NCBI RefSeq assembly: GCF_025362505.1
Contig: NZ_JANYGG010000062.1
Location: 1-63,339 of the forward strand
Length of the DNA stretch: 63,339 nucleotides
Reading direction: 5' to 3'
Source of the DNA: Sphingomonas sp.
GTDB taxonomy: Bacteria > Pseudomonadota > Alphaproteobacteria > Sphingomonadales > Sphingomonadaceae
The stretch's first letter is position 1. Each line of letters opens with the position of its first letter. Below, one piece after another: positions 1 to 63,339 of this stretch. The notes beneath the pieces were generated by a model. That model ran no database searches, had not been told where the DNA came from, and saw only the letters and a list, made by a program, of their open reading frames with translations. The position numbers and the translations under genes are program-made.

Positions 1-6
1 GGGGCG

Positions 7-762
7 ATGGCGGGTTCGACCGCGTCGGCCGATGCGGCCAGCGCGGCGCCGGCGGCGGTGTCGCAGTCGGTGGAGGCGCGCGTCGCCGCGGCGATCGCCG
101 ACCCAAAACGCATCGACACCGACCGCGAGCGTGACCTGCGCGACCATCCGCAGGAAGTGCTCACGCTGGCGGGATTCAAGCCAGGCGATGCCATCGCCGA
201 CATTTTCGGCGGCGGCGGCTACTACAGCGAACTGATCGCCGACATCGTCGGTCCGTCCGGATCGGTGCGGCTGATCAACAACCAGCCCTACGACGGATTC
301 TCCAAGAAGGGCCGCGAACCGCGCCTGGCCGGCAACCGGCTGCCGAACGTGCGCTACGAAGTGTTGCCGCCGTCGGCGATGAACCTGGGCAAGGGAACGC
401 TCGACGGTGCGCTGATCGTGATGTCCTACCACGACCTGTACGTGGTCGAGCCGAACGAAGGCTGGCCGGCGATCGACGCCGGGCAGTTCATCGACCAGAT
501 CGTGGCCGGCCTGAAGCCGGGCGGCGTGCTGCTGATCGTGGACCACGAGGCGCGACCGGGCAGCGGCAAGGCCGACACGCAGGCGCTGCACCGGATCGAG
601 GACAGCTTCGCGGCAGCCGACTTCAAGGCGCACGGGCTGAAGCTGGTCGGCTCGCTCGACCTGCTGCGCAATCCCGACGACGACCATTCCAAGAACGTGT
701 TCGACCCGGCGATCCGCGGCAAGACCGACCGCTTCGTCTATCGCTTCCGGAAACCGCGTTGA
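7..762 (+). CDS. Class I SAM-dependent methyltransferase, probably exported; 5' end likely outside window
   Basis: About 251 residues from the first visible ATG. A Rossmann-type SAM site is seen as DAIADIFGGGGYYSE near residues 60-75, and a Pro-rich GLKPGGVLLIVDHE strand lies near 165-180, so this is a class I methyltransferase. The first 25 residues are Ala/Ser-rich and look like the end of a signal peptide region. Related sphingomonad and Caulobacter proteins carry an N-terminal export signal, so the true start probably lies upstream of base 1. The substrate is not predictable. The stop codon overlaps the TTG start of the next gene and lies in an 18-base tandem repeat. Confidence 0.8.
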   Translation: MAGSTASADAASAAPAAVSQSVEARVAAAIADPKRIDTDRERDLRDHPQEVLTLAGFKPGDAIADIFGGGGYYSELIADIVGPSGSVRLINNQPYDGFSKKGREPRLAGNRLPNVRYEVLPPSAMNLGKGTLDGALIVMSYHDLYVVEPNEGWPAIDAGQFIDQIVAGLKPGGVLLIVDHEARPGSGKADTQALHRIEDSFAAADFKAHGLKLVGSLDLLRNPDDDHSKNVFDPAIRGKTDRFVYRFRKPR

Positions 763-812
763 GGATCGGACCCCTGTTGAGGATCGGACCCCCGTTAAAA
801 ATCGGACCAACC
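759..812 (+). repeat. Three imperfect 18-base tandem repeats across a gene junction
   Basis: Units at 759-776, 777-794 and 795-812 share the core ttgaggatcggacccc; the third has diverged. Each unit encodes (L/M)-R/K-I-G-P-x at the start of the symporter, and the first two each begin with a TTG codon in frame. The first unit also contains the stop codon of the methyltransferase gene. Confidence 0.8.
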
Positions 813-2051
813 TGGCGCGTGCTCGGCGCGCTGCTCGCCGGGCTGCTGATCGGCGCGGTGGCGGCGGGGCAGGGCGACGCGTGGCGCGAACCGGCGGTCC
901 GGTTCGCCTCGACCATCGGCGGCCTTTGGCTCGACGCGCTCAAGATGACCGTCATCCCGCTAATCGTCGGACTGCTGGTGACGGGCATCGTCAGCGGCAG
1001 CGACGCGGCCCGACAGGGCGGGGTCGCGGGACGGTCGATGTTGTGGTTCGTTTCGATCCTGACCGGCTCGGCGCTGTTCGGTGCGCTGGTCATGCCGGCG
1101 CTGCTCGGGCTATTCCCGTTGCCCGAGGCTGCGGCGGCTGCGCTGCGCGCCGGGCTGGCCGAGGTCGACACCAATGCCACCGCCGCCGCGGTTCCGGGGT
1201 TCGCCGACTTCGTCCGCTCGATCATCCCGGCCAACATCGTCAAGGCGGCTGCGGAGGGATCCATCCTTCAGCTGGTCGTGTTCACCGCGCTGTTCGCCTT
1301 CGCCATCACCCGCCTGCCCGACGAAAAACGACGCCCGCTGGCAAGCTTCTTTGAAGCGCTGGCCGGGGCGATGCTGGTGCTCATCAGCTGGGTGCTGTGG
1401 CTGGCGCCCGTCGGGGTGTTCGCGTTGGCCTTCGCGGTCGGCGCGGGGGCGGGCGGCGCGGCATTCGGGGCGGTACTTCATTATGTGCTGCTCGTCTCGA
1501 GCCTCGGCGTCGCGATCCTGCTCGCCGCCTATGGCGTAGCAATCGTTGCCGCTAAGTGGTCGCCCGGAGATTTCGCGCGAGCCATGATTGCGCCGCAGGC
1601 GGTCGCCATCTCGACCCAGTCGAGCCTCGCCTCGTTGCCGGCGATGCTCGGCGCGGCGAAAGAGCTGGGGGTCGAGGAGAAGAGCGCCGATATCACGCTG
1701 CCGCTCGCCGTCGCGCTGTTCCGTGCCACTGGCCCGGCGATGAACATCGGGGTGGCGATCTATGTCGCGCACTGGCTTGGCATCGGCCTCACCCCGCTGG
1801 CGCTGGCGGCAGGCGTCGCGGTGGCGGCGACGACGACCTTCGGGACGGTCAGCCTGCCTGGCCAGTTGAGCTTCGTTACCTCGGTCGCGCCGATCGCGCT
1901 GGCGATGGGCGTACCGATCGCGCCCCTGGCGATCCTCATCGCGGTCGAGACGATCCCCGACATCTTTCGCACGCTAGGCAATGTGACGATGGATGTGGCC
2001 GTGACGGGAGCGGTCGCGCGGCGGCGTAACACCGTCTTCGAGGGCAGTTAG
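759..2051 (+). CDS. Dicarboxylate/amino acid:cation symporter (DAACS family)
   Basis: About 430 residues, the usual length of GltP/DctA-type sodium- or proton-coupled carriers of the inner membrane. Several hydrophobic segments are visible. The family hairpin region appears as a Ser-rich ISTQSSLASLPAM loop near residues 280-295, followed by GPAMNIGVAIYVA, the equivalent of the conserved substrate/sodium motif (usually NMDGT-like, diverged here). The start is uncertain: TTG codons at 759 and 777 are both in frame within tandem repeats, and no good ribosome site precedes either. It is coupled to the upstream methyltransferase by a 4-base overlap. Substrate (C4-dicarboxylate or glutamate/aspartate) cannot be decided. 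Confidence 0.85.
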   Translation: MRIGPLLRIGPPLKIGPTWRVLGALLAGLLIGAVAAGQGDAWREPAVRFASTIGGLWLDALKMTVIPLIVGLLVTGIVSGSDAARQGGVAGRSMLWFVSILTGSALFGALVMPALLGLFPLPEAAAAALRAGLAEVDTNATAAAVPGFADFVRSIIPANIVKAAAEGSILQLVVFTALFAFAITRLPDEKRRPLASFFEALAGAMLVLISWVLWLAPVGVFALAFAVGAGAGGAAFGAVLHYVLLVSSLGVAILLAAYGVAIVAAKWSPGDFARAMIAPQAVAISTQSSLASLPAMLGAAKELGVEEKSADITLPLAVALFRATGPAMNIGVAIYVAHWLGIGLTPLALAAGVAVAATTTFGTVSLPGQLSFVTSVAPIALAMGVPIAPLAILIAVETIPDIFRTLGNVTMDVAVTGAVARRRNTVFEGS

Positions 2052-2125
2052 GCATCCCGCCGACCCGCCCGAAGGGGTCGTTGCGATGATGATGTTCGCT
2101 CTCGCCGCCGCTTCGATCCTGGCGC

Positions 2126-2878
2126 TCAGCGGCCGGCCATTTCCCGGACAGCGTCGGAGTAGAGCCGACCAACCGGCTGTTCGCTATTGTCGGACAGGCG
2201 CGCGATCCAGCGGCCCGATGGATTGCGCGAAAAGCCGGCGATGAAGGAGCGACGGACGATCGCCGAACGGTGCAGTCGGATGAAGGTCGCGGGGTCGAGC
2301 CCGTCCTCGAGCGCGTTCATCGAATGGTGGATCAGCCAGCTGCGCGCGCCGACGTGGAGCCGCATATAGTCGCGTTCGGCCGACACACGGTCGATGTCGC
2401 GGGTCGCGATGCGAACCAGTCCCGACAGGTCTGACGCCCAGAATTCCTCGAGATAGCGCGACGCGAGACTGCCCGGCTGCTGCTCGCCGCGGGTGCGCAG
2501 ATAGGCGCGGGCGCGGTCGAGCGCACGGTCGAGGCGCGCCGGCTCGACCGGCTTCATGACGTAATCGACCGCCGCGACTTCGAATGCCGCGACCGCGAAC
2601 TGGTCGAACGCGGTAATGAACACCACCGCCGGCGACGGACGCCGCGCGGCCAAAGCGCGTGCGACCTCGATCCCGTCGAGACCCGGCATGGCGATGTCGA
2701 GCAGCAACAGATCGGGGCCAAGCGCCTCGGCCATTCGCACCGCGCTATCGCCGTCACTGGCAGTGCCGACGAGATCGACACCCTCGCACCGCGCAAGCAG
2801 CAACTGCAGCCGCCCGGCGGCGAGCGGCTCGTCGTCGGCGATCAGAACCTTCAATGGCGGCTTGTCAGCCGTTCGCAA
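2126..2878 (-). CDS. LytTR-family response regulator
   Basis: About 250 residues. An N-terminal receiver domain (about 8-125) shows IADDEP, the phospho-acceptor Asp61 in LLLLDIAMPG, and the conserved Lys in VMKPVEP. A C-terminal LytTR DNA-binding domain follows (about 140-250) with RIATRDIDRVSAERDYM and FIRLHRSAIVRR. It overlaps the 3' end of the LytS-type kinase gene by 14 bases, so the two are translationally coupled and form a cognate pair. LytTR regulators bind direct repeats upstream of target genes; no target is evident from the sequence. Confidence 0.92.
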   Translation of the reverse strand: MRTADKPPLKVLIADDEPLAAGRLQLLLARCEGVDLVGTASDGDSAVRMAEALGPDLLLLDIAMPGLDGIEVARALAARRPSPAVVFITAFDQFAVAAFEVAAVDYVMKPVEPARLDRALDRARAYLRTRGEQQPGSLASRYLEEFWASDLSGLVRIATRDIDRVSAERDYMRLHVGARSWLIHHSMNALEDGLDPATFIRLHRSAIVRRSFIAGFSRNPSGRWIARLSDNSEQPVGRLYSDAVREMAGR

Positions 2879-4139
2879 GGCCGGGCTCGAAGGGCATGGT
2901 CATGCGCACTTCATAGCCACCTTCGTCGAGCGCGCCAAACGTGCAGGTCGACGCATCACCGAACCGCGCCTTGAGCCGTGCACAGACATTGACGAGACCG
3001 GTCCCGGTGCCGTCGATGGGTGCTTCTTTCGCGGCACTGCTCGCGGTGCCTTCGCTGCGATTAGTGACGGTGAGGAGCAGCGAGGTCGTCGACAATCGGC
3101 GCGCGGCGATGGTCAGCACGACCCTCTCACGCGTCGCCGAAACGCCATATTTGATCGCATTTTCGACGATCGGCTGAAGCAGCAGCGCGGGCAGCAGCGC
3201 GGTCTCGAGCCCTGGATCGACATCGACCTCGACCCGCAATCGAGCGGGGAAACGGACCATCTCGATGTCGAGATAATGCTGCTGGAGCGCGATCTCGTCG
3301 GCGAGGGTGACGTCGGCGGTCGGGTCGAGCGTCAGCGAGGAGCGGAAGAAAGCCGACAGCTTGAGGATCATCGCCTCGGCTTCGACCGTGCGGTCGGCAA
3401 GCACCAGCGACGATAGCGAATTGAGTGTGTTGAACAGGAAGTGCGGGTTGACCTGATATCTGAGCGCGCGGACCTGCGCGGCGCGAGCGGTACTCTCCGC
3501 CTCGGCGATGCGCTGGCGGGCGCCGGCGGCGTCGCGCTGCGCCTGAGCGGCGAGATAGAAGCTGCTCCACGCGGCGAAGAAGAACAGCCACACTACGGCG
3601 GCGTCGGCGGCGACGCGGAAAACGTCGTGGCCATCCAGTTCGCTGATTTTCGGCAGGGTCAGGATGAGCGGTTCGAACGCATGACGTTCGATGCGAACCT
3701 GTAGGCCCTTCTGAATGACGACGAAGCCTTCGCGCGCCTGGAAGCGCATTCCGTCCTGAGGCTCATGCTGCCAGCGGTCGGACAGCAGCAATAGGCCGGA
3801 CTCGGCCGAGGCTGCGATGACCGACGCGACGACGGCGACCAGAGCGCGGCGACGGGTTGTGCCATCGCGCGCAACTATCGCGATCGCGGCATAGACCAGG
3901 AATGTGAGCAGGATCCCGCCGGCGATCGTCACCGCGCGATTCTGAATGGTGGTCAGCGCGTCGCCACTGAGCAGGGCGCGAGCGACAACGGTCGCTCCAT
4001 AAAAGAGCCAGAAGCCGAAGATGGACTTGGCCGCCATCTGCCAGTCGTCAAACAAATGTCGTGGCCCGGCGAAAAGGCGAGTGGGTTCGTCGAGCGTGTC
4101 GTCGCTCACGCGGCCGCCGGTCGAGGTAATCGCGTCCAT
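2865..4139 (-). CDS. Sensor histidine kinase, LytS/YehU type (His_kinase, HATPase_c)
   Basis: 424 residues from the ATG at 4139; the open frame continues upstream, but that part is Cys/Ser-rich and does not look coding. About four hydrophobic segments (near 40-57, 70-90, 100-120 and 175-198) form the membrane sensor. A short coiled region leads to the family phospho-acceptor motif QVNPHFLFNTLN with His233. The C-terminal ATPase shows LQPIVENAIKYG (N box) and GTGLVNVCARL. The kinase is paired with the downstream LytTR regulator, which it overlaps by 14 bases. The stimulus is unknown; a segment of about 55 residues between membrane spans 3 and 4 could be periplasmic. Confidence 0.9.
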   Translation of the reverse strand: MDAITSTGGRVSDDTLDEPTRLFAGPRHLFDDWQMAAKSIFGFWLFYGATVVARALLSGDALTTIQNRAVTIAGGILLTFLVYAAIAIVARDGTTRRRALVAVVASVIAASAESGLLLLSDRWQHEPQDGMRFQAREGFVVIQKGLQVRIERHAFEPLILTLPKISELDGHDVFRVAADAAVVWLFFFAAWSSFYLAAQAQRDAAGARQRIAEAESTARAAQVRALRYQVNPHFLFNTLNSLSSLVLADRTVEAEAMILKLSAFFRSSLTLDPTADVTLADEIALQQHYLDIEMVRFPARLRVEVDVDPGLETALLPALLLQPIVENAIKYGVSATRERVVLTIAARRLSTTSLLLTVTNRSEGTASSAAKEAPIDGTGTGLVNVCARLKARFGDASTCTFGALDEGGYEVRMTMPFEPGLANG

Positions 4140-4239
4140 GTTGCCGGGTCTGGCGCGAACCGGCCCGCCTGTCGAGCCGGTCACCCGCCTTCCGCCGATG
4201 CCGACCCGCCGCTGATCGAAATTTCGGTGATGCGGCGAC

Positions 4240-4265
4240 GGAACGGCAATCGGGCTCGGCTCGTT
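4240..4265 (+). promoter_or_regulatory. EcfG-type (general stress sigma) promoter
   Basis: GGAAC at 4240-4244 and CGTT at 4262-4265 with a 17-base spacer match the alphaproteobacterial EcfG consensus GGAAC-N16/17-CGTT. It lies 28 bases before the ATG of the small gene at 4294, in the right direction. The assignment is by consensus only. Confidence 0.6.
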
Positions 4266-4293
4266 CACACCCGAGACAAAGGAGATGTTCCGC

Positions 4294-4527
4294 ATGACCG
4301 ATACCAGCATCAACGACCAGGTGCCCGTCGAGCCCGACGCTCCGCCCGCTCCGACGCAGCAGCGCGACCCTGAACGGGAGCTCGAACTGAAGCTGAAAAA
4401 ACATCCCGAGGACAAGCAGGCACAAATTGACGTCGGATCGGACCAATCCATGGACGCCTCGGATCCACTCTCGGCGACTCAACCCGGCGGCAACGACCCG
4501 GTCCCCTCGTCGCAATTCCCGGAATAA
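4294..4527 (+). CDS. Small acidic hydrophilic protein, likely stress-induced
   Basis: 77 residues, no recognised domain. The start at 4294 is chosen over the ATG at 4285 because AAAGGAG at 4278-4284 sits nine bases upstream, while 4285 directly abuts it. The protein is charged, Pro/Asp/Gln-rich and without membrane segments, and probably disordered; a lysine/glutamate helix ERELELKLKKHPEDK lies near residues 29-43. The EcfG-like promoter just upstream suggests expression under general stress. Function unknown. It is transcribed divergently from the histidine kinase gene. Confidence 0.65.
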   Translation: MTDTSINDQVPVEPDAPPAPTQQRDPERELELKLKKHPEDKQAQIDVGSDQSMDASDPLSATQPGGNDPVPSSQFPE

Positions 4528-4716
4528 AGCGATTTCCGAGACTTAGCCCACGTGGCGGAAAAAGCACATAGTCGAATCAATGACTCCATATTGAAATAAT
4601 CAAGTTGCCGCCGCGCGTCCCCTCTGATTCAAGATGAATGAGGGGTGGGCTCGTGGTTAATCATTTCGCAAGTGAGATAGCCGCATGATCCCGTCCAGGA
4701 ACAAGGAGCCGGGGAC

Positions 4717-5268
4717 ATGACGACCAGGACCAGCCAGCCGAGTGGGGGCGCGCTGCTGCTGTCGGAAATGAAGGAATTCGCGAGTTTTCCAAAGTCGACG
4801 CAGCGCTATATTCGCCGTTCACTCGACGTTGCCTATGGCCGGTCGAACCCGATCCAGACCTGGTCGCGCGACGAAGGCGAAACCGCATCGATCCGGGCCC
4901 AGGCGCGCTTTTACAAGCAGCTCGATCATCTTCGCGCCAACGTGCCCGACGACAGCGGGCTCGACATGATCGAACCATTCCTCGGCATGCTCGTCACACT
5001 CGTCGCGTTCGACCTTGGCCAGGACCGGCTGCCGACCTTCGCCGCCTACCGCTTCCTTTACGAGCGGCTGCTCGGCGCGGGATCTCGGCCGTGGCTGCCC
5101 GCGGCGTTCTGCGCGGCATCGGCGCTGCCACACCTCCATCCCGATCGGCGCCGGCTGCTCCTCCAGTCGATCAGCGAAAGCGCGGCGACCGCGCCGGGCT
5201 GGTCGAACCGCGAGCCGATATTCTGGCCCGAATGGGTTGAGAAGGTCGACGTCGCCGCCGCGGCGTGA
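4717..5268 (+). CDS. Hypothetical protein, 183 residues
   Basis: Preceded by a good ribosome site (aaggag, about 8 bases before the ATG). The protein is mixed alpha-helical, with no signal peptide and no clear membrane span; hydrophobic FLGMLVTLVAFDLG near residues 89-102 may be a buried helix. I recognise no domain. Codon use and composition resemble the neighbours. It lies alone between a small stress gene and aroG, after a comparatively AT-rich 189-base gap in which I could not identify a firm promoter. Confidence 0.65.
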   Translation: MTTRTSQPSGGALLLSEMKEFASFPKSTQRYIRRSLDVAYGRSNPIQTWSRDEGETASIRAQARFYKQLDHLRANVPDDSGLDMIEPFLGMLVTLVAFDLGQDRLPTFAAYRFLYERLLGAGSRPWLPAAFCAASALPHLHPDRRRLLLQSISESAATAPGWSNREPIFWPEWVEKVDVAAAA

Positions 5269-5366
5269 CCACTGGGACTGCACCATAAACAGACACGACA
5301 TCTTCGATCGAGGCTGCTAGCGGCGACGGGATCCCGTTTTCGGGACTGCCACAGCCGAGAATCAAC

Positions 5367-6425
5367 ATGTCGCTGAAGATTGATGACGTCCGCATTGCCG
5401 ATATCAAGGAGCTTGCGCCGCCGTCGCATCTGCTGCGCGAATTCGGCGTCGGCCAGCGGGCCGGGGCGACGGTGTTCGGTGCCCGCGATGTGATCCGCGC
5501 GATCCTCGACGGACGCGACGACCGGCTGCTGCTGGTGGTCGGACCGTGCTCGATCCACGATCCGGCGGCGGCGCTCGAATATGCCGCGCGGCTGGCGGCC
5601 GAGCGCGAGCGACTGTCGGGCTCGCTCGAGATCGTCATGCGCGTCTATTTCGAAAAGCCGCGGACGACGGTCGGCTGGAAGGGACTGATCAATGACCCCG
5701 ATCTCGACGGCACGTTCGATATCAACAAGGGCTTGCGCACGGCGCGCGAGCTATTGCTCGGGATCAACGAGATGGGGCTGCCCGCGGGCACCGAGTTCCT
5801 CGACATGATCACCCCGCAATACGTCGCCGACCTGGTGTCATGGGGCGCGATCGGGGCGCGGACCACCGAATCGCAGGTCCATCGCGAGCTGGCCTCGGGG
5901 CTGTCCTGTCCGGTCGGATTCAAGAATGGCACGGACGGCAACCTGCGTATCGCGCTCGACGCGGTCCAGGCGGCGTCCCAGCCGCATCACTTCCTTTCCG
6001 TCACCAAGGGCGGCCACTCGGCGATCGTCTCGACCAGTGGCAACCCCGATTGCCACGTCATCCTGCGCGGCGGCAAGGCGCCCAATTACGACACACCGAG
6101 CATCGCCGCGGCCTGCGCCGAATCGGTCAAGGCCGGGGTCGAGTGCCGGCTGATGGTCGACGCCAGCCATGGCAACAGCAACAAGGACCCGGCCAATCAG
6201 CGGCTCGTCGTCGAAGACATCGCTGGACAGATCGCCGGCGGCGAACAGCGCATCTTCGGGCTGATGATCGAAAGCCACCTCGTCGCGGGCAAGCAGGCGC
6301 TCGTGGCGGGTCAGCCGCTGACCTATGGCCAGAGCATCACCGACGGTTGCATCGGTTGGGACGACAGCGTCGCGCTGATGGACCGGCTGGCGCAGGCGGT
6401 CGAAACCCGCCGCGCACGAAATTAG
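5367..6425 (+). CDS. aroG: 3-deoxy-7-phosphoheptulonate synthase, class I-alpha (AroG/F/H type)
   Basis: Catalyses condensation of phosphoenolpyruvate with erythrose 4-phosphate, the first step of the shikimate pathway, in the cytoplasm. 352 residues, the normal length of the I-alpha class. Visible motifs: VGPCSIHDP (metal Cys), MRVYFEKPRTTVGWKG, GLPAGTEFLD, GARTTESQVHRELASG, VGFKNGTDG and DASHGNSNKD. A second, unrelated-subclass DAHP synthase (I-beta) heads the trp operon in this window, so the cell has at least two isoenzymes. Feedback specificity (Phe, Tyr or Trp) cannot be read by eye. Its 3' end is separated from the convergent ferredoxin gene by three bases. Confidence 0.93.
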   Translation: MSLKIDDVRIADIKELAPPSHLLREFGVGQRAGATVFGARDVIRAILDGRDDRLLLVVGPCSIHDPAAALEYAARLAAERERLSGSLEIVMRVYFEKPRTTVGWKGLINDPDLDGTFDINKGLRTARELLLGINEMGLPAGTEFLDMITPQYVADLVSWGAIGARTTESQVHRELASGLSCPVGFKNGTDGNLRIALDAVQAASQPHHFLSVTKGGHSAIVSTSGNPDCHVILRGGKAPNYDTPSIAAACAESVKAGVECRLMVDASHGNSNKDPANQRLVVEDIAGQIAGGEQRIFGLMIESHLVAGKQALVAGQPLTYGQSITDGCIGWDDSVALMDRLAQAVETRRARN

Positions 6426-6428
6426 CGG

Positions 6429-6746
6429 TTAATCCTCCGGCGCAATCGTCGCGCGGAGGCCTTCGAGCTCGGGGCTGATCGTGATCTGGCACGACAGGCG
6501 GCTGTTCGGCAGGCGAGCGTCGCTGCTGTCGAGCAGATCATTCTCATCTTCGCTGACCGCCGACAGCTTATCGAGATGCTCCTCGCCGACGTAGACGTGG
6601 CAAGTGGCGCAGCTCAGGCAGCCGCCGCACAGCGCGAGCAGTTCGTCGAACCCGGCGTCACGGATATTCTCCATGAGGCTGAGGCCGTCCTTGGCGGTAA
6701 CGTTGCGCTCGGCGCCCGAGCGGTCGGTGATCTTGATGCTAGTCAT
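6429..6746 (-). CDS. [2Fe-2S] ferredoxin, adrenodoxin/putidaredoxin type
   Basis: 105 residues from the ATG at 6746; an upstream ATG at 6764 is possible, but family members begin close to MxxIxxxDxxG. Cluster ligands Cys40, Cys46 and Cys49 (C-X5-C-X2-C) and Cys86 are present. This vertebrate-type ferredoxin class delivers single electrons to cytochrome P450s, ring-hydroxylating oxygenases or Fe-S assembly. No redox partner is adjacent, so its client is unknown. Confidence 0.9.
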
Positions 6747-6826
6747 CGGCGCGCCTTGCCTCAAGCGAGCGCGCGTCGCAACGGGGGAATGTTGCGCGGG
6801 CGCGGCGAGCTTCTAAAGAACTGGCC

Positions 6827-8014
6827 ATGCGCGGGGTGGGACAGACAGTGCGGATCGGTTTCCTGTTCAATCACGACCAGCTGCATCAGGTCGCGCACAT
6901 TCTGCCGATCGCCCTGCGTTTGGCCGAAATGGGGGCGGGGGCCGAGATTATTCTGGCGACGACGAGCGAACGCATTCGCACCGAGGTCGAATTGCTCGCC
7001 GGAGATGCCATTGGGCGCGGCGTGTCGGTGGTTTCGCTAGGGCTGCGAACCCGAATGGCGCGGCTGATCGAGCGGTTCGTCGGGCGCTGGTTACCGGTGC
7101 GAAAATGGTTTGTGCTCAGCGACAATCTCGACTTTTTCCGCTCGCTCGACGTGCTGGTGGTGGCGGAGAAAACCTCGCTCGCGCTGAAGCGGCGATTCGA
7201 GCTGACGAACCTCAAGATCGTCCACACCCGCCACGGCGCAGGCGACCGCGCGATCGGGTTCGACAAGGCCAGCGCGGGGTTCGACGCGGTGCTCATCTCG
7301 GGCCCCAAGATCGGCGAGCGGCTGGTGGCGGACGCCGGCGTGACGTCCGACCGGCTGCACTTGGTCGGCTATCCCAAGTTCGACCTCCACCGCGACACGC
7401 GCGCCGACCTTCCGATCGCGAAGGACGGCCGCCCGGTGGTGATCTACAACCCGCACCCGTCGCCGCATCTGTCGTCGTGGTACCGGTTCGGCCGGGCGAT
7501 CATGGACTGGTTTGTCGCACACCCGGAATATCAGCTGATCTTCGCCCCGCACGTGATGCTATTCGAACGCCCTGTGACCATTTCGATCGACCGCTTGCGA
7601 ATGGCACGGCCGGGCCGCATCGAGCCGCGCTGGCAACAAGCCGAGAACATCTTCATCGACACCGGCAGCCGCGCCTCGACGACGATGGCCTATACCAACG
7701 CCGCCGACATTTACCTGGGCGACGTGAGCAGCCAGGTTTATGAGTTCCTCCTCCGCGCGCGGCCATGCCTGTTCGTCGATGCGCACGGCAGCGACTGGCG
7801 CGGCAACCCGAATTTCACCCATTGGCGCACCGGCCCGGTGATCGACGATATCGCCAGCCTCGGTGAAGGACTCGTCCGCGCCCGGGGCGAGTTCGAGACT
7901 GTCTACCGGCCGGTTCAGGAGCAATTGTTCGCGCACAGCTTCGACCTGACCGACGAGCCGTCTGCCGTTCGCGCGGCCAGGGCGATCGCGCGTATTGCGG
8001 GGGTTCGCGCATGA
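6827..8014 (+). CDS. GT-B fold transferase resembling CDP-glycerol glycerophosphotransferases
   Basis: 395 residues. N-terminal Rossmann half: IGFLFNHDQLHQ, then a KIVHTRHGAGDRAIGF segment. C-terminal half: VVIYNPHPSPHLSSW, FAPHVMLF, IFIDTGSRASTTMAYTNAADIYLGDVSSQVYEFL. His-rich loops plus a Ser/Asp acceptor region are typical of the CDP-glycerol:glycerophosphotransferase family and related epimerase-like GT-B enzymes. It overlaps the flippase gene by four bases and sits at the head of a polysaccharide cluster, so a role in surface glycan or phosphodiester decoration is inferred; the sugar or alditol donor is not predictable. GTG at 6848 is an alternative start. Confidence 0.7.
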   Translation: MRGVGQTVRIGFLFNHDQLHQVAHILPIALRLAEMGAGAEIILATTSERIRTEVELLAGDAIGRGVSVVSLGLRTRMARLIERFVGRWLPVRKWFVLSDNLDFFRSLDVLVVAEKTSLALKRRFELTNLKIVHTRHGAGDRAIGFDKASAGFDAVLISGPKIGERLVADAGVTSDRLHLVGYPKFDLHRDTRADLPIAKDGRPVVIYNPHPSPHLSSWYRFGRAIMDWFVAHPEYQLIFAPHVMLFERPVTISIDRLRMARPGRIEPRWQQAENIFIDTGSRASTTMAYTNAADIYLGDVSSQVYEFLLRARPCLFVDAHGSDWRGNPNFTHWRTGPVIDDIASLGEGLVRARGEFETVYRPVQEQLFAHSFDLTDEPSAVRAARAIARIAGVRA

Positions 8015-9339
8015 CCGACCGCGTGTCCGACCCGGTCGTCAGGCGGATCTACGCCAATCTCGCGCGGCTGATCGGCGGCAAGGCGGCGGCGGGGGTGATC
8101 AGCCTGCTCTACATGATCATCGCCGCGCGCGCGCTCGGCCCGGCCGATTACGGCGTGCTGATTCTGGTCCACACCTTCGCGATGACAGTCGGCGGGATCA
8201 TCGAATTTCCCGGCTGGCACGCGATTGTCCGCTATGGAGCAGAGGCGCTGGAGGCCAGGGATCATGACCGGTTGGGCCGACTGCTTCGCTTCGCCGGGGC
8301 GGTCGAGCTTGCCGGGGGGGCGCTGGCCGTAGCGACCGCGGCGGTGCTCGGGCCGATGCTGGGGGCGCGGCTCGGCTGGTCGCCGGTCGCGGTCGGGTTC
8401 GCCGTGCCGTACAGCCTTGCCGTGCTCGCCTCGATCAGGGCGACCCCGGCCGGATACCTCCAACTCAGCGGAAGGTTCGACCTGCTCGGCTGGCATACCG
8501 TCGCCGCGCCGCTGGTGCGGCTCGCGGGGGCCATCATCGCTGCGGCGCTTGACGCCGGGCTTCATGGTTTCCTTGTCGCATGGCTGTTCGCCGCGTTGGC
8601 CGAATGGGCCTCGCTGTGGGCGATCGGGCTGTGGGTGGCGCGACGCGAATTGGGCGCAATCCCCCTGCGTGGGTCAATCAGGGGAGTAACACAGGAGAAT
8701 GACGGCATCTGGCGGTTCATGATCGGCGCCAATGCTGACGTAACATTCAGTGAACTGGCCGGGCGCATCGCTCCGCTGGTTATCGGCTGGGTCAGCGGCG
8801 CGACCGCGGTCGGCTTCTTCTCGCTCGCCCAGCGAGTGACGACGGTGCTCGCGGTCCCGGCGCAGGTGCTCGGTCAAGCCACCTATGCCGAGCTTGCCCG
8901 GCTGATCGCTGCCGGGGGGCACGGCGCGCCGCTGCGGCAGGCACTGCGCAAGAGCATCGTCATCGCTTTTGCCGCCGCGCTGCCCGTGGTCCTGCTGCTG
9001 GTCCTGTTCGGCCGTCAGATCGCGGTGTCAATCGGCGGACCCGCCTATGCCGGGGCCGCCGGGCTGTTGCTGTGGCTGACCGCCGCGCGCGCGGCCCTGC
9101 TGGTCGGCCCGTCGGCGAGTGCCGCGTTGGTCGCGCTAGGGCGCCCGGCGCTGTCGGTCGCGGCGAACATGGGAACGGCGCTGGCGACGCTGCCGTTGCT
9201 GCCGTTGCTGCTGTGGCGCTTCGGGCTGGCCGGTGCTGGCCTGCACGCGCTCGTGCAATCGCTAGCGGCGTCGACGCTCCTGCTGCTGTTCGTTGCGCGG
9301 GCAAGCGGCGAGCGCGACCGCAAAGTCCAGCTGCGATGA
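8011..9339 (+). CDS. Wzx/MATE-type polysaccharide flippase
   Basis: 442 residues, strongly hydrophobic, with around 12 predicted membrane segments. It opens with RRIYANLARLIGGKAAAGVISLLYMIIAARALGPADYG-like features of O-antigen flippases (read as separate motifs), and has the repeat-like bundle of the polysaccharide_synt family. It should move undecaprenyl-linked oligosaccharide across the inner membrane. Start ATG overlaps the previous stop (ATGA) and its stop overlaps the next ATG, so three genes form one translational unit. Confidence 0.87.
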   Translation: MTDRVSDPVVRRIYANLARLIGGKAAAGVISLLYMIIAARALGPADYGVLILVHTFAMTVGGIIEFPGWHAIVRYGAEALEARDHDRLGRLLRFAGAVELAGGALAVATAAVLGPMLGARLGWSPVAVGFAVPYSLAVLASIRATPAGYLQLSGRFDLLGWHTVAAPLVRLAGAIIAAALDAGLHGFLVAWLFAALAEWASLWAIGLWVARRELGAIPLRGSIRGVTQENDGIWRFMIGANADVTFSELAGRIAPLVIGWVSGATAVGFFSLAQRVTTVLAVPAQVLGQATYAELARLIAAGGHGAPLRQALRKSIVIAFAAALPVVLLLVLFGRQIAVSIGGPAYAGAAGLLLWLTAARAALLVGPSASAALVALGRPALSVAANMGTALATLPLLPLLLWRFGLAGAGLHALVQSLAASTLLLLFVARASGERDRKVQLR

Positions 9340-10418
9340 TCCATATCGCCTATGTTATCAGCTCGGTCGAGGGCGGCGGCGCGGCGCTACCCGTCGTCGG
9401 CGTCGTGCAACTCTTACGGCGCGAAGGGTTTGACGTGACGGTCCTCGCCTTGTCACGCCGCGACGGGCGCTCCCTCCCGGCGCTCGAGGAAGCGGGTATC
9501 GCGGTTCGTGTGCGGGAGGGCGGCGAGACGGACCACCTGGCGGCGCTGCGCTGGCTGCGGCATCAGTTTCGAGAGCTGACCCCGGCTTTGATATGGACGT
9601 CGTTGACGCGCGCCACGCTCCTTGGCCAGCTCGCGGCGGGCCGAACGCCGGTTGTGAGCTGGCAGCACAACGCTTTCCTCAAGCCCGCAAATCGGCGGTT
9701 GCTGCGGTTGCTCCAGCGACGCTCGTCGCTGTGGGTGGCGGATTCCGAACAGGTTGCCCAGCTGACCCGCGATCGCCTCGTGGTCGAGGCCGAGCGGGTG
9801 CTTGTCTGGCCATTGTTCGCCGCCGATCCGAACGCGCCGCGCGCCACGCCGTGGCACCACGGCGAACCGGTGCGCGTCGGAAGCCTCGGGCGCCTGCACC
9901 AGGCAAAAGGGTATGACGTGTTGATCGATGCGCTCGCTCGATTGCGCGGCGTCGCCGACTTGCCACCGATCGAAGTGACGTTGGCGGGAGAGGGGGCGGA
10001 GAGAGAGGCGCTGGCGGCCCAGGCCCGATCACTTGGCGTTGATATACGATTGAGCGGTTTCGTCGCTGAACCGCGCAACTATCTGGCAGGGCTCCATCTT
10101 TACCTCCAGCCGTCCCGCCGGGAAGGGCTGTGCGTCGCCGCGCACGAGGCGATGGCGGCGGGCTTGCCGGTGCTCGCCTCGGCGGTGGGCGAATTGCCCA
10201 ACAGCATCGTTGAGGGAACGGGGCTAACCGTCCCGCCGGGTGACCCGGAAGCGCTCGCCGAGGCGCTGGAAAGCCTGCTGCGGCACCCACAAAATCTGGC
10301 GGCAATGGGCAAGTCAGCGCGCGTTCGCGTTCTGGAGCAGTTTGGACCCGACCGCTTCGAGGCGGCCGGTCGGACGATCGCCGAGCGGCTGAAATCTATC
10401 CTTCGGCATGAACGATAA
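9336..10418 (+). CDS. Glycosyltransferase family 4
   Basis: 360 residues starting at the ATG that overlaps the flippase stop. The frame is open further upstream, but that part is antisense-like to the flippase. N-terminal acceptor half: MIHIAYVISSVEGGGA. Donor half: VGSLGRLHQAKGYDVLIDAL, VTLAGEGAEREAL, RLSGFVAEPRNYLAGLHLYLQ and the E-x7-E motif in REGLCVAAHEAMAAGLPVLAS. Retaining GT4 enzymes transfer sugars from nucleotide donors to lipid-linked glycans. Sugar specificity unknown. The gene converges with the next, minus-strand glycosyltransferase. Confidence 0.9.
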   Translation: MIHIAYVISSVEGGGAALPVVGVVQLLRREGFDVTVLALSRRDGRSLPALEEAGIAVRVREGGETDHLAALRWLRHQFRELTPALIWTSLTRATLLGQLAAGRTPVVSWQHNAFLKPANRRLLRLLQRRSSLWVADSEQVAQLTRDRLVVEAERVLVWPLFAADPNAPRATPWHHGEPVRVGSLGRLHQAKGYDVLIDALARLRGVADLPPIEVTLAGEGAEREALAAQARSLGVDIRLSGFVAEPRNYLAGLHLYLQPSRREGLCVAAHEAMAAGLPVLASAVGELPNSIVEGTGLTVPPGDPEALAEALESLLRHPQNLAAMGKSARVRVLEQFGPDRFEAAGRTIAERLKSILRHER

Positions 10419-10467
10419 GCCGCGCGGCCGGTCCGGCGCATGGCGCGACGGAAACGGGTGACATGCT

Positions 10468-11589
10468 TCAGCCCCGATCCGCCACGACCCGGTCGAGCAG
10501 GTCGAGCCAGCGCTTGGCGCTCGTGGATGCCTCGTGGCGAGCGGCGAGGGCAAGGCGGGCGGTTTCGTCGACCGGTGGTCCGCTGAGCAACGTGTCCAGC
10601 GCGGTGGCGAGGGCTGTCGGCTCTGCGGTTGCGATCGCGCCGAAGCTCGCGTCGCACAGGATTTCGGGCAACGCGACCGAAGACGCGGTGGTGACGACCG
10701 GCACCCCGGCGACGATCGCCTCCACGAGGATCGCCGGGTAGCCTTCATAGGTCGAGGTCGACAGCAGCACGTCGGCTTCGGCGAACCACGGTGCAAGGTC
10801 GGGCACCTGCCCGGCGAAATAGACCCGATCCGCTATGTCCAATTTCATCGCCAGTTGCTCGAGCGCCGCGCGTTCGGGGCCGTCGCCGACGATCGTCAGC
10901 CGGGCGTCGCGCCGGTGCCAGGCGGCCAGCATCTGAAGCGCAAGCGCGACGCGTTTCTGCGGAACGAGGCGCCCGGCGACGAGCAGGCGAGGGGTCGTCG
11001 CGTCGGGCTTCATATCGAGCGGTGCGAGCGGGCGGTCGATGATCGGTTCCGGAATGACGCTGATCGGCACGCTCGGGATCGTCCGCCGCGCCTCGACGGC
11101 CAGCGCCTGCGACATGGTGACGAGCTGGGCTGTCCCCTTGGCCTGCGCGCGCTTCGCCCGGCGGAACAGCGCGCGGGAGAGCGAGCCGAGGTCGGCGCGC
11201 TCGAGCGGGTTGCTGAGCTTTGCAACAATCGGGATCGTCACGCCGCGCGAGATCAGATTGGCGAGGATCGGCAGGTGATAATTTCCCGGCCCGACGATGA
11301 CGTCATAATGTCGCTCTGAAAACGCGTGGAGCAGGCGCTGCGCCAGTCGCCGTCGGGACCCGATCGCGCGCGGAGTCGCGGGTATCGTCTCGCACACCGC
11401 GACACCTGCTCCGACGAGACCGCGCGCCGGACCGGCCTCGCTGCCGCACAGGATCGTCACGTCGCGGCCGGCTGCGGCCCACAGATTAGCCAGGCGGATG
11501 ATGATCCGCTCGGTCCCACCGGAGGCGAAGTCGTGAAGGATAATCGCGATCCGCTGCGCACCCCCGTCCGCGTTACGCTGTAACACCAT
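10468..11589 (-). CDS. Glycosyltransferase family 4
   Basis: 373 residues. The reading frame stays open to about 12408, but the start at 11589 (MVLQRNADGG) is preferred because the upstream part lies antisense to a well-defined gene and has no family similarity. Motifs: HDFASGGTERIIIRLAN, LLVAGRLVPQKRVALALQML, LTIVGDGPERAALEQLA, VYFAGQVPDLAPWF and the E-x7-E stretch STYEGYPAILVEAIVAGVPV. The gene is oriented opposite to the other transferases and shares a 165-base divergent region with the DPM1-GtrA gene. Confidence 0.9.
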   Translation of the reverse strand: MVLQRNADGGAQRIAIILHDFASGGTERIIIRLANLWAAAGRDVTILCGSEAGPARGLVGAGVAVCETIPATPRAIGSRRRLAQRLLHAFSERHYDVIVGPGNYHLPILANLISRGVTIPIVAKLSNPLERADLGSLSRALFRRAKRAQAKGTAQLVTMSQALAVEARRTIPSVPISVIPEPIIDRPLAPLDMKPDATTPRLLVAGRLVPQKRVALALQMLAAWHRRDARLTIVGDGPERAALEQLAMKLDIADRVYFAGQVPDLAPWFAEADVLLSTSTYEGYPAILVEAIVAGVPVVTTASSVALPEILCDASFGAIATAEPTALATALDTLLSGPPVDETARLALAARHEASTSAKRWLDLLDRVVADRG

Positions 11590-11754
11590 GTCGTACGATC
11601 GATCCTGTTCGGCGGGGCGCCCGCAGCCGGGCCTCGACGCGCCTCTGTGACCGACCCGGGGCGCTTCGCCAAGCCCGGTCATAGCCCGCATCATTGCCGC
11701 AATGCGGCCTATCGTTGTTGACAGCGACGGCCTACGCCTCATGGTGCCGCGCAC

Positions 11755-12867
11755 ATGACCCGCCTGTTTCCCAGCCCCGCTTCCCCCCTCGAGCTGGCGG
11801 TGATCATTCCCGTGCTCAACGAGGCCGACAATCTCGCGCCGTTGATCGAGCGAATCGACGCCGCGCTCGACGGGATCGTGTGGGAAGCGCTGATCGTCGA
11901 CGATAATTCGCCCGACGGCACGGCCTCGCTTGCCCGGTTGATGGCACGCAGCGATCCCCGGGTCCGCATCGTCCAGCGGATCGGGCGGCGCGGCCTGTCG
12001 TCGGCGGTGATCGAGGGAATGCTGGCGAGCGCCGCGCCAGTGCTGGCGGTGATCGACGGCGACCTCCAGCATGACGAGACATTGCTGCCCAAGCTCTACT
12101 GGGCGGTGGCCGAGCAGGGCAACGACCTCGCAGTAGGCACGCGCTACCAGGAAGGCGGATCGACCGGCGACTGGGACGCCTCTCGGGAACGGATGAGCCG
12201 CTTCGCAACCGCCCTCTCGCGGCGCCTGCTCAAGGCCGAGATGAGCGACCCGATGAGCGGCTTCTTCGCGGTTCGGCGCGACGTGGTCGAGGCCGCGATG
12301 CCGCACCTGTCGTCGATCGGATTCAAGATCCTCATGGACCTCGTCGCCTCGTCGCCGACCCGGCTCAAGATTGCCGAGCTGCCCTATACCTTCCGCAACC
12401 GGCTCCACGGCACATCAAAGTTCGACGCCCGGGTCGCGCAGGAATTTGCCATCCTGCTGCTCGAAAAAATGTTCGGCCGCTTCCTGCCGGTGCGATTCCT
12501 GATGTTCGCGATGGTCGGCTCGCTCGGCCTCGTCGTCCATCTCGCGGTGCTCGGCGGCGGGATCGCGGCGACCCTCCCGTTCCAGTTCGCCCAGAGCCTC
12601 GCGGTCGCGGTCGCGATGACTGGCAACTTCTTCCTCAACAACAGCCTGACGTTTCGCGACATGCGCCTGCGCGGGGTCAGCCTGTGGCGCGGCCTCGCCA
12701 GTTTCTACGCGGTCGGGCTGGTCGGCGCGATCGGCAATGTCGGGGTCGGCGCCGTGGTCTATCGGCTGGAGGGGATCTGGTGGCTGGCCGGGCTCGCCGG
12801 GGTCGCGGTCGGCGTCGTGTGGAACTACGCCGCCTCGTCGGTCGTCACCTGGCGGGTCAAGCGCTAG
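11755..12867 (+). CDS. Polyprenyl-phosphate mannosyltransferase (DPM1-like) fused to GtrA
   Basis: 370 residues, two domains. Residues about 10-235 are a GT2 domain: LAVIIPVLNEADNL, LIVDDNSPDGTASL, VIDGDLQHDE and DPMSGFFAVRRD, as in dolichol/polyprenol-phosphate mannose synthases. Residues about 240-370 are a GtrA-like four-helix membrane domain (FLMFAMVGSLGLVVHLAV, FFLNNSLTFRD). The enzyme likely makes and helps translocate polyprenyl-phosphate-sugar, using GDP-mannose supplied by the adjacent manC/manA. Its 3' end overlaps convergent manA by 11 bases. Confidence 0.9.
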   Translation: MTRLFPSPASPLELAVIIPVLNEADNLAPLIERIDAALDGIVWEALIVDDNSPDGTASLARLMARSDPRVRIVQRIGRRGLSSAVIEGMLASAAPVLAVIDGDLQHDETLLPKLYWAVAEQGNDLAVGTRYQEGGSTGDWDASRERMSRFATALSRRLLKAEMSDPMSGFFAVRRDVVEAAMPHLSSIGFKILMDLVASSPTRLKIAELPYTFRNRLHGTSKFDARVAQEFAILLLEKMFGRFLPVRFLMFAMVGSLGLVVHLAVLGGGIAATLPFQFAQSLAVAVAMTGNFFLNNSLTFRDMRLRGVSLWRGLASFYAVGLVGAIGNVGVGAVVYRLEGIWWLAGLAGVAVGVVWNYAASSVVTWRVKR

Positions 12868-13672
12868 CGTTGGACCAGGCGAGGACGAATGCGCCGCTCG
12901 AGCGAAGCATGGTCGGATCACCGTCGAGGATCGCGCATTGGCCGGGGAGCAACTGCTCGCCCTCAACCTCGACCGGAGCATCGATCGGCAGCAGCTGAAT
13001 GCTGGTGGCTGACGAGGGCAGGGGCGGGGCGACGCCGTGGCACCAGGCGACGCCGAAGAAACGCCCGTCGACCAACACCGCACTTGCCGCTTCGTCGATC
13101 TGGCGATCGGCGGGGTGGGCATGCGACCGGGGCACCACGACGTCGCGGCTTTCGGCGAGATGGAGATCGCGCGGGCGACCATAGTCGAACAGGCGATAGG
13201 TGACGTCGGCGGACTGCTGGACCTCCAGCACCGTCAGCCCGCGCCCAAGCGCATGAACTGTGCCGGCGGGGTTATAGATGAACTGCCCGCGAAGCGCCGG
13301 CCGCCAGTCGATGTGGCGCTCGATCGTGCCGTCGAGGGCGGAGTCGAGCAACTCCTCGGCGGACATTATTGTCCGTGTGCCGATGCCTAGTTCGGCGCCG
13401 GGTTCGACGTCGATCACCAGCCAGCACTCGTCCTTGCCATGCGGCAATCCGCGAGCGTGCGCGGTCTCCTCGTCGGGATGAACCTGGATCGACAGCCGTT
13501 CGGTCGTGAACAGATATTTGGCCAAGACGTCGAGCGGCCGCTGCCCTTCGGCGCGATCGGCCTGTTCGAACCAGATCTCGCCGATCTGCCGCGCCGGGTC
13601 GGCGCCGAAGCGTGGGTCGATGCCACGTCGCCCCCACGGCTTGTCGATGATGCGGGCCGCGAGCCGCTGCAT
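12857..13672 (-). CDS. manA: Mannose-6-phosphate isomerase, class I (short form)
   Basis: Interconverts fructose 6-phosphate and mannose 6-phosphate. 271 residues, shorter than the roughly 390 of enteric ManA but typical of the compact alphaproteobacterial form. Zinc-site elements are visible as LSIQVHPDEETAH, KDECWLVI and FIYNPAGTVHALG. Its ATG overlaps the manC stop by one base (TGATG), so manC-manA is one unit feeding GDP-mannose to the polysaccharide genes. Confidence 0.92.
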   Translation of the reverse strand: MQRLAARIIDKPWGRRGIDPRFGADPARQIGEIWFEQADRAEGQRPLDVLAKYLFTTERLSIQVHPDEETAHARGLPHGKDECWLVIDVEPGAELGIGTRTIMSAEELLDSALDGTIERHIDWRPALRGQFIYNPAGTVHALGRGLTVLEVQQSADVTYRLFDYGRPRDLHLAESRDVVVPRSHAHPADRQIDEAASAVLVDGRFFGVAWCHGVAPPLPSSATSIQLLPIDAPVEVEGEQLLPGQCAILDGDPTMLRSSGAFVLAWSNASA

Positions 13673-14754
13673 CAGTTTTTCCGGTTGGCCTGGTACCAGG
13701 CATGCGCCTCGCGCACGCGCTGGGCGTCGGCGAGGGGCGCAACCAGCACGACATCGTCGGTGGCGAGCAGCATCAGACCCTCGACGCCGAGCGCGATGAT
13801 CTGTGGGCCACTCGATCGGACCAGATTGCCCGCGCCGCCGATGACGACCGATCCGGACTCGACCGCATTGCCGTCGCCGTCGCGCGGCGCATGGTCGAAC
13901 GCCGCGAGCCAGCTGCCGACGTCGGACCAGCCGAAGTCGGACGGGATCACCCCGACGCGGTCGAACTTCTCCATCACCGCATGGTCGAAGGCCTGCGCGG
14001 GAACGGCGGCGAACGCCTCGCGGTCGGGGGTGACGATCATCGCGCCGGGCTCACTCAAGGACGCTCGGACGGCGGCGAGGATGTCCGGGCTGTGCGCCGC
14101 GAAGCCCTCGATAAAGGTGCGCGCGGTGGCGAGGAAGATGCCGCCGTTCCACAAATGGTCGCCGCTCGCGATCATCGCCTCGGCGCGTGCCGCGGCGGGC
14201 TTCTCGATGAAGCGCTCCGCCCGCAGCACCGCGCCCGCCAGTCGCGCGCCGGTCTGGACATAACCGAACCCTGTTTCGATCCGTGTCGGCTTCATCCCGA
14301 ACGTCACGATCAGCCCGGCCTCGGCCCCGGCTCTGGCGGCGTCGACGGTCGCGCGGAACGCCTCGGGGTAGGCGATATGGTGGTCGCTCGGCAGGATCAG
14401 CAGCAGCTCGTCGTCATCGGCCGCGGTGAGGGCGGCCAGCGCGACTGCGGCGGCGGTGTTGCGCGCGGCGGGCTCGGCGATGATTCGCGGGGCACCAACC
14501 GAGGCGTCGCGGGCGGTCGCCTCGACCTGCTCGATATGCCCTGCGCCGCAGATAACGGTCGCAGCTGAGAACAGCACCGCGTCGGCAACCCGCGCGAAGG
14601 TCTGGTGAAGCAACGACGAATCGCCGACCAGCGGCAGGAATTGCTTTGGCCGCTCGGCGGTCGACAGCGGCCACAGCCGTGTCCCCGCTCCCCCGGACAG
14701 GATGATTGGACGGATTCGCTGGTCGAGCGTCACTCTCAACATAATGCGCGTCAT
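13672..14754 (-). CDS. manC: Mannose-1-phosphate guanylyltransferase, monofunctional
   Basis: Makes GDP-mannose from mannose 1-phosphate and GTP. About 360 residues from the ATG at 14754 (14742 is an alternative). Nucleotidyltransferase signature PIILSGGAGTRLWPLS near the N terminus, then ERPKQFLPL, LILPSDHHI, GFGYVQTG and RFIEKP. The C-terminal isomerase domain of bifunctional AlgA/ManC proteins is absent; the separate manA downstream supplies that step. Confidence 0.92.
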   Translation of the reverse strand: MTRIMLRVTLDQRIRPIILSGGAGTRLWPLSTAERPKQFLPLVGDSSLLHQTFARVADAVLFSAATVICGAGHIEQVEATARDASVGAPRIIAEPAARNTAAAVALAALTAADDDELLLILPSDHHIAYPEAFRATVDAARAGAEAGLIVTFGMKPTRIETGFGYVQTGARLAGAVLRAERFIEKPAAARAEAMIASGDHLWNGGIFLATARTFIEGFAAHSPDILAAVRASLSEPGAMIVTPDREAFAAVPAQAFDHAVMEKFDRVGVIPSDFGWSDVGSWLAAFDHAPRDGDGNAVESGSVVIGGAGNLVRSSGPQIIALGVEGLMLLATDDVVLVAPLADAQRVREAHAWYQANRKN

Positions 14755-15020
14755 AGGGCAAAGCCGTGACAGGTGAAGCCGACGGCAGAGCAAAACCGCC
14801 GATCCGTCGAAAATTATTGCCGACGACCGCTGCAACCCGCGATCCCGACTCCCCGCGCGTCCGGCCAGACTTCGCACTGTATAAAAAGAGGTAAGAACAT
14901 CAACGTCTTGACCGTAGGGAGCGCGCTCGCGTCAACATTTCACCCGCCCAAAACCGCCGTATTGATTGACGAGAACCGCCGCGAGCCGTCTGCTGCAATG
15001 CACAATATTAGGGGGATTCG
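14755..15020. other. Intergenic region between manC and the ammonium transporter
   Basis: 266 bases, divergent promoters expected. I looked for a sigma-54/NtrC arrangement and for a glnK gene, both common beside amtB, and saw neither convincingly. The open frame crossing it has no coding character. Confidence 0.6.
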
Positions 15021-16454
15021 ATGCGGTTCGCACCCGGGCTATTACTGAAAAAGGCGGCGCAGGCCGTGACATTGTTCGCCATGTCCGCGCCAGCGTTCGC
15101 ACAAGCGGCGATGGTCAAGGCACCCGATGCCGTCGCGCAGGCGACGATGTCGAACAAGGGCGACACGGCGTGGATGCTGGTCTCGTCGGCGCTCGTCCTG
15201 CTGATGTCGGTCCCCGCGCTCGGGCTGTTCTATGGCGGCCTCGTCCGCACCAAGAACATGCTCAGCGTGCTGATGCAGGTGTTCATGATCGTCTCGGTCG
15301 CGGCGCTGGTGTGGGTTAGCTGGGGTTACACCATGGCGTTCACCTCGGCGGGCAGCGTCGCACCGCTGTTCGTCGGCGGGTTCAGCAAGCTGTTCCTCGC
15401 CGGTGTATCGGCCTCGACCTATGCCGCAACCTTCTCGAACAACGTCTACATCCCCGAATATGCGTTCGTTATTTTCCAGATGACCTTCGCCTGCATCACC
15501 CCGGCGCTGATCGTCGGCGCCTTCGCCGAGCGCATGAAATTCTCGGCGATCATAGTGTTCGTGGTGGCGTGGTTGACCCTCGTCTATTTCCCGATTGCGC
15601 ACATGGTATGGTACTGGGCGGGTCCCGACTTCCTGCCCGACGCGCCGACCGACTACGGCTTCTTGTGGGGCAAGGGTGCGCTCGACTTCGCCGGTGGCAC
15701 GGTGGTCCACATCAACGCCGGGATCGCCGGCCTGGTCGGCTGCATCATGGTCGGCAAGCGCGTCGGCTATGGTCGTGACGCGACCCCGCCGCACTCGCTG
15801 ACGATGACGATGATCGGCGCCTCCCTGCTCTGGGTCGGCTGGTTCGGCTTCAACGCCGGCTCCAACCTCGAAGCCAATGGCGTGACCGCGGTCGCGTTCA
15901 TCAACACCTTCGTCGCAACTGCCGCTGCTGCGGTGAGCTGGGCGCTGGTCGAGCGGGTAACTCACGGCAAGCCGTCGATGCTGGGAGCCGCCTCGGGTGC
16001 GGTGGCGGGGCTCGTCGCGATCACGCCGGCGAGTGGATACGCCGCGCCGATGACCTCGATCCTGCTCGGCTTCATCGTCTCGCCGATCTGCTGGTTCTTC
16101 GTCACCACGGTGAAGAACAAGTTCAAATATGACGACACGCTCGACGTATTCGGCGTCCACTGCATCGGCGGGATTGTCGGCGCGTTGGGTACCGCGATCG
16201 TCGCTGCGCCGGCATTGGGGGGGCAGGGCGTCATTAATTATGCTGTGTTTCCGGCAGTTCCCGACACGTATGACATCGGCGCGCACCTGATGATTCAGTT
16301 CGAGGCCGTCGCGATCACCCTGCTGTGGTCGGGCATCGGTTCAGCGGTGCTTTACTTCATCATCGACAAGACGATCGGGCTTCGCCTGTCGGAAGACGAA
16401 GAGCGCGAGGGGTTGGACCTGTCCGATCACGGAGAACGCGCCTACAACTACTAA
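15021..16454 (+). CDS. amtB: Ammonium transporter, Amt family
   Basis: 477 residues. A cleavable signal peptide ends near ...APAFAQA (about residue 30), as in many Amt proteins with 11 membrane spans. Motifs: GLFYGGLVRTKN, DFAGGTVVHINAGIAGLVG, GWFGFNAGS and DVFGVHCIGGIVG, including pore histidines. It conducts ammonium across the inner membrane. A ribosome site (agggggatt) precedes the ATG. No glnK is adjacent. hisN begins two bases after its stop, so the two may be cotranscribed. Confidence 0.95.
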   Translation: MRFAPGLLLKKAAQAVTLFAMSAPAFAQAAMVKAPDAVAQATMSNKGDTAWMLVSSALVLLMSVPALGLFYGGLVRTKNMLSVLMQVFMIVSVAALVWVSWGYTMAFTSAGSVAPLFVGGFSKLFLAGVSASTYAATFSNNVYIPEYAFVIFQMTFACITPALIVGAFAERMKFSAIIVFVVAWLTLVYFPIAHMVWYWAGPDFLPDAPTDYGFLWGKGALDFAGGTVVHINAGIAGLVGCIMVGKRVGYGRDATPPHSLTMTMIGASLLWVGWFGFNAGSNLEANGVTAVAFINTFVATAAAAVSWALVERVTHGKPSMLGAASGAVAGLVAITPASGYAAPMTSILLGFIVSPICWFFVTTVKNKFKYDDTLDVFGVHCIGGIVGALGTAIVAAPALGGQGVINYAVFPAVPDTYDIGAHLMIQFEAVAITLLWSGIGSAVLYFIIDKTIGLRLSEDEEREGLDLSDHGERAYNY

Positions 16455-16456
16455 CC

Positions 16457-17227
16457 ATGGAAACCCTGTTCGATTTCTTCGCCCGGCTTTCGGCCACCGC
16501 CAGAAGCGCCATTGACGAAGCGATCGGACAGGGGATCAATCCCGAAAACAAAGCTGAGGGCTCGCACTACGATCCGGTCACCGCGGTGGACAGGGAAGTA
16601 GAGCGGGCCCTTCGCGCGATGATCGAACAACACTTCCCCGAGGACGGGATCGTCGGCGAGGAATATGACGCAATCCGCGAAGACGCGCGCCGCGTGTGGA
16701 GCCTCGATCCGATCGACGGCACCCGGCAACTGGTGTGCGGGTTGCCGACGTGGACGGTGCTGGTCGGGCTGGTCGAGGATGGCGTGCCCGTAGCCGGGAT
16801 GATCGACACGCCGCGGCTCGGTGAGCTTGTCTTGGGCGATTCGAGTGGGACGATCTTTTACGAAACCTCGCAACGCCTGCGCACGAGCGGTTGCAAGACC
16901 CTCGCTGAGGCGCGGCTCTCAACCACCGATCCATACCTCTTCGACGCCGATGCCGCGCCGCGGTTCGAACGCCTGCGCAAGGCCGCGCAACTGACCCGCT
17001 TCGGCCTCGACGGCCACGCTTACGCCCGCATCGCCCACGGTACGCTCGACCTCGTCGCCGAGACGGGCCTCAAGCCACACGACTGGCAGGCGCTGGTCCC
17101 GGTGGTGCGCGGCGCGGGCGGGGTGATCGGCAACTGGCACGGCGGCGACGACATGAGCGGCGGCGACGTACTCGCGGCGGCGACGCGCGAACTGTTCGAC
17201 GAGGCAATGGTCGTGCTGGCCGGTTAG
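16457..17227 (+). CDS. hisN: Histidinol-phosphatase, inositol-monophosphatase type
   Basis: 256 residues. Metal-binding motifs of the IMPase fold: IVGEEYD, WSLDPIDGTRQLVCG and the C-terminal KPHDWQALVPVVRGAGG. The family also includes inositol phosphatases. The call as histidinol-phosphatase rests on context: it converges with the his operon, whose HisB lacks the HAD phosphatase domain of the enteric bifunctional enzyme. It would convert histidinol phosphate to histidinol. Its 3' end overlaps hisIE by four bases. Confidence 0.85.
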   Translation: METLFDFFARLSATARSAIDEAIGQGINPENKAEGSHYDPVTAVDREVERALRAMIEQHFPEDGIVGEEYDAIREDARRVWSLDPIDGTRQLVCGLPTWTVLVGLVEDGVPVAGMIDTPRLGELVLGDSSGTIFYETSQRLRTSGCKTLAEARLSTTDPYLFDADAAPRFERLRKAAQLTRFGLDGHAYARIAHGTLDLVAETGLKPHDWQALVPVVRGAGGVIGNWHGGDDMSGGDVLAAATRELFDEAMVVLAG

Positions 17228-17829
17228 GCGTGCCGTTTCTTGAGTTCGGCGATGATGTCTGTCCAGGCGAGGCCGCGCGCCTTGAGGAGCACGGTGAGGT
17301 GATAAACCAGATCCGCCGCTTCCGATGTCAGCTCCGCATCATCCCCGCAGCGCCCGGCCAGCGCGGTCTCGACGCCTTCTTCGCCGACCTTTTGCGCGGC
17401 TCGTGCCGGCCCTTCTGCCAATAGTTTGGCGGTGTAGCTGGTGGCGGGGTCGGCGCTCGCTCGCGAGGCGATCACGCGTTCGAGCGAGCCGATGAACCCG
17501 ACGCCCGGCGCGCCGTCGTCGCCAAAGCAGCTGTCGCTACCGGTGTGGCAGGTCGGGCCGCGCGGGTTTGCGAGGATCAGCAATGCATCGCGGTCGCAAT
17601 CCATCCTGATGCCGACCACATCGAGCAGATTGCCCGAGGTCTCACCCTTGCGCCACGGCACCCCACGCGAACGGCTGTGAAACGTCACCAGCCGGTCCGC
17701 TATCGTCGCCTCAAGCGCCGCGCGGTCCATATAGCCCAGCATCCGCACCTCGCCCGACGCCGCGTCCTGCACGACCGCCGGGATCAGCCCGGCCATCTTT
17801 GCCCAATCCAGTGTGTGCGGATCGATCAC
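17224..17829 (-). CDS. hisI: Bifunctional phosphoribosyl-AMP cyclohydrolase / phosphoribosyl-ATP pyrophosphatase
   Basis: Catalyses steps 2 and 3 of histidine synthesis. 201 residues: HisI domain (about 1-108) with [18 protein letters not shown] and the zinc cysteines of CHTGSDSCF; HisE domain (about 112-201) with [15 protein letters not shown] and [13 protein letters not shown]. HisI and HisE are separate genes in most alphaproteobacteria, so the fused form is notable. Last gene of the his operon; its start overlaps hisF by four bases. Confidence 0.94.
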
Positions 17830-18590
17830 AGCCTCACCTCCACGCCCATCGCCGCCAAGTCCCGCTTGAGATCCGGAATCGCGATTCGCCGATCATGGAA
17901 CACGCTCGCCGCCAGCGCCCCGCTCGCGCCGATCCCGAATGCCTCGGCAAAATGCTGAGCGGATCCAGCGCCCCCCGATGCAATCACCGGCACGCCCAGC
18001 GGAACGATCGCCGCCGTCTGCAAAAGATCATATCCCCGCCGCACCCCGTCGCGGTCGATGCAGTTGAGCACGATCTCGCCCGCCCCCAGCGCCACCGCTT
18101 CGCGCGCCCACGCCACCGTTTCGCGCCCGGCGTCACGCGTCGCCTCGACCGAGCCGGTATACTGCTTGACGATCCACCGCCCGTCGCCGGCGACCAGGCT
18201 GTCGATCCCGACCACCACACACTGCCGCCCGAACGCCTCGGCCAGCTCGCCGATCAGTTCGGGCCGTTCCAGCGCCGGCGAATTGACCGAGATCTTGTCC
18301 GCCCCCTGCTCGAGTACCCGCGCCGCCTCGTCGCGGCTCCTGATCCCGCCCGCGACGCAGAACGGGATGTCGATCACCGCCGCCACCCGGTGGACCCATG
18401 CCACATCGACCCCGCGCCCCTCGGCACTGGCGGTGATGTCGTAAAACACCAGCTCGTCGGCGCCCTCGTCGCGATAGCGCAGCGCCAGGTCGACAATGTC
18501 GCCGACATCGCGATGGTCGCGAAACTTGACCCCCTTGACCACCCGCCCGTCGGCGACGTCGAGGCACGGGATGATCCTAGCGACTGGCAT
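17826..18590 (-). CDS. hisF: Imidazole glycerol phosphate synthase, cyclase subunit
   Basis: 254 residues, (beta/alpha)8 barrel. Catalytic Asp11 in [16 protein letters not shown] and the second Asp in [12 protein letters not shown] are present, with the phosphate-binding FCVAGGIRS and [10 protein letters not shown] loops. With HisH it turns PRFAR and ammonia into IGP and AICAR. It overlaps hisA by 14 bases. Confidence 0.96.
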
Positions 18591-19302
18591 GAAGTGCCTG
18601 CCTGACGGTGAACCGCCCCTCCCACAGGGCCTTGCCGACGATCGCCCCCGCCGCCCCGACTCGCTTCAAATGCGGTAGGTCGCGCAGCGTGGCGACGCCG
18701 CCTGACGCCTGCAAGGCGATGCTCGGCCAGGTGTCGACGATCGCCTCGATCAGCGGCAGGTTCGGCCCGCTCAACATCCCGTCGCGGCTGATGTCGGTAA
18801 CGAGCAGATGGCGCACCGCTGGAAAGAGTTTGAGGACATGGTCGAGCGTCTGGCCCGACCCTTCGGTCCAGCCATGGGTCGCGACGATCGCATGATTTCC
18901 CTGGATGCGGACGTCGAGCGCGAGCGTCAGGCGATCGGGTCCGAATTGCTCGAGCAGCGCCGCGAACGCCGGCGGATCATTTACCGCCAGGCTGCCGACG
19001 ACGACCCGCGCCACGCCTGCGTCGAGCAGGGTCGCGACATGCGCCGCCGAGCGCACCCCGCCGGCGACCTGCAACTTCAAGCGCGCTCCCTTGGCTAGCC
19101 TCGCGAGCAGTTCGTGCTGGCGCGGTTCCTTCGCCTTCGCCCCGTCGAGGTCGACGATGTGCGCCCACGCCGCGCCCTCGTCCGCGAACCGCGCGAGCGC
19201 CGCGGCGGGCTCCTCGTCATAGCGCGTCTCGCGCGCGAAATCGCCTTGCGCCAGGCGAACGCAGCGGCCGTCGATAAGGTCGATGGCGGGATAGAGGATC
19301 AT
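18577..19302 (-). CDS. hisA: ProFAR isomerase
   Basis: 241 residues from the ATG at 19302, which overlaps the hisH stop by four bases; a longer open frame upstream is inside hisH. Barrel motifs: [17 protein letters not shown] with catalytic Asp8, [20 protein letters not shown] and [12 protein letters not shown]. Fourth step of histidine synthesis. Confidence 0.95.
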
Positions 19303-19895
19303 GCCGACAGGAACGCTTTCAAGTAGCGCGCGCCGGGTTCGGCCGACCGCTCGGGATGGAATTGTGCGCCCCACAGATGGCCCTGCCGCAGCGCCGCCGG
19401 GATCGGCCCGCCATAGGTCACACGCGCCGCCGTCGCCGGCCCATCGTCGCAGGCGAAGCTGTGCGCGAAATAGACATGGTCGCCGTTCTCAAGCCCGATC
19501 TCCGGATGGGCCTGCTCGATCGGCGTCCATCCCATATGCGGCACCGGCCGACCCGGCGCTGCGGTCATCGCCCGCACCCGCCCGCGCACCAGCCCGAGAC
19601 AGGTCGCGTCGGCCTCGTCCGATTCCTCGAACATCAACTGCATCCCCAAACATATCCCGAGCAGCGGCTTCGTCCGCGCCTTCAACGCCGCGACCAGCCC
19701 GAGCGCCTCGAGCCGTCCCATCGCATAGCCCGCCGCGCCAACGCCAGGCAGCACCAGCCGCTCGACCTCGCCAACCAAGGTGGCATCTTTCACCAGCACG
19801 GCTTCCGCCCCGAGCCGCGCGAAGCCCAGCCGGATCGACTCGACATTGCCATAGCCCAGATCGAGAATCGCGAGGTTTGGAGGAGGTGAGCTCAC
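19299..19895 (-). CDS. hisH: Imidazole glycerol phosphate synthase, glutamine amidotransferase subunit
   Basis: 198 residues, class I glutaminase. The nucleophile lies in [15 protein letters not shown], and the His-Glu pair in [10 protein letters not shown]. Supplies ammonia to HisF. Four-base overlaps on both sides. Confidence 0.95.
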
Positions 19896-21559
19896 AGCAC
19901 GCCCTTGGTGCTCGGCAGCGCATCGCCGCGCCCCTCGATCGCCAGCCCCATGCGCAGCGCGCGCCCGAACGCCTTGAAGCAGCCCTCGACCTTGTGGTGG
20001 TCGTTGTCGCCCTCGACCTTGACGTGGATCGCCGCGCCCATCGAGTCGGCCAGGCTGCGGAAGATGTGGGGGACCATCTGGGTCGGGAGTCCGCCGACGT
20101 CGGGGGTATCGAAGCTGCCTTCGAACTTTGAAAACGGCCGCCCCGACAGGTCGATCAGCACCTCGGCGCGCACCTCGTCCATCGGCAGGGCAAAGCCGAA
20201 CCGCCCGATCCCGCGCTTGTCGCCCAATGCCACCTTCAGCGCCGCGCCCAGCGCCAGCGCGATATCCTCAATACTGTGGTGAGGGTCGATCTCGAGGTCG
20301 CCCGAGCAGGCCAGGGTCAGCGCGAACCCACCATGCGCCGCAACCTGGTCGAGCATATGGTCGTAAAATCCGATCCCCGTGTCGATCCGCCGCGGTTCGG
20401 TCCGGTCGAGGTCGACCGCCACCGCTATCCGCGTCTCCTTGGTGTCCCGCACGATCTCCGCGCGGCGGCTCGGGCGAACGGCCTCGGCCAGCCCGAACAC
20501 CGCCAGCATCGCCGCATTCTCCATTTCTGTGCCGACGGTCACCCGCACCCCACCCGGCGCCGCGTTAGGCCGGAACCGCAACCGAATTTCCGCCGAGGCA
20601 AGGCGCTGCGCAAGCCCGGCCGGATCGGCCACTTCGAGGAACAGGAAATTGCCGCCCGTGCGGATCGACCGTATCTCCGCCACCGCGCGCAACCGCTCGG
20701 CCAGCATGTCGCGGTCGGCGACCAGTCGCGCGATCCGCTCGGCGTGAAGCGGCATCCGCTCCGCCGCGAGCGCATCGGTCGTCGCCGCAACCGACAGCGA
20801 CGGCAGCGGGTATGGCGGCGACGCGCGCGACGCGACCTCGATGATCTCGGGATCGGCAATCAGGCACCCGACGCGTGCCCCGGCCAGCCCATAGGCCTTC
20901 GACAGGGTCCGCAGCACGGCGAGGTTGCCGCCGACCTCCGCGACCATGCTCGGCGTGTCGGAAAATTCGATGTAGGCCTCGTCCGCAATGACCAGCGTGT
21001 CGGGCAGCGCGGCGGCGATGCGCCTGACTTCGGCCGGCTCGACCGGGGTTCCGGTCGGATTGTTCGGCGTGCACAGGAACAGCAATTTTGGCCGCGCCTC
21101 GGCGCACGCCGCGATCACCGCGTCGCAATCGAACTGCAAATCCCCGGTCAGCCGGGCGGCAACCACCTTGGCGCCCTGCAACCGCGCGAATTGCGCGTAA
21201 GCCGTGAAGGTCGGCTCGACGATGACGATGCTGTCCTCGCCCGGCCGGCAGAAGGTGCGGATCAGCAAGTCGATCGCATCGTCGCTTCCCCGCGTCGCCC
21301 ATAATTGCGTCGGCGCGCACCCATAGAGGTCGGCCAGCCGCTGGCGAAGCGCCGCCGGCTGCGGCTCGGGATAGCGGTTGACCGACCCCGCCAGCCCGCC
21401 GCCGACCAGCGGCGCGAACGGATTCTCGTTGGCGTCGAGCTTGATCGACCGTCCGATCGGCACACCGCCCGCCGCCGCCGCCGCCGCCGTGTCGGTCGGG
21501 GGCAGGGCAAGGATCTCCGGCCGGGCAAGCCGGTGGGCGAGGGAAGCCGGGCCGCTCAT
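19892..21559 (-). CDS. hisCB: Fused histidinol-phosphate aminotransferase and imidazoleglycerol-phosphate dehydratase
   Basis: 555 residues in one uninterrupted frame. Residues 1-360 are His[31 protein letters not shown] and PLP-binding Lys221 in [14 protein letters not shown]. Residues about 364-555 are HisB dehydratase: [64 protein letters not shown] and the C-terminal LPSTKGVL. The join ([18 protein letters not shown]) has no internal Met and only a few linker residues. Both active sites look intact. A run of six GCG codons encodes poly-Ala near residues 25-30. The dehydratase acts before the aminotransferase (IGP to imidazole acetol phosphate to histidinol phosphate), so the fusion joins consecutive steps. 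I use hisCB as a descriptive symbol. Confidence 0.95.
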
Positions 21560-22809
21560 GCGCGCATCTCCGCCGCTCTCGCGTGGGCTTCGAGCCCCTC
21601 CAGCCGCGCCAGCGTTGCCGCTGGCCCCGCGACCGCCCGCGATGCCTCAGGCGTCGCTCGCAACACGCTGACCTCTTTCATGAAACTCTGCACCGTCACC
21701 CCGCCATAAGCCCGCGCCGCGCCGCCGGTCGGAAGCACATGGCTCGACCCGGCGAGATAATCGCCAAAGCTCTCCGCCACCCCATGCCCGACGAAAATCG
21801 CTCCGGCATTGCGGATCGCCAGCACCAGCGCATCGGGATCGGCGACGGCCAGGCTCAAATGCTCCGGCGCCCAGTCGTTGGCCAGCGTCACCGCTTCGTC
21901 GAGCGACTCCACGACCACCGCCTTCGCAGCCGCCATCGCGGCCCGCGCGGCGGGAATATCGCCCAGCTGCCGCTCGACCTCGGCCACCACTCGCTCGGCC
22001 AACCCAACCTGCGTCGCCACCAGCACCACTTCGGCGTCGTGATCATGCTCGGCCTGGCTGAGCAGGTCCGCTGCCACCGTCGCCGCATCGGCGCTGGCGT
22101 CGGCAATGACCATCAATTCGCTCGGCCCCGCGGGCAAGTCGATCGCCGGCCCTCCCGCCATCGCCGAGACCAAAGCTTTGGCGCTCGCTACCCACGCATT
22201 GCCCGGCCCGGCGATCTTCGCCACCGGCGCAATCTCGCCCGCGCCGAACGCCATCGCCGCCACCGCCTGCGCCCCGCCGACGGTCCAGATCGCCTCGATC
22301 CCGCACAGCTCAGCGGCCAGCGCAATCGCCGGATCGAGCCCGCCGTCCGGGCGTGGCGGGGTAACGACGACGATCTCACCGACCCCCGCCGCCCGCGCCG
22401 GGATCGCCAGCATCAACAGCGTCGAAAACAGCGGTGCATTCCCGCCTGGCACATACAGCCCGACCCGGTCGATCGCCCGCCATTGCTTGGCGACGGTCAA
22501 CCCGGGCATCGTTTCGACCGCCACATCGCGCGGCCGCGTCCCCTCGTGGAAGCGCGTCACATTGGCATGAGCCAGTTCGACTGCCGCCAGCGTGTCGGCG
22601 GGCCACTCCGCCCGCGCCCTCGCTGCGAACGGCGCGACCTCGACCAGCTTCGGCGCGGCGCCATCGATCCGCTCGGCCTCGGCGACCAACGCATCCCAGC
22701 CGCCGTCGCGCACTCGACCGACGATCCCCGCCACCGCGTCGCGAAACGCCGGATCCTCTCGCCGCGTCCGCCGGTCGAGCGCGCCCGGTCTATTCTCGAC
22801 AATCCGCAT
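21556..22809 (-). CDS. hisD: Histidinol dehydrogenase
   Basis: 417 residues. NAD- and zinc-dependent double oxidation of histidinol to histidine. Motifs: [60 protein letters not shown] and WAPEHLSL. It overlaps hisG by one base (TGATG) and hisCB by four. Confidence 0.96.
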
Positions 22810-23693
22810 CAGAGCATCATCTTTTCAATCGGCATCACCAGGATTGCCGACGCACCCGCCGCCTTCAATTTCTCCAGCGTCTCCCAGAACACCGATTCCT
22901 GGCACACCGCCTGGACCGCATAATGGCCCGGCCGCCCGGCGAGCGGGATCACCGTCGGCGCCTCGGCTCCGGGCAGGATTCGCGAAATCTCGGCCAGCGA
23001 CTCCTCGGCTGCATTGAGCACGATATATTTCGACTCCGCGGTCGCGATCACCCCGTTGATCCGCGTCATCAGCGCCGCGGCGCGCTCGGCGAGGGCAGGG
23101 GCGACCGGCTTCAATGTTCGCACCAGCACCGCCTCGCTGTCGAACACCGTCTCGACCGCGGCAAGGCCGTTGGCCTCGAGCGTCGCGCCGGTCGAGACGA
23201 GGTCGCAGACGAACTTCGCGATTCCCAACCGCGGCGCCAGTTCGACCGCACCCTTCATCGTCACGATCTCGGCCTCGATCCCGCGCTCCTTGAGGAAGCG
23301 CGCAGTGAGGCGCGGGTAACTGGTCGCGATCCGCTGTCCGGCCAGCATCGCCGTCTCATAGGCCGTCCCCTCGGGCGCGGCGATCTTGAGCGAGCAGCGG
23401 CCGAAGCCCAGCGTCGCGACCGTCTCGAACCTCGGGCTGGCGTGATCGAGCGCATATTCCTCGAGCACGTTCTGCCCACAGATCCCCAGCTCGCACACCC
23501 CGTCGGCGACGAACGTCGGGATGTCGTCGTCGCGCACGAACATCAGGTCGAGCGGGAAATTCTCGGCGCGGGCGGTCAGCGCGTTCTTGCCGCCCTGGAT
23601 CTTGAGCCCGGCGCCCTTGAGCAGGTCGCGGCTTTGGTCGCTGAGACGGCCCGACTTCTGGATCGCGATGTGGAGTCGGCTACGGTCGGTCAT
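22809..23693 (-). CDS. hisG: ATP phosphoribosyltransferase, long form with regulatory domain
   Basis: 294 residues from the ATG at 23693; upstream open frame lies inside yerC. First, committed step of the pathway (ATP plus PRPP). Catalytic part: MTDRSRLHIAIQKSGRLS, ELGICGQNVLEEY, and PRPP loop VCDLVSTGATLEANGL. A C-terminal ACT-like domain (about 215-294) marks the long, histidine-inhibited form, so no HisZ partner is needed. Many alphaproteobacteria use short HisG plus HisZ instead. Confidence 0.95.
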   Translation of the reverse strand: MTDRSRLHIAIQKSGRLSDQSRDLLKGAGLKIQGGKNALTARAENFPLDLMFVRDDDIPTFVADGVCELGICGQNVLEEYALDHASPRFETVATLGFGRCSLKIAAPEGTAYETAMLAGQRIATSYPRLTARFLKERGIEAEIVTMKGAVELAPRLGIAKFVCDLVSTGATLEANGLAAVETVFDSEAVLVRTLKPVAPALAERAAALMTRINGVIATAESKYIVLNAAEESLAEISRILPGAEAPTVIPLAGRPGHYAVQAVCQESVFWETLEKLKAAGASAILVMPIEKMML

Positions 23694-24007
23694 TTCGCGT
23701 CCTTCATGCGGTCGAGCAGCAGCCGGTAACCGCCGTTCTGCTCCTCTTTCAGGAAGCGCGCGACGCGAACGATCGTCGTCGTGCTGACCCCGGTCGCGTC
23801 GTGGATGTCGCGGTAGGTCATGCCGCCCTTGTCGAGTAATTTGGCGACCTGCCAGCGTTCGGCGAGCGTGCGCACTTCGGCCGGGGTGCACAGGTCGCGG
23901 AGGACGGCGCGAGCCTCCGCTTCGCTCCAGATCGCGGAGAGAAGCGTGGCGAGTGCATCGATCGGAGCCTCTGGAGCAGGCGATTGCGGGGCGGAATGGG
24001 GGTTCAA
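23690..24007 (-). CDS. YerC/YecD-family TrpR-related helix-turn-helix protein
   Basis: 105 residues, starting at a TTG. TrpR-like fold with a helix-turn-helix GMTYRDIHDATGVSTTTIVRVARFL near residues 62-86 (described as two motifs), preceded by LCTPAEVRTLAERWQVAKLLDKG as in TrpR. First gene of the his operon, overlapping hisG by four bases, so a role in controlling this operon is plausible but unproven. The TTG start lacks a clear ribosome site. Confidence 0.88.
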   Translation of the reverse strand: MNPHSAPQSPAPEAPIDALATLLSAIWSEAEARAVLRDLCTPAEVRTLAERWQVAKLLDKGGMTYRDIHDATGVSTTTIVRVARFLKEEQNGGYRLLLDRMKDAK

Positions 24008-24141
24008 CTGTTACACCGTGATAGAACAATGCAACGAGCAACTAGCGATGTCGGGCGCGCGCCGCAACCCCCGATCGCCGTTCAATCGCGGTTCACCAAA
24101 TGTGGCCGCAATGCGGCGACGCACTAACCGAGAGAAGAGAT

Positions 24142-25134
24142 ATGCTGTTTCCAATGATGGTTGCCACGGTGATCGCCAGCTCGTCGCCATCAGCGCCGCC
24201 GCCCGCGCTTACAAACCTCTCGGTCCTATCCTATAATATTCACGGGGTGCCGTGGCCGATCGCGATGCACCGGCCTCACGCGCTTCGCCAGATTGGGCAA
24301 GCCCTCGCCGAGATGCGGCTTGAAGGAAAACAGCCGAACGTCGTCGTGTTGCAGGAAGCGTTCACGCGCCGCGCCAAGCGTATGGTCAGTCTCGGCGACT
24401 ATCACTACGTCGTTGCCGGTCCCTCCCGCCACGACCGGTTCGGGCCGCCCGAAGATCCCGAACAACGCCTTTTTTCCTCCCGCGACCGCGCCAGCAAGGG
24501 CGAGCATGTCGGCAAGATCGAGGACAGCGGACTGCTCGTCATGTCCGACTATCCGATCATTGCGGTCAAGCGCATGCCTTACCCGCGCTTCGCTTGCGCA
24601 GGGTTCGATTGCCTGGCGAACAAGGGAATGCTCCTCGTCCAGGTCCAGATGCCCGGCATCGCTCAGCCGGTCGTCATCGTGGACACGCACATGAACTCGC
24701 GCGGTGCATCGGGAGTAGCCGACGTCCGGTCCGATCGCGCCTACGACTGGCAAGTGCAAAGCCTTCGCCAGTTCGTCCGAGACAATATTCCGAGTGACGC
24801 ACCAGCGATCGTCGCTGGCGACTTCAACATCGGCAGTGTGCCACACCGGCTGGCCGCTGTAACCGCGGATGGCGGAATCATGCCCGGCGGCGTCGACGCC
24901 GTTCGCCAGGCGATCAATGGCACGGCGGCGAATCCGGATACCGCGAACACTGCCGCAATAGCGCGGCACGGCAAGGATTGGATGTTCGGGCGCAGCGGCT
25001 CGCGCACCGAACTGAGCCTGCAGTCCGTCACCGTCCCCTTCGGCCTCGGCGCTGACGGGCACATGCTGTCCGACCATATGGGATACATCGCTCATTATCG
25101 CGTCGAGCCCCGGCCCGGGCAAGGAACCCCTTGA
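24142..25134 (+). CDS. Exported endonuclease/exonuclease/phosphatase-family hydrolase
   Basis: 330 residues from the ATG at 24142, preceded by gagaagag. The N terminus is a short signal peptide-like segment (MLFPMMVATVIASS). EEP-fold motifs: VLSYNIHG, VVVLQEAF, IVDTHMNSRG, IVAGDFNIGS and MLSDHMGYIAHY, giving the metal ligands and the catalytic His. Likely a periplasmic phosphodiesterase or sphingomyelinase-like enzyme; substrate unknown. It separates the divergent his operon from the trp operon, and its stop codon lies inside the predicted trp promoter. Confidence 0.85.
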   Translation: MLFPMMVATVIASSSPSAPPPALTNLSVLSYNIHGVPWPIAMHRPHALRQIGQALAEMRLEGKQPNVVVLQEAFTRRAKRMVSLGDYHYVVAGPSRHDRFGPPEDPEQRLFSSRDRASKGEHVGKIEDSGLLVMSDYPIIAVKRMPYPRFACAGFDCLANKGMLLVQVQMPGIAQPVVIVDTHMNSRGASGVADVRSDRAYDWQVQSLRQFVRDNIPSDAPAIVAGDFNIGSVPHRLAAVTADGGIMPGGVDAVRQAINGTAANPDTANTAAIARHGKDWMFGRSGSRTELSLQSVTVPFGLGADGHMLSDHMGYIAHYRVEPRPGQGTP

Positions 25135-25160
25135 CAATCGGGACCCCCTCCCGCCATTTA
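25131..25160 (+). promoter_or_regulatory. Predicted sigma-70 promoter of the trp operon
   Basis: A perfect TTGACA at 25131-25136 overlaps the stop of the preceding gene; 17-18 bases later is a weaker -10 candidate (cattta at 25155-25160). A start about seven bases further falls on or beside 25167, the A of the leader-peptide AUG. Confidence 0.6.
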
Positions 25161-25166
25161 AGTCAC

Positions 25167-25235
25167 ATGTCGACCAATCTCTTCAGCATCCGCAATTGGT
25201 GGCGCTTCTCGCAACGATGGCGGTCGCGCGGTTGA
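25167..25235 (+). CDS. trpL: Trp leader peptide of the trp attenuator
   Basis: 22 codons plus TGA. Tryptophans occur at positions 11, 12 and 18 (IRNWWRF, QRW), with Phe at 6 and 14; an adjacent Trp pair in a short frame just upstream of an intrinsic terminator is the hallmark of ribosome-mediated attenuation. No ribosome site precedes the AUG, and the predicted transcript begins at or next to it, so the leader is probably translated leaderless, as described for rhizobial trpL. When charged tRNA-Trp is scarce the ribosome should stall at the Trp codons and let transcription continue into aroF. Confidence 0.82.
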   Translation: MSTNLFSIRNWWRFSQRWRSRG

Positions 25236-25260
25236 TTCTCGTCTTTTGACGATGTCCCCG

Positions 25261-25287
25261 GGTCCGCGTTTCGCGGGCCTTTTTTTT
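25261..25287 (+). terminator. trp attenuator terminator
   Basis: GGTCCGCG (25261-25268), loop TTT, CGCGGGCC (25272-25279), then eight T residues to 25287. Eight base pairs including one T-G wobble. It lies 25 bases after the leader-peptide stop and 27 before aroF. CGCGG at 25227-25231 could pair with CCGCG at 25264-25268 as part of an antiterminator; I did not fold the whole region. Confidence 0.88.
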
Positions 25288-25314
25288 CGCCTTTTGTTGC
25301 CAGGAATTTTCAAG

Positions 25315-26328
25315 ATGATCATCGTGATGAAGCCCAATGTCCCCGACGACGCCGTGACCGAGCTGCTTGCCCGGATCGAGGCGAAGGGCCTGAAGCCGCT
25401 TCACATGCCCGGCAGCGAGCGCGTCGTGCTCGGCGCGCTCGGCGACGAGCGGGTGCTGGCCGACCTCGCGCTCGAGAACCATCCCTATGTCGAATCGGTC
25501 AAACCGATCCTCGCTCCCTACAAGCTGGTCAGCCGCGAGCTTCACCCGCACGACACGATCGTTTCAATTGGCGACGTCAGCATCGGCGGCAGCCGCTTTG
25601 CGCTCATCGCCGGGCCGTGCGCGGTCGAGAACGAAACCCAGCTGCTCGCATCAGCCAAGGCGGCCAAGGCCGGCGGCGCGCGGATCCTGCGCGGCGGGGC
25701 GTTCAAGCCGCGCACCTCGCCCTACTCGTTTCAGGGGCACGGCGGCGGAGCGCTCGAACTGCTCGCCGAGGTCGGCCGCGAAGTCGGCATGCCGGTGGTC
25801 ACCGAAGTGCTCGAAAGCGGCGATGTCGAACTGGTCGCTCGCCACGCCGACGCGCTCCAGGTCGGTGCGCGCAACATGCAGAATTTCGCGCTGCTGAAAG
25901 CGATCGGCCAGACCCGCACTCCGGTCATCCTCAAGCGCGGCATGGCGGCCAAGGTCGAGGATTTGCTCCTCGCCGCCGAATATATCCTCGCCGAGGGCAA
26001 CGACCAGGTCGTGCTGTGCGAGCGCGGCATCTGCACCTTCGAAACCGCGACCCGCAACACGCTCGACCTTGCCGCCGTGCCGTTGCTCAAGGCGAAGAGC
26101 CACTTGCCGGTGATCGTCGATCCGTCGCACGGCACCGGCATCCGCAGCCTCGTTACGCCGATGGCGCTGGCGGGTGCGGCGGCGGGAGCCGACGGCCTGA
26201 TGGTCGAGGTCCATTACGACCCCGCCGTCGCGCTGTCCGACGGCGCACAGTCGCTCTACCCGGCGCAGATGGAGGCGCTCGGCAAGCAGCTGGCGCAACT
26301 CCTGCCGGTCGTCGGCCGCACCCTGTGA
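25315..26328 (+). CDS. aroF: 3-deoxy-7-phosphoheptulonate synthase, class I-beta with N-terminal regulatory domain
   Basis: 337 residues from the ATG at 25315 (AGGA upstream; the longer frame reaches into the attenuator). N-terminal ferredoxin/ACT-like domain about 1-70 (MIIVMKPNVPDDAVTELL), then the barrel: ALIAGPCAVENE, RILRGGAFKPRTSPYSFQG, VGARNMQNFALL, LKRGMAA and VIVDPSHGTG. The I-beta class is distinct from the I-alpha enzyme at 5367. Placed first in the attenuated trp operon, it would raise chorismate precursor flow when tryptophan is short. It overlaps trpE by four bases (GTGA). Confidence 0.93.
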   Translation: MIIVMKPNVPDDAVTELLARIEAKGLKPLHMPGSERVVLGALGDERVLADLALENHPYVESVKPILAPYKLVSRELHPHDTIVSIGDVSIGGSRFALIAGPCAVENETQLLASAKAAKAGGARILRGGAFKPRTSPYSFQGHGGGALELLAEVGREVGMPVVTEVLESGDVELVARHADALQVGARNMQNFALLKAIGQTRTPVILKRGMAAKVEDLLLAAEYILAEGNDQVVLCERGICTFETATRNTLDLAAVPLLKAKSHLPVIVDPSHGTGIRSLVTPMALAGAAAGADGLMVEVHYDPAVALSDGAQSLYPAQMEALGKQLAQLLPVVGRTL

Positions 26329-27914
26329 CACCAGCGCGGCCTGTGACGAAGCTGGGGGCGGGGCAGGCGGCAAGCCTCGTCCGGCGGCTCGCCGGGCCGG
26401 TCGACGCGTTCGCGCTCCACGCCGCGCTTGCCGGCGACGGCCACGGCACCCCGCCGCTGTTCATCCAGCGCACCGGTGGCCCGGCGTTGATCGTCGAGGC
26501 GGAGGCGGTTCGCGCGGTGTGCAACGGCCAGCAGGTGGTGCTCGACGCGCTCACCGAAAACGGCCGCGTGGCGCTCGCCAACCTCGCGGTGACGCTCGCC
26601 GGTCATATCGTCGAACAGGCTCCCGACCGCCTCGTCGCCCGCTTCGAGCGTTGCGAAGCCCCTGAGGAATTTGACCGCGCCCACGCCACCACCCCATTCG
26701 ACGTCCTGCGCGCGCTCGCCTTCGGCCACGCGCCGATCGACCGCGACGAGCCGTTCGCGCTCGCCGCCGCCGGGGTCATCGGCTTCGACCATGTCGACCT
26801 GTTCGAACTGCTCCCTCCTGCCCCTGAAGGCGACTTTCCCGACTATGTCTTCCTGCTCGCCGAAAGCCTGATCGTGGTCGAGCCGACCGGCGCCGGCCGC
26901 CTCGTCTGCGCCGCGTTCGGCAGTGACGATCCCGACACCGCCCACCGCCAGCTCAGCCTCGCTCAGGAGCGGTTGGCGCGACTCTCCGCGCGGGTCGACT
27001 TCGCCCGTGAGATCGGCACCCCGCCGCCCGCCGCCGTGGTGCCGAGCGATGTCCCCGTCACCACCGACCTCGATGACACCCAATATGCCGCGGTGGTCGC
27101 CCGGCTGAAGGAGCGCGTCGCCGCAGGCGACATCTTCCAGGTCGTCCCGTCGCGCGCCTTCCGCACCGCGTGCCCCGACCCCCAGGCGGTGTTCGCCCGC
27201 CTCGGCGCGGCCGATCCCAGCCGCTATCTGTTTTTCGTCGAGACCGGCTTCGGCACGCTGTTCGGCGCCTCGCCCGAAACCGCGGTCGCGGTCCGCCGCG
27301 TTGGCGACGAGAAGGTCGTCATCGTCTCGCCGATCGCCGGCACCCGCCCGCGCGGCGGCACGATCGACGAGGACGACCGAATGGAGGCCGACCTGCGCCT
27401 CGACCAAAAGGAGGTCGCCGAGCATATGATGCTGGTCGATCTGGCGCGCAACGACGTCGCCCGGGTCGCCGAGCCCGGTACCCGCCGGGTTGCCAGCCTG
27501 CTTTCGGTCGAGCGGTTCGCCCGGGTCATGCACCTCGTCAGCCGGGTCGAAGGTCGGCTCGAGCCCGACCGCGACGCGATCGACGCGCTGATCGCGTGCG
27601 GCACGTGCGGGACACTCAGCGGGGCACCCAAGCTGCGCGCGCTCGAACTGATCCGCGAGGCCGAGAGCAGCGCGCGGGGACCCTATGGCGGCGCGGTCGG
27701 CTGGATCGCCAGCGACGGCAGCATGGACACCAGCATCGTCATTCGATCGGCGCTGGTCCGCGACGGCATCGCCGAGGTCCGCGCCGGGGCTGGCGTGGTC
27801 CACGACAGCGACCCTGCCGCCGAAGCCGCCGAGACCCGCCACAAAGCAAGTGCGATCCTGTCTGCGATCCGCGGCGAACTGCCTAAATTGGTCGTCGCAA
27901 AGGTTGCGATATGA
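26325..27914 (+). CDS. trpE: Anthranilate synthase component I
   Basis: 529 residues from the GTG that overlaps the aroF stop; the GTG at 26343 is an alternative. The frame is open far upstream, but that part is a shadow of aroF. Chorismate-binding core: IFQVVPSRAF, LFGASPETAV, SPIAGTRPRGG, HMMLVDLARNDVARV, VMHLVSRVEG, CGTLSGAPKLRALELI, YGGAVGWI and IRSALV. It converts chorismate and ammonia to anthranilate with TrpG. The sequence resembles enteric TrpE in these blocks. Confidence 0.94.
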   Translation: MTPARPVTKLGAGQAASLVRRLAGPVDAFALHAALAGDGHGTPPLFIQRTGGPALIVEAEAVRAVCNGQQVVLDALTENGRVALANLAVTLAGHIVEQAPDRLVARFERCEAPEEFDRAHATTPFDVLRALAFGHAPIDRDEPFALAAAGVIGFDHVDLFELLPPAPEGDFPDYVFLLAESLIVVEPTGAGRLVCAAFGSDDPDTAHRQLSLAQERLARLSARVDFAREIGTPPPAAVVPSDVPVTTDLDDTQYAAVVARLKERVAAGDIFQVVPSRAFRTACPDPQAVFARLGAADPSRYLFFVETGFGTLFGASPETAVAVRRVGDEKVVIVSPIAGTRPRGGTIDEDDRMEADLRLDQKEVAEHMMLVDLARNDVARVAEPGTRRVASLLSVERFARVMHLVSRVEGRLEPDRDAIDALIACGTCGTLSGAPKLRALELIREAESSARGPYGGAVGWIASDGSMDTSIVIRSALVRDGIAEVRAGAGVVHDSDPAAEAAETRHKASAILSAIRGELPKLVVAKVAI

Positions 27915-28519
27915 AAATCTTGCTGATCGACAATCGGGACAGTTTCACCTTCAACCTGGCCGACGCCTGCGCCCGGCTCGGTGCCTATGTGAAGGTCGTC
28001 CGCAACAATATCCCGGCCGGGGCGGCGCTTGCCCGGGCGACACGCGAGGGCATGACCCTATTGTTGTCCCCCGGCCCCGGCCACCCGCGCGACGCCGGCT
28101 GCTGCATGGAGCTGATCGCGCTCGCCAAGGGGCGCGTCCCGCTGATCGGCGTCTGCCTCGGTCACCAGGCGATGGTGCTCGAAGCCGGCGGTACGGTCGA
28201 CCGCGCGCCGACCATCGTCCACGGCAAGACCTCGCCACTCGACCATGACGGCAGCGGCCCGTTCGCGGGCCTCCCGAGCCCGCTCGCGGTTGGCCGCTAT
28301 CATTCGCTGTGCACCCCGAACCCGCCCGCCAACTTCACCGTTCACGGCAGCATCGACGGCATGGCGATGGCGATCAGCGATGCCGCCGCGATGCAGGTCG
28401 GTCTCCAGTTCCATCCCGAATCGATCCTTACTCCGCTCGGCGACCGCCTGCTTGGCAATATCCTGAGCTGGACCGAGGCCTTGCGTTCGCCCGCCCTTTC
28501 CCCGACCGAGGCCGCCTGA
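27911..28519 (+). CDS. trpG: Anthranilate synthase component II (glutamine amidotransferase)
   Basis: 202 residues. Class I glutaminase with Cys82 in IGVCLGHQAM and His168/Glu170 in LQFHPESIL; oxyanion-type SPGPGHPRDAG near 53-63. Supplies ammonia to TrpE. It is a separate protein, not fused to TrpD as in E. coli. Overlaps trpE by four bases and trpD by one. Such subunits can also serve aminodeoxychorismate synthase. Confidence 0.94.
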   Translation: MKILLIDNRDSFTFNLADACARLGAYVKVVRNNIPAGAALARATREGMTLLLSPGPGHPRDAGCCMELIALAKGRVPLIGVCLGHQAMVLEAGGTVDRAPTIVHGKTSPLDHDGSGPFAGLPSPLAVGRYHSLCTPNPPANFTVHGSIDGMAMAISDAAAMQVGLQFHPESILTPLGDRLLGNILSWTEALRSPALSPTEAA

Positions 28520-29562
28520 TGACCGCGCTCCTGCCTGTCGCCGATCTCGGCCCGGTCCCCAACCCGCTGCCCAAGCTGCTGTCGGGCGAGGACTTGCCCA
28601 CCGATGATGCGCGGCACCTGTTCGAACGTCTCGTGCTCGGCAAGCTCGAGCCCGCCGAGATCGCCGCGATCCTCGTCGCGCTGCGGATGAAGGGCGAGAC
28701 GGTCGAGGAGATGATCGGCGCCGCCCGTGCGCTTGCCGCCGCCGCCCTCCCGTTCGATTGCCCCGACTATCTCTACGCCGACTGCTGCGGCACCGGGGGT
28801 GACGGGTCGGGGATCATCAACGTCTCGACCGCCGCCGCCTTCGCCGCCGCCGCCTGCGGGCTGCCCGTCGCCAAGCATGGCAATCGCTCGGTCAGCTCGA
28901 AGTGCGGCTCGGCCGACGTGCTCGAAGCGCTCGGCGCGACGATCGAGGTCGGACCCGACACCGCCCGCGCCAACCTCGACCAGACCGGCTTCTGTTTCCT
29001 CTATGCCCCGCTCTATCACCCGGGCATGAGGCACGCCGCGCTCGTCCGCCGCCAACTGCAGGTGCGCACCGTGATGAACCTGCTCGGACCCTGCGTGAAC
29101 CCCGCTCGACCGCCAGTCCAGCTGCTCGGGGTTGCCGATCCGCGCCTGCTCCGCCGCATCGCCCAGACGCTCGATGCGATGGGGGTCCGCGAGGCATTGG
29201 TCGTTCACGGCTCGGGCCTCGACGAGGTCGCGCTTCACGGCGAAACCCGCGCCATCCGCCTGTCCCACGGCGAACTCACCGAGGTGGAAATCACCCCTGA
29301 GGATGCGGGCCTGGAACGCGCCCCGGTGAAGTCGGTCACGGGCGGCGACGCGACCGAAAACGCCGCTCGCCTGCGCGCCTTGCTGGCCGGGCAGGGCGAG
29401 CGCGCCGAGCACGACATCGTCGCGCTCAACGCCGGCGCGCTGCTGATGACCGCGGGCAAGGCGAGCGACCTGCGCGATGGCGTGGGGCAGGCGCTCGAGG
29501 CACTGCGATCAGGTGCCGCCGGACGCGTTCTCGAAGCTTTTGTGGAGGCAAGCCGTGGCTGA
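28519..29562 (+). CDS. trpD: Anthranilate phosphoribosyltransferase
   Basis: 347 residues from the ATG overlapping the trpG stop. PRPP-binding CCGTGGDGSG, then INVSTAAAFAAAACG, KHGNRSVSSKCGSADVLEALG, and RTVMNLLGPCVNPARP are all intact. Joins anthranilate to PRPP. Its last eight bases overlap the start of trpCF. Confidence 0.96.
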   Translation: MTALLPVADLGPVPNPLPKLLSGEDLPTDDARHLFERLVLGKLEPAEIAAILVALRMKGETVEEMIGAARALAAAALPFDCPDYLYADCCGTGGDGSGIINVSTAAAFAAAACGLPVAKHGNRSVSSKCGSADVLEALGATIEVGPDTARANLDQTGFCFLYAPLYHPGMRHAALVRRQLQVRTVMNLLGPCVNPARPPVQLLGVADPRLLRRIAQTLDAMGVREALVVHGSGLDEVALHGETRAIRLSHGELTEVEITPEDAGLERAPVKSVTGGDATENAARLRALLAGQGERAEHDIVALNAGALLMTAGKASDLRDGVGQALEALRSGAAGRVLEAFVEASRG

Positions 29563-30916
29563 TGTGCTGTCAGAAATTATTGCCGCCAAGCGGATCGACG
29601 TCGCCAACCGCTTCGGCGAGACCAGCGCCGATACTCTGCGCGAAAATGTCGTGCCGACAACGCGCAGCCTGCGCGCGGCGCTGTCGCAACCCGGCGCCCG
29701 CTTCATCATGGAGGTCAAGCGTGCCTCGCCTTCGGGCCACCGTAGCGCGGTTGAGCCTGCCGACGCCGCGCGCGCTTACGCCGGTGTCGCCGACGCGGTA
29801 TCGGTCCTCACCGACGCGCCTTATTTCCACGGCTCGCTCAACGACCTGCGCGCCGTCCGCGCGAACTTCGACGGACCGATCCTGGCGAAGGATTTCGTCG
29901 TTGATCCGCGCCAGCTGATCGAGGCCCGCGCCGCCGGCGCCGACGCCGCGCTGGCAATGCTGTCGGTCCTGACCGACGCCGAAGCGGCCGAAGTCTATGC
30001 CGAGGCCAAACGCCTCGCGATGGACGTCATCACCGAAGTCCATGACGAGGACGAACTTGCCCGCGCCACCGCGCTCGGTGCCGACATCATCGGCATCAAT
30101 AACCGCGACTTGAAGACCCTCGCCACCGACCTCGCCGTGACCGAACGCCTCGCCCCGCTCGCCCCGCGACAAGCGCTGCTCATCGCCGAATCCGGCATCG
30201 CCACCCGCGCCGACGTCAATCGCCTCGCCCCCTACGTCGACGCCTTCCTCGTCGGCTCGTCGCTGATGGCCGCCCCCGACGTTCGCGAAGCGGCCCGTGC
30301 ACTGGTCTTCGGCCGCGTCAAGATCTGCGGCCTCGCCCGCCCCGAGGACATCGCGCTCGCTGCCGAGCTCGGCGCGACCCACGCCGGCTTCATCTTCGCT
30401 CCCGGCACACCACGCGCGGTCACCCCGGTCGAGGCCCGCGCGCTCGTCGCCCAGGCCCGCGCCGCCGGCCTCGCTCCGGTCGGCGTGTTCCGCAACGCCG
30501 ATCCCGAGGACGTCGCCGAGATCGCTGCGTCGCTCAACCTTGCCGCGGTCCAGCTCCACGGCAACGCCAATTACGCGACCATCGCCGGCATCCGCCGCGA
30601 CTTTGCCGGCGAGGTCTGGGCGGTCAGCCGCGACGGCGCCGAGCCGGTGTGCGACGCCGCCGACCGCACCGTGTTCGACAGCGGCGATGGTGGGACCGGG
30701 CAGACCTTCGACTGGTCGCTGCTCGACGGCCGCCGCGATCTCGCCACCGGCTTCCTCGCCGGCGGGATCACCCCCGCCAACGCCGCTGTCGCCGCCCGCG
30801 TCGGCGCCTTCGGGCTCGATCTCTCCTCGGGCGTCGAAGCCCAACCCCGGTTCAAGGATCCCGCCAAGATGACCGCCTTGTTCGCCGCCCTCCGCCCGTC
30901 CAGCAGGAACAACTAA
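29555..30916 (+). CDS. trpC: Fused indole-3-glycerol-phosphate synthase and phosphoribosylanthranilate isomerase
   Basis: 453 residues from the GTG at 29555, with ggagg seven bases upstream. TrpC domain about 1-250: [65 protein letters not shown]. TrpF domain about 256-453: [35 protein letters not shown] and FDWSLLDGR. Length and joint match enteric TrpCF (about 453). Most alphaproteobacteria carry separate trpC and trpF. Confidence 0.95.
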
Positions 30917-30917
30917 G

Positions 30918-32081
30918 ATGTATCACTCAGGCCGCTTCGGCCGCTTCGGCGGTGCCTTCGTTCCAGAAATCCTCGTTCCCGCGCTCGAACAGCTCGAAGC
31001 CGCCTTCCTTGAAGCGCAGGTTGACCCCGAGTTCAACGCCGAGCTCCAGAACCTGCTCACCACCTATGCCGGCCGCCCGACCCCGCTGACCAGGTGCCGC
31101 AACCTGGGCTCGGAGCGCACGCGCATCTACCTGAAGCGCGAAGACCTGCTCCACGGCGGCGCGCACAAGACCAACCAGGTGCTCGCCCAGGGCCTGCTCG
31201 CCAAGCGCATGGGCAAGACCCGCCTCATTGCCGAAACCGGCGCCGGCCAGCACGGCGTCGCGACCGCGCTCGCCGGCGCGCTGTTCGGGCTCGACACCAA
31301 GATCTACATGGGCGCGCACGATGTCGCGCGCCAATCGCTCAATGTGTTCCGGATGGAGCTGATGGGCGCCGAGGTCATTCCCGTCACTTCGGGCAGCCAG
31401 ACGTTGAAGGACGCGGTCAACGAGGCGCTGCGCGACTGGACCGCCAGCTTCGCCGATACCCACTACATCCTTGGCACCGTCGCTGGCCCGCACCCGTTCC
31501 CGCTGATGGTCCGCGAGTATCAGCGCGTAATGGGCAAGGAAGCCCGTGAGCAGATCCTCGAGGTCGAAGGCCGCTTGCCCGACGCGGTCATCGCGTGTGT
31601 CGGCGGCGGGTCGAACGCAATCGGCATCTTCACCGACTTCATCGCCGACGAGGGGGTCGAGCTGATCGGGGTCGAACCCGCCGGCAAGGGCCTGAGCGGC
31701 CACGAACATGGCGCGACCATCCTGCGCGGATCGCCCGGAATCCTCCACGGCGCCTCGACCCTTCTGCTTCAGGACGGGGACGGCCAGGTCACCGAAAGCT
31801 GGTCGATTTCGGCCGGGCTCGATTACCCCGGCGTCGGCCCCGAACATGCGTATCTCAAGGATATCGGCCGCGCCCGTTATGTCGGCTGCGAGGACCAGGC
31901 CGCACTCGATGCGTTTGTCCTGCTCGCGCGCAAGGAAGGGATCGTGTGCGCGTTCGAGAGCGCTCATGCGCTCAGCTACGCGCTGGAGCTGGCCAAGGCG
32001 GACGAGGACAAGATCCTGCTCGTCAACCTGTCGGGGCGCGGCGACAAGGATATGGCGCAGGCGCGGGAGCTGTTGAAGTGA
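30918..32081 (+). CDS. trpB: Tryptophan synthase beta subunit
   Basis: 387 residues. PLP lysine in [20 protein letters not shown], the phosphate-binding VGGGSNAIG, and the C-terminal [11 protein letters not shown] are present. Joins indole to serine. Starts one base after the trpCF stop and overlaps trpA by four bases. Confidence 0.97.
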
Positions 32082-32869
32082 GCCGATACGACGAGATGTT
32101 CCAGCGCCTTGCACAACGCAATGAAGTCGCGTTCGGGGCCTTCCTGATGCTTGGCGACCCCGATCCCGTGACCAGCGCCGCCCACCTCGACGCCTGCGCC
32201 TTGGGCGGCGCCGACATGATCGAGGTCGGCATCCCGTTCAGTGACCCGATCGCCGACGGCCCGGTGATCCAGGCCGCCTCGGTTCGCGCGTTGGCCAACG
32301 GCGCCAAGGTCGACGACGCCTTCGCCCGGATCGCCGAACTGCGCGCGAAACACCCCGCCATCCCGATCGGCATCCTGACCTACGCCAACCTGCTGATGGC
32401 GCGCGGCGAGGCGAAGTTCATGGCCGATGCCAAGGCGGCGGGCGCGGACTCGATCCTCGTCGCCGACGTGCCGAGCCTTGAGGCGGCACCCTATTCCGCA
32501 CTCGCCAAGGCCGCCGACATCGACCTCGTCATGGTCGCCGCGACCAATACCCCTGCGCCAGCACTGGCGAAGATCGCCGCGCTGTCGTCGGGTTATACCT
32601 ATTGCGTCGCCCGCGCCGGCGTGACCGGTACCCGCGATGAGCTCACCCTCGACCACGCCGACCTGTTCGCCAGCCTCGCCGCGGCGGGCGCGCCGCCGCC
32701 AGTCCTCGGCTTCGGCATCTCGACCCCCGACCACGTCCGCTCAGCCGTCGCCGCGGGCGTTGCCGGCGTGATCAGCGGCTCGGCTATCGTCAAGCTCGTC
32801 CCCGAACCCGACGCCACCGCGAAGATCGAGACCTTTGTGCGTGCAATGAAGGCGGCGACGGTGCGCTGA
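32078..32869 (+). CDS. trpA: Tryptophan synthase alpha subunit
   Basis: 263 residues from the GTG that overlaps the trpB stop. Family signature [15 protein letters not shown] with the catalytic Asp region, FLMLGDPDP (catalytic Glu-equivalent region diverged to GDPD, as in several alphaproteobacteria), and [10 protein letters not shown] with VISGSAIVK. Splits indole-3-glycerol phosphate. Last gene of the trp operon. Confidence 0.95.
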
Positions 32870-32914
32870 CCATCGTTACGCAACCGCACGGAGCGGCCCG
32901 GCGTTAGCGCCTGC

Positions 32915-33658
32915 GTGTATACCGGAGACCTCACGACCCGCGACCGCGCCGCCCCGGTGCTCGCCGTCATCGCCGTTCATGCCGCGCTCGGCTTCATGCT
33001 GCTCGGCATGTCGGGCCACCTGACCCCCTCGGCGGTCGAGCAGGCGCTCAAAATCTTCGACGTCCGCGAGGTCCCCCCGCCGCCCGAAATCCCGCCACCA
33101 ACGCCGAAGCCAGACAAGCGGACCGCGCCGGCCGCTGCCAAGCCGAAGGCCGCCGCACCCCCCGCGAAGAAGGCCACGGCGACCCCGATCGTGTTGCCCC
33201 CGCCAAAGCTCGTCATCCCCGTTCCCACCCCGATCGCAGTCGCGCCCAAACCGGGGCAGGGCACCGCTGCGTCGCAGGGCGCCGCCACCGCCGGCGCCGG
33301 CTCGGGCGCTAGCGGGGTCGGCAACGGCACTGGTGGCGGCGGCAATGGCGACGGCACCGGCGGCAGCGGCGACGGCGGCACCGGGACCCACCCGCGCCCG
33401 CTGTTCCGCCCGCTCAACCCGCGCAGCTTCCCGCAGGCCCTGGTCGAGCCCCTCCCGCCCGGCGCGCGTGTGCTGATCATCTTCACCGTCCAGTTGAACG
33501 GCAGCATCTCCGACTGCTCGGTGCGCCAGCCGAGCGGCAGCCCGGCACTCGACGCGCTGGTCTGCCAGTTCGCGACCCAGCGCTTCCGCTACGACCCCGC
33601 CCGCCGCGGTAACGGCACAGCCTATGTGGCCAAGGCGGCCTACATGCAGGTCTTCTAG
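32915..33658 (+). CDS. TonB-family energy transducer
   Basis: 247 residues from a GTG. One N-terminal membrane anchor (APVLAVIAVHAALGFMLLGM), a Pro-rich then Ala/Lys spacer (PPPPEIPPPTPKP), a Gly-rich linker near 120-160, and a C-terminal TonB-type domain (VLIIFTVQLNGSISDCSVRQ, LVCQFATQRFRYDPA). It would transmit proton-motive force to outer-membrane receptors. No exbB/exbD or receptor is adjacent. The Gly-rich linker is unusual, so an unrelated secretion role is possible. Confidence 0.8.
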   Translation: MYTGDLTTRDRAAPVLAVIAVHAALGFMLLGMSGHLTPSAVEQALKIFDVREVPPPPEIPPPTPKPDKRTAPAAAKPKAAAPPAKKATATPIVLPPPKLVIPVPTPIAVAPKPGQGTAASQGAATAGAGSGASGVGNGTGGGGNGDGTGGSGDGGTGTHPRPLFRPLNPRSFPQALVEPLPPGARVLIIFTVQLNGSISDCSVRQPSGSPALDALVCQFATQRFRYDPARRGNGTAYVAKAAYMQVF

Positions 33659-33715
33659 CCTGGGCCCGAAAAAAGGCGTACGTGATTTGACCATCCGACC
33701 AAGGGAGGATGGATC

Positions 33716-34240
33716 ATGAACAGGTTTATCTCGATCAGCGGCGCCTTCGCGCTGGGGCTTGTAGCCGTCCCGGCTCACCCGTCGCCGGCGTCGCCGGCGC
33801 TCATTACCGGCGCGCTCGGCGCCGCGCCCGCCGCGGTGGCGCGCGGCGCGACGGTGATCAGCGGCGACGGGAAGGTGCTGCGCAAGGGCGGCAACGGCTG
33901 GACCTGCATGCCCGACAATCCAGCCACCCCGGGGCCCGATCCGATGTGCTTCGACAAGGTCGGGCTTGCCTGGGCAATGGCCTGGATGGGTCACAAGACC
34001 CCTCCCGGCGCGACCGGCATGGCCTACATGCTCAAGGGCGGCACGGACGCGAGCAACCTTGATCCCTTCGCCACGAAGCCGACCCGCGGCTGGATCAAGA
34101 CGGGCCCACATGTCATGATCCTCAGTGCCGACGCGGCGCGCGCGTCAGGCTATCCCGCTGGGGCCAACCCCGACACGTCGAAGCCCTATGTGATGTTCGC
34201 TGGCACCCCCTACGCCCACATCATGATGCCCACGAAATGA
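33716..34240 (+). CDS. Secreted hypothetical protein
   Basis: 174 residues with a good ribosome site (agggagg) and a signal peptide (about residues 1-22). The mature part contains GNGWTCMPDNP and PDPMCFDK, two cysteines likely forming a disulfide, and Met-rich segments (WAMAWMG, MAYMLKG). It ends in AHIMMPTK. I do not recognise the family. A perfect 11-pair hairpin follows its stop. Confidence 0.75.
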   Translation: MNRFISISGAFALGLVAVPAHPSPASPALITGALGAAPAAVARGATVISGDGKVLRKGGNGWTCMPDNPATPGPDPMCFDKVGLAWAMAWMGHKTPPGATGMAYMLKGGTDASNLDPFATKPTRGWIKTGPHVMILSADAARASGYPAGANPDTSKPYVMFAGTPYAHIMMPTK

Positions 34241-34246
34241 AACCTG

Positions 34247-34273
34247 GCCCTCCCGCCCCCGGGCGGGAGGGGC
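34247..34273. terminator. Probable bidirectional terminator hairpin
   Basis: CCCTCCCGCCC (34248-34258) and GGGCGGGAGGG (34261-34271) form an 11-pair stem with a two-base gap between two convergent genes. There is only a short T tract (gtttcg), so efficiency is uncertain. It could also be a solitary REP-like element. Confidence 0.6.
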
Positions 34274-34280
34274 GGTTTCG

Positions 34281-35186
34281 TCACTTTGCGTCGATGAACG
34301 GCATCGGGCCGCTGCCGGTGTAGGTCGGCAGGCGCCCGTCCCACTTTTCGACGGCACGCATCTTGACGATCTCGGGGTTGGTGCGGATCGCCTCGGCTTC
34401 GACCTGGATCGATTCGGCGTCGCCCTTCGCCTTGGCCATGCGTGCGTCGGCGTTGGCCTTGGCGGTGGCGACATTGGCCTGCGCCGCGAGCGCGGCCTGT
34501 TCGTTGGCGATCTTGGCGTTGATCTGGTCGAGTACCTGCTGCGGAACCGCGATATTGCCGGCCCAGTAAAGCTGCTCGACCTGCAGGCCGACCGGCCCGA
34601 AGAATTTCTGCACTTCCTTGAGCGCCGTGTTGACCAGCTCAGCCTTGTGGCTGCCGTAAATCTCCTCGACGCCCAGTTGCGAGGCGCGCTCGACGATCGC
34701 GTTGCGGATCGAATTGCGCAAGGGACCGGCGATGATCTGGTCCATGTCGGTGCGGTAACGCTGAAACAGGATCGAGGCTTTGGTCGGATCGACATGGTAG
34801 CTCACCGCGACATCGGCGCTGAGCGACAGGCCGTTCTTGTCCTGGAAGTTGAAGCTTTCGTCGACCTCGTTCTGCTCGGTCTTCGAGCGGGTCTAGGTAT
34901 AGGTCCGCGTAAATACCGGATACTCATAGATGTGCGTGCCCGGGGGTGCGAAATACCAGCCTACGCCGAGCGAATCGGGCGACACGCCGCCAACGATATT
35001 GTTGACGCGGATGCCGACATTGCCGGGGAGCACGCGCGCGAAACTGCTCATCCAGATGACGATCAGCGCGATGACGACCGGCACGATCCACTTGGCCTTG
35101 CCAAGCCGGATGTGGCGGCCGTTCAATGCCGAGCCGAACTTGTAGGCCGGCGACGTTTCGTTTGGTGGTGTCGCCGAGTAGCTCAT
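34281..35186 (-). pseudogene. SPFH/prohibitin-like membrane protein interrupted by one amber codon
   Basis: Read as one frame, 302 codons including an internal TAG at 34893-34895 (codon 98) and the final stop. Before it: MSYSATPPNE, one membrane segment IVPVVIALIVIWM (about 33-46), and the SPFH start VLPGNVGIRVN. After it: TRSKTEQNEVDESFNFQDKN, VAVSYHVDPTK, and a long Ala-rich coiled coil (ANEQAALAAQANVATAKANA) before PMPFIDAK. Nothing else is damaged, so it is a recent nonsense mutation, a sequencing error, or a site of readthrough. A good ribosome site (gggagggg) precedes the ATG. A GTG at 34805 could restart the C-terminal 174 residues. Confidence 0.8.
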
Positions 35187-35207
35187 TTATTTCCCCTCCC
35201 GCTTTAC

Positions 35208-35241
35208 AAAAAAAGGGGCCAGAGCGCGTTGCTCCGGCCCC
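35208..35241 (-). terminator. Intrinsic terminator of the DUF3761 gene
   Basis: Stem 35215-35225 with 35231-35241 (10 of 11 pairs), followed on the minus strand by seven T residues (35214-35208). It lies just after the DUF3761 stop and before the SPFH gene start. Confidence 0.85.
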
Positions 35242-35259
35242 CCTGTAGTCAAGTCCGTG

Positions 35260-35865
35260 TCAGGCCCACTTGGCCACGCCGCCGTGGCGCGAGCACGAGC
35301 CGGTGCGCTGCTTCGAGTGGCTGTAGAAACCGTCCTTGCAGCGCGCGAGGGCGCCGGCCGGGTTCTTGTCGTCGGCGGCAGGCGCGGCAGCCTTGGGCGC
35401 CGGCTTGGCCACCGCGACCGGCTTGGCAACGGCAACGGTTCTGGAGGCAGTGGCGGTCTTGCACACGGTCTTGGTGGCATTGCCCGCCTTGGCGCAGTCA
35501 TAGTTGCGCGTGGTGGTCGCGGTAGTGACTTGCTTGACGACCAGCTTTGCCGGGGTCGCGGCGGTCTGGCACGCGGCCTTGTTCTTGTTGCCGCCGAGGC
35601 GGCAATCATAGTTGCGTTCGGTCTTGGTGACGGTCTTGGTGACGGTCTTGGTCGCGACCTTGGCCGGAGCAGCGGGCTTGGCAGCGGCCTTGGCGGCCAC
35701 CATCGGCTTGGCGGCGACCTTGGGTGCCGCTTTCGCAGCGGTCTTGCACTCGGCCTTGGTGGCGTTGCCGGCCTTGGTGCAGTCATAGTTGCGGGCGCTG
35801 GCCGGCGTCGCGGCGAGGCCGGCGGCGCCCAACGTCATCATGGCGGCTAGAAACAAGCGGTTCAT
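35260..35865 (-). CDS. Secreted repeat protein with C-terminal DUF3761-like domain
   Basis: 201 residues from the ATG at 35865 (gggag upstream). Signal peptide about 1-25 (ending PASARNYD). Three copies of RNYDCxxxGNxxKxxCxTA follow at about 25, 85 and 121, separated by Ala/Lys/Thr/Val-rich low-complexity spacers. The end, CKDGFYSHSKQRTGSCSRHG then GVAKW, matches DUF3761. Every repeat holds two cysteines, suggesting small disulfide-closed modules. Function unknown; probably periplasmic or surface. Confidence 0.8.
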   Translation of the reverse strand: MNRLFLAAMMTLGAAGLAATPASARNYDCTKAGNATKAECKTAAKAAPKVAAKPMVAAKAAAKPAAPAKVATKTVTKTVTKTERNYDCRLGGNKNKAACQTAATPAKLVVKQVTTATTTRNYDCAKAGNATKTVCKTATASRTVAVAKPVAVAKPAPKAAAPAADDKNPAGALARCKDGFYSHSKQRTGSCSRHGGVAKWA

Positions 35866-35991
35866 CGACACTCTCCCTCGAACGCGAGGCGCAGTTGATT
35901 CGGCACGGCGCGTCAACACCCCATCTAAAGCGACAGGCGGGGCGATTATCTCGCGGATTGCGACCCGGAGCAATGGCGCTTTTGGGGAATG

Positions 35992-36030
35992 AAAAGGGGC
36001 CGGAGAATTGCTTCCCCGGCCCCGATTTTT
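35992..36030. terminator. Terminator after rplK-rplA
   Basis: GGGGCCGGAGAA (35996-36007) pairs with TTCCCCGGCCCC (36012-36023) with one mismatch. It is flanked by AAAA on the left and ATTTTT on the right, so it can act in both directions; on the minus strand it follows rplA by about 30 bases. Confidence 0.85.
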
Positions 36031-36053
36031 CCGTTCGCGAGAAGGTGCGCTAC

Positions 36054-36752
36054 TTATGCGCCCATCATCTCGGACGTGTCGACCTTGACGCCTGGGCCCA
36101 TCGTCGAGCTGAGCGCGACCTTCTGGAGGTACTTGCCCTTGGCGCCGCTCGGCTTGGCCTTGACGATCGCGTCGACGAAGGCGTCGAAGTTCGCCTTGAG
36201 GTCGGCCGCGGGGAAGCTCGCCTTGCCGATCCCGGCATGGATGATCCCGGCCTTTTCGACGCGGAACTCGACCTGGCCCGACTTGGCGTCGGTGACTGCC
36301 TTCTTGACGTCCATCGTGACCGTACCGAGCTTCGGGTTCGGCATCAGGCCCTTCGGTCCGAGCACTTTACCCAGACGCCCGACGACACCCATCATGTCGG
36401 GGGTCGCGATGACTCGATCGAAATCGATCTTGCCGCCCTGGATCGCTTCCATCAGATCCTCGGCACCGACCACTTCGGCGCCTGCCGCGGTGGCTTCGTC
36501 GGCCTTGGCGCCGCGCGCGAACACCGCCACGCGGACGTCCTTGCCGGTACCCTTGGGCAGGTTGACGACGCCGCGCACCATCTGGTCGGCGTGACGCGGG
36601 TCGACGCCCAGGTTGATCGCGACTTCGAGCGTCTCATCGAACTTGGTCGACGCCAGGCTCTTGAGCAGGCCGATGGCATCATCGACATTGTACAGCTTCA
36701 TCGGCTCGACCTTGCCGTCGAGGCTCTTCTGCTTCTTGGTGATCTTGGTCAT
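36054..36752 (-). CDS. rplA: 50S ribosomal protein L1
   Basis: 232 residues, the standard length. It binds 23S rRNA at the L1 stalk and in many bacteria also its own mRNA. Motifs: [50 protein letters not shown] and [11 protein letters not shown]. Four bases downstream of rplK. Here the pair stands apart from secE-nusG and rpoC. Confidence 0.97.
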
Positions 36753-36756
36753 GCGA

Positions 36757-37188
36757 TTAACCCTCCACGACCTGGAGGCCCATCGCGCGAGCGGAGCCTT
36801 CGATGATCTTCGTTGCCGCCTCGATATCGTTGGCGTTCAAATCCTTCATCTTCTGCTCGGCGATTGCCGCTACAGCCGATCGTTTGATGGTGCCCGCCGA
36901 AATTTTGCCCGGCTCCTTCGAGCCCGACTTCAGCTTGGCCGCCTTCTTGAGCAGGAAGCTCGCTGGCGGGGTCTTGGTAGCAAACGAAAAGCTGCGATCG
37001 GCGAAGACGGTGATGACCGTCGGGATCGGCATGCCCTTTTCGAGTTCCTGCGTCGCGGCGTTGAACGCCTTGCAGAATTCCATGATGTTCACGCCGCGTT
37101 GGCCAAGCGCCGGGCCGATCGGCGGCGACGGGTTGGCGGCGCCGGCTGGCACCTGCAGCTTGATATAACCGGTAATCTTCTTCGCCAT
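36757..37188 (-). CDS. rplK: 50S ribosomal protein L11
   Basis: 143 residues from the ATG at 37188 ([16 protein letters not shown]); a slightly longer upstream frame is not needed. Motifs [20 protein letters not shown] and the C-terminal rRNA-binding domain ending [15 protein letters not shown]. Forms the GTPase-associated centre with 23S rRNA. Confidence 0.97.
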
Positions 37189-37333
37189 CTTGCTCACTCT
37201 GTAGGGGGGCAAGCACGACGCCAGCCCCGGTCAAGTTTAGCGGTTCAAGCGGACGGCCCTAAGGTCATCCTCCCGCGGCATGTTTCCCAGATTATCTGGA
37301 AGGGGGCGCCCATAGCTGACGGACGCCCGGCGA

Positions 37334-38854
37334 TCAAGTGGACGGAGGCTGGGGCCCGTCTTGGTCAACCGGCAGACGGATTACGAAGCAGGCGCCATCG
37401 GGATCGCCGCGCTCGCCCCAGATCGCGCCGCCATGCGCCTCGACGATCGTCCGGCACAACGGCAGCCCGAGCCCCAATCCGACGTCGGTGGTCGACCAGA
37501 ACGGCTCGAACAATTCCTCAGGCGACCGGTCGGTGAAACCCGGCCCGCTGTCACCCAGCCGGATCAATACCACATCGGGCCGAGCCGTCACGTCGATCCT
37601 GATCGACCGGGCCTCGGTCGTTGCCATCGCCCGCACCGAATTGCTGTAAAGATTGATCAGCACCTGCTCGATCTGGATCCGGTCGCACATTATCGGTGGC
37701 AACCCGTTCGGGCAGACGAATTCGAACGTCAGCCCGTCGGACGCTTCGTCATCAAGAAAGTCGGCAATCGTCGCGGAGATCATCTCTTTCAGATCCTCCG
37801 ACGTCTTGGTCACTCTCCCGGATGCGGTGAATTCGCGCATGCTGCGGATAATCCGCCCCGCGCGTAGGCAGCTCTCGTTGGCGCTTTTCAACAATTGCTG
37901 AAGCCGCTGTTTTTCCGGGTCGGATGATCGCTTCAGATGCTCGTTTGCCGCGGCAATATAATTGGCGGCTGCGCCGATCGGCTGGTTCAATTCATGCGCC
38001 AGAGTCGACGCGAGCGCTCCCATCGCGCTCAATCGTGAAACTCGGAGGAGGTTATCCTGCGCCCTCCGAGCCTCATATTCAGCCAGTTTCCGTTCGCTGA
38101 CGTCGTGGAAAAAGGCGGCGACCTGAGTCGGCGAGTGGCGGTAGGCGCGAATTTCCAACCACCGGCCGAGTGCCTCGATATGCGCCTCGAAAAGTTCGGC
38201 AACCCCGCTTTCGAGAACCCGTGCGAATGCCTTGAGGAGCTGCTCACCGGCCACGCCAGCGACTTGCACCAGGCTCGTCCCGGGGGCTTTGACAGGCGGA
38301 AGGCCGGTCAAGAACGACCACTGTTTATTGGCTTTGACGATCGTTCCGTCGACCGCAATGCCAGTCGCGTCGTAGACCACCGAGCCGATCGCGAACCCGT
38401 CCTGCATTTTGTCGAACAGGCTTTGCCAATCCGTTTCGGCAACGCGCAATCGGTCCTCGATCATGACTTGGCCGGTGATGTCGACATTCGTCCCGAACCA
38501 GCGGACGATCTGGCCGGAAGCGTCGCGCACCGGGACAATGCTGGTCACGAACAGGCGAAAAATGCCGTCGCGGCCTTTCAGGGGGAAGGTAATCTCGACC
38601 GGCTTGCCGTCCGCGAGGGCCTGTTTCCAAACCGCCGTGATCTGCTCGATCTCTTCGGGGTGGCGGGTTGTCGTCCACCCCCAGCCACGCTGGTCGTCGA
38701 TCGTCGTGCCGGTATATTCGTACCAACGGCGATTGAACCAGAAGATGAAGCCGTCGGCGTACGCGATCCACGCCGGATGGGGCAGGTTATCGGCCAGCGC
38801 CTGGAGCTCGGCGCCGGCTACGCCGAAGTAGATGTCGTCTTGGTCCGGGGCCAT
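37334..38854 (-). CDS. PAS-domain sensor histidine kinase (FixL-like architecture)
   Basis: 506 residues, no membrane spans, so cytoplasmic. PAS1 about 15-135 (AWIAYADGFIFWFNRRWYEY, GTNVDITGQ), PAS2 about 145-255, HisKA with His287 in LASTLAHELNQPIGAAANY, ATPase about 385-500 with VLINLYSNSVRAM (N box), GDSGPGF (G1) and VGLGLGLPLCRTIVEAHGG. No response regulator is adjacent, so this is an orphan kinase. No heme-binding His is evident. It is divergent from the DUF2231 gene. Confidence 0.92.
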   Translation of the reverse strand: MAPDQDDIYFGVAGAELQALADNLPHPAWIAYADGFIFWFNRRWYEYTGTTIDDQRGWGWTTTRHPEEIEQITAVWKQALADGKPVEITFPLKGRDGIFRLFVTSIVPVRDASGQIVRWFGTNVDITGQVMIEDRLRVAETDWQSLFDKMQDGFAIGSVVYDATGIAVDGTIVKANKQWSFLTGLPPVKAPGTSLVQVAGVAGEQLLKAFARVLESGVAELFEAHIEALGRWLEIRAYRHSPTQVAAFFHDVSERKLAEYEARRAQDNLLRVSRLSAMGALASTLAHELNQPIGAAANYIAAANEHLKRSSDPEKQRLQQLLKSANESCLRAGRIIRSMREFTASGRVTKTSEDLKEMISATIADFLDDEASDGLTFEFVCPNGLPPIMCDRIQIEQVLINLYSNSVRAMATTEARSIRIDVTARPDVVLIRLGDSGPGFTDRSPEELFEPFWSTTDVGLGLGLPLCRTIVEAHGGAIWGERGDPDGACFVIRLPVDQDGPQPPST

Positions 38855-38905
38855 CCCAGCAGACTAGGCGCGTCGCGGCATCCTGCCTAGCGCGCGGGTC
38901 GGAGC

Positions 38906-38931
38906 GGAACAGCAACGGAGGCTGGATCGTA
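38906..38931 (+). promoter_or_regulatory. Possible EcfG-type promoter
   Basis: GGAAC (38906-38910), 17 bases, CGTA (38928-38931): one mismatch to the general-stress consensus. It lies 26 bases before the ATG at 38958. Confidence 0.4.
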
Positions 38932-38957
38932 TTGCCTCCGGTGCAAGGAGTGTGTCG

Positions 38958-39452
38958 ATGGCCGAATATGTCGAGGAACAACCCGCTTTGGTCGAGAAGC
39001 ACAGGGTTCGCAGTACGCCAAACGCTAAGCGGCCGAGTGTTGCCGGCGGACTTCATCGCTTCCTCGGCGGCTTCCCGACCGCCTTTTTCACGCTCGCGCT
39101 GATCACCGACTGGCAATATGTGCAGACCGCCAACCTGATGTGGCAATATTTTTCGATCTGGCTGATCGCCGCCGCGCTCGTCACCGGAGGGCTCGCGGTC
39201 CTCGCCGGAATCGCCGACTGGGCGACCGGCGGTGCGCGCGGCCGGCGCGGCTTCGGCTGGCATTTCGGCCTGACCATCCTCGCGCTGCTGCTCGGCCTCC
39301 TTAACGCCCTGGTCCACAGCCGCGATGGCTGGACCGCGGTGGTGCCCGAGGGGATCCTGCTCAGCCTCGTGGTCGTCATCCTGCTCTACGCCGGTGGCTT
39401 CATCGCTGCGATGACCGACCGCCGAGCATCTGCTTCGGAGTATGCCGCATGA
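38958..39452 (+). CDS. DUF2231-type membrane protein
   Basis: 164 residues; ATG at 38958 chosen because aaggag at 38945-38950 is seven bases upstream, whereas GTG 38952 is too close. Four hydrophobic segments: FLGGFPTAFFTLALITDW, YFSIWLIAAALVTGGLAVLAG, FGLTILALLLGLLNAL and ILLSLVVVILLYAGGFIAAM. This family often sits beside sorbosone-dehydrogenase-like genes, as here, where it overlaps the next gene by four bases. Biochemical role unknown. Confidence 0.85.
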   Translation: MAEYVEEQPALVEKHRVRSTPNAKRPSVAGGLHRFLGGFPTAFFTLALITDWQYVQTANLMWQYFSIWLIAAALVTGGLAVLAGIADWATGGARGRRGFGWHFGLTILALLLGLLNALVHSRDGWTAVVPEGILLSLVVVILLYAGGFIAAMTDRRASASEYAA

Positions 39453-40816
39453 ACCGCGCCGCGCTGCTCCTCGCGACCTCGCTCCTTGTCACCTTGTCCG
39501 CCTGCAGCGACCCCGCCTTCGATGAGAATTCGCAGGTCGGCCCGAACCCGGCACTGCCCGATCCCAAGCAGTTCCTGCTGCCCCCAATCAACGTCGCCGC
39601 CGGCATCGGATGGAAGAAGGGCGAGACTCCGGTCGTCGCCGCCGGCCTCACGATCAAGGCGCTCGCCACCGGTCTTGCCCACCCGCGCTTCGTCTATGTC
39701 CTGCCCAACGGCGACATCCTCGCGGTCCAGGCCAAGGGCCCGCCGCCGGAGCCGGTCAAGCGCCCCAAGGATCCGATAACCTCGGTCATCAAGAAAGCCG
39801 CGACCAGCTACCCCGGCGGGGTCAAGGCCGCCAGCCGCATCACCCTCATCCGCGACGCCAACGGCGACGGCGTGCCCGAACTCGTCACGACCCTGATCGA
39901 CAAGCTGACCTCGCCGTTCGGCGTCGCGTGGATCGACAATACTCTCTACGTCGCCAACACCGATGCGGTCGTCGCCTACCCCTACATGCTCGGTCAGACC
40001 ACTCCGATCACCGTTCCGGCCAAGACGCTCACCCCGCTCCCCGGCGGCCCGATCAACCACCACTGGACGAAAAGCCTCGTCCTCTCGCCCGACGGGCAGC
40101 GGCTCTACGCCACCGTCGGCTCCAATTCGAACATCGTAGAGAACGGCTTCGAGGCGGAGCATAATCGCGCCGCAGTGTTGGAAATCGACCGCGCCTCGGG
40201 CCGTTCGCGGGTGTTCGCGACCGGCCTGCGCAATCCTAACAGCCCGGTGTTCTACCCCGGCACCAACGATCTCTACGTAGTAGTGAACGAGCGCGACGAG
40301 ATCGGCGCGCACTTGGTCCCCGACTATCTCACCCGGGTCCGGGACGGCGGCTTCTATGGCTGGCCCTACAGCTATTACGGCCAGCATGAAGACCCGCGCA
40401 TCGCCCCGCAGGACCGCCGCCCCGACCTCGTCGCCAAGGCGATCAAGCCCGACTATGCGCTAGGCAGCCACGTCGCCGCATTGGGCCTGACCTTTTACAG
40501 CGGCGCGCTATTCCCTCAGTATAAGGGCGGCGCGTTCATCGGCGAACATGGCAGCTGGGACCGCTACTCGCCGTCGGGCTACAAGGTCGCTTTTGTGCCG
40601 TTCGTGAACGGCCGCCCGTCGGGCATGGCGCAGGACGTCGTCACCGGCTTCCGCGACGCCGAACGCGGCAAAAGCCGCGGCCGCCCGGTCGGGGTCGCTG
40701 TCGACAAGTATGGCGCGCTGCTGATCGCGGACGATGTCGGCAACACCGTGTGGCGGGTGACCCCGGCCCGAATGTCCGCGGCCGCCGCGCCATCCCCCGC
40801 CGTGCCGCTTCGCTGA
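39449..40816 (+). CDS. Sorbosone dehydrogenase-like (PQQ-type beta-propeller) lipoprotein
   Basis: 455 residues. Lipoprotein signal with lipobox LSAC (Cys19). Beta-propeller repeats with ATGLAHPRFVYVLPNGDILA, SRITLIRDANGDGVPE (calcium-loop-like), TSPFGVAWIDNTLYVANTDAV, ATGLRNPNSPVFYPGTNDLYVV, GGFYGWPYSYYG and IGEHGSWDR. The family contains PQQ-dependent aldose or sorbosone dehydrogenases; many members have unproven substrates. Likely anchored in the periplasm and linked to the DUF2231 membrane protein. Confidence 0.87.
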   Translation: MNRAALLLATSLLVTLSACSDPAFDENSQVGPNPALPDPKQFLLPPINVAAGIGWKKGETPVVAAGLTIKALATGLAHPRFVYVLPNGDILAVQAKGPPPEPVKRPKDPITSVIKKAATSYPGGVKAASRITLIRDANGDGVPELVTTLIDKLTSPFGVAWIDNTLYVANTDAVVAYPYMLGQTTPITVPAKTLTPLPGGPINHHWTKSLVLSPDGQRLYATVGSNSNIVENGFEAEHNRAAVLEIDRASGRSRVFATGLRNPNSPVFYPGTNDLYVVVNERDEIGAHLVPDYLTRVRDGGFYGWPYSYYGQHEDPRIAPQDRRPDLVAKAIKPDYALGSHVAALGLTFYSGALFPQYKGGAFIGEHGSWDRYSPSGYKVAFVPFVNGRPSGMAQDVVTGFRDAERGKSRGRPVGVAVDKYGALLIADDVGNTVWRVTPARMSAAAAPSPAVPLR

Positions 40817-40891
40817 GCAGGTCGCGTCAAATACGGAAACCCTGCCGTCGTCGCTTGTGGTAACGAGGGGCCAGTGACAGGAGAATAGTGC

Positions 40892-42250
40892 ATGCCGCCA
40901 CCCCCCGAGGTCGCGATCGACCCGGCGGGGCAGGCGGACCCGCCCGTGAAATCCCGCCGCCGCCGCTCGCTCGGCCGAAGCCATCGCTCGGTTCTCGTCC
41001 CCGCCGGCGCCGGCAATTTCTGGCGCAAGCTGTGGGCCTTCGCCGGGCCGGGATATCTCATCGCGGTCGGCTACATGGACCCCGGCAACTGGGCGACCGA
41101 TCTCGCCGGCGGCTCTGCCTATGGCTATGCGCTGCTGTCGGTCATCCTCTTTGCCAGTATCCTCGCGATGGTCCTGCAGGCGCTGGCCGCGAAGCTTGGC
41201 ATCGCGACCGGAATGGACCTCGCCCAGGCTTGCCGTGAGACCTATTCGCGCCCGGTCAATCTCGCGCTATGGGCGTTGTGCGAGCTCGCCATCATCGCCT
41301 GCGACCTCGCCGAAGTCCTCGGCACCGCGATTGCGCTTAAGCTCTTGTTCGGCTTGCCCCTCGCGACCGGCGTGCTTCTTACCGGGCTAGATGTATTCCT
41401 CATCCTCGCCCTCCAGAATTTCGGCTTCCGCAAGCTCGAGGCGTTCGTCATCGTGCTGCTGGTCGTCGTCGGCGGCTGCCTGGCGGTCGAGCTGGCGCTG
41501 TCACAGCCGGCATGGGGCAGGGTGCTCGCCGGCTTCGTGCCGACCACCCGCATCGTCACCGACCCGGCAATGCTTTACCTCGCGATCGGCATCGTCGGCG
41601 CGACGGTCATGCCCCACAACCTCTACCTCCACTCGTCGATCGTCCAGACCCGCCGCTTCGACCGCACCGACGAGGGCCGCCGCGAAGCGGTCCGCCTCGC
41701 GACCATCGACAGCTCGCTCGCGCTCACCCTCGCGCTGTTCGTCAACGCCGCCATTCTGATCCTCGCCGCCTCGACCTTCCACGTCGCCGGCCGCACCGAC
41801 ATCGCCGACCTGTCGAGCGCCTATCATCTGCTTTCGCCGATGCTAGGTGCCAGCGCCGCGAGTGTGCTGTTTGCCGCCGCCCTGCTCGCCGCCGGCCAGA
41901 ACTCGACCGTCACCGGCACGCTCGCCGGTCAGATCGTCGCCGAGGGATTCCTCGACCTCAAGCTCCCCGCCTGGGCGCGTCGCTCGATCACCCGCGGCCT
42001 CGCCATCATCCCCGCGATCACCGTCATCCTGATTGCCGGCGAGGCGAGCGCGATGCAATTGCTCATCGCCAGCCAGGTTGTTCTCAGCTTCCAGTTGCCG
42101 TTCGCGGTCGTCCCGCTGGTCCGCATGACAAGCAACGCCACATTGATGGGCCCGCTCGTCAATTCGCGCGCGCTTACAATCGTGGCGTGGACGATCTCGC
42201 TCACGCTGATTGCGCTCAACGCGACCCTGTTGATCAGCTTTATTTTGTGA
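40892..42250 (+). CDS. mntH: Nramp-family divalent metal transporter
   Basis: 452 residues, about 11 membrane segments. Metal-site motif [14 protein letters not shown] near residues 64-77 and [16 protein letters not shown] in the central helix 6 region carry the conserved Asp/Asn and Met-Pro-His. Imports Mn2+ (or Fe2+) with protons. A 74-base gap separates it from the dehydrogenase; I did not identify a Fur/Mur box. Confidence 0.94.
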
Positions 42251-42417
42251 CGGTTGACTCCCAATCCGATTGCCGATGGCGATTCCCGATGAAACCGGCT
42301 AGGGGCTCGAACTCGCGCCACCTTTGCCCGAGACGTGCAGCGTGCGAATTCGTCGCCCGCCCGGCAGCCAACTTCATCGCGCCCTCTTTTTAGCGGGCGG
42401 CAACAGCATCGAGATCT

Positions 42418-44208
42418 ATGCCTTTCCCAACGCTCCCCCCGCTCATTGCCGAAGCCCTCGTCGAACAGGGCTATGCCGACCCCACCCCGGTCCAGGCGGC
42501 GGTGCTCGAGGATGAGGCGCGCGGCCGCGACCTGATCGTCTCGGCGCAGACCGGATCGGGCAAGACGGTCGCGTTCGGGCTCGCCATGGCCGATCGGTTG
42601 CTCGAGGTCGGCGGCAATAATGGCGGGGCGGGCGCTCCGCTCGCGCTCGTGATCGCCCCGACGCGCGAGCTCGCGCTGCAGGTCAGCCGCGAACTGACAT
42701 GGCTGTTCGCCAAGGCCGGCGGGCGCGTCACGACCTGCGTTGGCGGGATGAATGCCTCGCTCGAGCGGCGCGCGCTGGCGCAGGGCTCGCACATCGTCGT
42801 CGGCACTCCGGGGCGCCTGCGCGACCATCTCGAACGCGGCGCGCTCGACCTGTCGGCGCTACAATATGTCGTGCTCGACGAGGCCGACGAGATGCTCGAC
42901 ATGGGCTTCCGCGAAGATCTTGAGGAGATCCTCGACGCGACCCCGGCCGAGCGCAAGACTTTGCTGTTCTCGGCGACCATGCCCAAACCGATCGTCGCGC
43001 TTGCCCGCCGCTATCAGAAGGACGCGGTGCGCATCTCGACCGTCGGCGACGACCGCGGGCATGGTGACATATCGTACCAGATGGTCGCCGTCTCACCTGC
43101 CGACATCGAACATGCGGTGATCAACCTGCTGCGGTTTTACGAGGCCGAAACGGCGATGCTGTTCTGCGCCACGCGCGACAATGTCCGCCACCTCCACGCC
43201 GCGCTCGTCGAGCGCGGCTTCGCTGCCGTCGCTTTATCGGGCGAGCACAGCCAGAACGAGCGCAACCACGCGCTGCAGGCGTTGCGCGATGGCCGCGCGC
43301 GGGTGTGCGTCGCGACCGACGTCGCCGCGCGCGGGATCGATGTCGCCTCGCTCAGCCTCGTCATCCACGTCGAGGTGCCGCGCGACGCCGAAGTGCTGCA
43401 GCATCGCTCGGGACGAACCGGCCGCGCCGGCAAGAAGGGCACCGCCGTCCTGATTGTGCCCTATCCGCGCCGCCGCCGGGTCGAGGGGATGCTTCGCCAG
43501 GCGCGGGTCGCCGCCGAGTGGGTGCCGGTGCCGAGCGCCGACGCGATCCGCGAACGCGACCGCGAGCGCTTCCTCGCCACGCTCACCGCTCCGGCCGAGG
43601 CGAGCGGCGAGGACCGCGCGCTGGCAGCGCAACTGGTCGACCAGATGAGCGCGACCGATCTAGCACTGGCGCTGATCCAGTCGCGCAAGAGCCAGATGCC
43701 CGAGCCCGAGGAACTGATCGACCTGTCGGCCCGCGCCGCGCCGTCGGGACCGGTCGGGGCGACCGGAAGTCGGGGCGGCCAGGACGACGCGCCGCGCGAC
43801 CGCGCCGACTTCGACGATGCGATCTGGTATCGGATGGACATCGGCCGCCGCCACAATGCCGACCCGCGCTGGATCCTGCCCTTGCTGTGCCGCCGCGGCC
43901 ACGTCTCGCGCAACCAGATCGGGGCGATCCGCATTGCCCCCAACGAGACCTATTTCCAGCTCGTCCGCACCGCCGAGGCCAAGTTCCGCGACGCTGTTCG
44001 CCGCACCGCCAACCCGGGTAGCGAGGATGAGTCGGGGATCACCATCGAGCCCTCGCCAAGCGCGCCGCCGGCAATGGGAGGGCCGCGCAAAGGTCCCTCG
44101 CACAACAATCGCGGCGAGGCCCAGCCGCCTTATTCGCCGCTGGCTGGCCCGAGTGCCGCCAAGCCGCCGTACCCCAAGCCCCGCAAGAAGCCCGCGCACC
44201 AGCGATGA
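42418..44208 (+). CDS. DEAD-box RNA helicase with DbpA-type RNA-binding domain
   Basis: 596 residues. Q motif DPTPVQ, motif I AQTGSGKT (43-50), APTRELA, GTPGRL, motif II VLDEADEMLD, motif III FSATMP, motif V ATDVAARGID and motif VI HRSGRTGRAGKKG. A C-terminal DbpA/CsdA RNA-binding fold (about 470-530: YRMDIGRRHNADPRWILPLL) precedes a Pro/Ser/Arg-rich tail. Likely acts in ribosome assembly or cold-adapted RNA turnover. It resembles DeaD/CsdA, but I leave the symbol open. Confidence 0.93.
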   Translation: MPFPTLPPLIAEALVEQGYADPTPVQAAVLEDEARGRDLIVSAQTGSGKTVAFGLAMADRLLEVGGNNGGAGAPLALVIAPTRELALQVSRELTWLFAKAGGRVTTCVGGMNASLERRALAQGSHIVVGTPGRLRDHLERGALDLSALQYVVLDEADEMLDMGFREDLEEILDATPAERKTLLFSATMPKPIVALARRYQKDAVRISTVGDDRGHGDISYQMVAVSPADIEHAVINLLRFYEAETAMLFCATRDNVRHLHAALVERGFAAVALSGEHSQNERNHALQALRDGRARVCVATDVAARGIDVASLSLVIHVEVPRDAEVLQHRSGRTGRAGKKGTAVLIVPYPRRRRVEGMLRQARVAAEWVPVPSADAIRERDRERFLATLTAPAEASGEDRALAAQLVDQMSATDLALALIQSRKSQMPEPEELIDLSARAAPSGPVGATGSRGGQDDAPRDRADFDDAIWYRMDIGRRHNADPRWILPLLCRRGHVSRNQIGAIRIAPNETYFQLVRTAEAKFRDAVRRTANPGSEDESGITIEPSPSAPPAMGGPRKGPSHNNRGEAQPPYSPLAGPSAAKPPYPKPRKKPAHQR

Positions 44209-44220
44209 ACCCGGTTTAGG

Positions 44221-45411
44221 ATGAACGGGGCCTATGACGCGCCAGCCTATGACGGGATCGTGCTGGGCGGCGGCGCGGCGGGGTTGATGTGCGCCGCGAT
44301 CGCCGGGCAGCGCGGGCGGCGGGTGCTGGTGATCGATCACGCCGACGAGCCGGGCAAGAAGATCCTCATTTCGGGCGGTGGCCGCTGCAACTTCACCAAC
44401 CTGTCGACCGCGCCCGATCGCTTCCTCTCCGCCAACCCGCACTTCGCCCGCTCGGCGCTGAGCCGCTACTCGCCGCAGGATTTCCTTGGATTGGTCGAGC
44501 GTCACGGCATCGCCTGGCATGAAAAAACGCTTGGACAATTATTCTGCGATGGTTCGGCGCGGCAGGTCGTCGCCATGTTGCTCGACGAATGCGCGGCGGG
44601 TTCGGTAGAGGTCCGTTGCGGAGCCCCGATTACCGCGGTCGATCACGCCGATGCGACTTACCGGGTCACCTGCGGCGGGCGAACCGTCACCGCACCCGCG
44701 CTGGTCGTGGCGACCGGCGGCCCGTCGATCCCGAAGATGGGCGCCTCGGGGTTCGCCTACGACCTCGCCCGCAAATTCGGCCTGAAGGTCGTCGAGCCAC
44801 GCCCGGCCTTGGTCCCGCTGACGCTCAGCGGCGAAGACCTGCTGTTCCGCACCCTGTCGGGCGTCGCCGCCGATGTCGTCGCGCGCTGCGACGGCGCGGC
44901 GTTTCGCGAAGCCGCGCTGTTCACCCACCGCGGGCTGTCCGGCCCGGCGATCCTGCAAGTCTCATCCTACTGGCACCACGGCCGGTCGATCGGCGTGGAT
45001 TTCCTCCCGACTCACGGCCCGGGCTGGCTGCTCGACGCCAAGCGAAACGCACCCAGATCGACCGTTCGCCGCGCTTTGGGACAGGCGATCCCCGATCGCC
45101 TCGCGGCAACGCTTTGCGATCGAATCGCGCTTGACGGCGACCTCGCCAACATCCCCGACCGCGCGCTGTCGGCGGCTGAGGCGCGCCTCGCCGACTGGCG
45201 CTTCACGCCCAACGGCAGCGAGGGTTATGCCAAGGCCGAGGTCACCGCCGGCGGCATCGCGACGGCAGGGCTGTCATCTAAAACGATGGCCGCGACGACC
45301 GTCCCGGGGCTCTACGCGATCGGCGAAGCGGTCGACGTCACCGGTTGGCTCGGCGGCTATAATTTCCATTGGGCCTGGGCGAGCGGCTGGGCGGCAGGCC
45401 AGGCGTTATAG
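44221..45411 (+). CDS. HI0933/BaiN-family FAD-dependent oxidoreductase
   Basis: 396 residues. N-terminal FAD fold DGIVLGGGAAGLMCAAIAG with family motif KKILISGGGRCNFTN, ATGGPSIPKMGASGFAYDLA, and the C-terminal VTAGGIATAGLSSKTM followed by GLYAIGEAVDVTGWLGGYN. The family includes tRNA- or bile acid-related flavoproteins, but most are uncharacterised. Twelve bases after the helicase, so perhaps cotranscribed. It converges with nusG. Confidence 0.9.
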   Translation: MNGAYDAPAYDGIVLGGGAAGLMCAAIAGQRGRRVLVIDHADEPGKKILISGGGRCNFTNLSTAPDRFLSANPHFARSALSRYSPQDFLGLVERHGIAWHEKTLGQLFCDGSARQVVAMLLDECAAGSVEVRCGAPITAVDHADATYRVTCGGRTVTAPALVVATGGPSIPKMGASGFAYDLARKFGLKVVEPRPALVPLTLSGEDLLFRTLSGVAADVVARCDGAAFREAALFTHRGLSGPAILQVSSYWHHGRSIGVDFLPTHGPGWLLDAKRNAPRSTVRRALGQAIPDRLAATLCDRIALDGDLANIPDRALSAAEARLADWRFTPNGSEGYAKAEVTAGGIATAGLSSKTMAATTVPGLYAIGEAVDVTGWLGGYNFHWAWASGWAAGQAL

Positions 45412-45443
45412 CACGACCGGTCACGCTACGAGGTAGCCGCGCC

Positions 45444-45983
45444 TTACTTGACGCGTTCAACCTGCTCGAACTCGAGCTCGACCGGGGTCGCGCGGCCGAA
45501 GATCGAGACCGAGACCTTGACCCGGCTGCGGTCGAAGTCGAGTTCCTCGACGATGCCGTTGAAGCTCGCGAACGGGCCGTCGAGCACCTTGACCGAATCG
45601 CCGATCTCGTAGTCGACCTTGATCCGCGCCTTGGGAGCTGCGGCGGCGGCCTCTTCCTTGGTGTTGAGGATGCGCGCAGCCTCGGCCTCGGTGATTGCCT
45701 GCGGCTTGCCGTTCGGGCCGAGGAAGCCGGTCACCTTCGGGGTGTTCTTGACGAGGTGGTAGACCTGATCGGTCATGCCGAGTTTCGCCAGCACATAGCC
45801 GGGGAAGAATTTGCGGTCGCTCGTGACCTTCTTGCCGCGGCGGACCTCGGTGACCTTCTCGGTCGGAACTTCGACCGCCTCGACCATGCCGGCGAGACCG
45901 AGCCGATTGGCTTCGGACAGGATCGAATCGCGGACCTTGTTCTCGAAGCCCGAGTAAGCGTGGATGATGTACCAGCGGGACAT
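45444..45983 (-). CDS. nusG: Transcription termination/antitermination factor NusG
   Basis: 179 residues from MSRWYIIHAYSGFENKV (ATG at 45983). NGN domain about 1-110 with FFPGYVLAKLG and GFLG; KOW domain about 125-179 with GDSVKVLDGPFASFNGIVEELD. Binds RNA polymerase and couples to Rho or ribosomes. Follows secE by 19 bases. Confidence 0.97.
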   Translation of the reverse strand: MSRWYIIHAYSGFENKVRDSILSEANRLGLAGMVEAVEVPTEKVTEVRRGKKVTSDRKFFPGYVLAKLGMTDQVYHLVKNTPKVTGFLGPNGKPQAITEAEAARILNTKEEAAAAAPKARIKVDYEIGDSVKVLDGPFASFNGIVEELDFDRSRVKVSVSIFGRATPVELEFEQVERVK

Positions 45984-46002
45984 GTGGGTCGCTTCGCCTT
46001 TG

Positions 46003-46203
46003 TTACTTGGCCAGAAGGCCGAGGAGGAATTGAACGATCGCGCTGAACATCGCGTCGACGCCGAAAAAGAAGATCGCAAGGATCGAGGTCATGATCGCGA
46101 CCATGATGCCGGTGGTGACCGTCTCGCGGCGGGTCGGCCAGACGACCTTGCTGCCTTCGACGCGGACCTGGCGGAAGAATTCGCCGGGAGTTACTTTGGC
46201 CAC
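46003..46203 (-). CDS. secE: Preprotein translocase subunit SecE
   Basis: 66 residues from a GTG at 46203 with gaagagg upstream; longer starts (for example 46236) would begin next to a terminator. Short bacterial form with one membrane helix (GIMVAIMTSILAIFFFGV) and the conserved amphipathic FFRQVRVEGSKVVWPTRRET. Part of SecYEG. Confidence 0.93.
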   Translation of the reverse strand: MAKVTPGEFFRQVRVEGSKVVWPTRRETVTTGIMVAIMTSILAIFFFGVDAMFSAIVQFLLGLLAK

Positions 46204-46240
46204 TGTGCTTCGCCTCTTCCCAGATAGAGTTAGCATATAG

Positions 46241-46276
46241 AAAAAAGAGGTCCGCGGGGGGTGCCCGCCAGACCTC
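46241..46276 (-). terminator. Terminator between tRNA-Trp and secE
   Basis: On the minus strand GAGGTC...GACCTC with an inner GCGGG/CCCGC stem (46276-46247) is followed by six T residues (46246-46241). It would end or attenuate transcription leaving the tRNA gene before secE. Confidence 0.8.
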
Positions 46277-46330
46277 ATCGGCGACGACCTTAGCGCGAAG
46301 CCGCAGGCGGTTCAAGCGACGACGGGCGGC

Positions 46331-46406
46331 TGGCAGGGGCAGGGGGACTCGAACCCACGACCCTCGGTTTTGGAGACCGATGCTCTACCAACTGAGCTAT
46401 ACCCCT
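46331..46406 (-). tRNA. tRNA-Trp (CCA anticodon)
   Basis: 76 bases with an encoded CCA end. Acceptor stem AGGGGTA/TGCCCCT (one G-T pair), D loop AGTTGGTA, anticodon loop CTCCAAA, T loop TTCGAGT. The position upstream of secE-nusG is the common bacterial arrangement. Confidence 0.97.
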
Positions 46407-46476
46407 AGGCCACCCGTCCCCTACCCTCGCCCGCGAGGGCGTGCAAGTCGGGGTGGCAACTCGGTAATTTTGAACG

Positions 46477-46506
46477 GTGCCGCAAGAACGGCCACGGTTG
46501 CGGCAC
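46477..46506. repeat. Inverted repeat downstream of the FAAL gene
   Basis: GTGCCGCAA (46477-46485) and TTGCGGCAC (46498-46506), a perfect nine-base inverted repeat with a 12-base spacer, between the FAAL stop and tRNA-Trp. No T tract, so only a weak terminator candidate. Confidence 0.5.
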
Positions 46507-46546
46507 GGACCTCGCCCGCCCACCACGGGATCCGTCGCGCTGCGCT

Positions 46547-48313
46547 TCAGGCAGCGATATCATAGGGTTGGATTTCGCCGGACAAATAAAGATTGCGCGC
46601 CTTGGTGCGGCTCAGTTTCCCTGAACTTGTGCGTGGCAGTGTGCGAGGCGGGATCAATTCGACCACCGGAGAGATCCCCGTGATTGCGCGGACCCGCTCG
46701 CGGATGTCGTCTCGCAGGCGACTGCGCTCGCCCTCGTCGCTGACCCGGCAATGGACCAGCACCGCTGGGGTTTCCTCGCCGGACGTTCCGGTGATCGCGA
46801 AGGCGGCGATGTCGCCCGACTTGAAGCCGGGCAATTGCTCGACCGCCCATTCGATGTCCTGCGGCCAGTGGTTGCGGCCGTTGATGATGATCATGTCCTT
46901 GGCGCGGCCGACGATGAAGATGTAACCGTTCGACAAATAGCCCATGTCGCCGGTGTCGAGCCAGCCATCGGCCGCAAGGCAGGCGGCGGTCGATTCCTCG
47001 TCGCGGAAATAGCCGGCCATCACGCTGGCACCGCGCACGAACACCTTGCCGATGCTGCGATTGGCGAGCAGTTCGCCCGACGCGTCGCGGATTTCGAGCT
47101 CCATCCCGGTCACCGGCTTGCCGCAGTTGACGATTGCGCGGTAGCGGCGCGGACGCTCCTGTTCCGGAGTTCCGACGCCCGACAATTCGCTCTCCTCGAC
47201 GAGTTCGAGGCGGATCCCCTCGCCCGGCGGCATCAGCGAGACGGCGAGCGTCGCCTCGGCAAGGCCATAGCTGGGGCAGAACGCGCTGGCGTTGAACCCG
47301 GCGTTGGCAAAGCCGTCGACAAACGACTGCATGACATCCGGCCGGATCATGTCGGCACCATTGCCGGCGATCCGCCACCGCGACAGGTCGAAGCGGTCCT
47401 CGACCTTGGTCAGCGATGACAGGCGGCGCGCGCAAATGTCATAGCCGAACGTCGGCGAATAGCTCACCGACGTGCCCGGATTGCGGCTGATCAGGTCGAG
47501 CCACGCCAGCGGACGGCGCGCGAAGTCCTCGGTCTTCTGGTAATCGACTGACAGCTGGTTGGCGAGCGGCGAGAGCATGCAGCCGACCAGCCCCATGTCA
47601 TGATACCACGGCAGCCAGGAGATCACGCGGTCGGTGTCCCCCATCGCGAGACCGACGCCGTGCGCGCGCAGATTGTCGAGCAGCGAGCGATGCGTGACCG
47701 CGACGCCGTGGGGGAAGCGGGTCGAACCGCTCGAATATTGGAGATAGGCGATTTCCTCGCCGTCCTGCGGCGGAAGCTCGCCGTCACTCGGCACGATGTC
47801 GACGAGCGTGTCCCAGTCGCGCGCTTCGACCTTTCGCGCGGCGGCGGCTTCGCCGGCGAAATCGGCGAGTTCGGGCGGGAATAGGAACAGCTTGGGGTCC
47901 GAGCTGGTCAGCATGACCTTCAACTGCTCGACATAGGCCTCGCGCCCGCCGAAGCTCGTCGGCAGCGGCAGCGGCACGGGCCACAGCCCGGCATAGACCG
48001 CGCCGAAGAAGCAGGCGGCGAACTCGGGGCCGGTCTCGGCGATCAACGCGAGGCGGTCACCCTTGGCGAGGCCCAGCGCAAGAAAGCGCTGCGCATGGGC
48101 AAGCGCATGCCCACGCAGCTCGGAATAGGGATAGGCCCGCACCAGGGTGCCACGCGCGTCGTGAAAATTCATGCCGCGCTGCCCCTTGGCGGCATAGTCG
48201 AGTGCCTCGCCCATCGTCGCGAAATCCGCGATTCGGCGGGGCAGGGCGTCGAGGGTTGGCGTGGCGCCGGGGGGAGAAAGGTCGTGGCTTTGGGTCACGC
48301 GGGTTCCTGGCAT
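46547..48313 (-). CDS. Fatty acyl-AMP ligase (FAAL) / acyl-ACP synthetase-like enzyme
   Basis: 588 residues. Adenylation-family motifs: AYLQYSSGSTRFPHGVAVTH, WLPWYHDMGLVG, SYGLAEATLAV, WLDTGDMGYLSNGYIFIVGR, DMIIINGRNHWPQDIE and the terminal LPRTSSGKLSRTKARNLYL. WLPWYHDMGLVG and the long spacing are FAAL-like: these enzymes activate fatty acids as acyl-AMP and load them on acyl carrier proteins rather than CoA. No ACP, PKS or NRPS gene is nearby. In alphaproteobacterial sphingolipid formers similar ligases occur near serine palmitoyltransferase genes, which suggests (inference only) a lipid role. Confidence 0.88.
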   Translation of the reverse strand: MPGTRVTQSHDLSPPGATPTLDALPRRIADFATMGEALDYAAKGQRGMNFHDARGTLVRAYPYSELRGHALAHAQRFLALGLAKGDRLALIAETGPEFAACFFGAVYAGLWPVPLPLPTSFGGREAYVEQLKVMLTSSDPKLFLFPPELADFAGEAAAARKVEARDWDTLVDIVPSDGELPPQDGEEIAYLQYSSGSTRFPHGVAVTHRSLLDNLRAHGVGLAMGDTDRVISWLPWYHDMGLVGCMLSPLANQLSVDYQKTEDFARRPLAWLDLISRNPGTSVSYSPTFGYDICARRLSSLTKVEDRFDLSRWRIAGNGADMIRPDVMQSFVDGFANAGFNASAFCPSYGLAEATLAVSLMPPGEGIRLELVEESELSGVGTPEQERPRRYRAIVNCGKPVTGMELEIRDASGELLANRSIGKVFVRGASVMAGYFRDEESTAACLAADGWLDTGDMGYLSNGYIFIVGRAKDMIIINGRNHWPQDIEWAVEQLPGFKSGDIAAFAITGTSGEETPAVLVHCRVSDEGERSRLRDDIRERVRAITGISPVVELIPPRTLPRTSSGKLSRTKARNLYLSGEIQPYDIAA

Positions 48314-48406
48314 TCAAGAGCATCTGGCGGCGGCTTGCGCCGTCGTTGGGGTCAGGCACGGCCCCGGATGGTGAATGGGAAGACAGTGTGGCACAAACAT
48401 GGCGCC

Positions 48407-48955
48407 ATGCCGCCCCGAACCGGACACCGACCGCGCCCACCTCTCGACCCGGCGACGCTCAACGAGCTGGCGCTGGCTTACGTCGGACGTTTCGCCACTT
48501 CGCGGTCGAAGCTCGCCAGCTATCTGCAGCGCAAGCTCAGGGAGCGTGGGTGGGACGCGCCAGAACCGGCCGACCCGGCCGCGCTCGCCGAACGGCTGGC
48601 CAGCCTTGGCTATGTCGACGATGCAGCCTTTGCCGTGGCAAAAGCGCGTGCGCTTACCGGCCGCGGCTATGGCGCGCGGCGAGTGGGCCAGGCGCTCTAT
48701 GCCGCGGGCATCGACGACGAGGACGGCGGCGAGGCGCGGGCCCTGGCCCAAGACGAGCGCGTTGAAGCCGCGCTTCGCATGGCGCGGAGGCGGCGGATCG
48801 GGCCGTTCGCCGATGCCCCCCTCGACCCGGCCCGGCGCGAAAAGGCGCTCGCAGCCATGCTTCGCGCCGGTCATTCCTTCACGCTTTCCCGCGCGATCGT
48901 CGACCTGCTGCCTGCAGATCCTGTTGACCACATCTCGCTTTCGGATTTGCGTTAG
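48407..48955 (+). CDS. recX: RecX-family regulatory protein
   Basis: 182 residues from the ATG at 48407 (GTG 48371 would add 12). Three-helix repeats with YVGRFATSRSKLASYLQRKLRERGW and LGYVDDAAFAVAKARALTGRGYGARRVGQAL (quoted as separate motifs) characterise RecX, which modulates RecA filaments. It is unlinked to recA here and divergent from FAAL, starting about 94 bases from its ATG. Moderate divergence leaves some doubt. Confidence 0.85.
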   Translation: MPPRTGHRPRPPLDPATLNELALAYVGRFATSRSKLASYLQRKLRERGWDAPEPADPAALAERLASLGYVDDAAFAVAKARALTGRGYGARRVGQALYAAGIDDEDGGEARALAQDERVEAALRMARRRRIGPFADAPLDPARREKALAAMLRAGHSFTLSRAIVDLLPADPVDHISLSDLR

Positions 48956-49044
48956 ATTATGCTTAACTTCGCTTTTCTGACATAATTGTTTGCGCTAGTG
49001 ATTCCGGATGTGAAACGAGTCACAGATTGGGAACTGCAGAGGCG

Positions 49045-49617
49045 ATGCGTAGCGAGGCGAAAGATGAGGGAGAGCGCATTGAAGCGCCCGATCCCGAGTC
49101 CTTTGTTATTCGAGGGCGTGTGAAATGGTTCGATTCGACGCGAGGCTTCGGATTCCTGGTCAGCGACGCGTGCGAAGGCGACGTGCTGATCCATTTCAGC
49201 GTGCTCAAGGATCACGGTCGCCGCTCGCTCCCCGAAGGCGCTGACGTCGAATGCGTCTGCGCGTTGCAGAATCGCGGGCTCCAAGCGGTAAAAATTCTCG
49301 ACATCGACCTGTCGACGGCCTTGCCCTCGGCGCCGCGCAGCCCCATTCCTGTTGCCGACCGGGCCGACCGCGAGGCACTTGCCGAGGCGGCTGGACCGTT
49401 CGTACTGGTGGAGGTCAAGTGGTTCAATCGCGTCAAGGGTTTCGGCTTTCTGGTCGATCCGGGTGGAGAACGGGGCGACATCTTCGTTCATATGGAAACA
49501 GTGCGCCGGGCGGGACTGGCGGATCTCGAGCCGGGCGAGATGGTCGAGGTGCGGATCGCCGACGGCCTGAAGGGTCTGACCGCGGTCGACCTGCGCGAGA
49601 GCGAGCAGGAAAACTGA
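49045..49617 (+). CDS. Protein with two cold-shock domains
   Basis: 190 residues from the ATG at 49045 (gaggc upstream; TTG 49027 possible). CSD1 about 22-92 with GRVKWFDSTRGFGFLVSD and DVLIHFSVL. CSD2 about 120-188 with VEVKWFNRVKGFGFLVDPGG and DIFVHMETVRRAGL. RNP1 (KGFGF/RGFGF) and RNP2 (IFVH/VLIH) are intact in both, so two nucleic-acid-binding modules. Tandem CSD proteins of this size are typical of alphaproteobacteria such as Caulobacter CspC/D. AT-rich 89-base promoter region upstream. Confidence 0.93.
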   Translation: MRSEAKDEGERIEAPDPESFVIRGRVKWFDSTRGFGFLVSDACEGDVLIHFSVLKDHGRRSLPEGADVECVCALQNRGLQAVKILDIDLSTALPSAPRSPIPVADRADREALAEAAGPFVLVEVKWFNRVKGFGFLVDPGGERGDIFVHMETVRRAGLADLEPGEMVEVRIADGLKGLTAVDLRESEQEN

Positions 49618-50081
49618 TCGCCGGCATCTGGGTTGCTGCCGCGCTGGCGCTCGCGGCGTGCCAGCCGAGCGCCTCGGTCGCTGCCGCATGGCAGGCGGCC
49701 GTGTCGGGAATGCCGCAGGTTCCGCTCACCGTGACCGGAACGGGCACGTCGCATCATTTCCTCGTCGAAGTTGCCAGCACTGGCGAACAGCAGCAGCGCG
49801 GACTGATGTTTCGCCGGAGCCTCGCGCCCGACCGCGGGATGATCTTCCCGTTCGCCCAGCCCGAGATGGCGACGTTCTGGATGAAGGACACGCTCATCCC
49901 GCTCGACCTGATCTTCGTTCGCGCCGACGGTACGATCGCGAATGTCGCCGCCAATGCCGTGCCGATGGACCTTGCGCTGATCCCGTCGGACGGTCCGGTG
50001 ACGGCGGTGCTCGAGATCGCCGGGGGGCGTGCCGCGCAGCTTGGCATCCGTGCCGGCGACCGGGTCCGTTGGAAGCAGTAA
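49614..50081 (+). CDS. DUF192 lipoprotein, start codon unusual
   Basis: About 155 residues. Lipobox LAAC near residue 16 followed by QPSAS; DUF192 core GLMFRRSLAPDRGMIFPF, ATFWMKDTLIPLDLIFV and VLEIAGGRAAQLGI. No ATG/GTG/TTG lies in the right place: the signal peptide starts at CTG 49614, which overlaps the cold-shock gene stop (CTGA) and has AGGA five bases upstream. The next ATG (49710) would remove the lipobox, and the in-frame ATG at 49251 lies deep in the previous gene. Function of the family unknown; likely envelope. Confidence 0.75.
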   Translation: MIAGIWVAAALALAACQPSASVAAAWQAAVSGMPQVPLTVTGTGTSHHFLVEVASTGEQQQRGLMFRRSLAPDRGMIFPFAQPEMATFWMKDTLIPLDLIFVRADGTIANVAANAVPMDLALIPSDGPVTAVLEIAGGRAAQLGIRAGDRVRWKQ

Positions 50082-50141
50082 AAGCGGGCCACGCGCTCGC
50101 TTGGTTGCGCACCGGCCCCGAACACGGCAAAGGCGCTTGAC

Positions 50142-50531
50142 ATGGGACTATTCGGCAAATTCTTCAGTCCGAGCTGGTGGAACGGCGCCACCTTCGGGAC
50201 GGCGCTGTTCTCGAACCGTCACGGGCGTGAGGTCGGTCGCGATGACGCCGGCAATGTCTATCTGCAGCACAAGGACGACGCCCGGCGCCGCTGGGTGATC
50301 TATGCCGGCGCCAACGACGGCAGCCGCGTTCCGCCGGGCTGGCAGGCATGGCTCAAGGGCACGATCGACGAGCTACCCGAAAAGGAGCTCCCTCCGCGCC
50401 GCCCGTTCGAGCAGCCGCCGCTTGCCAATCAGACCGGGACCTTCGCCGCCTACAAGCCCGGCGGGTCGCTCGGCGGGCAGGGCGTCAGGCCCGCCGCGAC
50501 CGGCGACTATCAGGCGTGGAAGCCCGAATAG
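50142..50531 (+). CDS. NDUFA12-like accessory subunit of NADH:ubiquinone oxidoreductase
   Basis: 129 residues. Family features: WWNGATFGTALFSNRHGREVG, RWVIYAGANDGSRVPPGWQAWL and the proline-rich terminus RRPFEQPPLANQTGT. This accessory subunit of complex I is shared by alphaproteobacteria and mitochondria (B17.2). Located apart from nuo genes, as usual. Confidence 0.93.
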   Translation: MGLFGKFFSPSWWNGATFGTALFSNRHGREVGRDDAGNVYLQHKDDARRRWVIYAGANDGSRVPPGWQAWLKGTIDELPEKELPPRRPFEQPPLANQTGTFAAYKPGGSLGGQGVRPAATGDYQAWKPE

Positions 50532-50533
50532 GC

Positions 50534-51160
50534 GTGCGCCGCTCTTGCGCGATGATTGCCGCCTCGGTGGTGCTGCTCGGCGGCTGCGACCGCGCGGCGA
50601 AGGAGCCAGCGTCATCGTCGCCAATGGTCGATGCGCGCAAGGGCAAGGCGCTGCAGAATGTCGGCGAAACCCCGATGGCCGAACGGGTCGCGGTGCTCGG
50701 CCTGCTCAACAAGCGCAACGGGATCGTCCGCGACCTCACCATGAAGCCGGGCGAGGCGTTGCGCATCCGTGACGTGATCGTCCGGCTGCGGGCGTGTGAA
50801 ACGACCGCGCCATGGGAATCGCCGCCGCTCACCGGGGCGTTCGTCCAGCTGGATGTCGAACAGCCGAACAAGGCGTGGAAGCGCGTTTTTTCAGGCTGGC
50901 TTTACAAGGAATCGCCGTCGCTCAACGTCGTCGAGCACCCGGTCTATGACGTGTGGCCCAAGAGCTGCACGATGAGCTGGCCCGGCGCTCCGGGAGCGCC
51001 GGCGGCATCGCTCGCGGCACCGACCGCCTCGAACTCCGCGAGCAAGCCATCGAGCGCGAAGAAGTCTGCTGGAGACGTCGCTCGCCCGGACGTCGTGGAT
51101 GCACCTGCTCCTGCCGTCGAAGTCCCGGCGCCGGAACCCAGCGCCGAAGCCAACAACTGA
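50534..51160 (+). CDS. DUF2155 lipoprotein with long low-complexity tail
   Basis: 208 residues from GTG 50534 (ATG 50552 possible). Lipobox LLGGC (Cys18). DUF2155 core VLGLLNKRNGIVRDLTMKPG, LRACETTAPWESPP, FVQLDVEQPN, VFSGWLYKESPSLNVVEHPV and YDVWPKSC end near residue 146. Residues 150-208 form an Ala/Pro/Ser-rich tail encoded antisense to the 3' end of aat. The family often neighbours NDUFA12 and aat in alphaproteobacteria. Confidence 0.85.
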   Translation: MRRSCAMIAASVVLLGGCDRAAKEPASSSPMVDARKGKALQNVGETPMAERVAVLGLLNKRNGIVRDLTMKPGEALRIRDVIVRLRACETTAPWESPPLTGAFVQLDVEQPNKAWKRVFSGWLYKESPSLNVVEHPVYDVWPKSCTMSWPGAPGAPAASLAAPTASNSASKPSSAKKSAGDVARPDVVDAPAPAVEVPAPEPSAEANN

Positions 51161-51696
51161 GCGTATAGCTCTCGCTGAACGGTAACTGCCCCCAGCGACG
51201 CGAGGTGACCGGTCATGAACTGGCAGTCGAGCAAGGAGTATCCGCCAACCTTCAGCCGGGCAACCAGCCACGCGAGCGCCACTTTCGACGCGTCGGTCTC
51301 GCTGCTGAACATGCTTTCGCCGAAGAAGGCGCCGCCCAGCTTGACGCCGTAAAGGCCTCCGACCAGCTTGCCGTCGCGCCATGTCTCGATGGAATGGGCA
51401 TTTCCCGCGGCGTGGAGGCCAAGCGTAGCGCGCTCGATCTGCTCGTTGATCCAGGTCTCGTCGCGCCGGGCGCAAGCGGCGATCACCTCGCCGAACGCGC
51501 GGTCGACGGTCACCTCAAAGCGGCGCGAGCGGACCCGGCGGGCGAGCGAGCGGGACAGGTGAAACCGGTCGAGCGGGAGGATCGCACGGCTGCGCGGCTC
51601 GACCCAGAAAATGTCTCCGGCGTCGCGGCTGTCGGCCATCGGGAAGATGCCGGCGGCATAGCCGCGCAAGAGCAATCGGGGGTCGAGCCCGTTCAC
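50944..51696 (-). CDS. aat: Leucyl/phenylalanyl-tRNA-protein transferase
   Basis: 250 residues. N-end rule enzyme adding Leu or Phe to N-terminal Lys/Arg. Motifs: LLLRGYAAGIFPMAD, IFWVEPRSRAILPLD, TWINEQI, HSIETWRDGKLVGGLYGV and AFFGESMFS, DCQFMTGHLASLGA. Conserved core ends near residue 185; the last 65 residues are Ala/Gly/Ser-rich and overlap the tail of the DUF2155 gene by 217 bases on the opposite strand. Confidence 0.94.
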   Translation of the reverse strand: MNGLDPRLLLRGYAAGIFPMADSRDAGDIFWVEPRSRAILPLDRFHLSRSLARRVRSRRFEVTVDRAFGEVIAACARRDETWINEQIERATLGLHAAGNAHSIETWRDGKLVGGLYGVKLGGAFFGESMFSSETDASKVALAWLVARLKVGGYSLLDCQFMTGHLASLGAVTVQRELYAQLLASALGSGAGTSTAGAGASTTSGRATSPADFFALDGLLAEFEAVGAASDAAGAPGAPGQLIVQLLGHTS

Positions 51697-51721
51697 AGCG
51701 GACGCTGATTCCGCGCGCTAC

Positions 51722-52069
51722 TCACAACAGCTTGAGGACCTCTTCTTGGGGGCGGCACAGCGCCACGCCCTTGTCGGTCTCGACCAGCGGGCGGTTGATC
51801 AGGATCGGGTGCGCCATCATCGCGTCGAGGATCATGTCGTCGCTCACACCGTCGGCGGTCAGGCCGAGCTCGGCGGCAAGCGGCTCCTTGGCGCGAAGGC
51901 CATCCTTCGCGGTGATGCCGGCGCGCGCGTAAAGTCGTTGCAGTTCGGCGCGCGTCGGCGGCGACTTCAGATATTCGATGATTTGCACGTGGGCGCCCGA
52001 TTCTTCGAGCAGCGTCAGGGTCTTGCGAGAAGTCCCGCAGGCCGGATTATGGTAGATGGTCGCCTTCAT
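51722..52069 (-). CDS. arsC: Arsenate reductase, glutaredoxin-dependent
   Basis: 115 residues. Active-site loop YHNPACGTSRKTL near residues 6-18 with the nucleophilic Cys11; basic triad and C-terminal HPILINRPLVETDKG are conserved. Reduces arsenate to arsenite. No other ars genes are adjacent. Confidence 0.92.
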   Translation of the reverse strand: MKATIYHNPACGTSRKTLTLLEESGAHVQIIEYLKSPPTRAELQRLYARAGITAKDGLRAKEPLAAELGLTADGVSDDMILDAMMAHPILINRPLVETDKGVALCRPQEEVLKLL

Positions 52070-52161
52070 CCCGACATCCTAGCAACAAGCGCGCGCGCTT
52101 GGAACGCACGGAATTCCTAAGAACGGGTGCGTCTAGCTGGGGTTCATCCGGGACCGGATAC

Positions 52162-52186
52162 GGAACGATCAAGAGATGGCGTCGTT
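52162..52186 (+). promoter_or_regulatory. EcfG-type (general stress sigma) promoter
   Basis: GGAAC (52162-52166), 16 bases, CGTT (52183-52186): exact consensus match, 85 bases before the glycine-zipper lipoprotein ATG at 52271. Confidence 0.6.
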
Positions 52187-52270
52187 TCCGATCCGTGACA
52201 TATGCGCCGCGCCGAGGGCTGGGTCCCGCCGCATTGTCCGCATCGGAAGCGATTCAAAGGGAGATTACCC

Positions 52271-52864
52271 ATGAACAGGACGATGATTGCCGTGCTTCTC
52301 GCCGGCTCCGTCAGCCTCTCGGCTTGCACAACTTACGGTAACGACCGGACCGCCGGAAATCTTGCCACTGGCGCTGCTTATGGCGCGGCCGGCGGCGCCG
52401 CTCTGGGCGCGATCGTCCCCGGCGTCAGCATCGTCGAAGGCGCGCTGGCGGGTGCCGCGATCGGCGGCATCGCGAATGCGGTGTGGGCCGACAACAATCG
52501 TGACGGCTATGTCGACGGCTATGTCCAGAATGGCCAATATCACAGCGGCACGCCGCAGGGCTATGATCCGAGGCTCCGCCGCGTGGCGACCGGCGCGATC
52601 GGTGGCGCCGTTCTCGGCGGCGTTGCAGGCGCGGTAATCCCCGGCGTCAGCGTTCTCACCGGTGCCGCGATCGGCGCCGCGGTCGGCGGTCTCGCCGGCG
52701 CGGTGTGGGCCGACAACAATGGCGATGGTCAGGCCGACGGCTATGTCTACAACGGACAATATTATCCGGGTGCGCCACAGGGCTATCAGGGTCAGGCCGC
52801 GCCGCAGCCGATGCCAGCTCCCGCGCCCATCTATCCGGCGCCGAGCCGCGGTGAGCGAGGCTAA
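52271..52864 (+). CDS. Glycine-zipper lipoprotein with internal duplication
   Basis: 197 residues from ATG 52271 (aaagggag upstream). Lipobox LSAC (Cys18). Two similar halves follow, each a Gly/Ala-rich hydrophobic hairpin (IVPGVSIVEGALAGAAIGG; VIPGVSVLTGAAIGAAVGG) and an acidic ADNNxDGxxDGYVxNGQY motif reminiscent of a calcium loop. A short Pro-rich end. Outer-membrane or periplasmic location likely; the EcfG-like promoter suggests stress induction. An L,D-transpeptidase gene follows 11 bases later. Confidence 0.82.
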   Translation: MNRTMIAVLLAGSVSLSACTTYGNDRTAGNLATGAAYGAAGGAALGAIVPGVSIVEGALAGAAIGGIANAVWADNNRDGYVDGYVQNGQYHSGTPQGYDPRLRRVATGAIGGAVLGGVAGAVIPGVSVLTGAAIGAAVGGLAGAVWADNNGDGQADGYVYNGQYYPGAPQGYQGQAAPQPMPAPAPIYPAPSRGERG

Positions 52865-52875
52865 CAGGAAGCAAG

Positions 52876-54216
52876 ATGAAGAGTGTGCGTATGTCTGGTG
52901 CCGGCCCCCTCGCGGGGTCGGCATATTTTTGCCGGAAAGCGCTGCTCGGTGCGGCGGCGATGGCGCTTGCGCTGAGCCCGGTCGCCGCATCGGCGCGCAC
53001 GGCGCCAACTTATCGCGCGGCGCAGGGCGAGGTCGCGGCATGGCAAGCGAACGGACTGCGTTCGCTGTGGGTGCAGGGCGGACAGCTCCGCCCCGAGGCC
53101 GAGCAGGTCATCAACCTAGCGCACAGTGCGCGCCTCGACGGCCTCGACCCCGATTCGTATCGGCTGCGCAACCTCGAAGGCGCGGTTCGGGGCGCGTTTG
53201 GCGGCAACCCGCGCGATCTCGCCAAGGCCGACTTCCTTCTTTCCCAGACTCTCGTCGCGCTCGCCCGCGACATGCGCGCCACTCGTTCGACCGAAATGAA
53301 GTTCGCCGACCCCGCCGCCATCCCGCCCGCCCCGAGCGCGGGCCTGCTGCTCAACAGTGCCGCCAGCGCGCCGAGCCTGTCGGCGTGGCTCGACGCCATG
53401 CCGTGGATGCATCCGGCCTATGCCCAGCTTCGCAACGCGCTTTCCGGCGCGCGCGATGGCCGCGCGGCGCAGGTGCTACACCTCAACATCGAGCGCGCGC
53501 GCGTCCTTCCCGCGGCGATCCAGCCGGGGCGCTACGTCATGGTCGATGCCGCCGCCGCGCGGCTCTACATGGTCGAGAACGGCGTCGTGAAGGACAGCAT
53601 GCGCGTGGTCGTCGGGCGGACCGACAATCCCACGCCGATGCTGGCGGGCATCATCCGCTATGCGATCCTGAACCCGTATTGGAACGCTCCGCCTGACCTC
53701 GCCGCAACCCGGCTCGCGCCGCACGTCGTCAGCGACGGCGTCGGCTATCTTGCCAAGGCGCGTTATGAAGTCCTGAGCGACTGGGGCGACCATGCCAAGC
53801 GGGTCGACCCCCGGACGATCGACTGGCAGGCGGTGGTCGCCGGCAAGATGCCCGACATCCGCATGCGACAGCTGCCCGGGCCTGACAACAGCATGGGCAA
53901 GATGAAATTCATGTTCCCCAATAACATGGGCATCTACCTCCACGACACCGACGACAAGAGCCTGTTCGCCGAGCCGGCGCGGATGAAGAGCGGCGGCTGC
54001 ATCCGGCTGCAGAACGCGGCCAGGCTTGGCAAATGGCTCAACGGCAAGCCGCTGACGACGACTTCGAATGTGCCCGAGCAGAAAGTCGCGCTGCCGAACC
54101 CGGTGCCGGTCTATGTGACCTATCTCACCGCCGCGCCCGAGAATGGCCAGATCGCCTTTCGCGACGATTTCTACAATCGCGACGGGCTGGGGGCGCGGCA
54201 GACGGCGGCGCGCTGA
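52876..54216 (+). CDS. L,D-transpeptidase (YcbB/ErfK type)
   Basis: 446 residues. Signal peptide near residues 20-42 (LLGAAAMALALSPVAASA). A degenerate N-terminal scaffold region, then the YkuD catalytic domain (about 225-400): VMVDAAAARLYMVENG, GRTDNPTPML, YWNAPP, and the catalytic GIYLHDT...MKSGGCIRLQN with the SxGCxR cysteine. Makes 3-3 crosslinks in peptidoglycan or anchors proteins to it. Probably cotranscribed with the glycine-zipper lipoprotein. Confidence 0.92.
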   Translation: MKSVRMSGAGPLAGSAYFCRKALLGAAAMALALSPVAASARTAPTYRAAQGEVAAWQANGLRSLWVQGGQLRPEAEQVINLAHSARLDGLDPDSYRLRNLEGAVRGAFGGNPRDLAKADFLLSQTLVALARDMRATRSTEMKFADPAAIPPAPSAGLLLNSAASAPSLSAWLDAMPWMHPAYAQLRNALSGARDGRAAQVLHLNIERARVLPAAIQPGRYVMVDAAAARLYMVENGVVKDSMRVVVGRTDNPTPMLAGIIRYAILNPYWNAPPDLAATRLAPHVVSDGVGYLAKARYEVLSDWGDHAKRVDPRTIDWQAVVAGKMPDIRMRQLPGPDNSMGKMKFMFPNNMGIYLHDTDDKSLFAEPARMKSGGCIRLQNAARLGKWLNGKPLTTTSNVPEQKVALPNPVPVYVTYLTAAPENGQIAFRDDFYNRDGLGARQTAAR

Positions 54217-54220
54217 CCTT

Positions 54221-55060
54221 TTAGCGCGCCGCGGCCGGGAAAGCCGGGAGCTTGGCGATGTCGCGCTGCTCGTGCTGGATGATCACGCGCGCGTTGTAGT
54301 GGCGCGCCAGCCGCTCGAAGCGGTCGATCGAGGCGAGCGTCTCGGCGCGGCTGGTGTTGAACGGGGGCACGCCCCGCAGCGTGCGCGCTTCGGTCGCGTG
54401 ATAGAGGTCGCCCGTCAGCAGGACGACGCCCGAGGCGAGCTTGACCAGCAGCGACATATGGTCGGGCGTGTGACCGGGCATATTGAGTGCGATCACCTTG
54501 CCGTCGCCGAACACGTCGATGTCGCGGCCATGCTCGAGCTGGAGCTTCGCGCCGGGCGCGCGCCACGGGCCGAACGGATCCTTGGGCCCGGCGGTTTGCT
54601 CGAAATCGGCCTTGCCGACGAGGAGTTTTGCGGTCGGGAAATCGGCGGCCTGGCCAACATGGTCGCCGTGCATGTGGCTGATTCCGACGATATTGATGTC
54701 GGACGGCTTGAGGCCGATCGTGGCGAGCTGTTCGGGGATGGTCTTGTCGATGCTGGCGACGAGCGCGCCCATGTCCATCGGCTTGCCCTTGAGTGCGGCG
54801 GGGAAGCCGGTGTCCCATAGCAGGGTCTGGGCACCGTCGCGGACGAGATAGCAGCTGTCGGGGATCCGCCGAGGCCCGGCCGGATATTCGAGCGTGTCGG
54901 AGAAGAAGGTGTTGAAATCCTTGATCATCGCCGAGCCGCAATCGAGCCGGGTGATCTCGACAACCGGGCGATCCGCAGCGACGGCGGGGGCAGCGACGGC
55001 GGGGGCCGCGACGGCGGGGGCGGCAATCGTGGTAAGCAGCGCGGCGATCAGGGCTTTCAT
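54221..55060 (-). CDS. Exported metallo-beta-lactamase-fold hydrolase, AHL lactonase-like
   Basis: 279 residues from ATG 55060 (aaggag upstream). Signal peptide followed by APAVAAPAVAAPAVAA, encoded by three 15-base repeats. Metal-site motif ISHMHGDHVGQ (HxHxDH), then GHTPDHMSLLV, LLTGDLYHA, and terminal IIQHEQRDI. This combination is that of the N-acyl homoserine lactonase family, but substrate cannot be assigned; a periplasmic lactonase role is inferred. Confidence 0.88.
   Translation of the reverse strand: MKALIAALLTTIAAPAVAAPAVAAPAVAADRPVVEITRLDCGSAMIKDFNTFFSDTLEYPAGPRRIPDSCYLVRDGAQTLLWDTGFPAALKGKPMDMGALVASIDKTIPEQLATIGLKPSDINIVGISHMHGDHVGQAADFPTAKLLVGKADFEQTAGPKDPFGPWRAPGAKLQLEHGRDIDVFGDGKVIALNMPGHTPDHMSLLVKLASGVVLLTGDLYHATEARTLRGVPPFNTSRAETLASIDRFERLARHYNARVIIQHEQRDIAKLPAFPAAAR
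54975..55019. repeat. Three 15-base tandem repeats in a signal-peptide region
   Basis: Copies at 54975-54989, 54990-55004 and 55005-55019 of gcagcgacggcgggg (third has one change). Encodes repeated APAVA just after the signal peptide of the lactonase-like protein. Confidence 0.85.
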
Positions 55061-55170
55061 GAAATTACTCCTTGCGGCTGGCGATAGTCGGCGATGATCG
55101 ATCCGGCGGCGCTGTCCCACGGGCGCAGCTACCAGCTCGAATAATTGCGATTGGCGGTGATCAGTCGCAC
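55061..55170 (-). pseudogene. Remnant of a glutathione S-transferase N terminus
   Basis: On the minus strand from GTG 55170: RLITANRNYSSW, then a TAG at 55131-55129, then LRPWDSAAG and unrelated residues. NYSSWSLRPW is a well-known N-terminal motif of a bacterial GST subfamily; here the second Ser codon (TCG) has become TAG and the remaining gene is missing. Only about 17 codons of similarity remain, so the call is tentative. Confidence 0.6.
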
Positions 55171-55177
55171 CGACGCG

Positions 55178-55813
55178 TCACTCCTCGTAATGCGCCGTGG
55201 TCTTGGCTCGCAACTCCTCGGCGGTGATGCCAGGCGCCATTTCGACCAAGCTGAACGGCGCGCCATGATCCGCCCGCTCGAATACCGCGAGGTCGGTGAT
55301 GATCATATCGACGACGTTCTTGCCGGTCAGCGGCAGGGTGCAGGCGGGGATGAACTTGGGGCTGCCGTCCTTGGCGTTGTGCTCCATCACGACGATGATC
55401 CGTTTGACCCCGGCGACGAGGTCCATCGCCCCGCCCATGCCCTTGATCATCTTGCCCGGGATCATCCAGTTGGCGATGTCGCCGCCTTCGCTGACCTCCA
55501 TCGCGCCGAGCACGGTCAGGTCGATATGCCCGCCACGGATCATCGCGAAACTGTCGGCCGACGAGAAATAGGACGACGACGGCAGCTCGCTGATGGTCTG
55601 CTTGCCGGCGTTGATCAGGTCGGGGTCGACCTCGTCGGGATAGGGGAAGGGGCCGATGCCGAGCATCCCGTTCTCGCTTTGCAGCGTGACCGTCATCCCC
55701 TCGGGGATATTGTTGGCGACCAGCGTCGGAATGCCGATGCCGAGGTTGACGTAAAAGCCGTCCTTCAACTCGCGCGCCGCCCGCGCCGCCATCTGGTTGC
55801 GGTCCCAGGCCAT
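55178..55813 (-). CDS. scoB: 3-oxoacid CoA-transferase subunit B
   Basis: 211 residues from ATG 55813, which overlaps the scoA stop (TAATG). Family motif [17 protein letters not shown], then [10 protein letters not shown] with the catalytic Glu (SENG), [14 protein letters not shown] and [10 protein letters not shown]. Transfers CoA from succinyl-CoA to 3-oxoacids such as acetoacetate. Confidence 0.95.
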
Positions 55814-56520
55814 TACGCTGCGCTCCTCTCGCGGGTCGTCGTGAACTCGATCTTCTTGTCGTAGGGCGCGCCGCAGATCAGGCGGTTGACGTAGATGGCG
55901 GGCAAATGGATGCAGTCGGGATCGAGGCTGCCGGTCGGGACGATCTCCTCGACCTCGGCGACGCAGATCTTGCCGCACGTCGCGGCGGGCTGGTTGAAGT
56001 TGCGCGCGGTCTTGCGGAACACAAGGTTGCCGCTATCGTCGGCCTTCCAGCCCTTGATGATCGACAAATCGGTGCGGATGCCGCGCTCGAGGATATACTC
56101 CTCGCCGTCGAACTGCTTGACCTCTTTCCCTTCGGCAACCTGGGTGCCGACCCCGGTCTTGGTGTAGAAGCCCGGAATCCCCGCGCCGCCCGCGCGCATC
56201 CGCTCGGCGAGCGTGCCTTGCGGGCAGAATTCGACCTCGAGCTCGCCCGCCAAATATTGCCGCTCGAACTCCTTGTTCTCGCCGACGTAGGACGAGATCA
56301 TCTTCTTCACCTGCCGCGTGCGGAGCAGCTTGCCGAGCCCTTCGCCGTCGATCCCGGCATTGTTCGAGGCGATGGTCAGATCCTTGACCCCGCTGGCGAC
56401 GATGGCATCGATCAACCGCTCGGGTATCCCGCACAGGCCGAACCCACCGGCCGCAATGGTCATTCCATCGCGCAGGACGCCGTCGAGGGCAGCGGCGGCG
56501 GAAGCAAAGATTTTGGTCAT
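55813..56520 (-). CDS. scoA: 3-oxoacid CoA-transferase subunit A
   Basis: 235 residues. Motifs [56 protein letters not shown] and the C-terminal [14 protein letters not shown]. Partner of scoB. Separated from the SCP2 gene by a REP-like palindrome pair, so cotranscription is uncertain. Confidence 0.95.
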
Positions 56521-56534
56521 TGGGCGCGCTCTTC

Positions 56535-56655
56535 TCCCCTCCCTGCAAGGGAGGGGCTGGGGGTGGGTGCCGCGACAGCGGCTGGATTTCGCGGGGATCG
56601 GGCTCGCTGACGCTTGCTACCCACCCCCAACCCCTCCCTGCGATCAGGGAAGGGG
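56535..56655. repeat. REP-like pair of GC-rich palindromes in inverted orientation
   Basis: Left unit 56535-56567: CCCCTCCCT-gca-AGGGAGGGG then ctgggggtgggt. Right unit about 56619-56655: acccacccccaa then CCCCTCCCTG-cgat-CAGGGAAGGGG. Each unit is itself a hairpin, and the two are inverse copies about 50 bases apart, the layout of paired REP/BIME elements known from bacterial genomes. Confidence 0.75.
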
Positions 56656-56663
56656 GTAAAGGA

Positions 56664-56966
56664 TCAGCCTTTCAATTTCGATAGCACGCCCTGCAACTGC
56701 ATGGCGTTGGACATGTCGCCCTCGACCTTCAATTTGCCCGTCATGAACGCCGTCATCCCGTCGAGCTTGCCGTCCGCGAGCGCCTGCCAGTCGTCCCAGC
56801 TGACCTTGAGAGTGGTGTCCGCGACACCGTCGTCCTCGGTCACCTGGTTGGCCGCGCCGTCGAGCATCAGCACGCCTTCGTCGCCGCCAAAGTCGATCTT
56901 GACGCGCTTGCCCGGAAGCCACGCGCCGGCTTCCTGCATTTTCGTGGCGAGTTCATTCTTGGTCAT
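56664..56966 (-). CDS. SCP2 sterol-binding domain protein
   Basis: 100 residues from ATG 56966 (aaaggaga upstream). A single SCP2 fold: GKRVKIDFGGDEGVLMLDG, DTTLKVSWDDWQALADGKLD and AFMTGKLKVEGDMSNAMQL. Small hydrophobic ligand carrier, possibly for acyl-CoA or sterol-like lipids. Confidence 0.9.
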   Translation of the reverse strand: MTKNELATKMQEAGAWLPGKRVKIDFGGDEGVLMLDGAANQVTEDDGVADTTLKVSWDDWQALADGKLDGMTAFMTGKLKVEGDMSNAMQLQGVLSKLKG

Positions 56967-57057
56967 GCGGCTCTCCTTTGTCCGAACGCCTAGCGTGAGT
57001 CGCGCGGGCGTCAAGCGGGGGGTTGGCGTGGCGGCGGGTGAGGCCTATCTGGCGGGC

Positions 57058-58485
57058 ATGACCTATAACGCAGAACTGAAACTATTCATCGACGGCAGCT
57101 GGCGCACGGGCGAAGGCCGCGACGCGTTCACGGTCATCAACCCGGCAACCGGCGGCGGCATCGGCGACGTGCCGCTCGCCAGCACCGCCGACCTCGACGA
57201 GGCGCTGGCGGCCGCCGAGCGGGCCGATCCGCTGTGGCGCGCGACCGCGGTCGAAACGCGCGGCGCCATCCTCCACAAGGCGGCGCAGCTGATCGTCGAG
57301 CGCGCCGACCATATCGCTGCGATCCTGACGCAGGAGCAGGGCAAGCCGCTCGCCGAAGCCAAGGGCGAAGTGATCGGCGCGGCATCGATGTTCAGCTGGT
57401 ACGCCGAGGAGATCAAGCGCGACTATGGCCGCACGCTGGTCCGTCCGACCGGCCAGCGCTCGATCGTCATCCGCCAGCCGGTTGGTCCGACCGCGACCTT
57501 CACGCCGTGGAATTTCCCGCTCTATCTGCTCGCCAAGAAGGTCGCCGCCGCGCTCGCCGCTGGCTGTCCGGTGATCAGCCGTCCGCCGCAGGAAACCCCC
57601 GGCTGTACCGGCGAGATGTTCCGCGCATTGGCCGATGCCGGCATTCCCCACGGGGTGGCCCAGCTCGTCCACGGCAACGCCGACCTCGTCAGCCGCGCGC
57701 TGGTCGGCTCAAAGGTCATCCGCAAGGTCAGTTTCACCGGCTCGGTCCCGGTCGGCAAGCACCTCATGAAGCTCGCCGCCGACAGCATGACGCGCATCAC
57801 GCTCGAGCTTGGGGGCCATGCCCCGGTGCTGATTTTCGACGATTGCGACCTCGACAAGACGCTCGACATGGTCGTGCCGCAGAAATTCCGCAACGCCGGC
57901 CAGGTGTGCGTTTCGCCAACCCGCTTCTATGTTCAGGACGCCATCTACGACGCCTTCCTCAAGGGCTTTGCGGAGCGCACGAGCAAGGTCAAAATGGGCG
58001 ACGGCCTCCAAGCCGACACCCGCATGGGCCCGCTTGCCAACGCCCGTCGCCCCGACGCGATCGAGAAGCTGGTCAACGACGCTGCGGCCAAGGGCGCGCG
58101 CGTCCTCGCCGGCGGCCAGCGCGGAGAAGGCGGCTTCTTCTTCCAGCCCACCCTGCTCGGCGACGTTCCGGTCACCGCCGACATCATGAACGAGGAGCCG
58201 TTCGGCCCCGTCGCCGTTACCGCGCGCTTCAAGGATTTCGACGAAGCAATCGAACAGGCCAATCGCCTCCCGTTCGGGCTCGCCGCCTTCGCCTTCACCG
58301 AAAACGGCCGCCGCGCCAACCTTCTCGGCGACGCGATCGAGGCTGGGATGGTCGGCATCAACACCTTCGCCATCTCGATGGCCGACGCCCCGTTCGGCGG
58401 GATCAAGGACAGCGGGTTCGGGTCCGAAGGCGGCAAGGAAGGCCTCGAAACCTACCAGGTCGTCAAGGCGATCCACCAGGCCTGA
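57058..58485 (+). CDS. NAD(P)-dependent aldehyde dehydrogenase (succinate-semialdehyde dehydrogenase-like)
   Basis: 475 residues from ATG 57058; upstream open frame has no family similarity. Catalytic Asn in TPWNFPLYLLAKK, Glu in LELGGHAPVL, Cys in NAGQVCVSPTRF, and terminal GGIKDSGFGSEGGKEGLETY. The cofactor-binding Lys of the usual KPAE motif is Arg here (ISRPPQETPG), which may affect NAD(P) binding. GabD-type end, but substrate uncertain. Confidence 0.9.
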   Translation: MTYNAELKLFIDGSWRTGEGRDAFTVINPATGGGIGDVPLASTADLDEALAAAERADPLWRATAVETRGAILHKAAQLIVERADHIAAILTQEQGKPLAEAKGEVIGAASMFSWYAEEIKRDYGRTLVRPTGQRSIVIRQPVGPTATFTPWNFPLYLLAKKVAAALAAGCPVISRPPQETPGCTGEMFRALADAGIPHGVAQLVHGNADLVSRALVGSKVIRKVSFTGSVPVGKHLMKLAADSMTRITLELGGHAPVLIFDDCDLDKTLDMVVPQKFRNAGQVCVSPTRFYVQDAIYDAFLKGFAERTSKVKMGDGLQADTRMGPLANARRPDAIEKLVNDAAAKGARVLAGGQRGEGGFFFQPTLLGDVPVTADIMNEEPFGPVAVTARFKDFDEAIEQANRLPFGLAAFAFTENGRRANLLGDAIEAGMVGINTFAISMADAPFGGIKDSGFGSEGGKEGLETYQVVKAIHQA

Positions 58486-58645
58486 GCAACGTCGATTTTT
58501 CTTGAACAATAGGATTTGGGATGTCAGGGTCAGAGCTCCCGACAAGCCCCTGTTTTGATGGGAAAAACAAAATTCTCCCAAAAGCGGTGAGGGGCTGACT
58601 TTAGACTGACTTTCCGCGAGCGGCCGGCCACGCTAAAGCCCCCGC

Positions 58646-60319
58646 ATGATCAATCTTCGCACCGGCGGCCGCATCCTCGTTGACCAACTCGTGGCCCAAG
58701 GCTGCGATCGCGTCTTCACCGTTCCCGGCGAAAGCTTCCTCGCCGTCCTCGACGCGCTCCACGACACGCCCGCGATCCACACCGTCGTCTGCCGGCAGGA
58801 GGGCGGGGTCACCTACATGGCCGATGCCGATGGCAAGATGACGGGCAAGCCGGGGGTGGCCTTCGTCACCCGCGGCCCGGGGGCGACCAATGCCTCGGCG
58901 GGGGTCCATGTCGCGATGCAGGATTCGACTCCGATGATCGTTTTCGTCGGCGACCTCGACCGCGCCGATCGCGACCGCGAGGGGTTTCAGGAAATCGACA
59001 TGGCGGCGTTCTTCGCGCCGGTGGCCAAGTGGGCGGCGCGGATCGACGACGCGCGGCGTATCCCCGAATATGTCGCTCGGGCGTACCGCGTCGCGACCGC
59101 GGGTCGGCCCGGGCCGGTCGTGCTGGCGATTCCCGAGGACATGCTTCGCGACGAGGTCGAGACGATCGATCGTCCGCCGATCGCGCCGATCGCGCAGCCC
59201 GCTTGCGCCGGCGCGATGGGCGCGATGTTCGACCTGTTGAAGGACGCGACCAACCCCGTCGCGATTATCGGTGGCGCCGACTGGAGTCCGGCAGCGGCGC
59301 ATTATTTCGCCAGCTTCGCGCACCGTCACGGTATTCCGGTGGCAACGGCGTTCAGGCGCCAGGACGCGATTGCCAACAGCTGCGCGGTCTATGCCGGCAA
59401 CCTCGGCTACGGCCCCAATCCGAAGCTCCAGCAGCGCATCCGGGAAGCCGACCTGCTGCTCGTCGTCGGCGCGCGGCTCGGCGAGGCAACCACCGATGGC
59501 TACAAGCTCGTCACCCCCGATCATCCCGGCCAGCTGCTGGTCCATGTCCACCCCGACCCGAACGAGCTTGGCCGGGTCTATTGCGCCGACCTGCCGATCT
59601 GCGCCGACATGGCTGAATTCTCGGAGATGGCGGCGGACTGGAGCGACCCCGACATCGTGCGCTTCTCGGCAGGCGAGGAGGCTCACGCCGAGTGGCTCGA
59701 CTGGTCCGACCCCAAACCCCGCGCCAATCCCGATGGAAGCGCCGTCAAGCTCGACCTCGGCCCCTGCGTCGCGGCGATGCGTGACGCGCTTCCGGCCGAT
59801 ACGATCATCTGCAACGGGGCTGGCAATTTCTCCGGCTGGTGGCACCGCTACTGGCGCTATGCCGCGATGCCCTGTCAGCTCGCCCCGACCAGCGGCTCGA
59901 TGGGCTATGGCCTTCCCGCAGCGGTGGCGGCAGCGCTCCGCGTCCCCGACCGCACCGTGGTCTGCGTCGCGGGCGACGGCGACTTCCTGATGAATGGCCA
60001 GGAACTGGCGACCGCGGCGCAATATGGCGCGGACCTGCTCGTCATCCTGGTCGACAATGGCGCCTATGGCACCATCCGCATGCACCAGGAGCGCGATTAT
60101 CCCGATCGGATCAGCGCCACCGGGCTAACCAATCCCGATTTCGTCAGGCTCGCCGAGGCGTTTGGCGGCTGGGCCGAGCGGATCGAGACGACCGCCGACT
60201 TCGCACCGGCGCTCGGCCGCGCGATGGAGTGCACGGGCATCAGGCTGTTGCATTGCGTGACCGACGTCGAGGTGATCAGCAACGCATCGACGATTAGCAC
60301 GCTGCACGGGAAGGGCTGA
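58646..60319 (+). CDS. Thiamine diphosphate enzyme, acetolactate-synthase-like
   Basis: 557 residues. N-terminal pyrimidine domain with [20 protein letters not shown] and catalytic Glu in [15 protein letters not shown]; central domain; C-terminal ThDP motif [21 protein letters not shown]...LVDN. Resembles IlvB but lacks an adjacent small subunit, so it could be a benzoylformate decarboxylase-like or other ThDP decarboxylase. The aldehyde dehydrogenase just upstream fits a decarboxylase-dehydrogenase pair (inference). Confidence 0.87.
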
Positions 60320-60323
60320 GGCG

Positions 60324-61118
60324 ATGCAGCAATATCTCGACCTCATGGCCCGAGTCCTGAACGAAGGCGTGCCCCAGTCCGACCGCACCGGGACTGGCAC
60401 CCTGTCGCTGTTCGGCGCGCAGATGCGGTTCGACCTTGCCGACGGCTTCCCGCTGGTGACGACCAAGAAGCTCCATCTTCGCTCGATCATCGTCGAATTG
60501 CTGTGGTTCCTGCGCGGCGATACCAATGTGCGCTGGCTGCAGGAGCGCAAGGTCAGCATCTGGGACGAATGGGCCGACGAACAGGGCGACCTCGGCCCGG
60601 TCTATGGCAAGCAATGGCGCGATTGGGAGACGGCCGACGGGCGGCACATCGACCAGATCCGCGAGCTGATCGAGCTGATCAAGCGCGACCCTGCCTCGCG
60701 ACGGCAAATCGTGACCGCCTGGAATCCAGGTGAAATCGGGCAGATGGCGCTCGCCCCTTGCCACTGCCTGTTCCAGACTCAGGTCGCGGCAGGCAAGCTG
60801 AACCTCCAGCTCTACCAGCGCAGCGCCGACCTGTTCCTCGGCGTCCCGTTCAACATCGCCAGCTACGCGCTGCTGACCCACATGCTGGCACGTGAGTGCG
60901 GGCTCGAACCGGGGGTGTTCGTGTGGACTGGCGGCGACGTCCACCTCTACTCGAACCACCTCGACCAGGCGCGGCTACAGCTGACCCGCGATCCGCGGCC
61001 GCTACCCAAGCTGATGCTCAAGGACCGGGGGCAGGCGATCGACGGTTACGAGCTCGAGGACGTGGTCATCGAAGGCTATGACGCGCATCCTTCAATCGCC
61101 GCACCAATCGCCGTCTAG
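60324..61118 (+). CDS. thyA: Thymidylate synthase
   Basis: 264 residues, equal to E. coli ThyA. Catalytic Cys146 in [11 protein letters not shown], dUMP-binding [11 protein letters not shown] (folate/phosphate loop), [11 protein letters not shown] and [20 protein letters not shown]. Methylates dUMP with methylene-tetrahydrofolate. Starts four bases after the ThDP enzyme. Confidence 0.97.
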
Positions 61119-61256
61119 ACTCACTTAAGCGACACCTTCCACCAGAACGGCGGCGTAATGGACCCGCATGCGCCGACGCGCGTTAGTGACTTGCTGGGAT
61201 CGCGGCCGGTTACGCGCGGTTGATGCTCCGGCGTTGAAACCAAGAGGAGAAACAAC

Positions 61257-61385
61257 ATGGTGCGCAAGATTGTGACGATTGCCCTGATCGGCAGCGGATT
61301 GATGATGGCGGCGTGCAACACGGTCCGCGGCGCGGCGCGCGACGTCAACTCGGCGGCGAACGCAACCCAGAACGCGATGCACTAA
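61257..61385 (+). CDS. Entericidin-like small lipoprotein (first of tandem pair)
   Basis: 42 residues; ribosome site agaggag upstream. N-terminal MVRKIVTIALIG, lipobox MAAC (Cys20), then NTVRGAARDVNSAANATQNA. Entericidin A/B family: small outer-membrane lipoproteins; in enteric bacteria EcnA/EcnB form an antidote/toxin pair under starvation control. Too short to be noticed by many gene callers. Confidence 0.85.
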   Translation: MVRKIVTIALIGSGLMMAACNTVRGAARDVNSAANATQNAMH

Positions 61386-61408
61386 AAGTCTGCCCCTTAA
61401 AAAATGGC

Positions 61409-61442
61409 GTGGCCGGCGTTCAGCCTCTGGACAGCCGGCCAC
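61409..61442. terminator. Hairpin between the entericidin genes
   Basis: GTGGCCGGC (61409-61417) and GCCGGCCAC (61434-61442), nine pairs, 16-base loop; weak T tract follows (cgtttg). Could reduce readthrough from the first to the second gene. Confidence 0.5.
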
Positions 61443-61486
61443 CGTTTGAATCATGATCGTCAAACCGATTATACGGAGGGAAGATC

Positions 61487-61615
61487 ATGGTTCGGAAGTT
61501 TATTACCGCGGCGGTCCTAGGCGGCGTCTTGGCGCTGGCCGCGTGCAACACCGTTCGCGGGCTCGGGGCGGATGTCGGCTCGGCCGCCAACTCAACCCAA
61601 AACGCGATGCGCTAA
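61487..61615 (+). CDS. Entericidin-like small lipoprotein (second of tandem pair)
   Basis: 42 residues; ribosome site ggaggg upstream. Lipobox LAAC (Cys20), then NTVRGLGADVGSAANSTQNA, clearly a paralogue of the preceding gene (same length, same core). The second copy ends MR rather than MH. Tandem arrangement mirrors enteric ecnA-ecnB. A strong terminator follows. Confidence 0.85.
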   Translation: MVRKFITAAVLGGVLALAACNTVRGLGADVGSAANSTQNAMR

Positions 61616-61634
61616 GCGAAGCGTTTTGCCCAAT

Positions 61635-61672
61635 AAAAAGCCCCGCGAGTCCACGGACTTGCGGGGCTTTTT
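61635..61672. terminator. Bidirectional intrinsic terminator
   Basis: AAAAAGCCCCGC (61635-61646) pairs with GCGGGGCTTTTT (61661-61672), with inner AGTCC/GGACT pairs, an almost perfect 18-pair stem. T tracts lie on both strands; it separates the second entericidin gene from convergent rpoC. Confidence 0.93.
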
Positions 61673-61698
61673 ATTTCGAGCGGAGAGCCTGATCAGCC

Positions 61699-63339
<1,641 letters not shown>

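Follow-up and report, generated by a model that had tools for sequence, protein, structure and literature searches.

The fused gene and its operon

The window, by which is meant the whole stretch of 63,339 nucleotides that was analysed, carries a tight minus-strand histidine operon with the gene order hisR-G-D-[CB]-H-A-F-[IE], the features of which are collected in Table 1. The gene of interest, hisCB, belongs to the minus strand, as the plus strand of the same interval is interrupted by stops, and its frame runs from an ATG at 21559 to a TGA ending at 19892, with zero N among its 555 codons.

Table 1. Features of the his operon in the window and the evidence on which each assignment rests
Feature	Position	Strand	Evidence
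hisR-like regulator, TrpR/YerC family, at the head of the operon (listed with a TTG start; the real one may be internal)	23690..24007	-	PF01371 74.6 bits; TIGR02531 58.9 bits
possible HisR operator, weak match	24009..24028	-	4 mismatches to published proteobacterial motif
hisG, start set at internal ATG (listed ORF from 24041)	22809..23693	-	TIGR00070 181.3 bits, from residue 123 of listed ORF
hisD, overlaps hisCB by ATGA	21556..22809	-	TIGR00069 433.4 bits
hisCB, fused histidinol-phosphate aminotransferase / imidazoleglycerol-phosphate dehydratase, 555 aa	19892..21559	-	single open frame; two Pfam domains; two NCBIfam equivalogs above cut-off
HisC domain, residues 1-355, PLP lysine K221	20495..21559	-	TIGR01141 (hisC equivalog) 283.2 bits, cut-off 276.55, residues 29-355; Pfam Aminotran_1_2 at 56-350 (E 2e-47)
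linker, residues 356-363 (8 aa)	20471..20494	-	gap between the two domain models
IGPD (HisB) domain, residues 364-555	19895..20470	-	NF002111 (HisB) 235.6 bits, cut-off 231, residues 364-555; Pfam IGPD (PF00475) at 394-535 (E 4e-56), 189.4 bits, cut-off 27; eight metal-ligand positions
hisH, 4-base overlap with hisCB end	19299..19895	-	TIGR01855 170.5 bits
hisA (listed ORF; true start probably internal)	18577..19374	-	TIGR00007 225.8 bits, slightly below cut-off 228.95
hisF	17826..18590	-	TIGR00735 307.6 bits
hisIE (fused)	17224..17829	-	NF002747 251.4 bits
candidate hisN, IMPase-type, tail-to-tail with hisIE, internal ATG start (ORF listed from 16325)	16457..17227	+	PF00459; TIGR02067

Within its genome, a draft of 138 contigs and 2.6 Mb that is 99.98% complete with 5.89% contamination, hisCB is the sole IGPD match in a profile search and the sole hisC above the cut-off, at 284.8 bits with the runner-up at 109.0. 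The cut-off of TIGR01141 is a strict one, in that four of 14 well-known control genomes have no hisC above it; the gap in the window's genome is wide.

The HisC half has K221, D193, Y196, R229 and R339, which we take to be the PLP lysine of HisC and its cofactor and phosphate contact residues. In an alignment of 64 rows, made up of the window and 63 distinct fused loci (one of them the window again), the PLP lysine is kept in 59 rows, the other five being one fragment and four proteins of an alphaproteobacterial family, f70, in which it is replaced by leucine. All eight manganese ligand positions of the IGPD half are kept in 64 of 64 rows; in the window these are H401, H427, H428, E431, H498, H521, H522 and E525, mapped by motif and spacing, and they correspond to the ligands named for plant IGPD in the accessible part of PMC10978614. 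Pairwise dN/dS ratios between the window and its 87%-identical relative L011 are 0.092 for HisC and 0.082 for IGPD, those against three congeners range from 0.09 to 0.25 and from 0.08 to 0.20, respectively, and both halves are under purifying selection.

The AlphaFold monomer model of HisCB is confident in both folds (mean pLDDT 85.6, pTM 0.72) and is matched by Foldseek to solved HisC as well as to solved IGPD structures; among the 37 chains of solved structures found by sequence search (E 1e-15), none covers both halves. Across intact fusions the linker measures 7-11 aa. The preliminary description of this DNA had read it as HisC and HisB in one polypeptide with both active sites intact and a very short linker, and on each of these points the 555-aa frame and its 8-aa linker bear it out: the HisC-HisB fusion gene in the window is real.

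The regulator-like gene at the head of the operon stands beside hisG in 31 of the 33 alphaproteobacterial fusion loci examined, in L190 on the opposite strand, and was not found in the other two (L058 and L186). It is also present in L079, L081 and the Lysobacterales-type locus L292, and was not found beside hisG in the other eight loci examined that are not alphaproteobacterial fusions; these eight include E. coli and the Bacteroidota fusions. According to the accessible part of PMC9413887, HisR is the first gene of the his operon in most Proteobacteria that have it, and is present in Xanthomonadales and in some Rhodobacterales and Caulobacterales. The operator motif occurs with at most two mismatches in 13 of 29 loci scanned, 10 of the 13 being fusion loci. 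A strong HisR operator in the window was considered and rejected, as no match was found there at up to three mismatches and a match as good as the four-mismatch one just upstream of the hisR-like gene was reached in 20 of 300 shuffles.

Distribution of the fusion

The fusion recurs in other Alphaproteobacteria and in a few Bacteroidota, and such sequences are not rare. Proteins covering both HisC and IGPD, which the preliminary description had proposed to look for in databases, were indeed found across the Alphaproteobacteria and in Bacteroidota. At least 25 loci are fused in one stop-to-stop frame (80 named loci of 583 confirmed), and one of the fusions, L046, lies on a complete chromosome, that of Sphingomonas sediminicola (NZ_CP060782.1). 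The fused taxa among the matches listed are Sphingomicrobium, Sphingosinicella, several species filed under Sphingomonas, Sphingorhabdus soli, two Caulobacteraceae, SAR116/Puniceispirillum-type and unclassified Alphaproteobacteria, and two Bacteroidota metagenome-assembled genomes.

Frequencies were obtained from samples of the genus, family, class, phylum and Bacteroidota that overlap in part. Within the window's genus a full-length fusion is present in 25 of 37 genomes searched (its own included), several of which are single-contig genomes; in one further genome (G010) its frames are broken, and the remaining 11 gave no match for IGPD. The fusion is also present in three of five genomes of a second family of the order (f2), and in seven of 199 genomes and four of 96 genera of the window's own family, the rest of which consists of 182 genomes with an IGPD match lacking the HisC part and 10 with no match at the threshold. 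The class-wide sample holds six full-length fusions in 289 genomes, and additionally two with a degenerate HisC half (f70), one split over contigs (G344) and one tentative case (G342). In the phylum-wide sample of 349 genomes, as judged by match rows, the only full-length fusion is that of the window's own genome, accompanied by four of the f70 type. One Bacteroidota order has the fusion in one of 148 genomes, and the family of the second Bacteroidota genome in four of 148, the first Bacteroidota genome again among them.

The genus genomes that have no IGPD match are G005, G012, G014, G015, G016, G019, G023, G025, G026, G034 and G036; five of these (G014, G015, G019, G023 and G025) are without a match though 99-100% complete, and are possible histidine auxotrophs.

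Several candidates for further fusions were rejected. In the actinobacterial loci L064-L077 hisC and hisB are separate genes, and L063, which matched over residues 2-554, is spread over several frames and was excluded from the fused count. A search of a plasmid collection gave, for the 15 of 867 matching records considered, two-piece matches of 40-43% identity, 11 of the 15 being annotated as separate hisC and hisB.

Origin of the two halves

The IGPD tree comprises 85 hand-chosen rows, among which the IGPD of G342 (L183) is labelled as a fusion row despite its tentative status; the HisC tree comprises 86 rows, with the f70 proteins and L183 left out. In the IGPD tree every fused IGPD falls with HisNB, the fusion of a HAD histidinol-phosphatase with IGPD, and a 99-100% branch splits off the 24 monofunctional HisB rows from Alphaproteobacteria, Actinobacteria and others. 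All but one of the 35 alphaproteobacterial fusion rows form one supported set (95/90), the exception being the long-branched L190, and this set lies within a wider one that it shares with gammaproteobacterial HisNB only (98/97); a closer tie to Lysobacterales-type HisNB has weak support (72/88). The two Bacteroidota fusions are nested in Bacteroidota HisNB.

A single origin of all fusions is rejected, both by the AU test on IGPD (p=3.2e-4) and in the HisC tree (p=1.7e-6). The AU test also rejects a grouping of the alphaproteobacterial fusions with alphaproteobacterial monofunctional HisB (p=6.8e-5), and in the HisC tree a grouping of fused HisC with 19 of the 21 separate alphaproteobacterial HisC rows is rejected (p=9.8e-8), the two rows omitted from this test being placed among operon-type HisC. 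One clade of alphaproteobacterial fusions gives p=0.21 for IGPD and is weakly rejected for HisC (p=0.024); there may have been more than one fusion event in the Alphaproteobacteria, or a later exchange of HisC. Because one clade of all fusions is rejected and the Bacteroidota fusions sit within Bacteroidota HisNB, HisC seems to have taken the place of the HAD phosphatase ahead of IGPD at least twice overall. On its placement in the IGPD tree and on the AU tests, the IGPD of the window is assigned to the HisNB lineage and not to the usual alphaproteobacterial HisB; it matches the HisNB model NF003937 over profile positions 164-355 only (285.1 bits, cut-off 443).

The order of the genes at fused loci is mostly G-D-CB-H-A-F-IE, some being without hisD at the locus and L190 without a visible hisH, and that at gammaproteobacterial and Lysobacterales-type loci is G-D-C-NB-H-A-F-IE. 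Two alphaproteobacterial loci have HisNB together with a hisC that is turned outward. The preliminary description had derived the fusion from a hisC lying beside hisNB, with the HAD domain lost, and this derivation is upheld by the fall of the fused IGPD with HisNB and by the HisNB-type operon order. It had started from the enteric order, with hisC directly before hisNB; as a refinement, the nearest operon kin appear to be of Lysobacterales type and not enteric, given the weakly supported tie and the shared hisR gene.

One conceivable intermediate is a HisC-HAD-IGPD triple fusion. In five loci (L286, L288, L293, L294 and L297) hisC and hisNB share a reading frame and a single stop codon divides them, so that loss of the stop would yield such a protein. 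It was not seen in the loci examined; the 720-786 aa ‘open frames’ of the survey, which had suggested it as an intermediate, read through stops, the fetched loci having separate stop-to-stop frames for hisC and hisNB, and this candidate was rejected.

The phosphatase step

The loss of the HAD domain from the IGPD protein raises the matter of the histidinol-phosphatase step. In none of 10 alphaproteobacterial genomes with an intact fusion does HAD HisN exceed its cut-off, weaker hits being present in four and none in six, and the window's genome gave no match to the HAD HisN model at E 0.001. All 10 genomes have an IMPase-type hisN candidate, at 216-274 bits and in every case below the TIGR02067 equivalog cut-off of 275.15. 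The candidate of the window scores 241.6-241.9 bits and is the best in its genome, with a runner-up at 157.9; the best TIGR02067 hit in two HisNB genomes and two Bacteroidota fusion genomes reaches 106-147 bits. The model gives hits in all 14 control genomes and exceeds the cut-off in two. In three fusion loci (L058, L186 and L191) hisD and hisCB flank an IMPase-family gene, at the spot where HisNB operons have the HAD domain. Each of the two Bacteroidota fusion genomes tested carries a free-standing HAD gene above the cut-off (159 bits at G543:C1:492408-492845; 151 bits at G544:C386:96-533). To judge from these profile scores, the phosphatase step is probably carried out by the IMPase-type hisN in the Alphaproteobacteria and by the free-standing HAD gene in the Bacteroidota. 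A separate IMPase-type hisN in place of the HAD domain had already been suggested for the window from the initial reading, and the absence of HAD HisN above its cut-off from all 10 genomes, together with the candidate in each, below the equivalog cut-off though it is, lends support to the suggestion.

Second hisC copies and a family with a decayed HisC domain

In G050 and in both Bacteroidota fusion genomes the fused HisC is not the sole hisC, as a second one above the cut-off is present. A more far-reaching state is found in f70, represented by four genomes (L184, L185, L303 and L304), where leucine replaces the PLP lysine of the fused HisC and the domain has shrunk to about 280 residues. A separate hisC (296-302 bits) is present in both f70 genomes tested. 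Pairwise dN/dS within f70 is 0.18-0.46 for the decayed HisC domain and 0.09-0.17 for IGPD, and the predicted fold of the domain is HisC-like (pLDDT 82.8; TM-score 0.68 to 1gey, by target length), in a structure model whose alignment includes intact relatives. By its residues and substitution rates, the f70 HisC domain is predicted to be catalytically dead yet still constrained, if less so than its IGPD.

Two observations may be set beside this family. G342 (L183) may be a further eroded fusion, albeit tentatively, for the survey profile alone reached the HisC end, from position 267; follow-up searches gave no HisC family or profile hit in it. Balneolota HisB is reported, in the accessible part of PMC8305728, to have a short N-terminal domain unlike HisN, and this might be a similar decayed partner domain.

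Alternative explanations

The chance that the fusion is an assembly artefact, or a pair of genes with a missed stop, is negligible. The window's genome is a contaminated draft in many contigs, and several relatives have hisC and hisNB in one frame with a single stop codon between them; however, the identical single frame recurs in 25 of the 37 genus genomes and on the complete chromosome of L046, and the stop-to-stop frames of fused loci contain no stop. A frameshift or assembly error at the joint, a concern raised in the preliminary description, is thereby ruled out by independent assemblies. It is also improbable, if less extremely so, that adjacent hisC and monofunctional hisB genes fused directly, in an operon of the order G-D-C-B-H-A-F in which a HAD domain was never present. 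The unfused order is known (L298 has G-D-C-B-H-A-F-I-E), and in actinobacterial loci such as L064-L074 the frames of hisC and hisB are divided by one stop codon, but a 99-100% branch separates the 24 monofunctional IGPD rows from every fused or HisNB IGPD, a union of the alphaproteobacterial fusions and the monofunctional HisB of the same class is rejected at the level given above, and the Bacteroidota fusions fall inside Bacteroidota HisNB.

The remaining alternatives concede the fusion and question its consequence. Were the transcript to yield a separate IGPD by internal initiation, the joining of the two frames would matter little, and the window does have, 12 codons ahead of IGPD, an ATG accompanied by an SD-like stretch; at -18 codons an ATG is common to eight loci of SAR116 or related type. 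This is nevertheless very improbable: no internal start near the HisC/IGPD joint recurs from one lineage to another, six loci (L013, L023, L024, L028, L029 and L061) have no ATG, GTG or TTG from 25 codons before the joint to 12 after it, and the SD-like stretch is absent from L011 and from six of the eight loci with the -18 ATG, being present in two. Slightly less credible still is the notion that the HisC half has by now become chiefly a structural or regulatory appendage of IGPD. Such is probably its condition in f70, where the lysine is lost and the domain shortened yet kept, with a HisC-like predicted fold and a separate hisC in both genomes tested, but in the window's genome the fused HisC is the sole hisC above the cut-off and its active site is intact.

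Proposed function, origin and architecture

From the sequence evidence assembled above, HisCB is very probably an enzyme with two activities that catalyses successive steps of the histidine pathway, and it would have arisen from a GDC[NB]HAF[IE] operon by loss of the HAD domain, with an independent event in the Bacteroidota. The C-terminal IGPD would dehydrate imidazoleglycerol phosphate to imidazole-acetol phosphate, which the N-terminal HisC would transaminate to histidinol phosphate, so that the two active sites on one chain would perform steps 6 and 7, both of them presumably active in vivo. The ancestor would have been a compact operon of the order just given, where hisC, at its 3' end, was linked in frame with the IGPD portion of hisNB as the HAD portion between the two was lost; for this a single in-frame deletion, spanning the stop codon of hisC and the stretch that codes for HAD, would be enough and may have been the route taken. 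The histidinol-phosphatase step would then fall to the separate IMPase-type hisN, and the corresponding event in the Bacteroidota would have been an independent one.

As for the architecture, the N-terminal sheet of IGPD forms the outer surface of a 24-mer, according to the accessible part of PMC10978614. Since HisC is attached N-terminally, as HAD is in HisNB, it would sit outside the IGPD shell, and HisC dimers may thus be pictured on the outer face of a shell of 24 subunits, the 24 chains allowing 12 dimers. Channelling of imidazole-acetol phosphate, which the preliminary description had raised as a possibility, and a kinetic benefit are conceivable. A bolder model, which we regard as doubtful, would make the IGPD shell a platform that has repeatedly accepted N-terminal partners (HAD and HisC), with 12 HisC dimers passing imidazole-acetol phosphate from site to site, and with the coat of f70 being dead and structural or regulatory.

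Histidine biosynthesis is a standard case of gene fusion shaping a pathway. Against this background, a fusion of consecutive steps that appears to have been reached at least twice upon loss of a phosphatase domain provides a natural replicate for asking what fusion selects for. As HisCB puts a dimeric PLP enzyme on a shell that is expected to be 24-meric, a proximity effect on the keto intermediate should be directly measurable, and the lysine-less f70 family would serve as a natural control for it.

Comparison with known systems

In automatically annotated databases, proteins of this kind carry the label ‘multifunctional fusion’. Fani et al. (2007; PMC1963479) describe, in the part accessible, five fusions, in which hisA, B, D, E, F, H, I and N take part and hisC does not, and the accessible part of a 2023 review (PMC10138114) counts seven genes in his fusions, hisC not among them. 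A 2021 survey of Bacteroidota (PMC8305728) reports a bifunctional hisNB for every one of the Bacteroidetes it considered, and no hisC fusion is named in its accessible text, nor in the corresponding parts of PMC3896937 and PMC11237513. The HisC-HisB fusion is absent from the his-fusion lists of PMC1963479, PMC10138114 and PMC8305728 in so far as these are accessible, and among the matches listed from open-licence full-text literature no title or abstract opening concerns it. The many published examples that would have made the fusion commonplace, as the preliminary description had allowed, were thus not encountered in the open-licence literature or in the accessible parts of the his-fusion papers, and on that footing hisC has not previously been counted among the his genes that form fusions.

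A close known relative is HisNB (E. coli HisB, NF003937/PRK05446), in which a HAD histidinol-phosphatase lies N-terminal to IGPD. HisCB shares with it the IGPD lineage, the operon position and a partner on the N-terminal side, the IGPD part of HisNB matching residues 362-555 of the window protein; in contrast, the partner is HisC and not HAD, the N-terminal HAD (DDDD) phosphatase domain that is the hallmark of HisNB is absent from the window protein, and the steps joined are the consecutive 6 and 7, where HisNB joins 6 and 8. The fusions hisIE, hisHF (HIS7) and hisIED (HIS4) are likewise in-frame unions of his enzymes, none of them with hisC as far as PMC1963479 is accessible. Stand-alone HisC (of the 1fg3/7szp type, PF00155, TIGR01141) has the same fold and active site, to which HisCB adds a C-terminal IGPD. 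Finally, the Lysobacterales-type operon hisR-GDC[NB]HAF[IE] has the same gene order (L292), a hisR-like first gene and, with weak support, the nearest HisNB IGPDs, but unlike the window it keeps hisC and hisNB as separate genes and retains the HAD domain.
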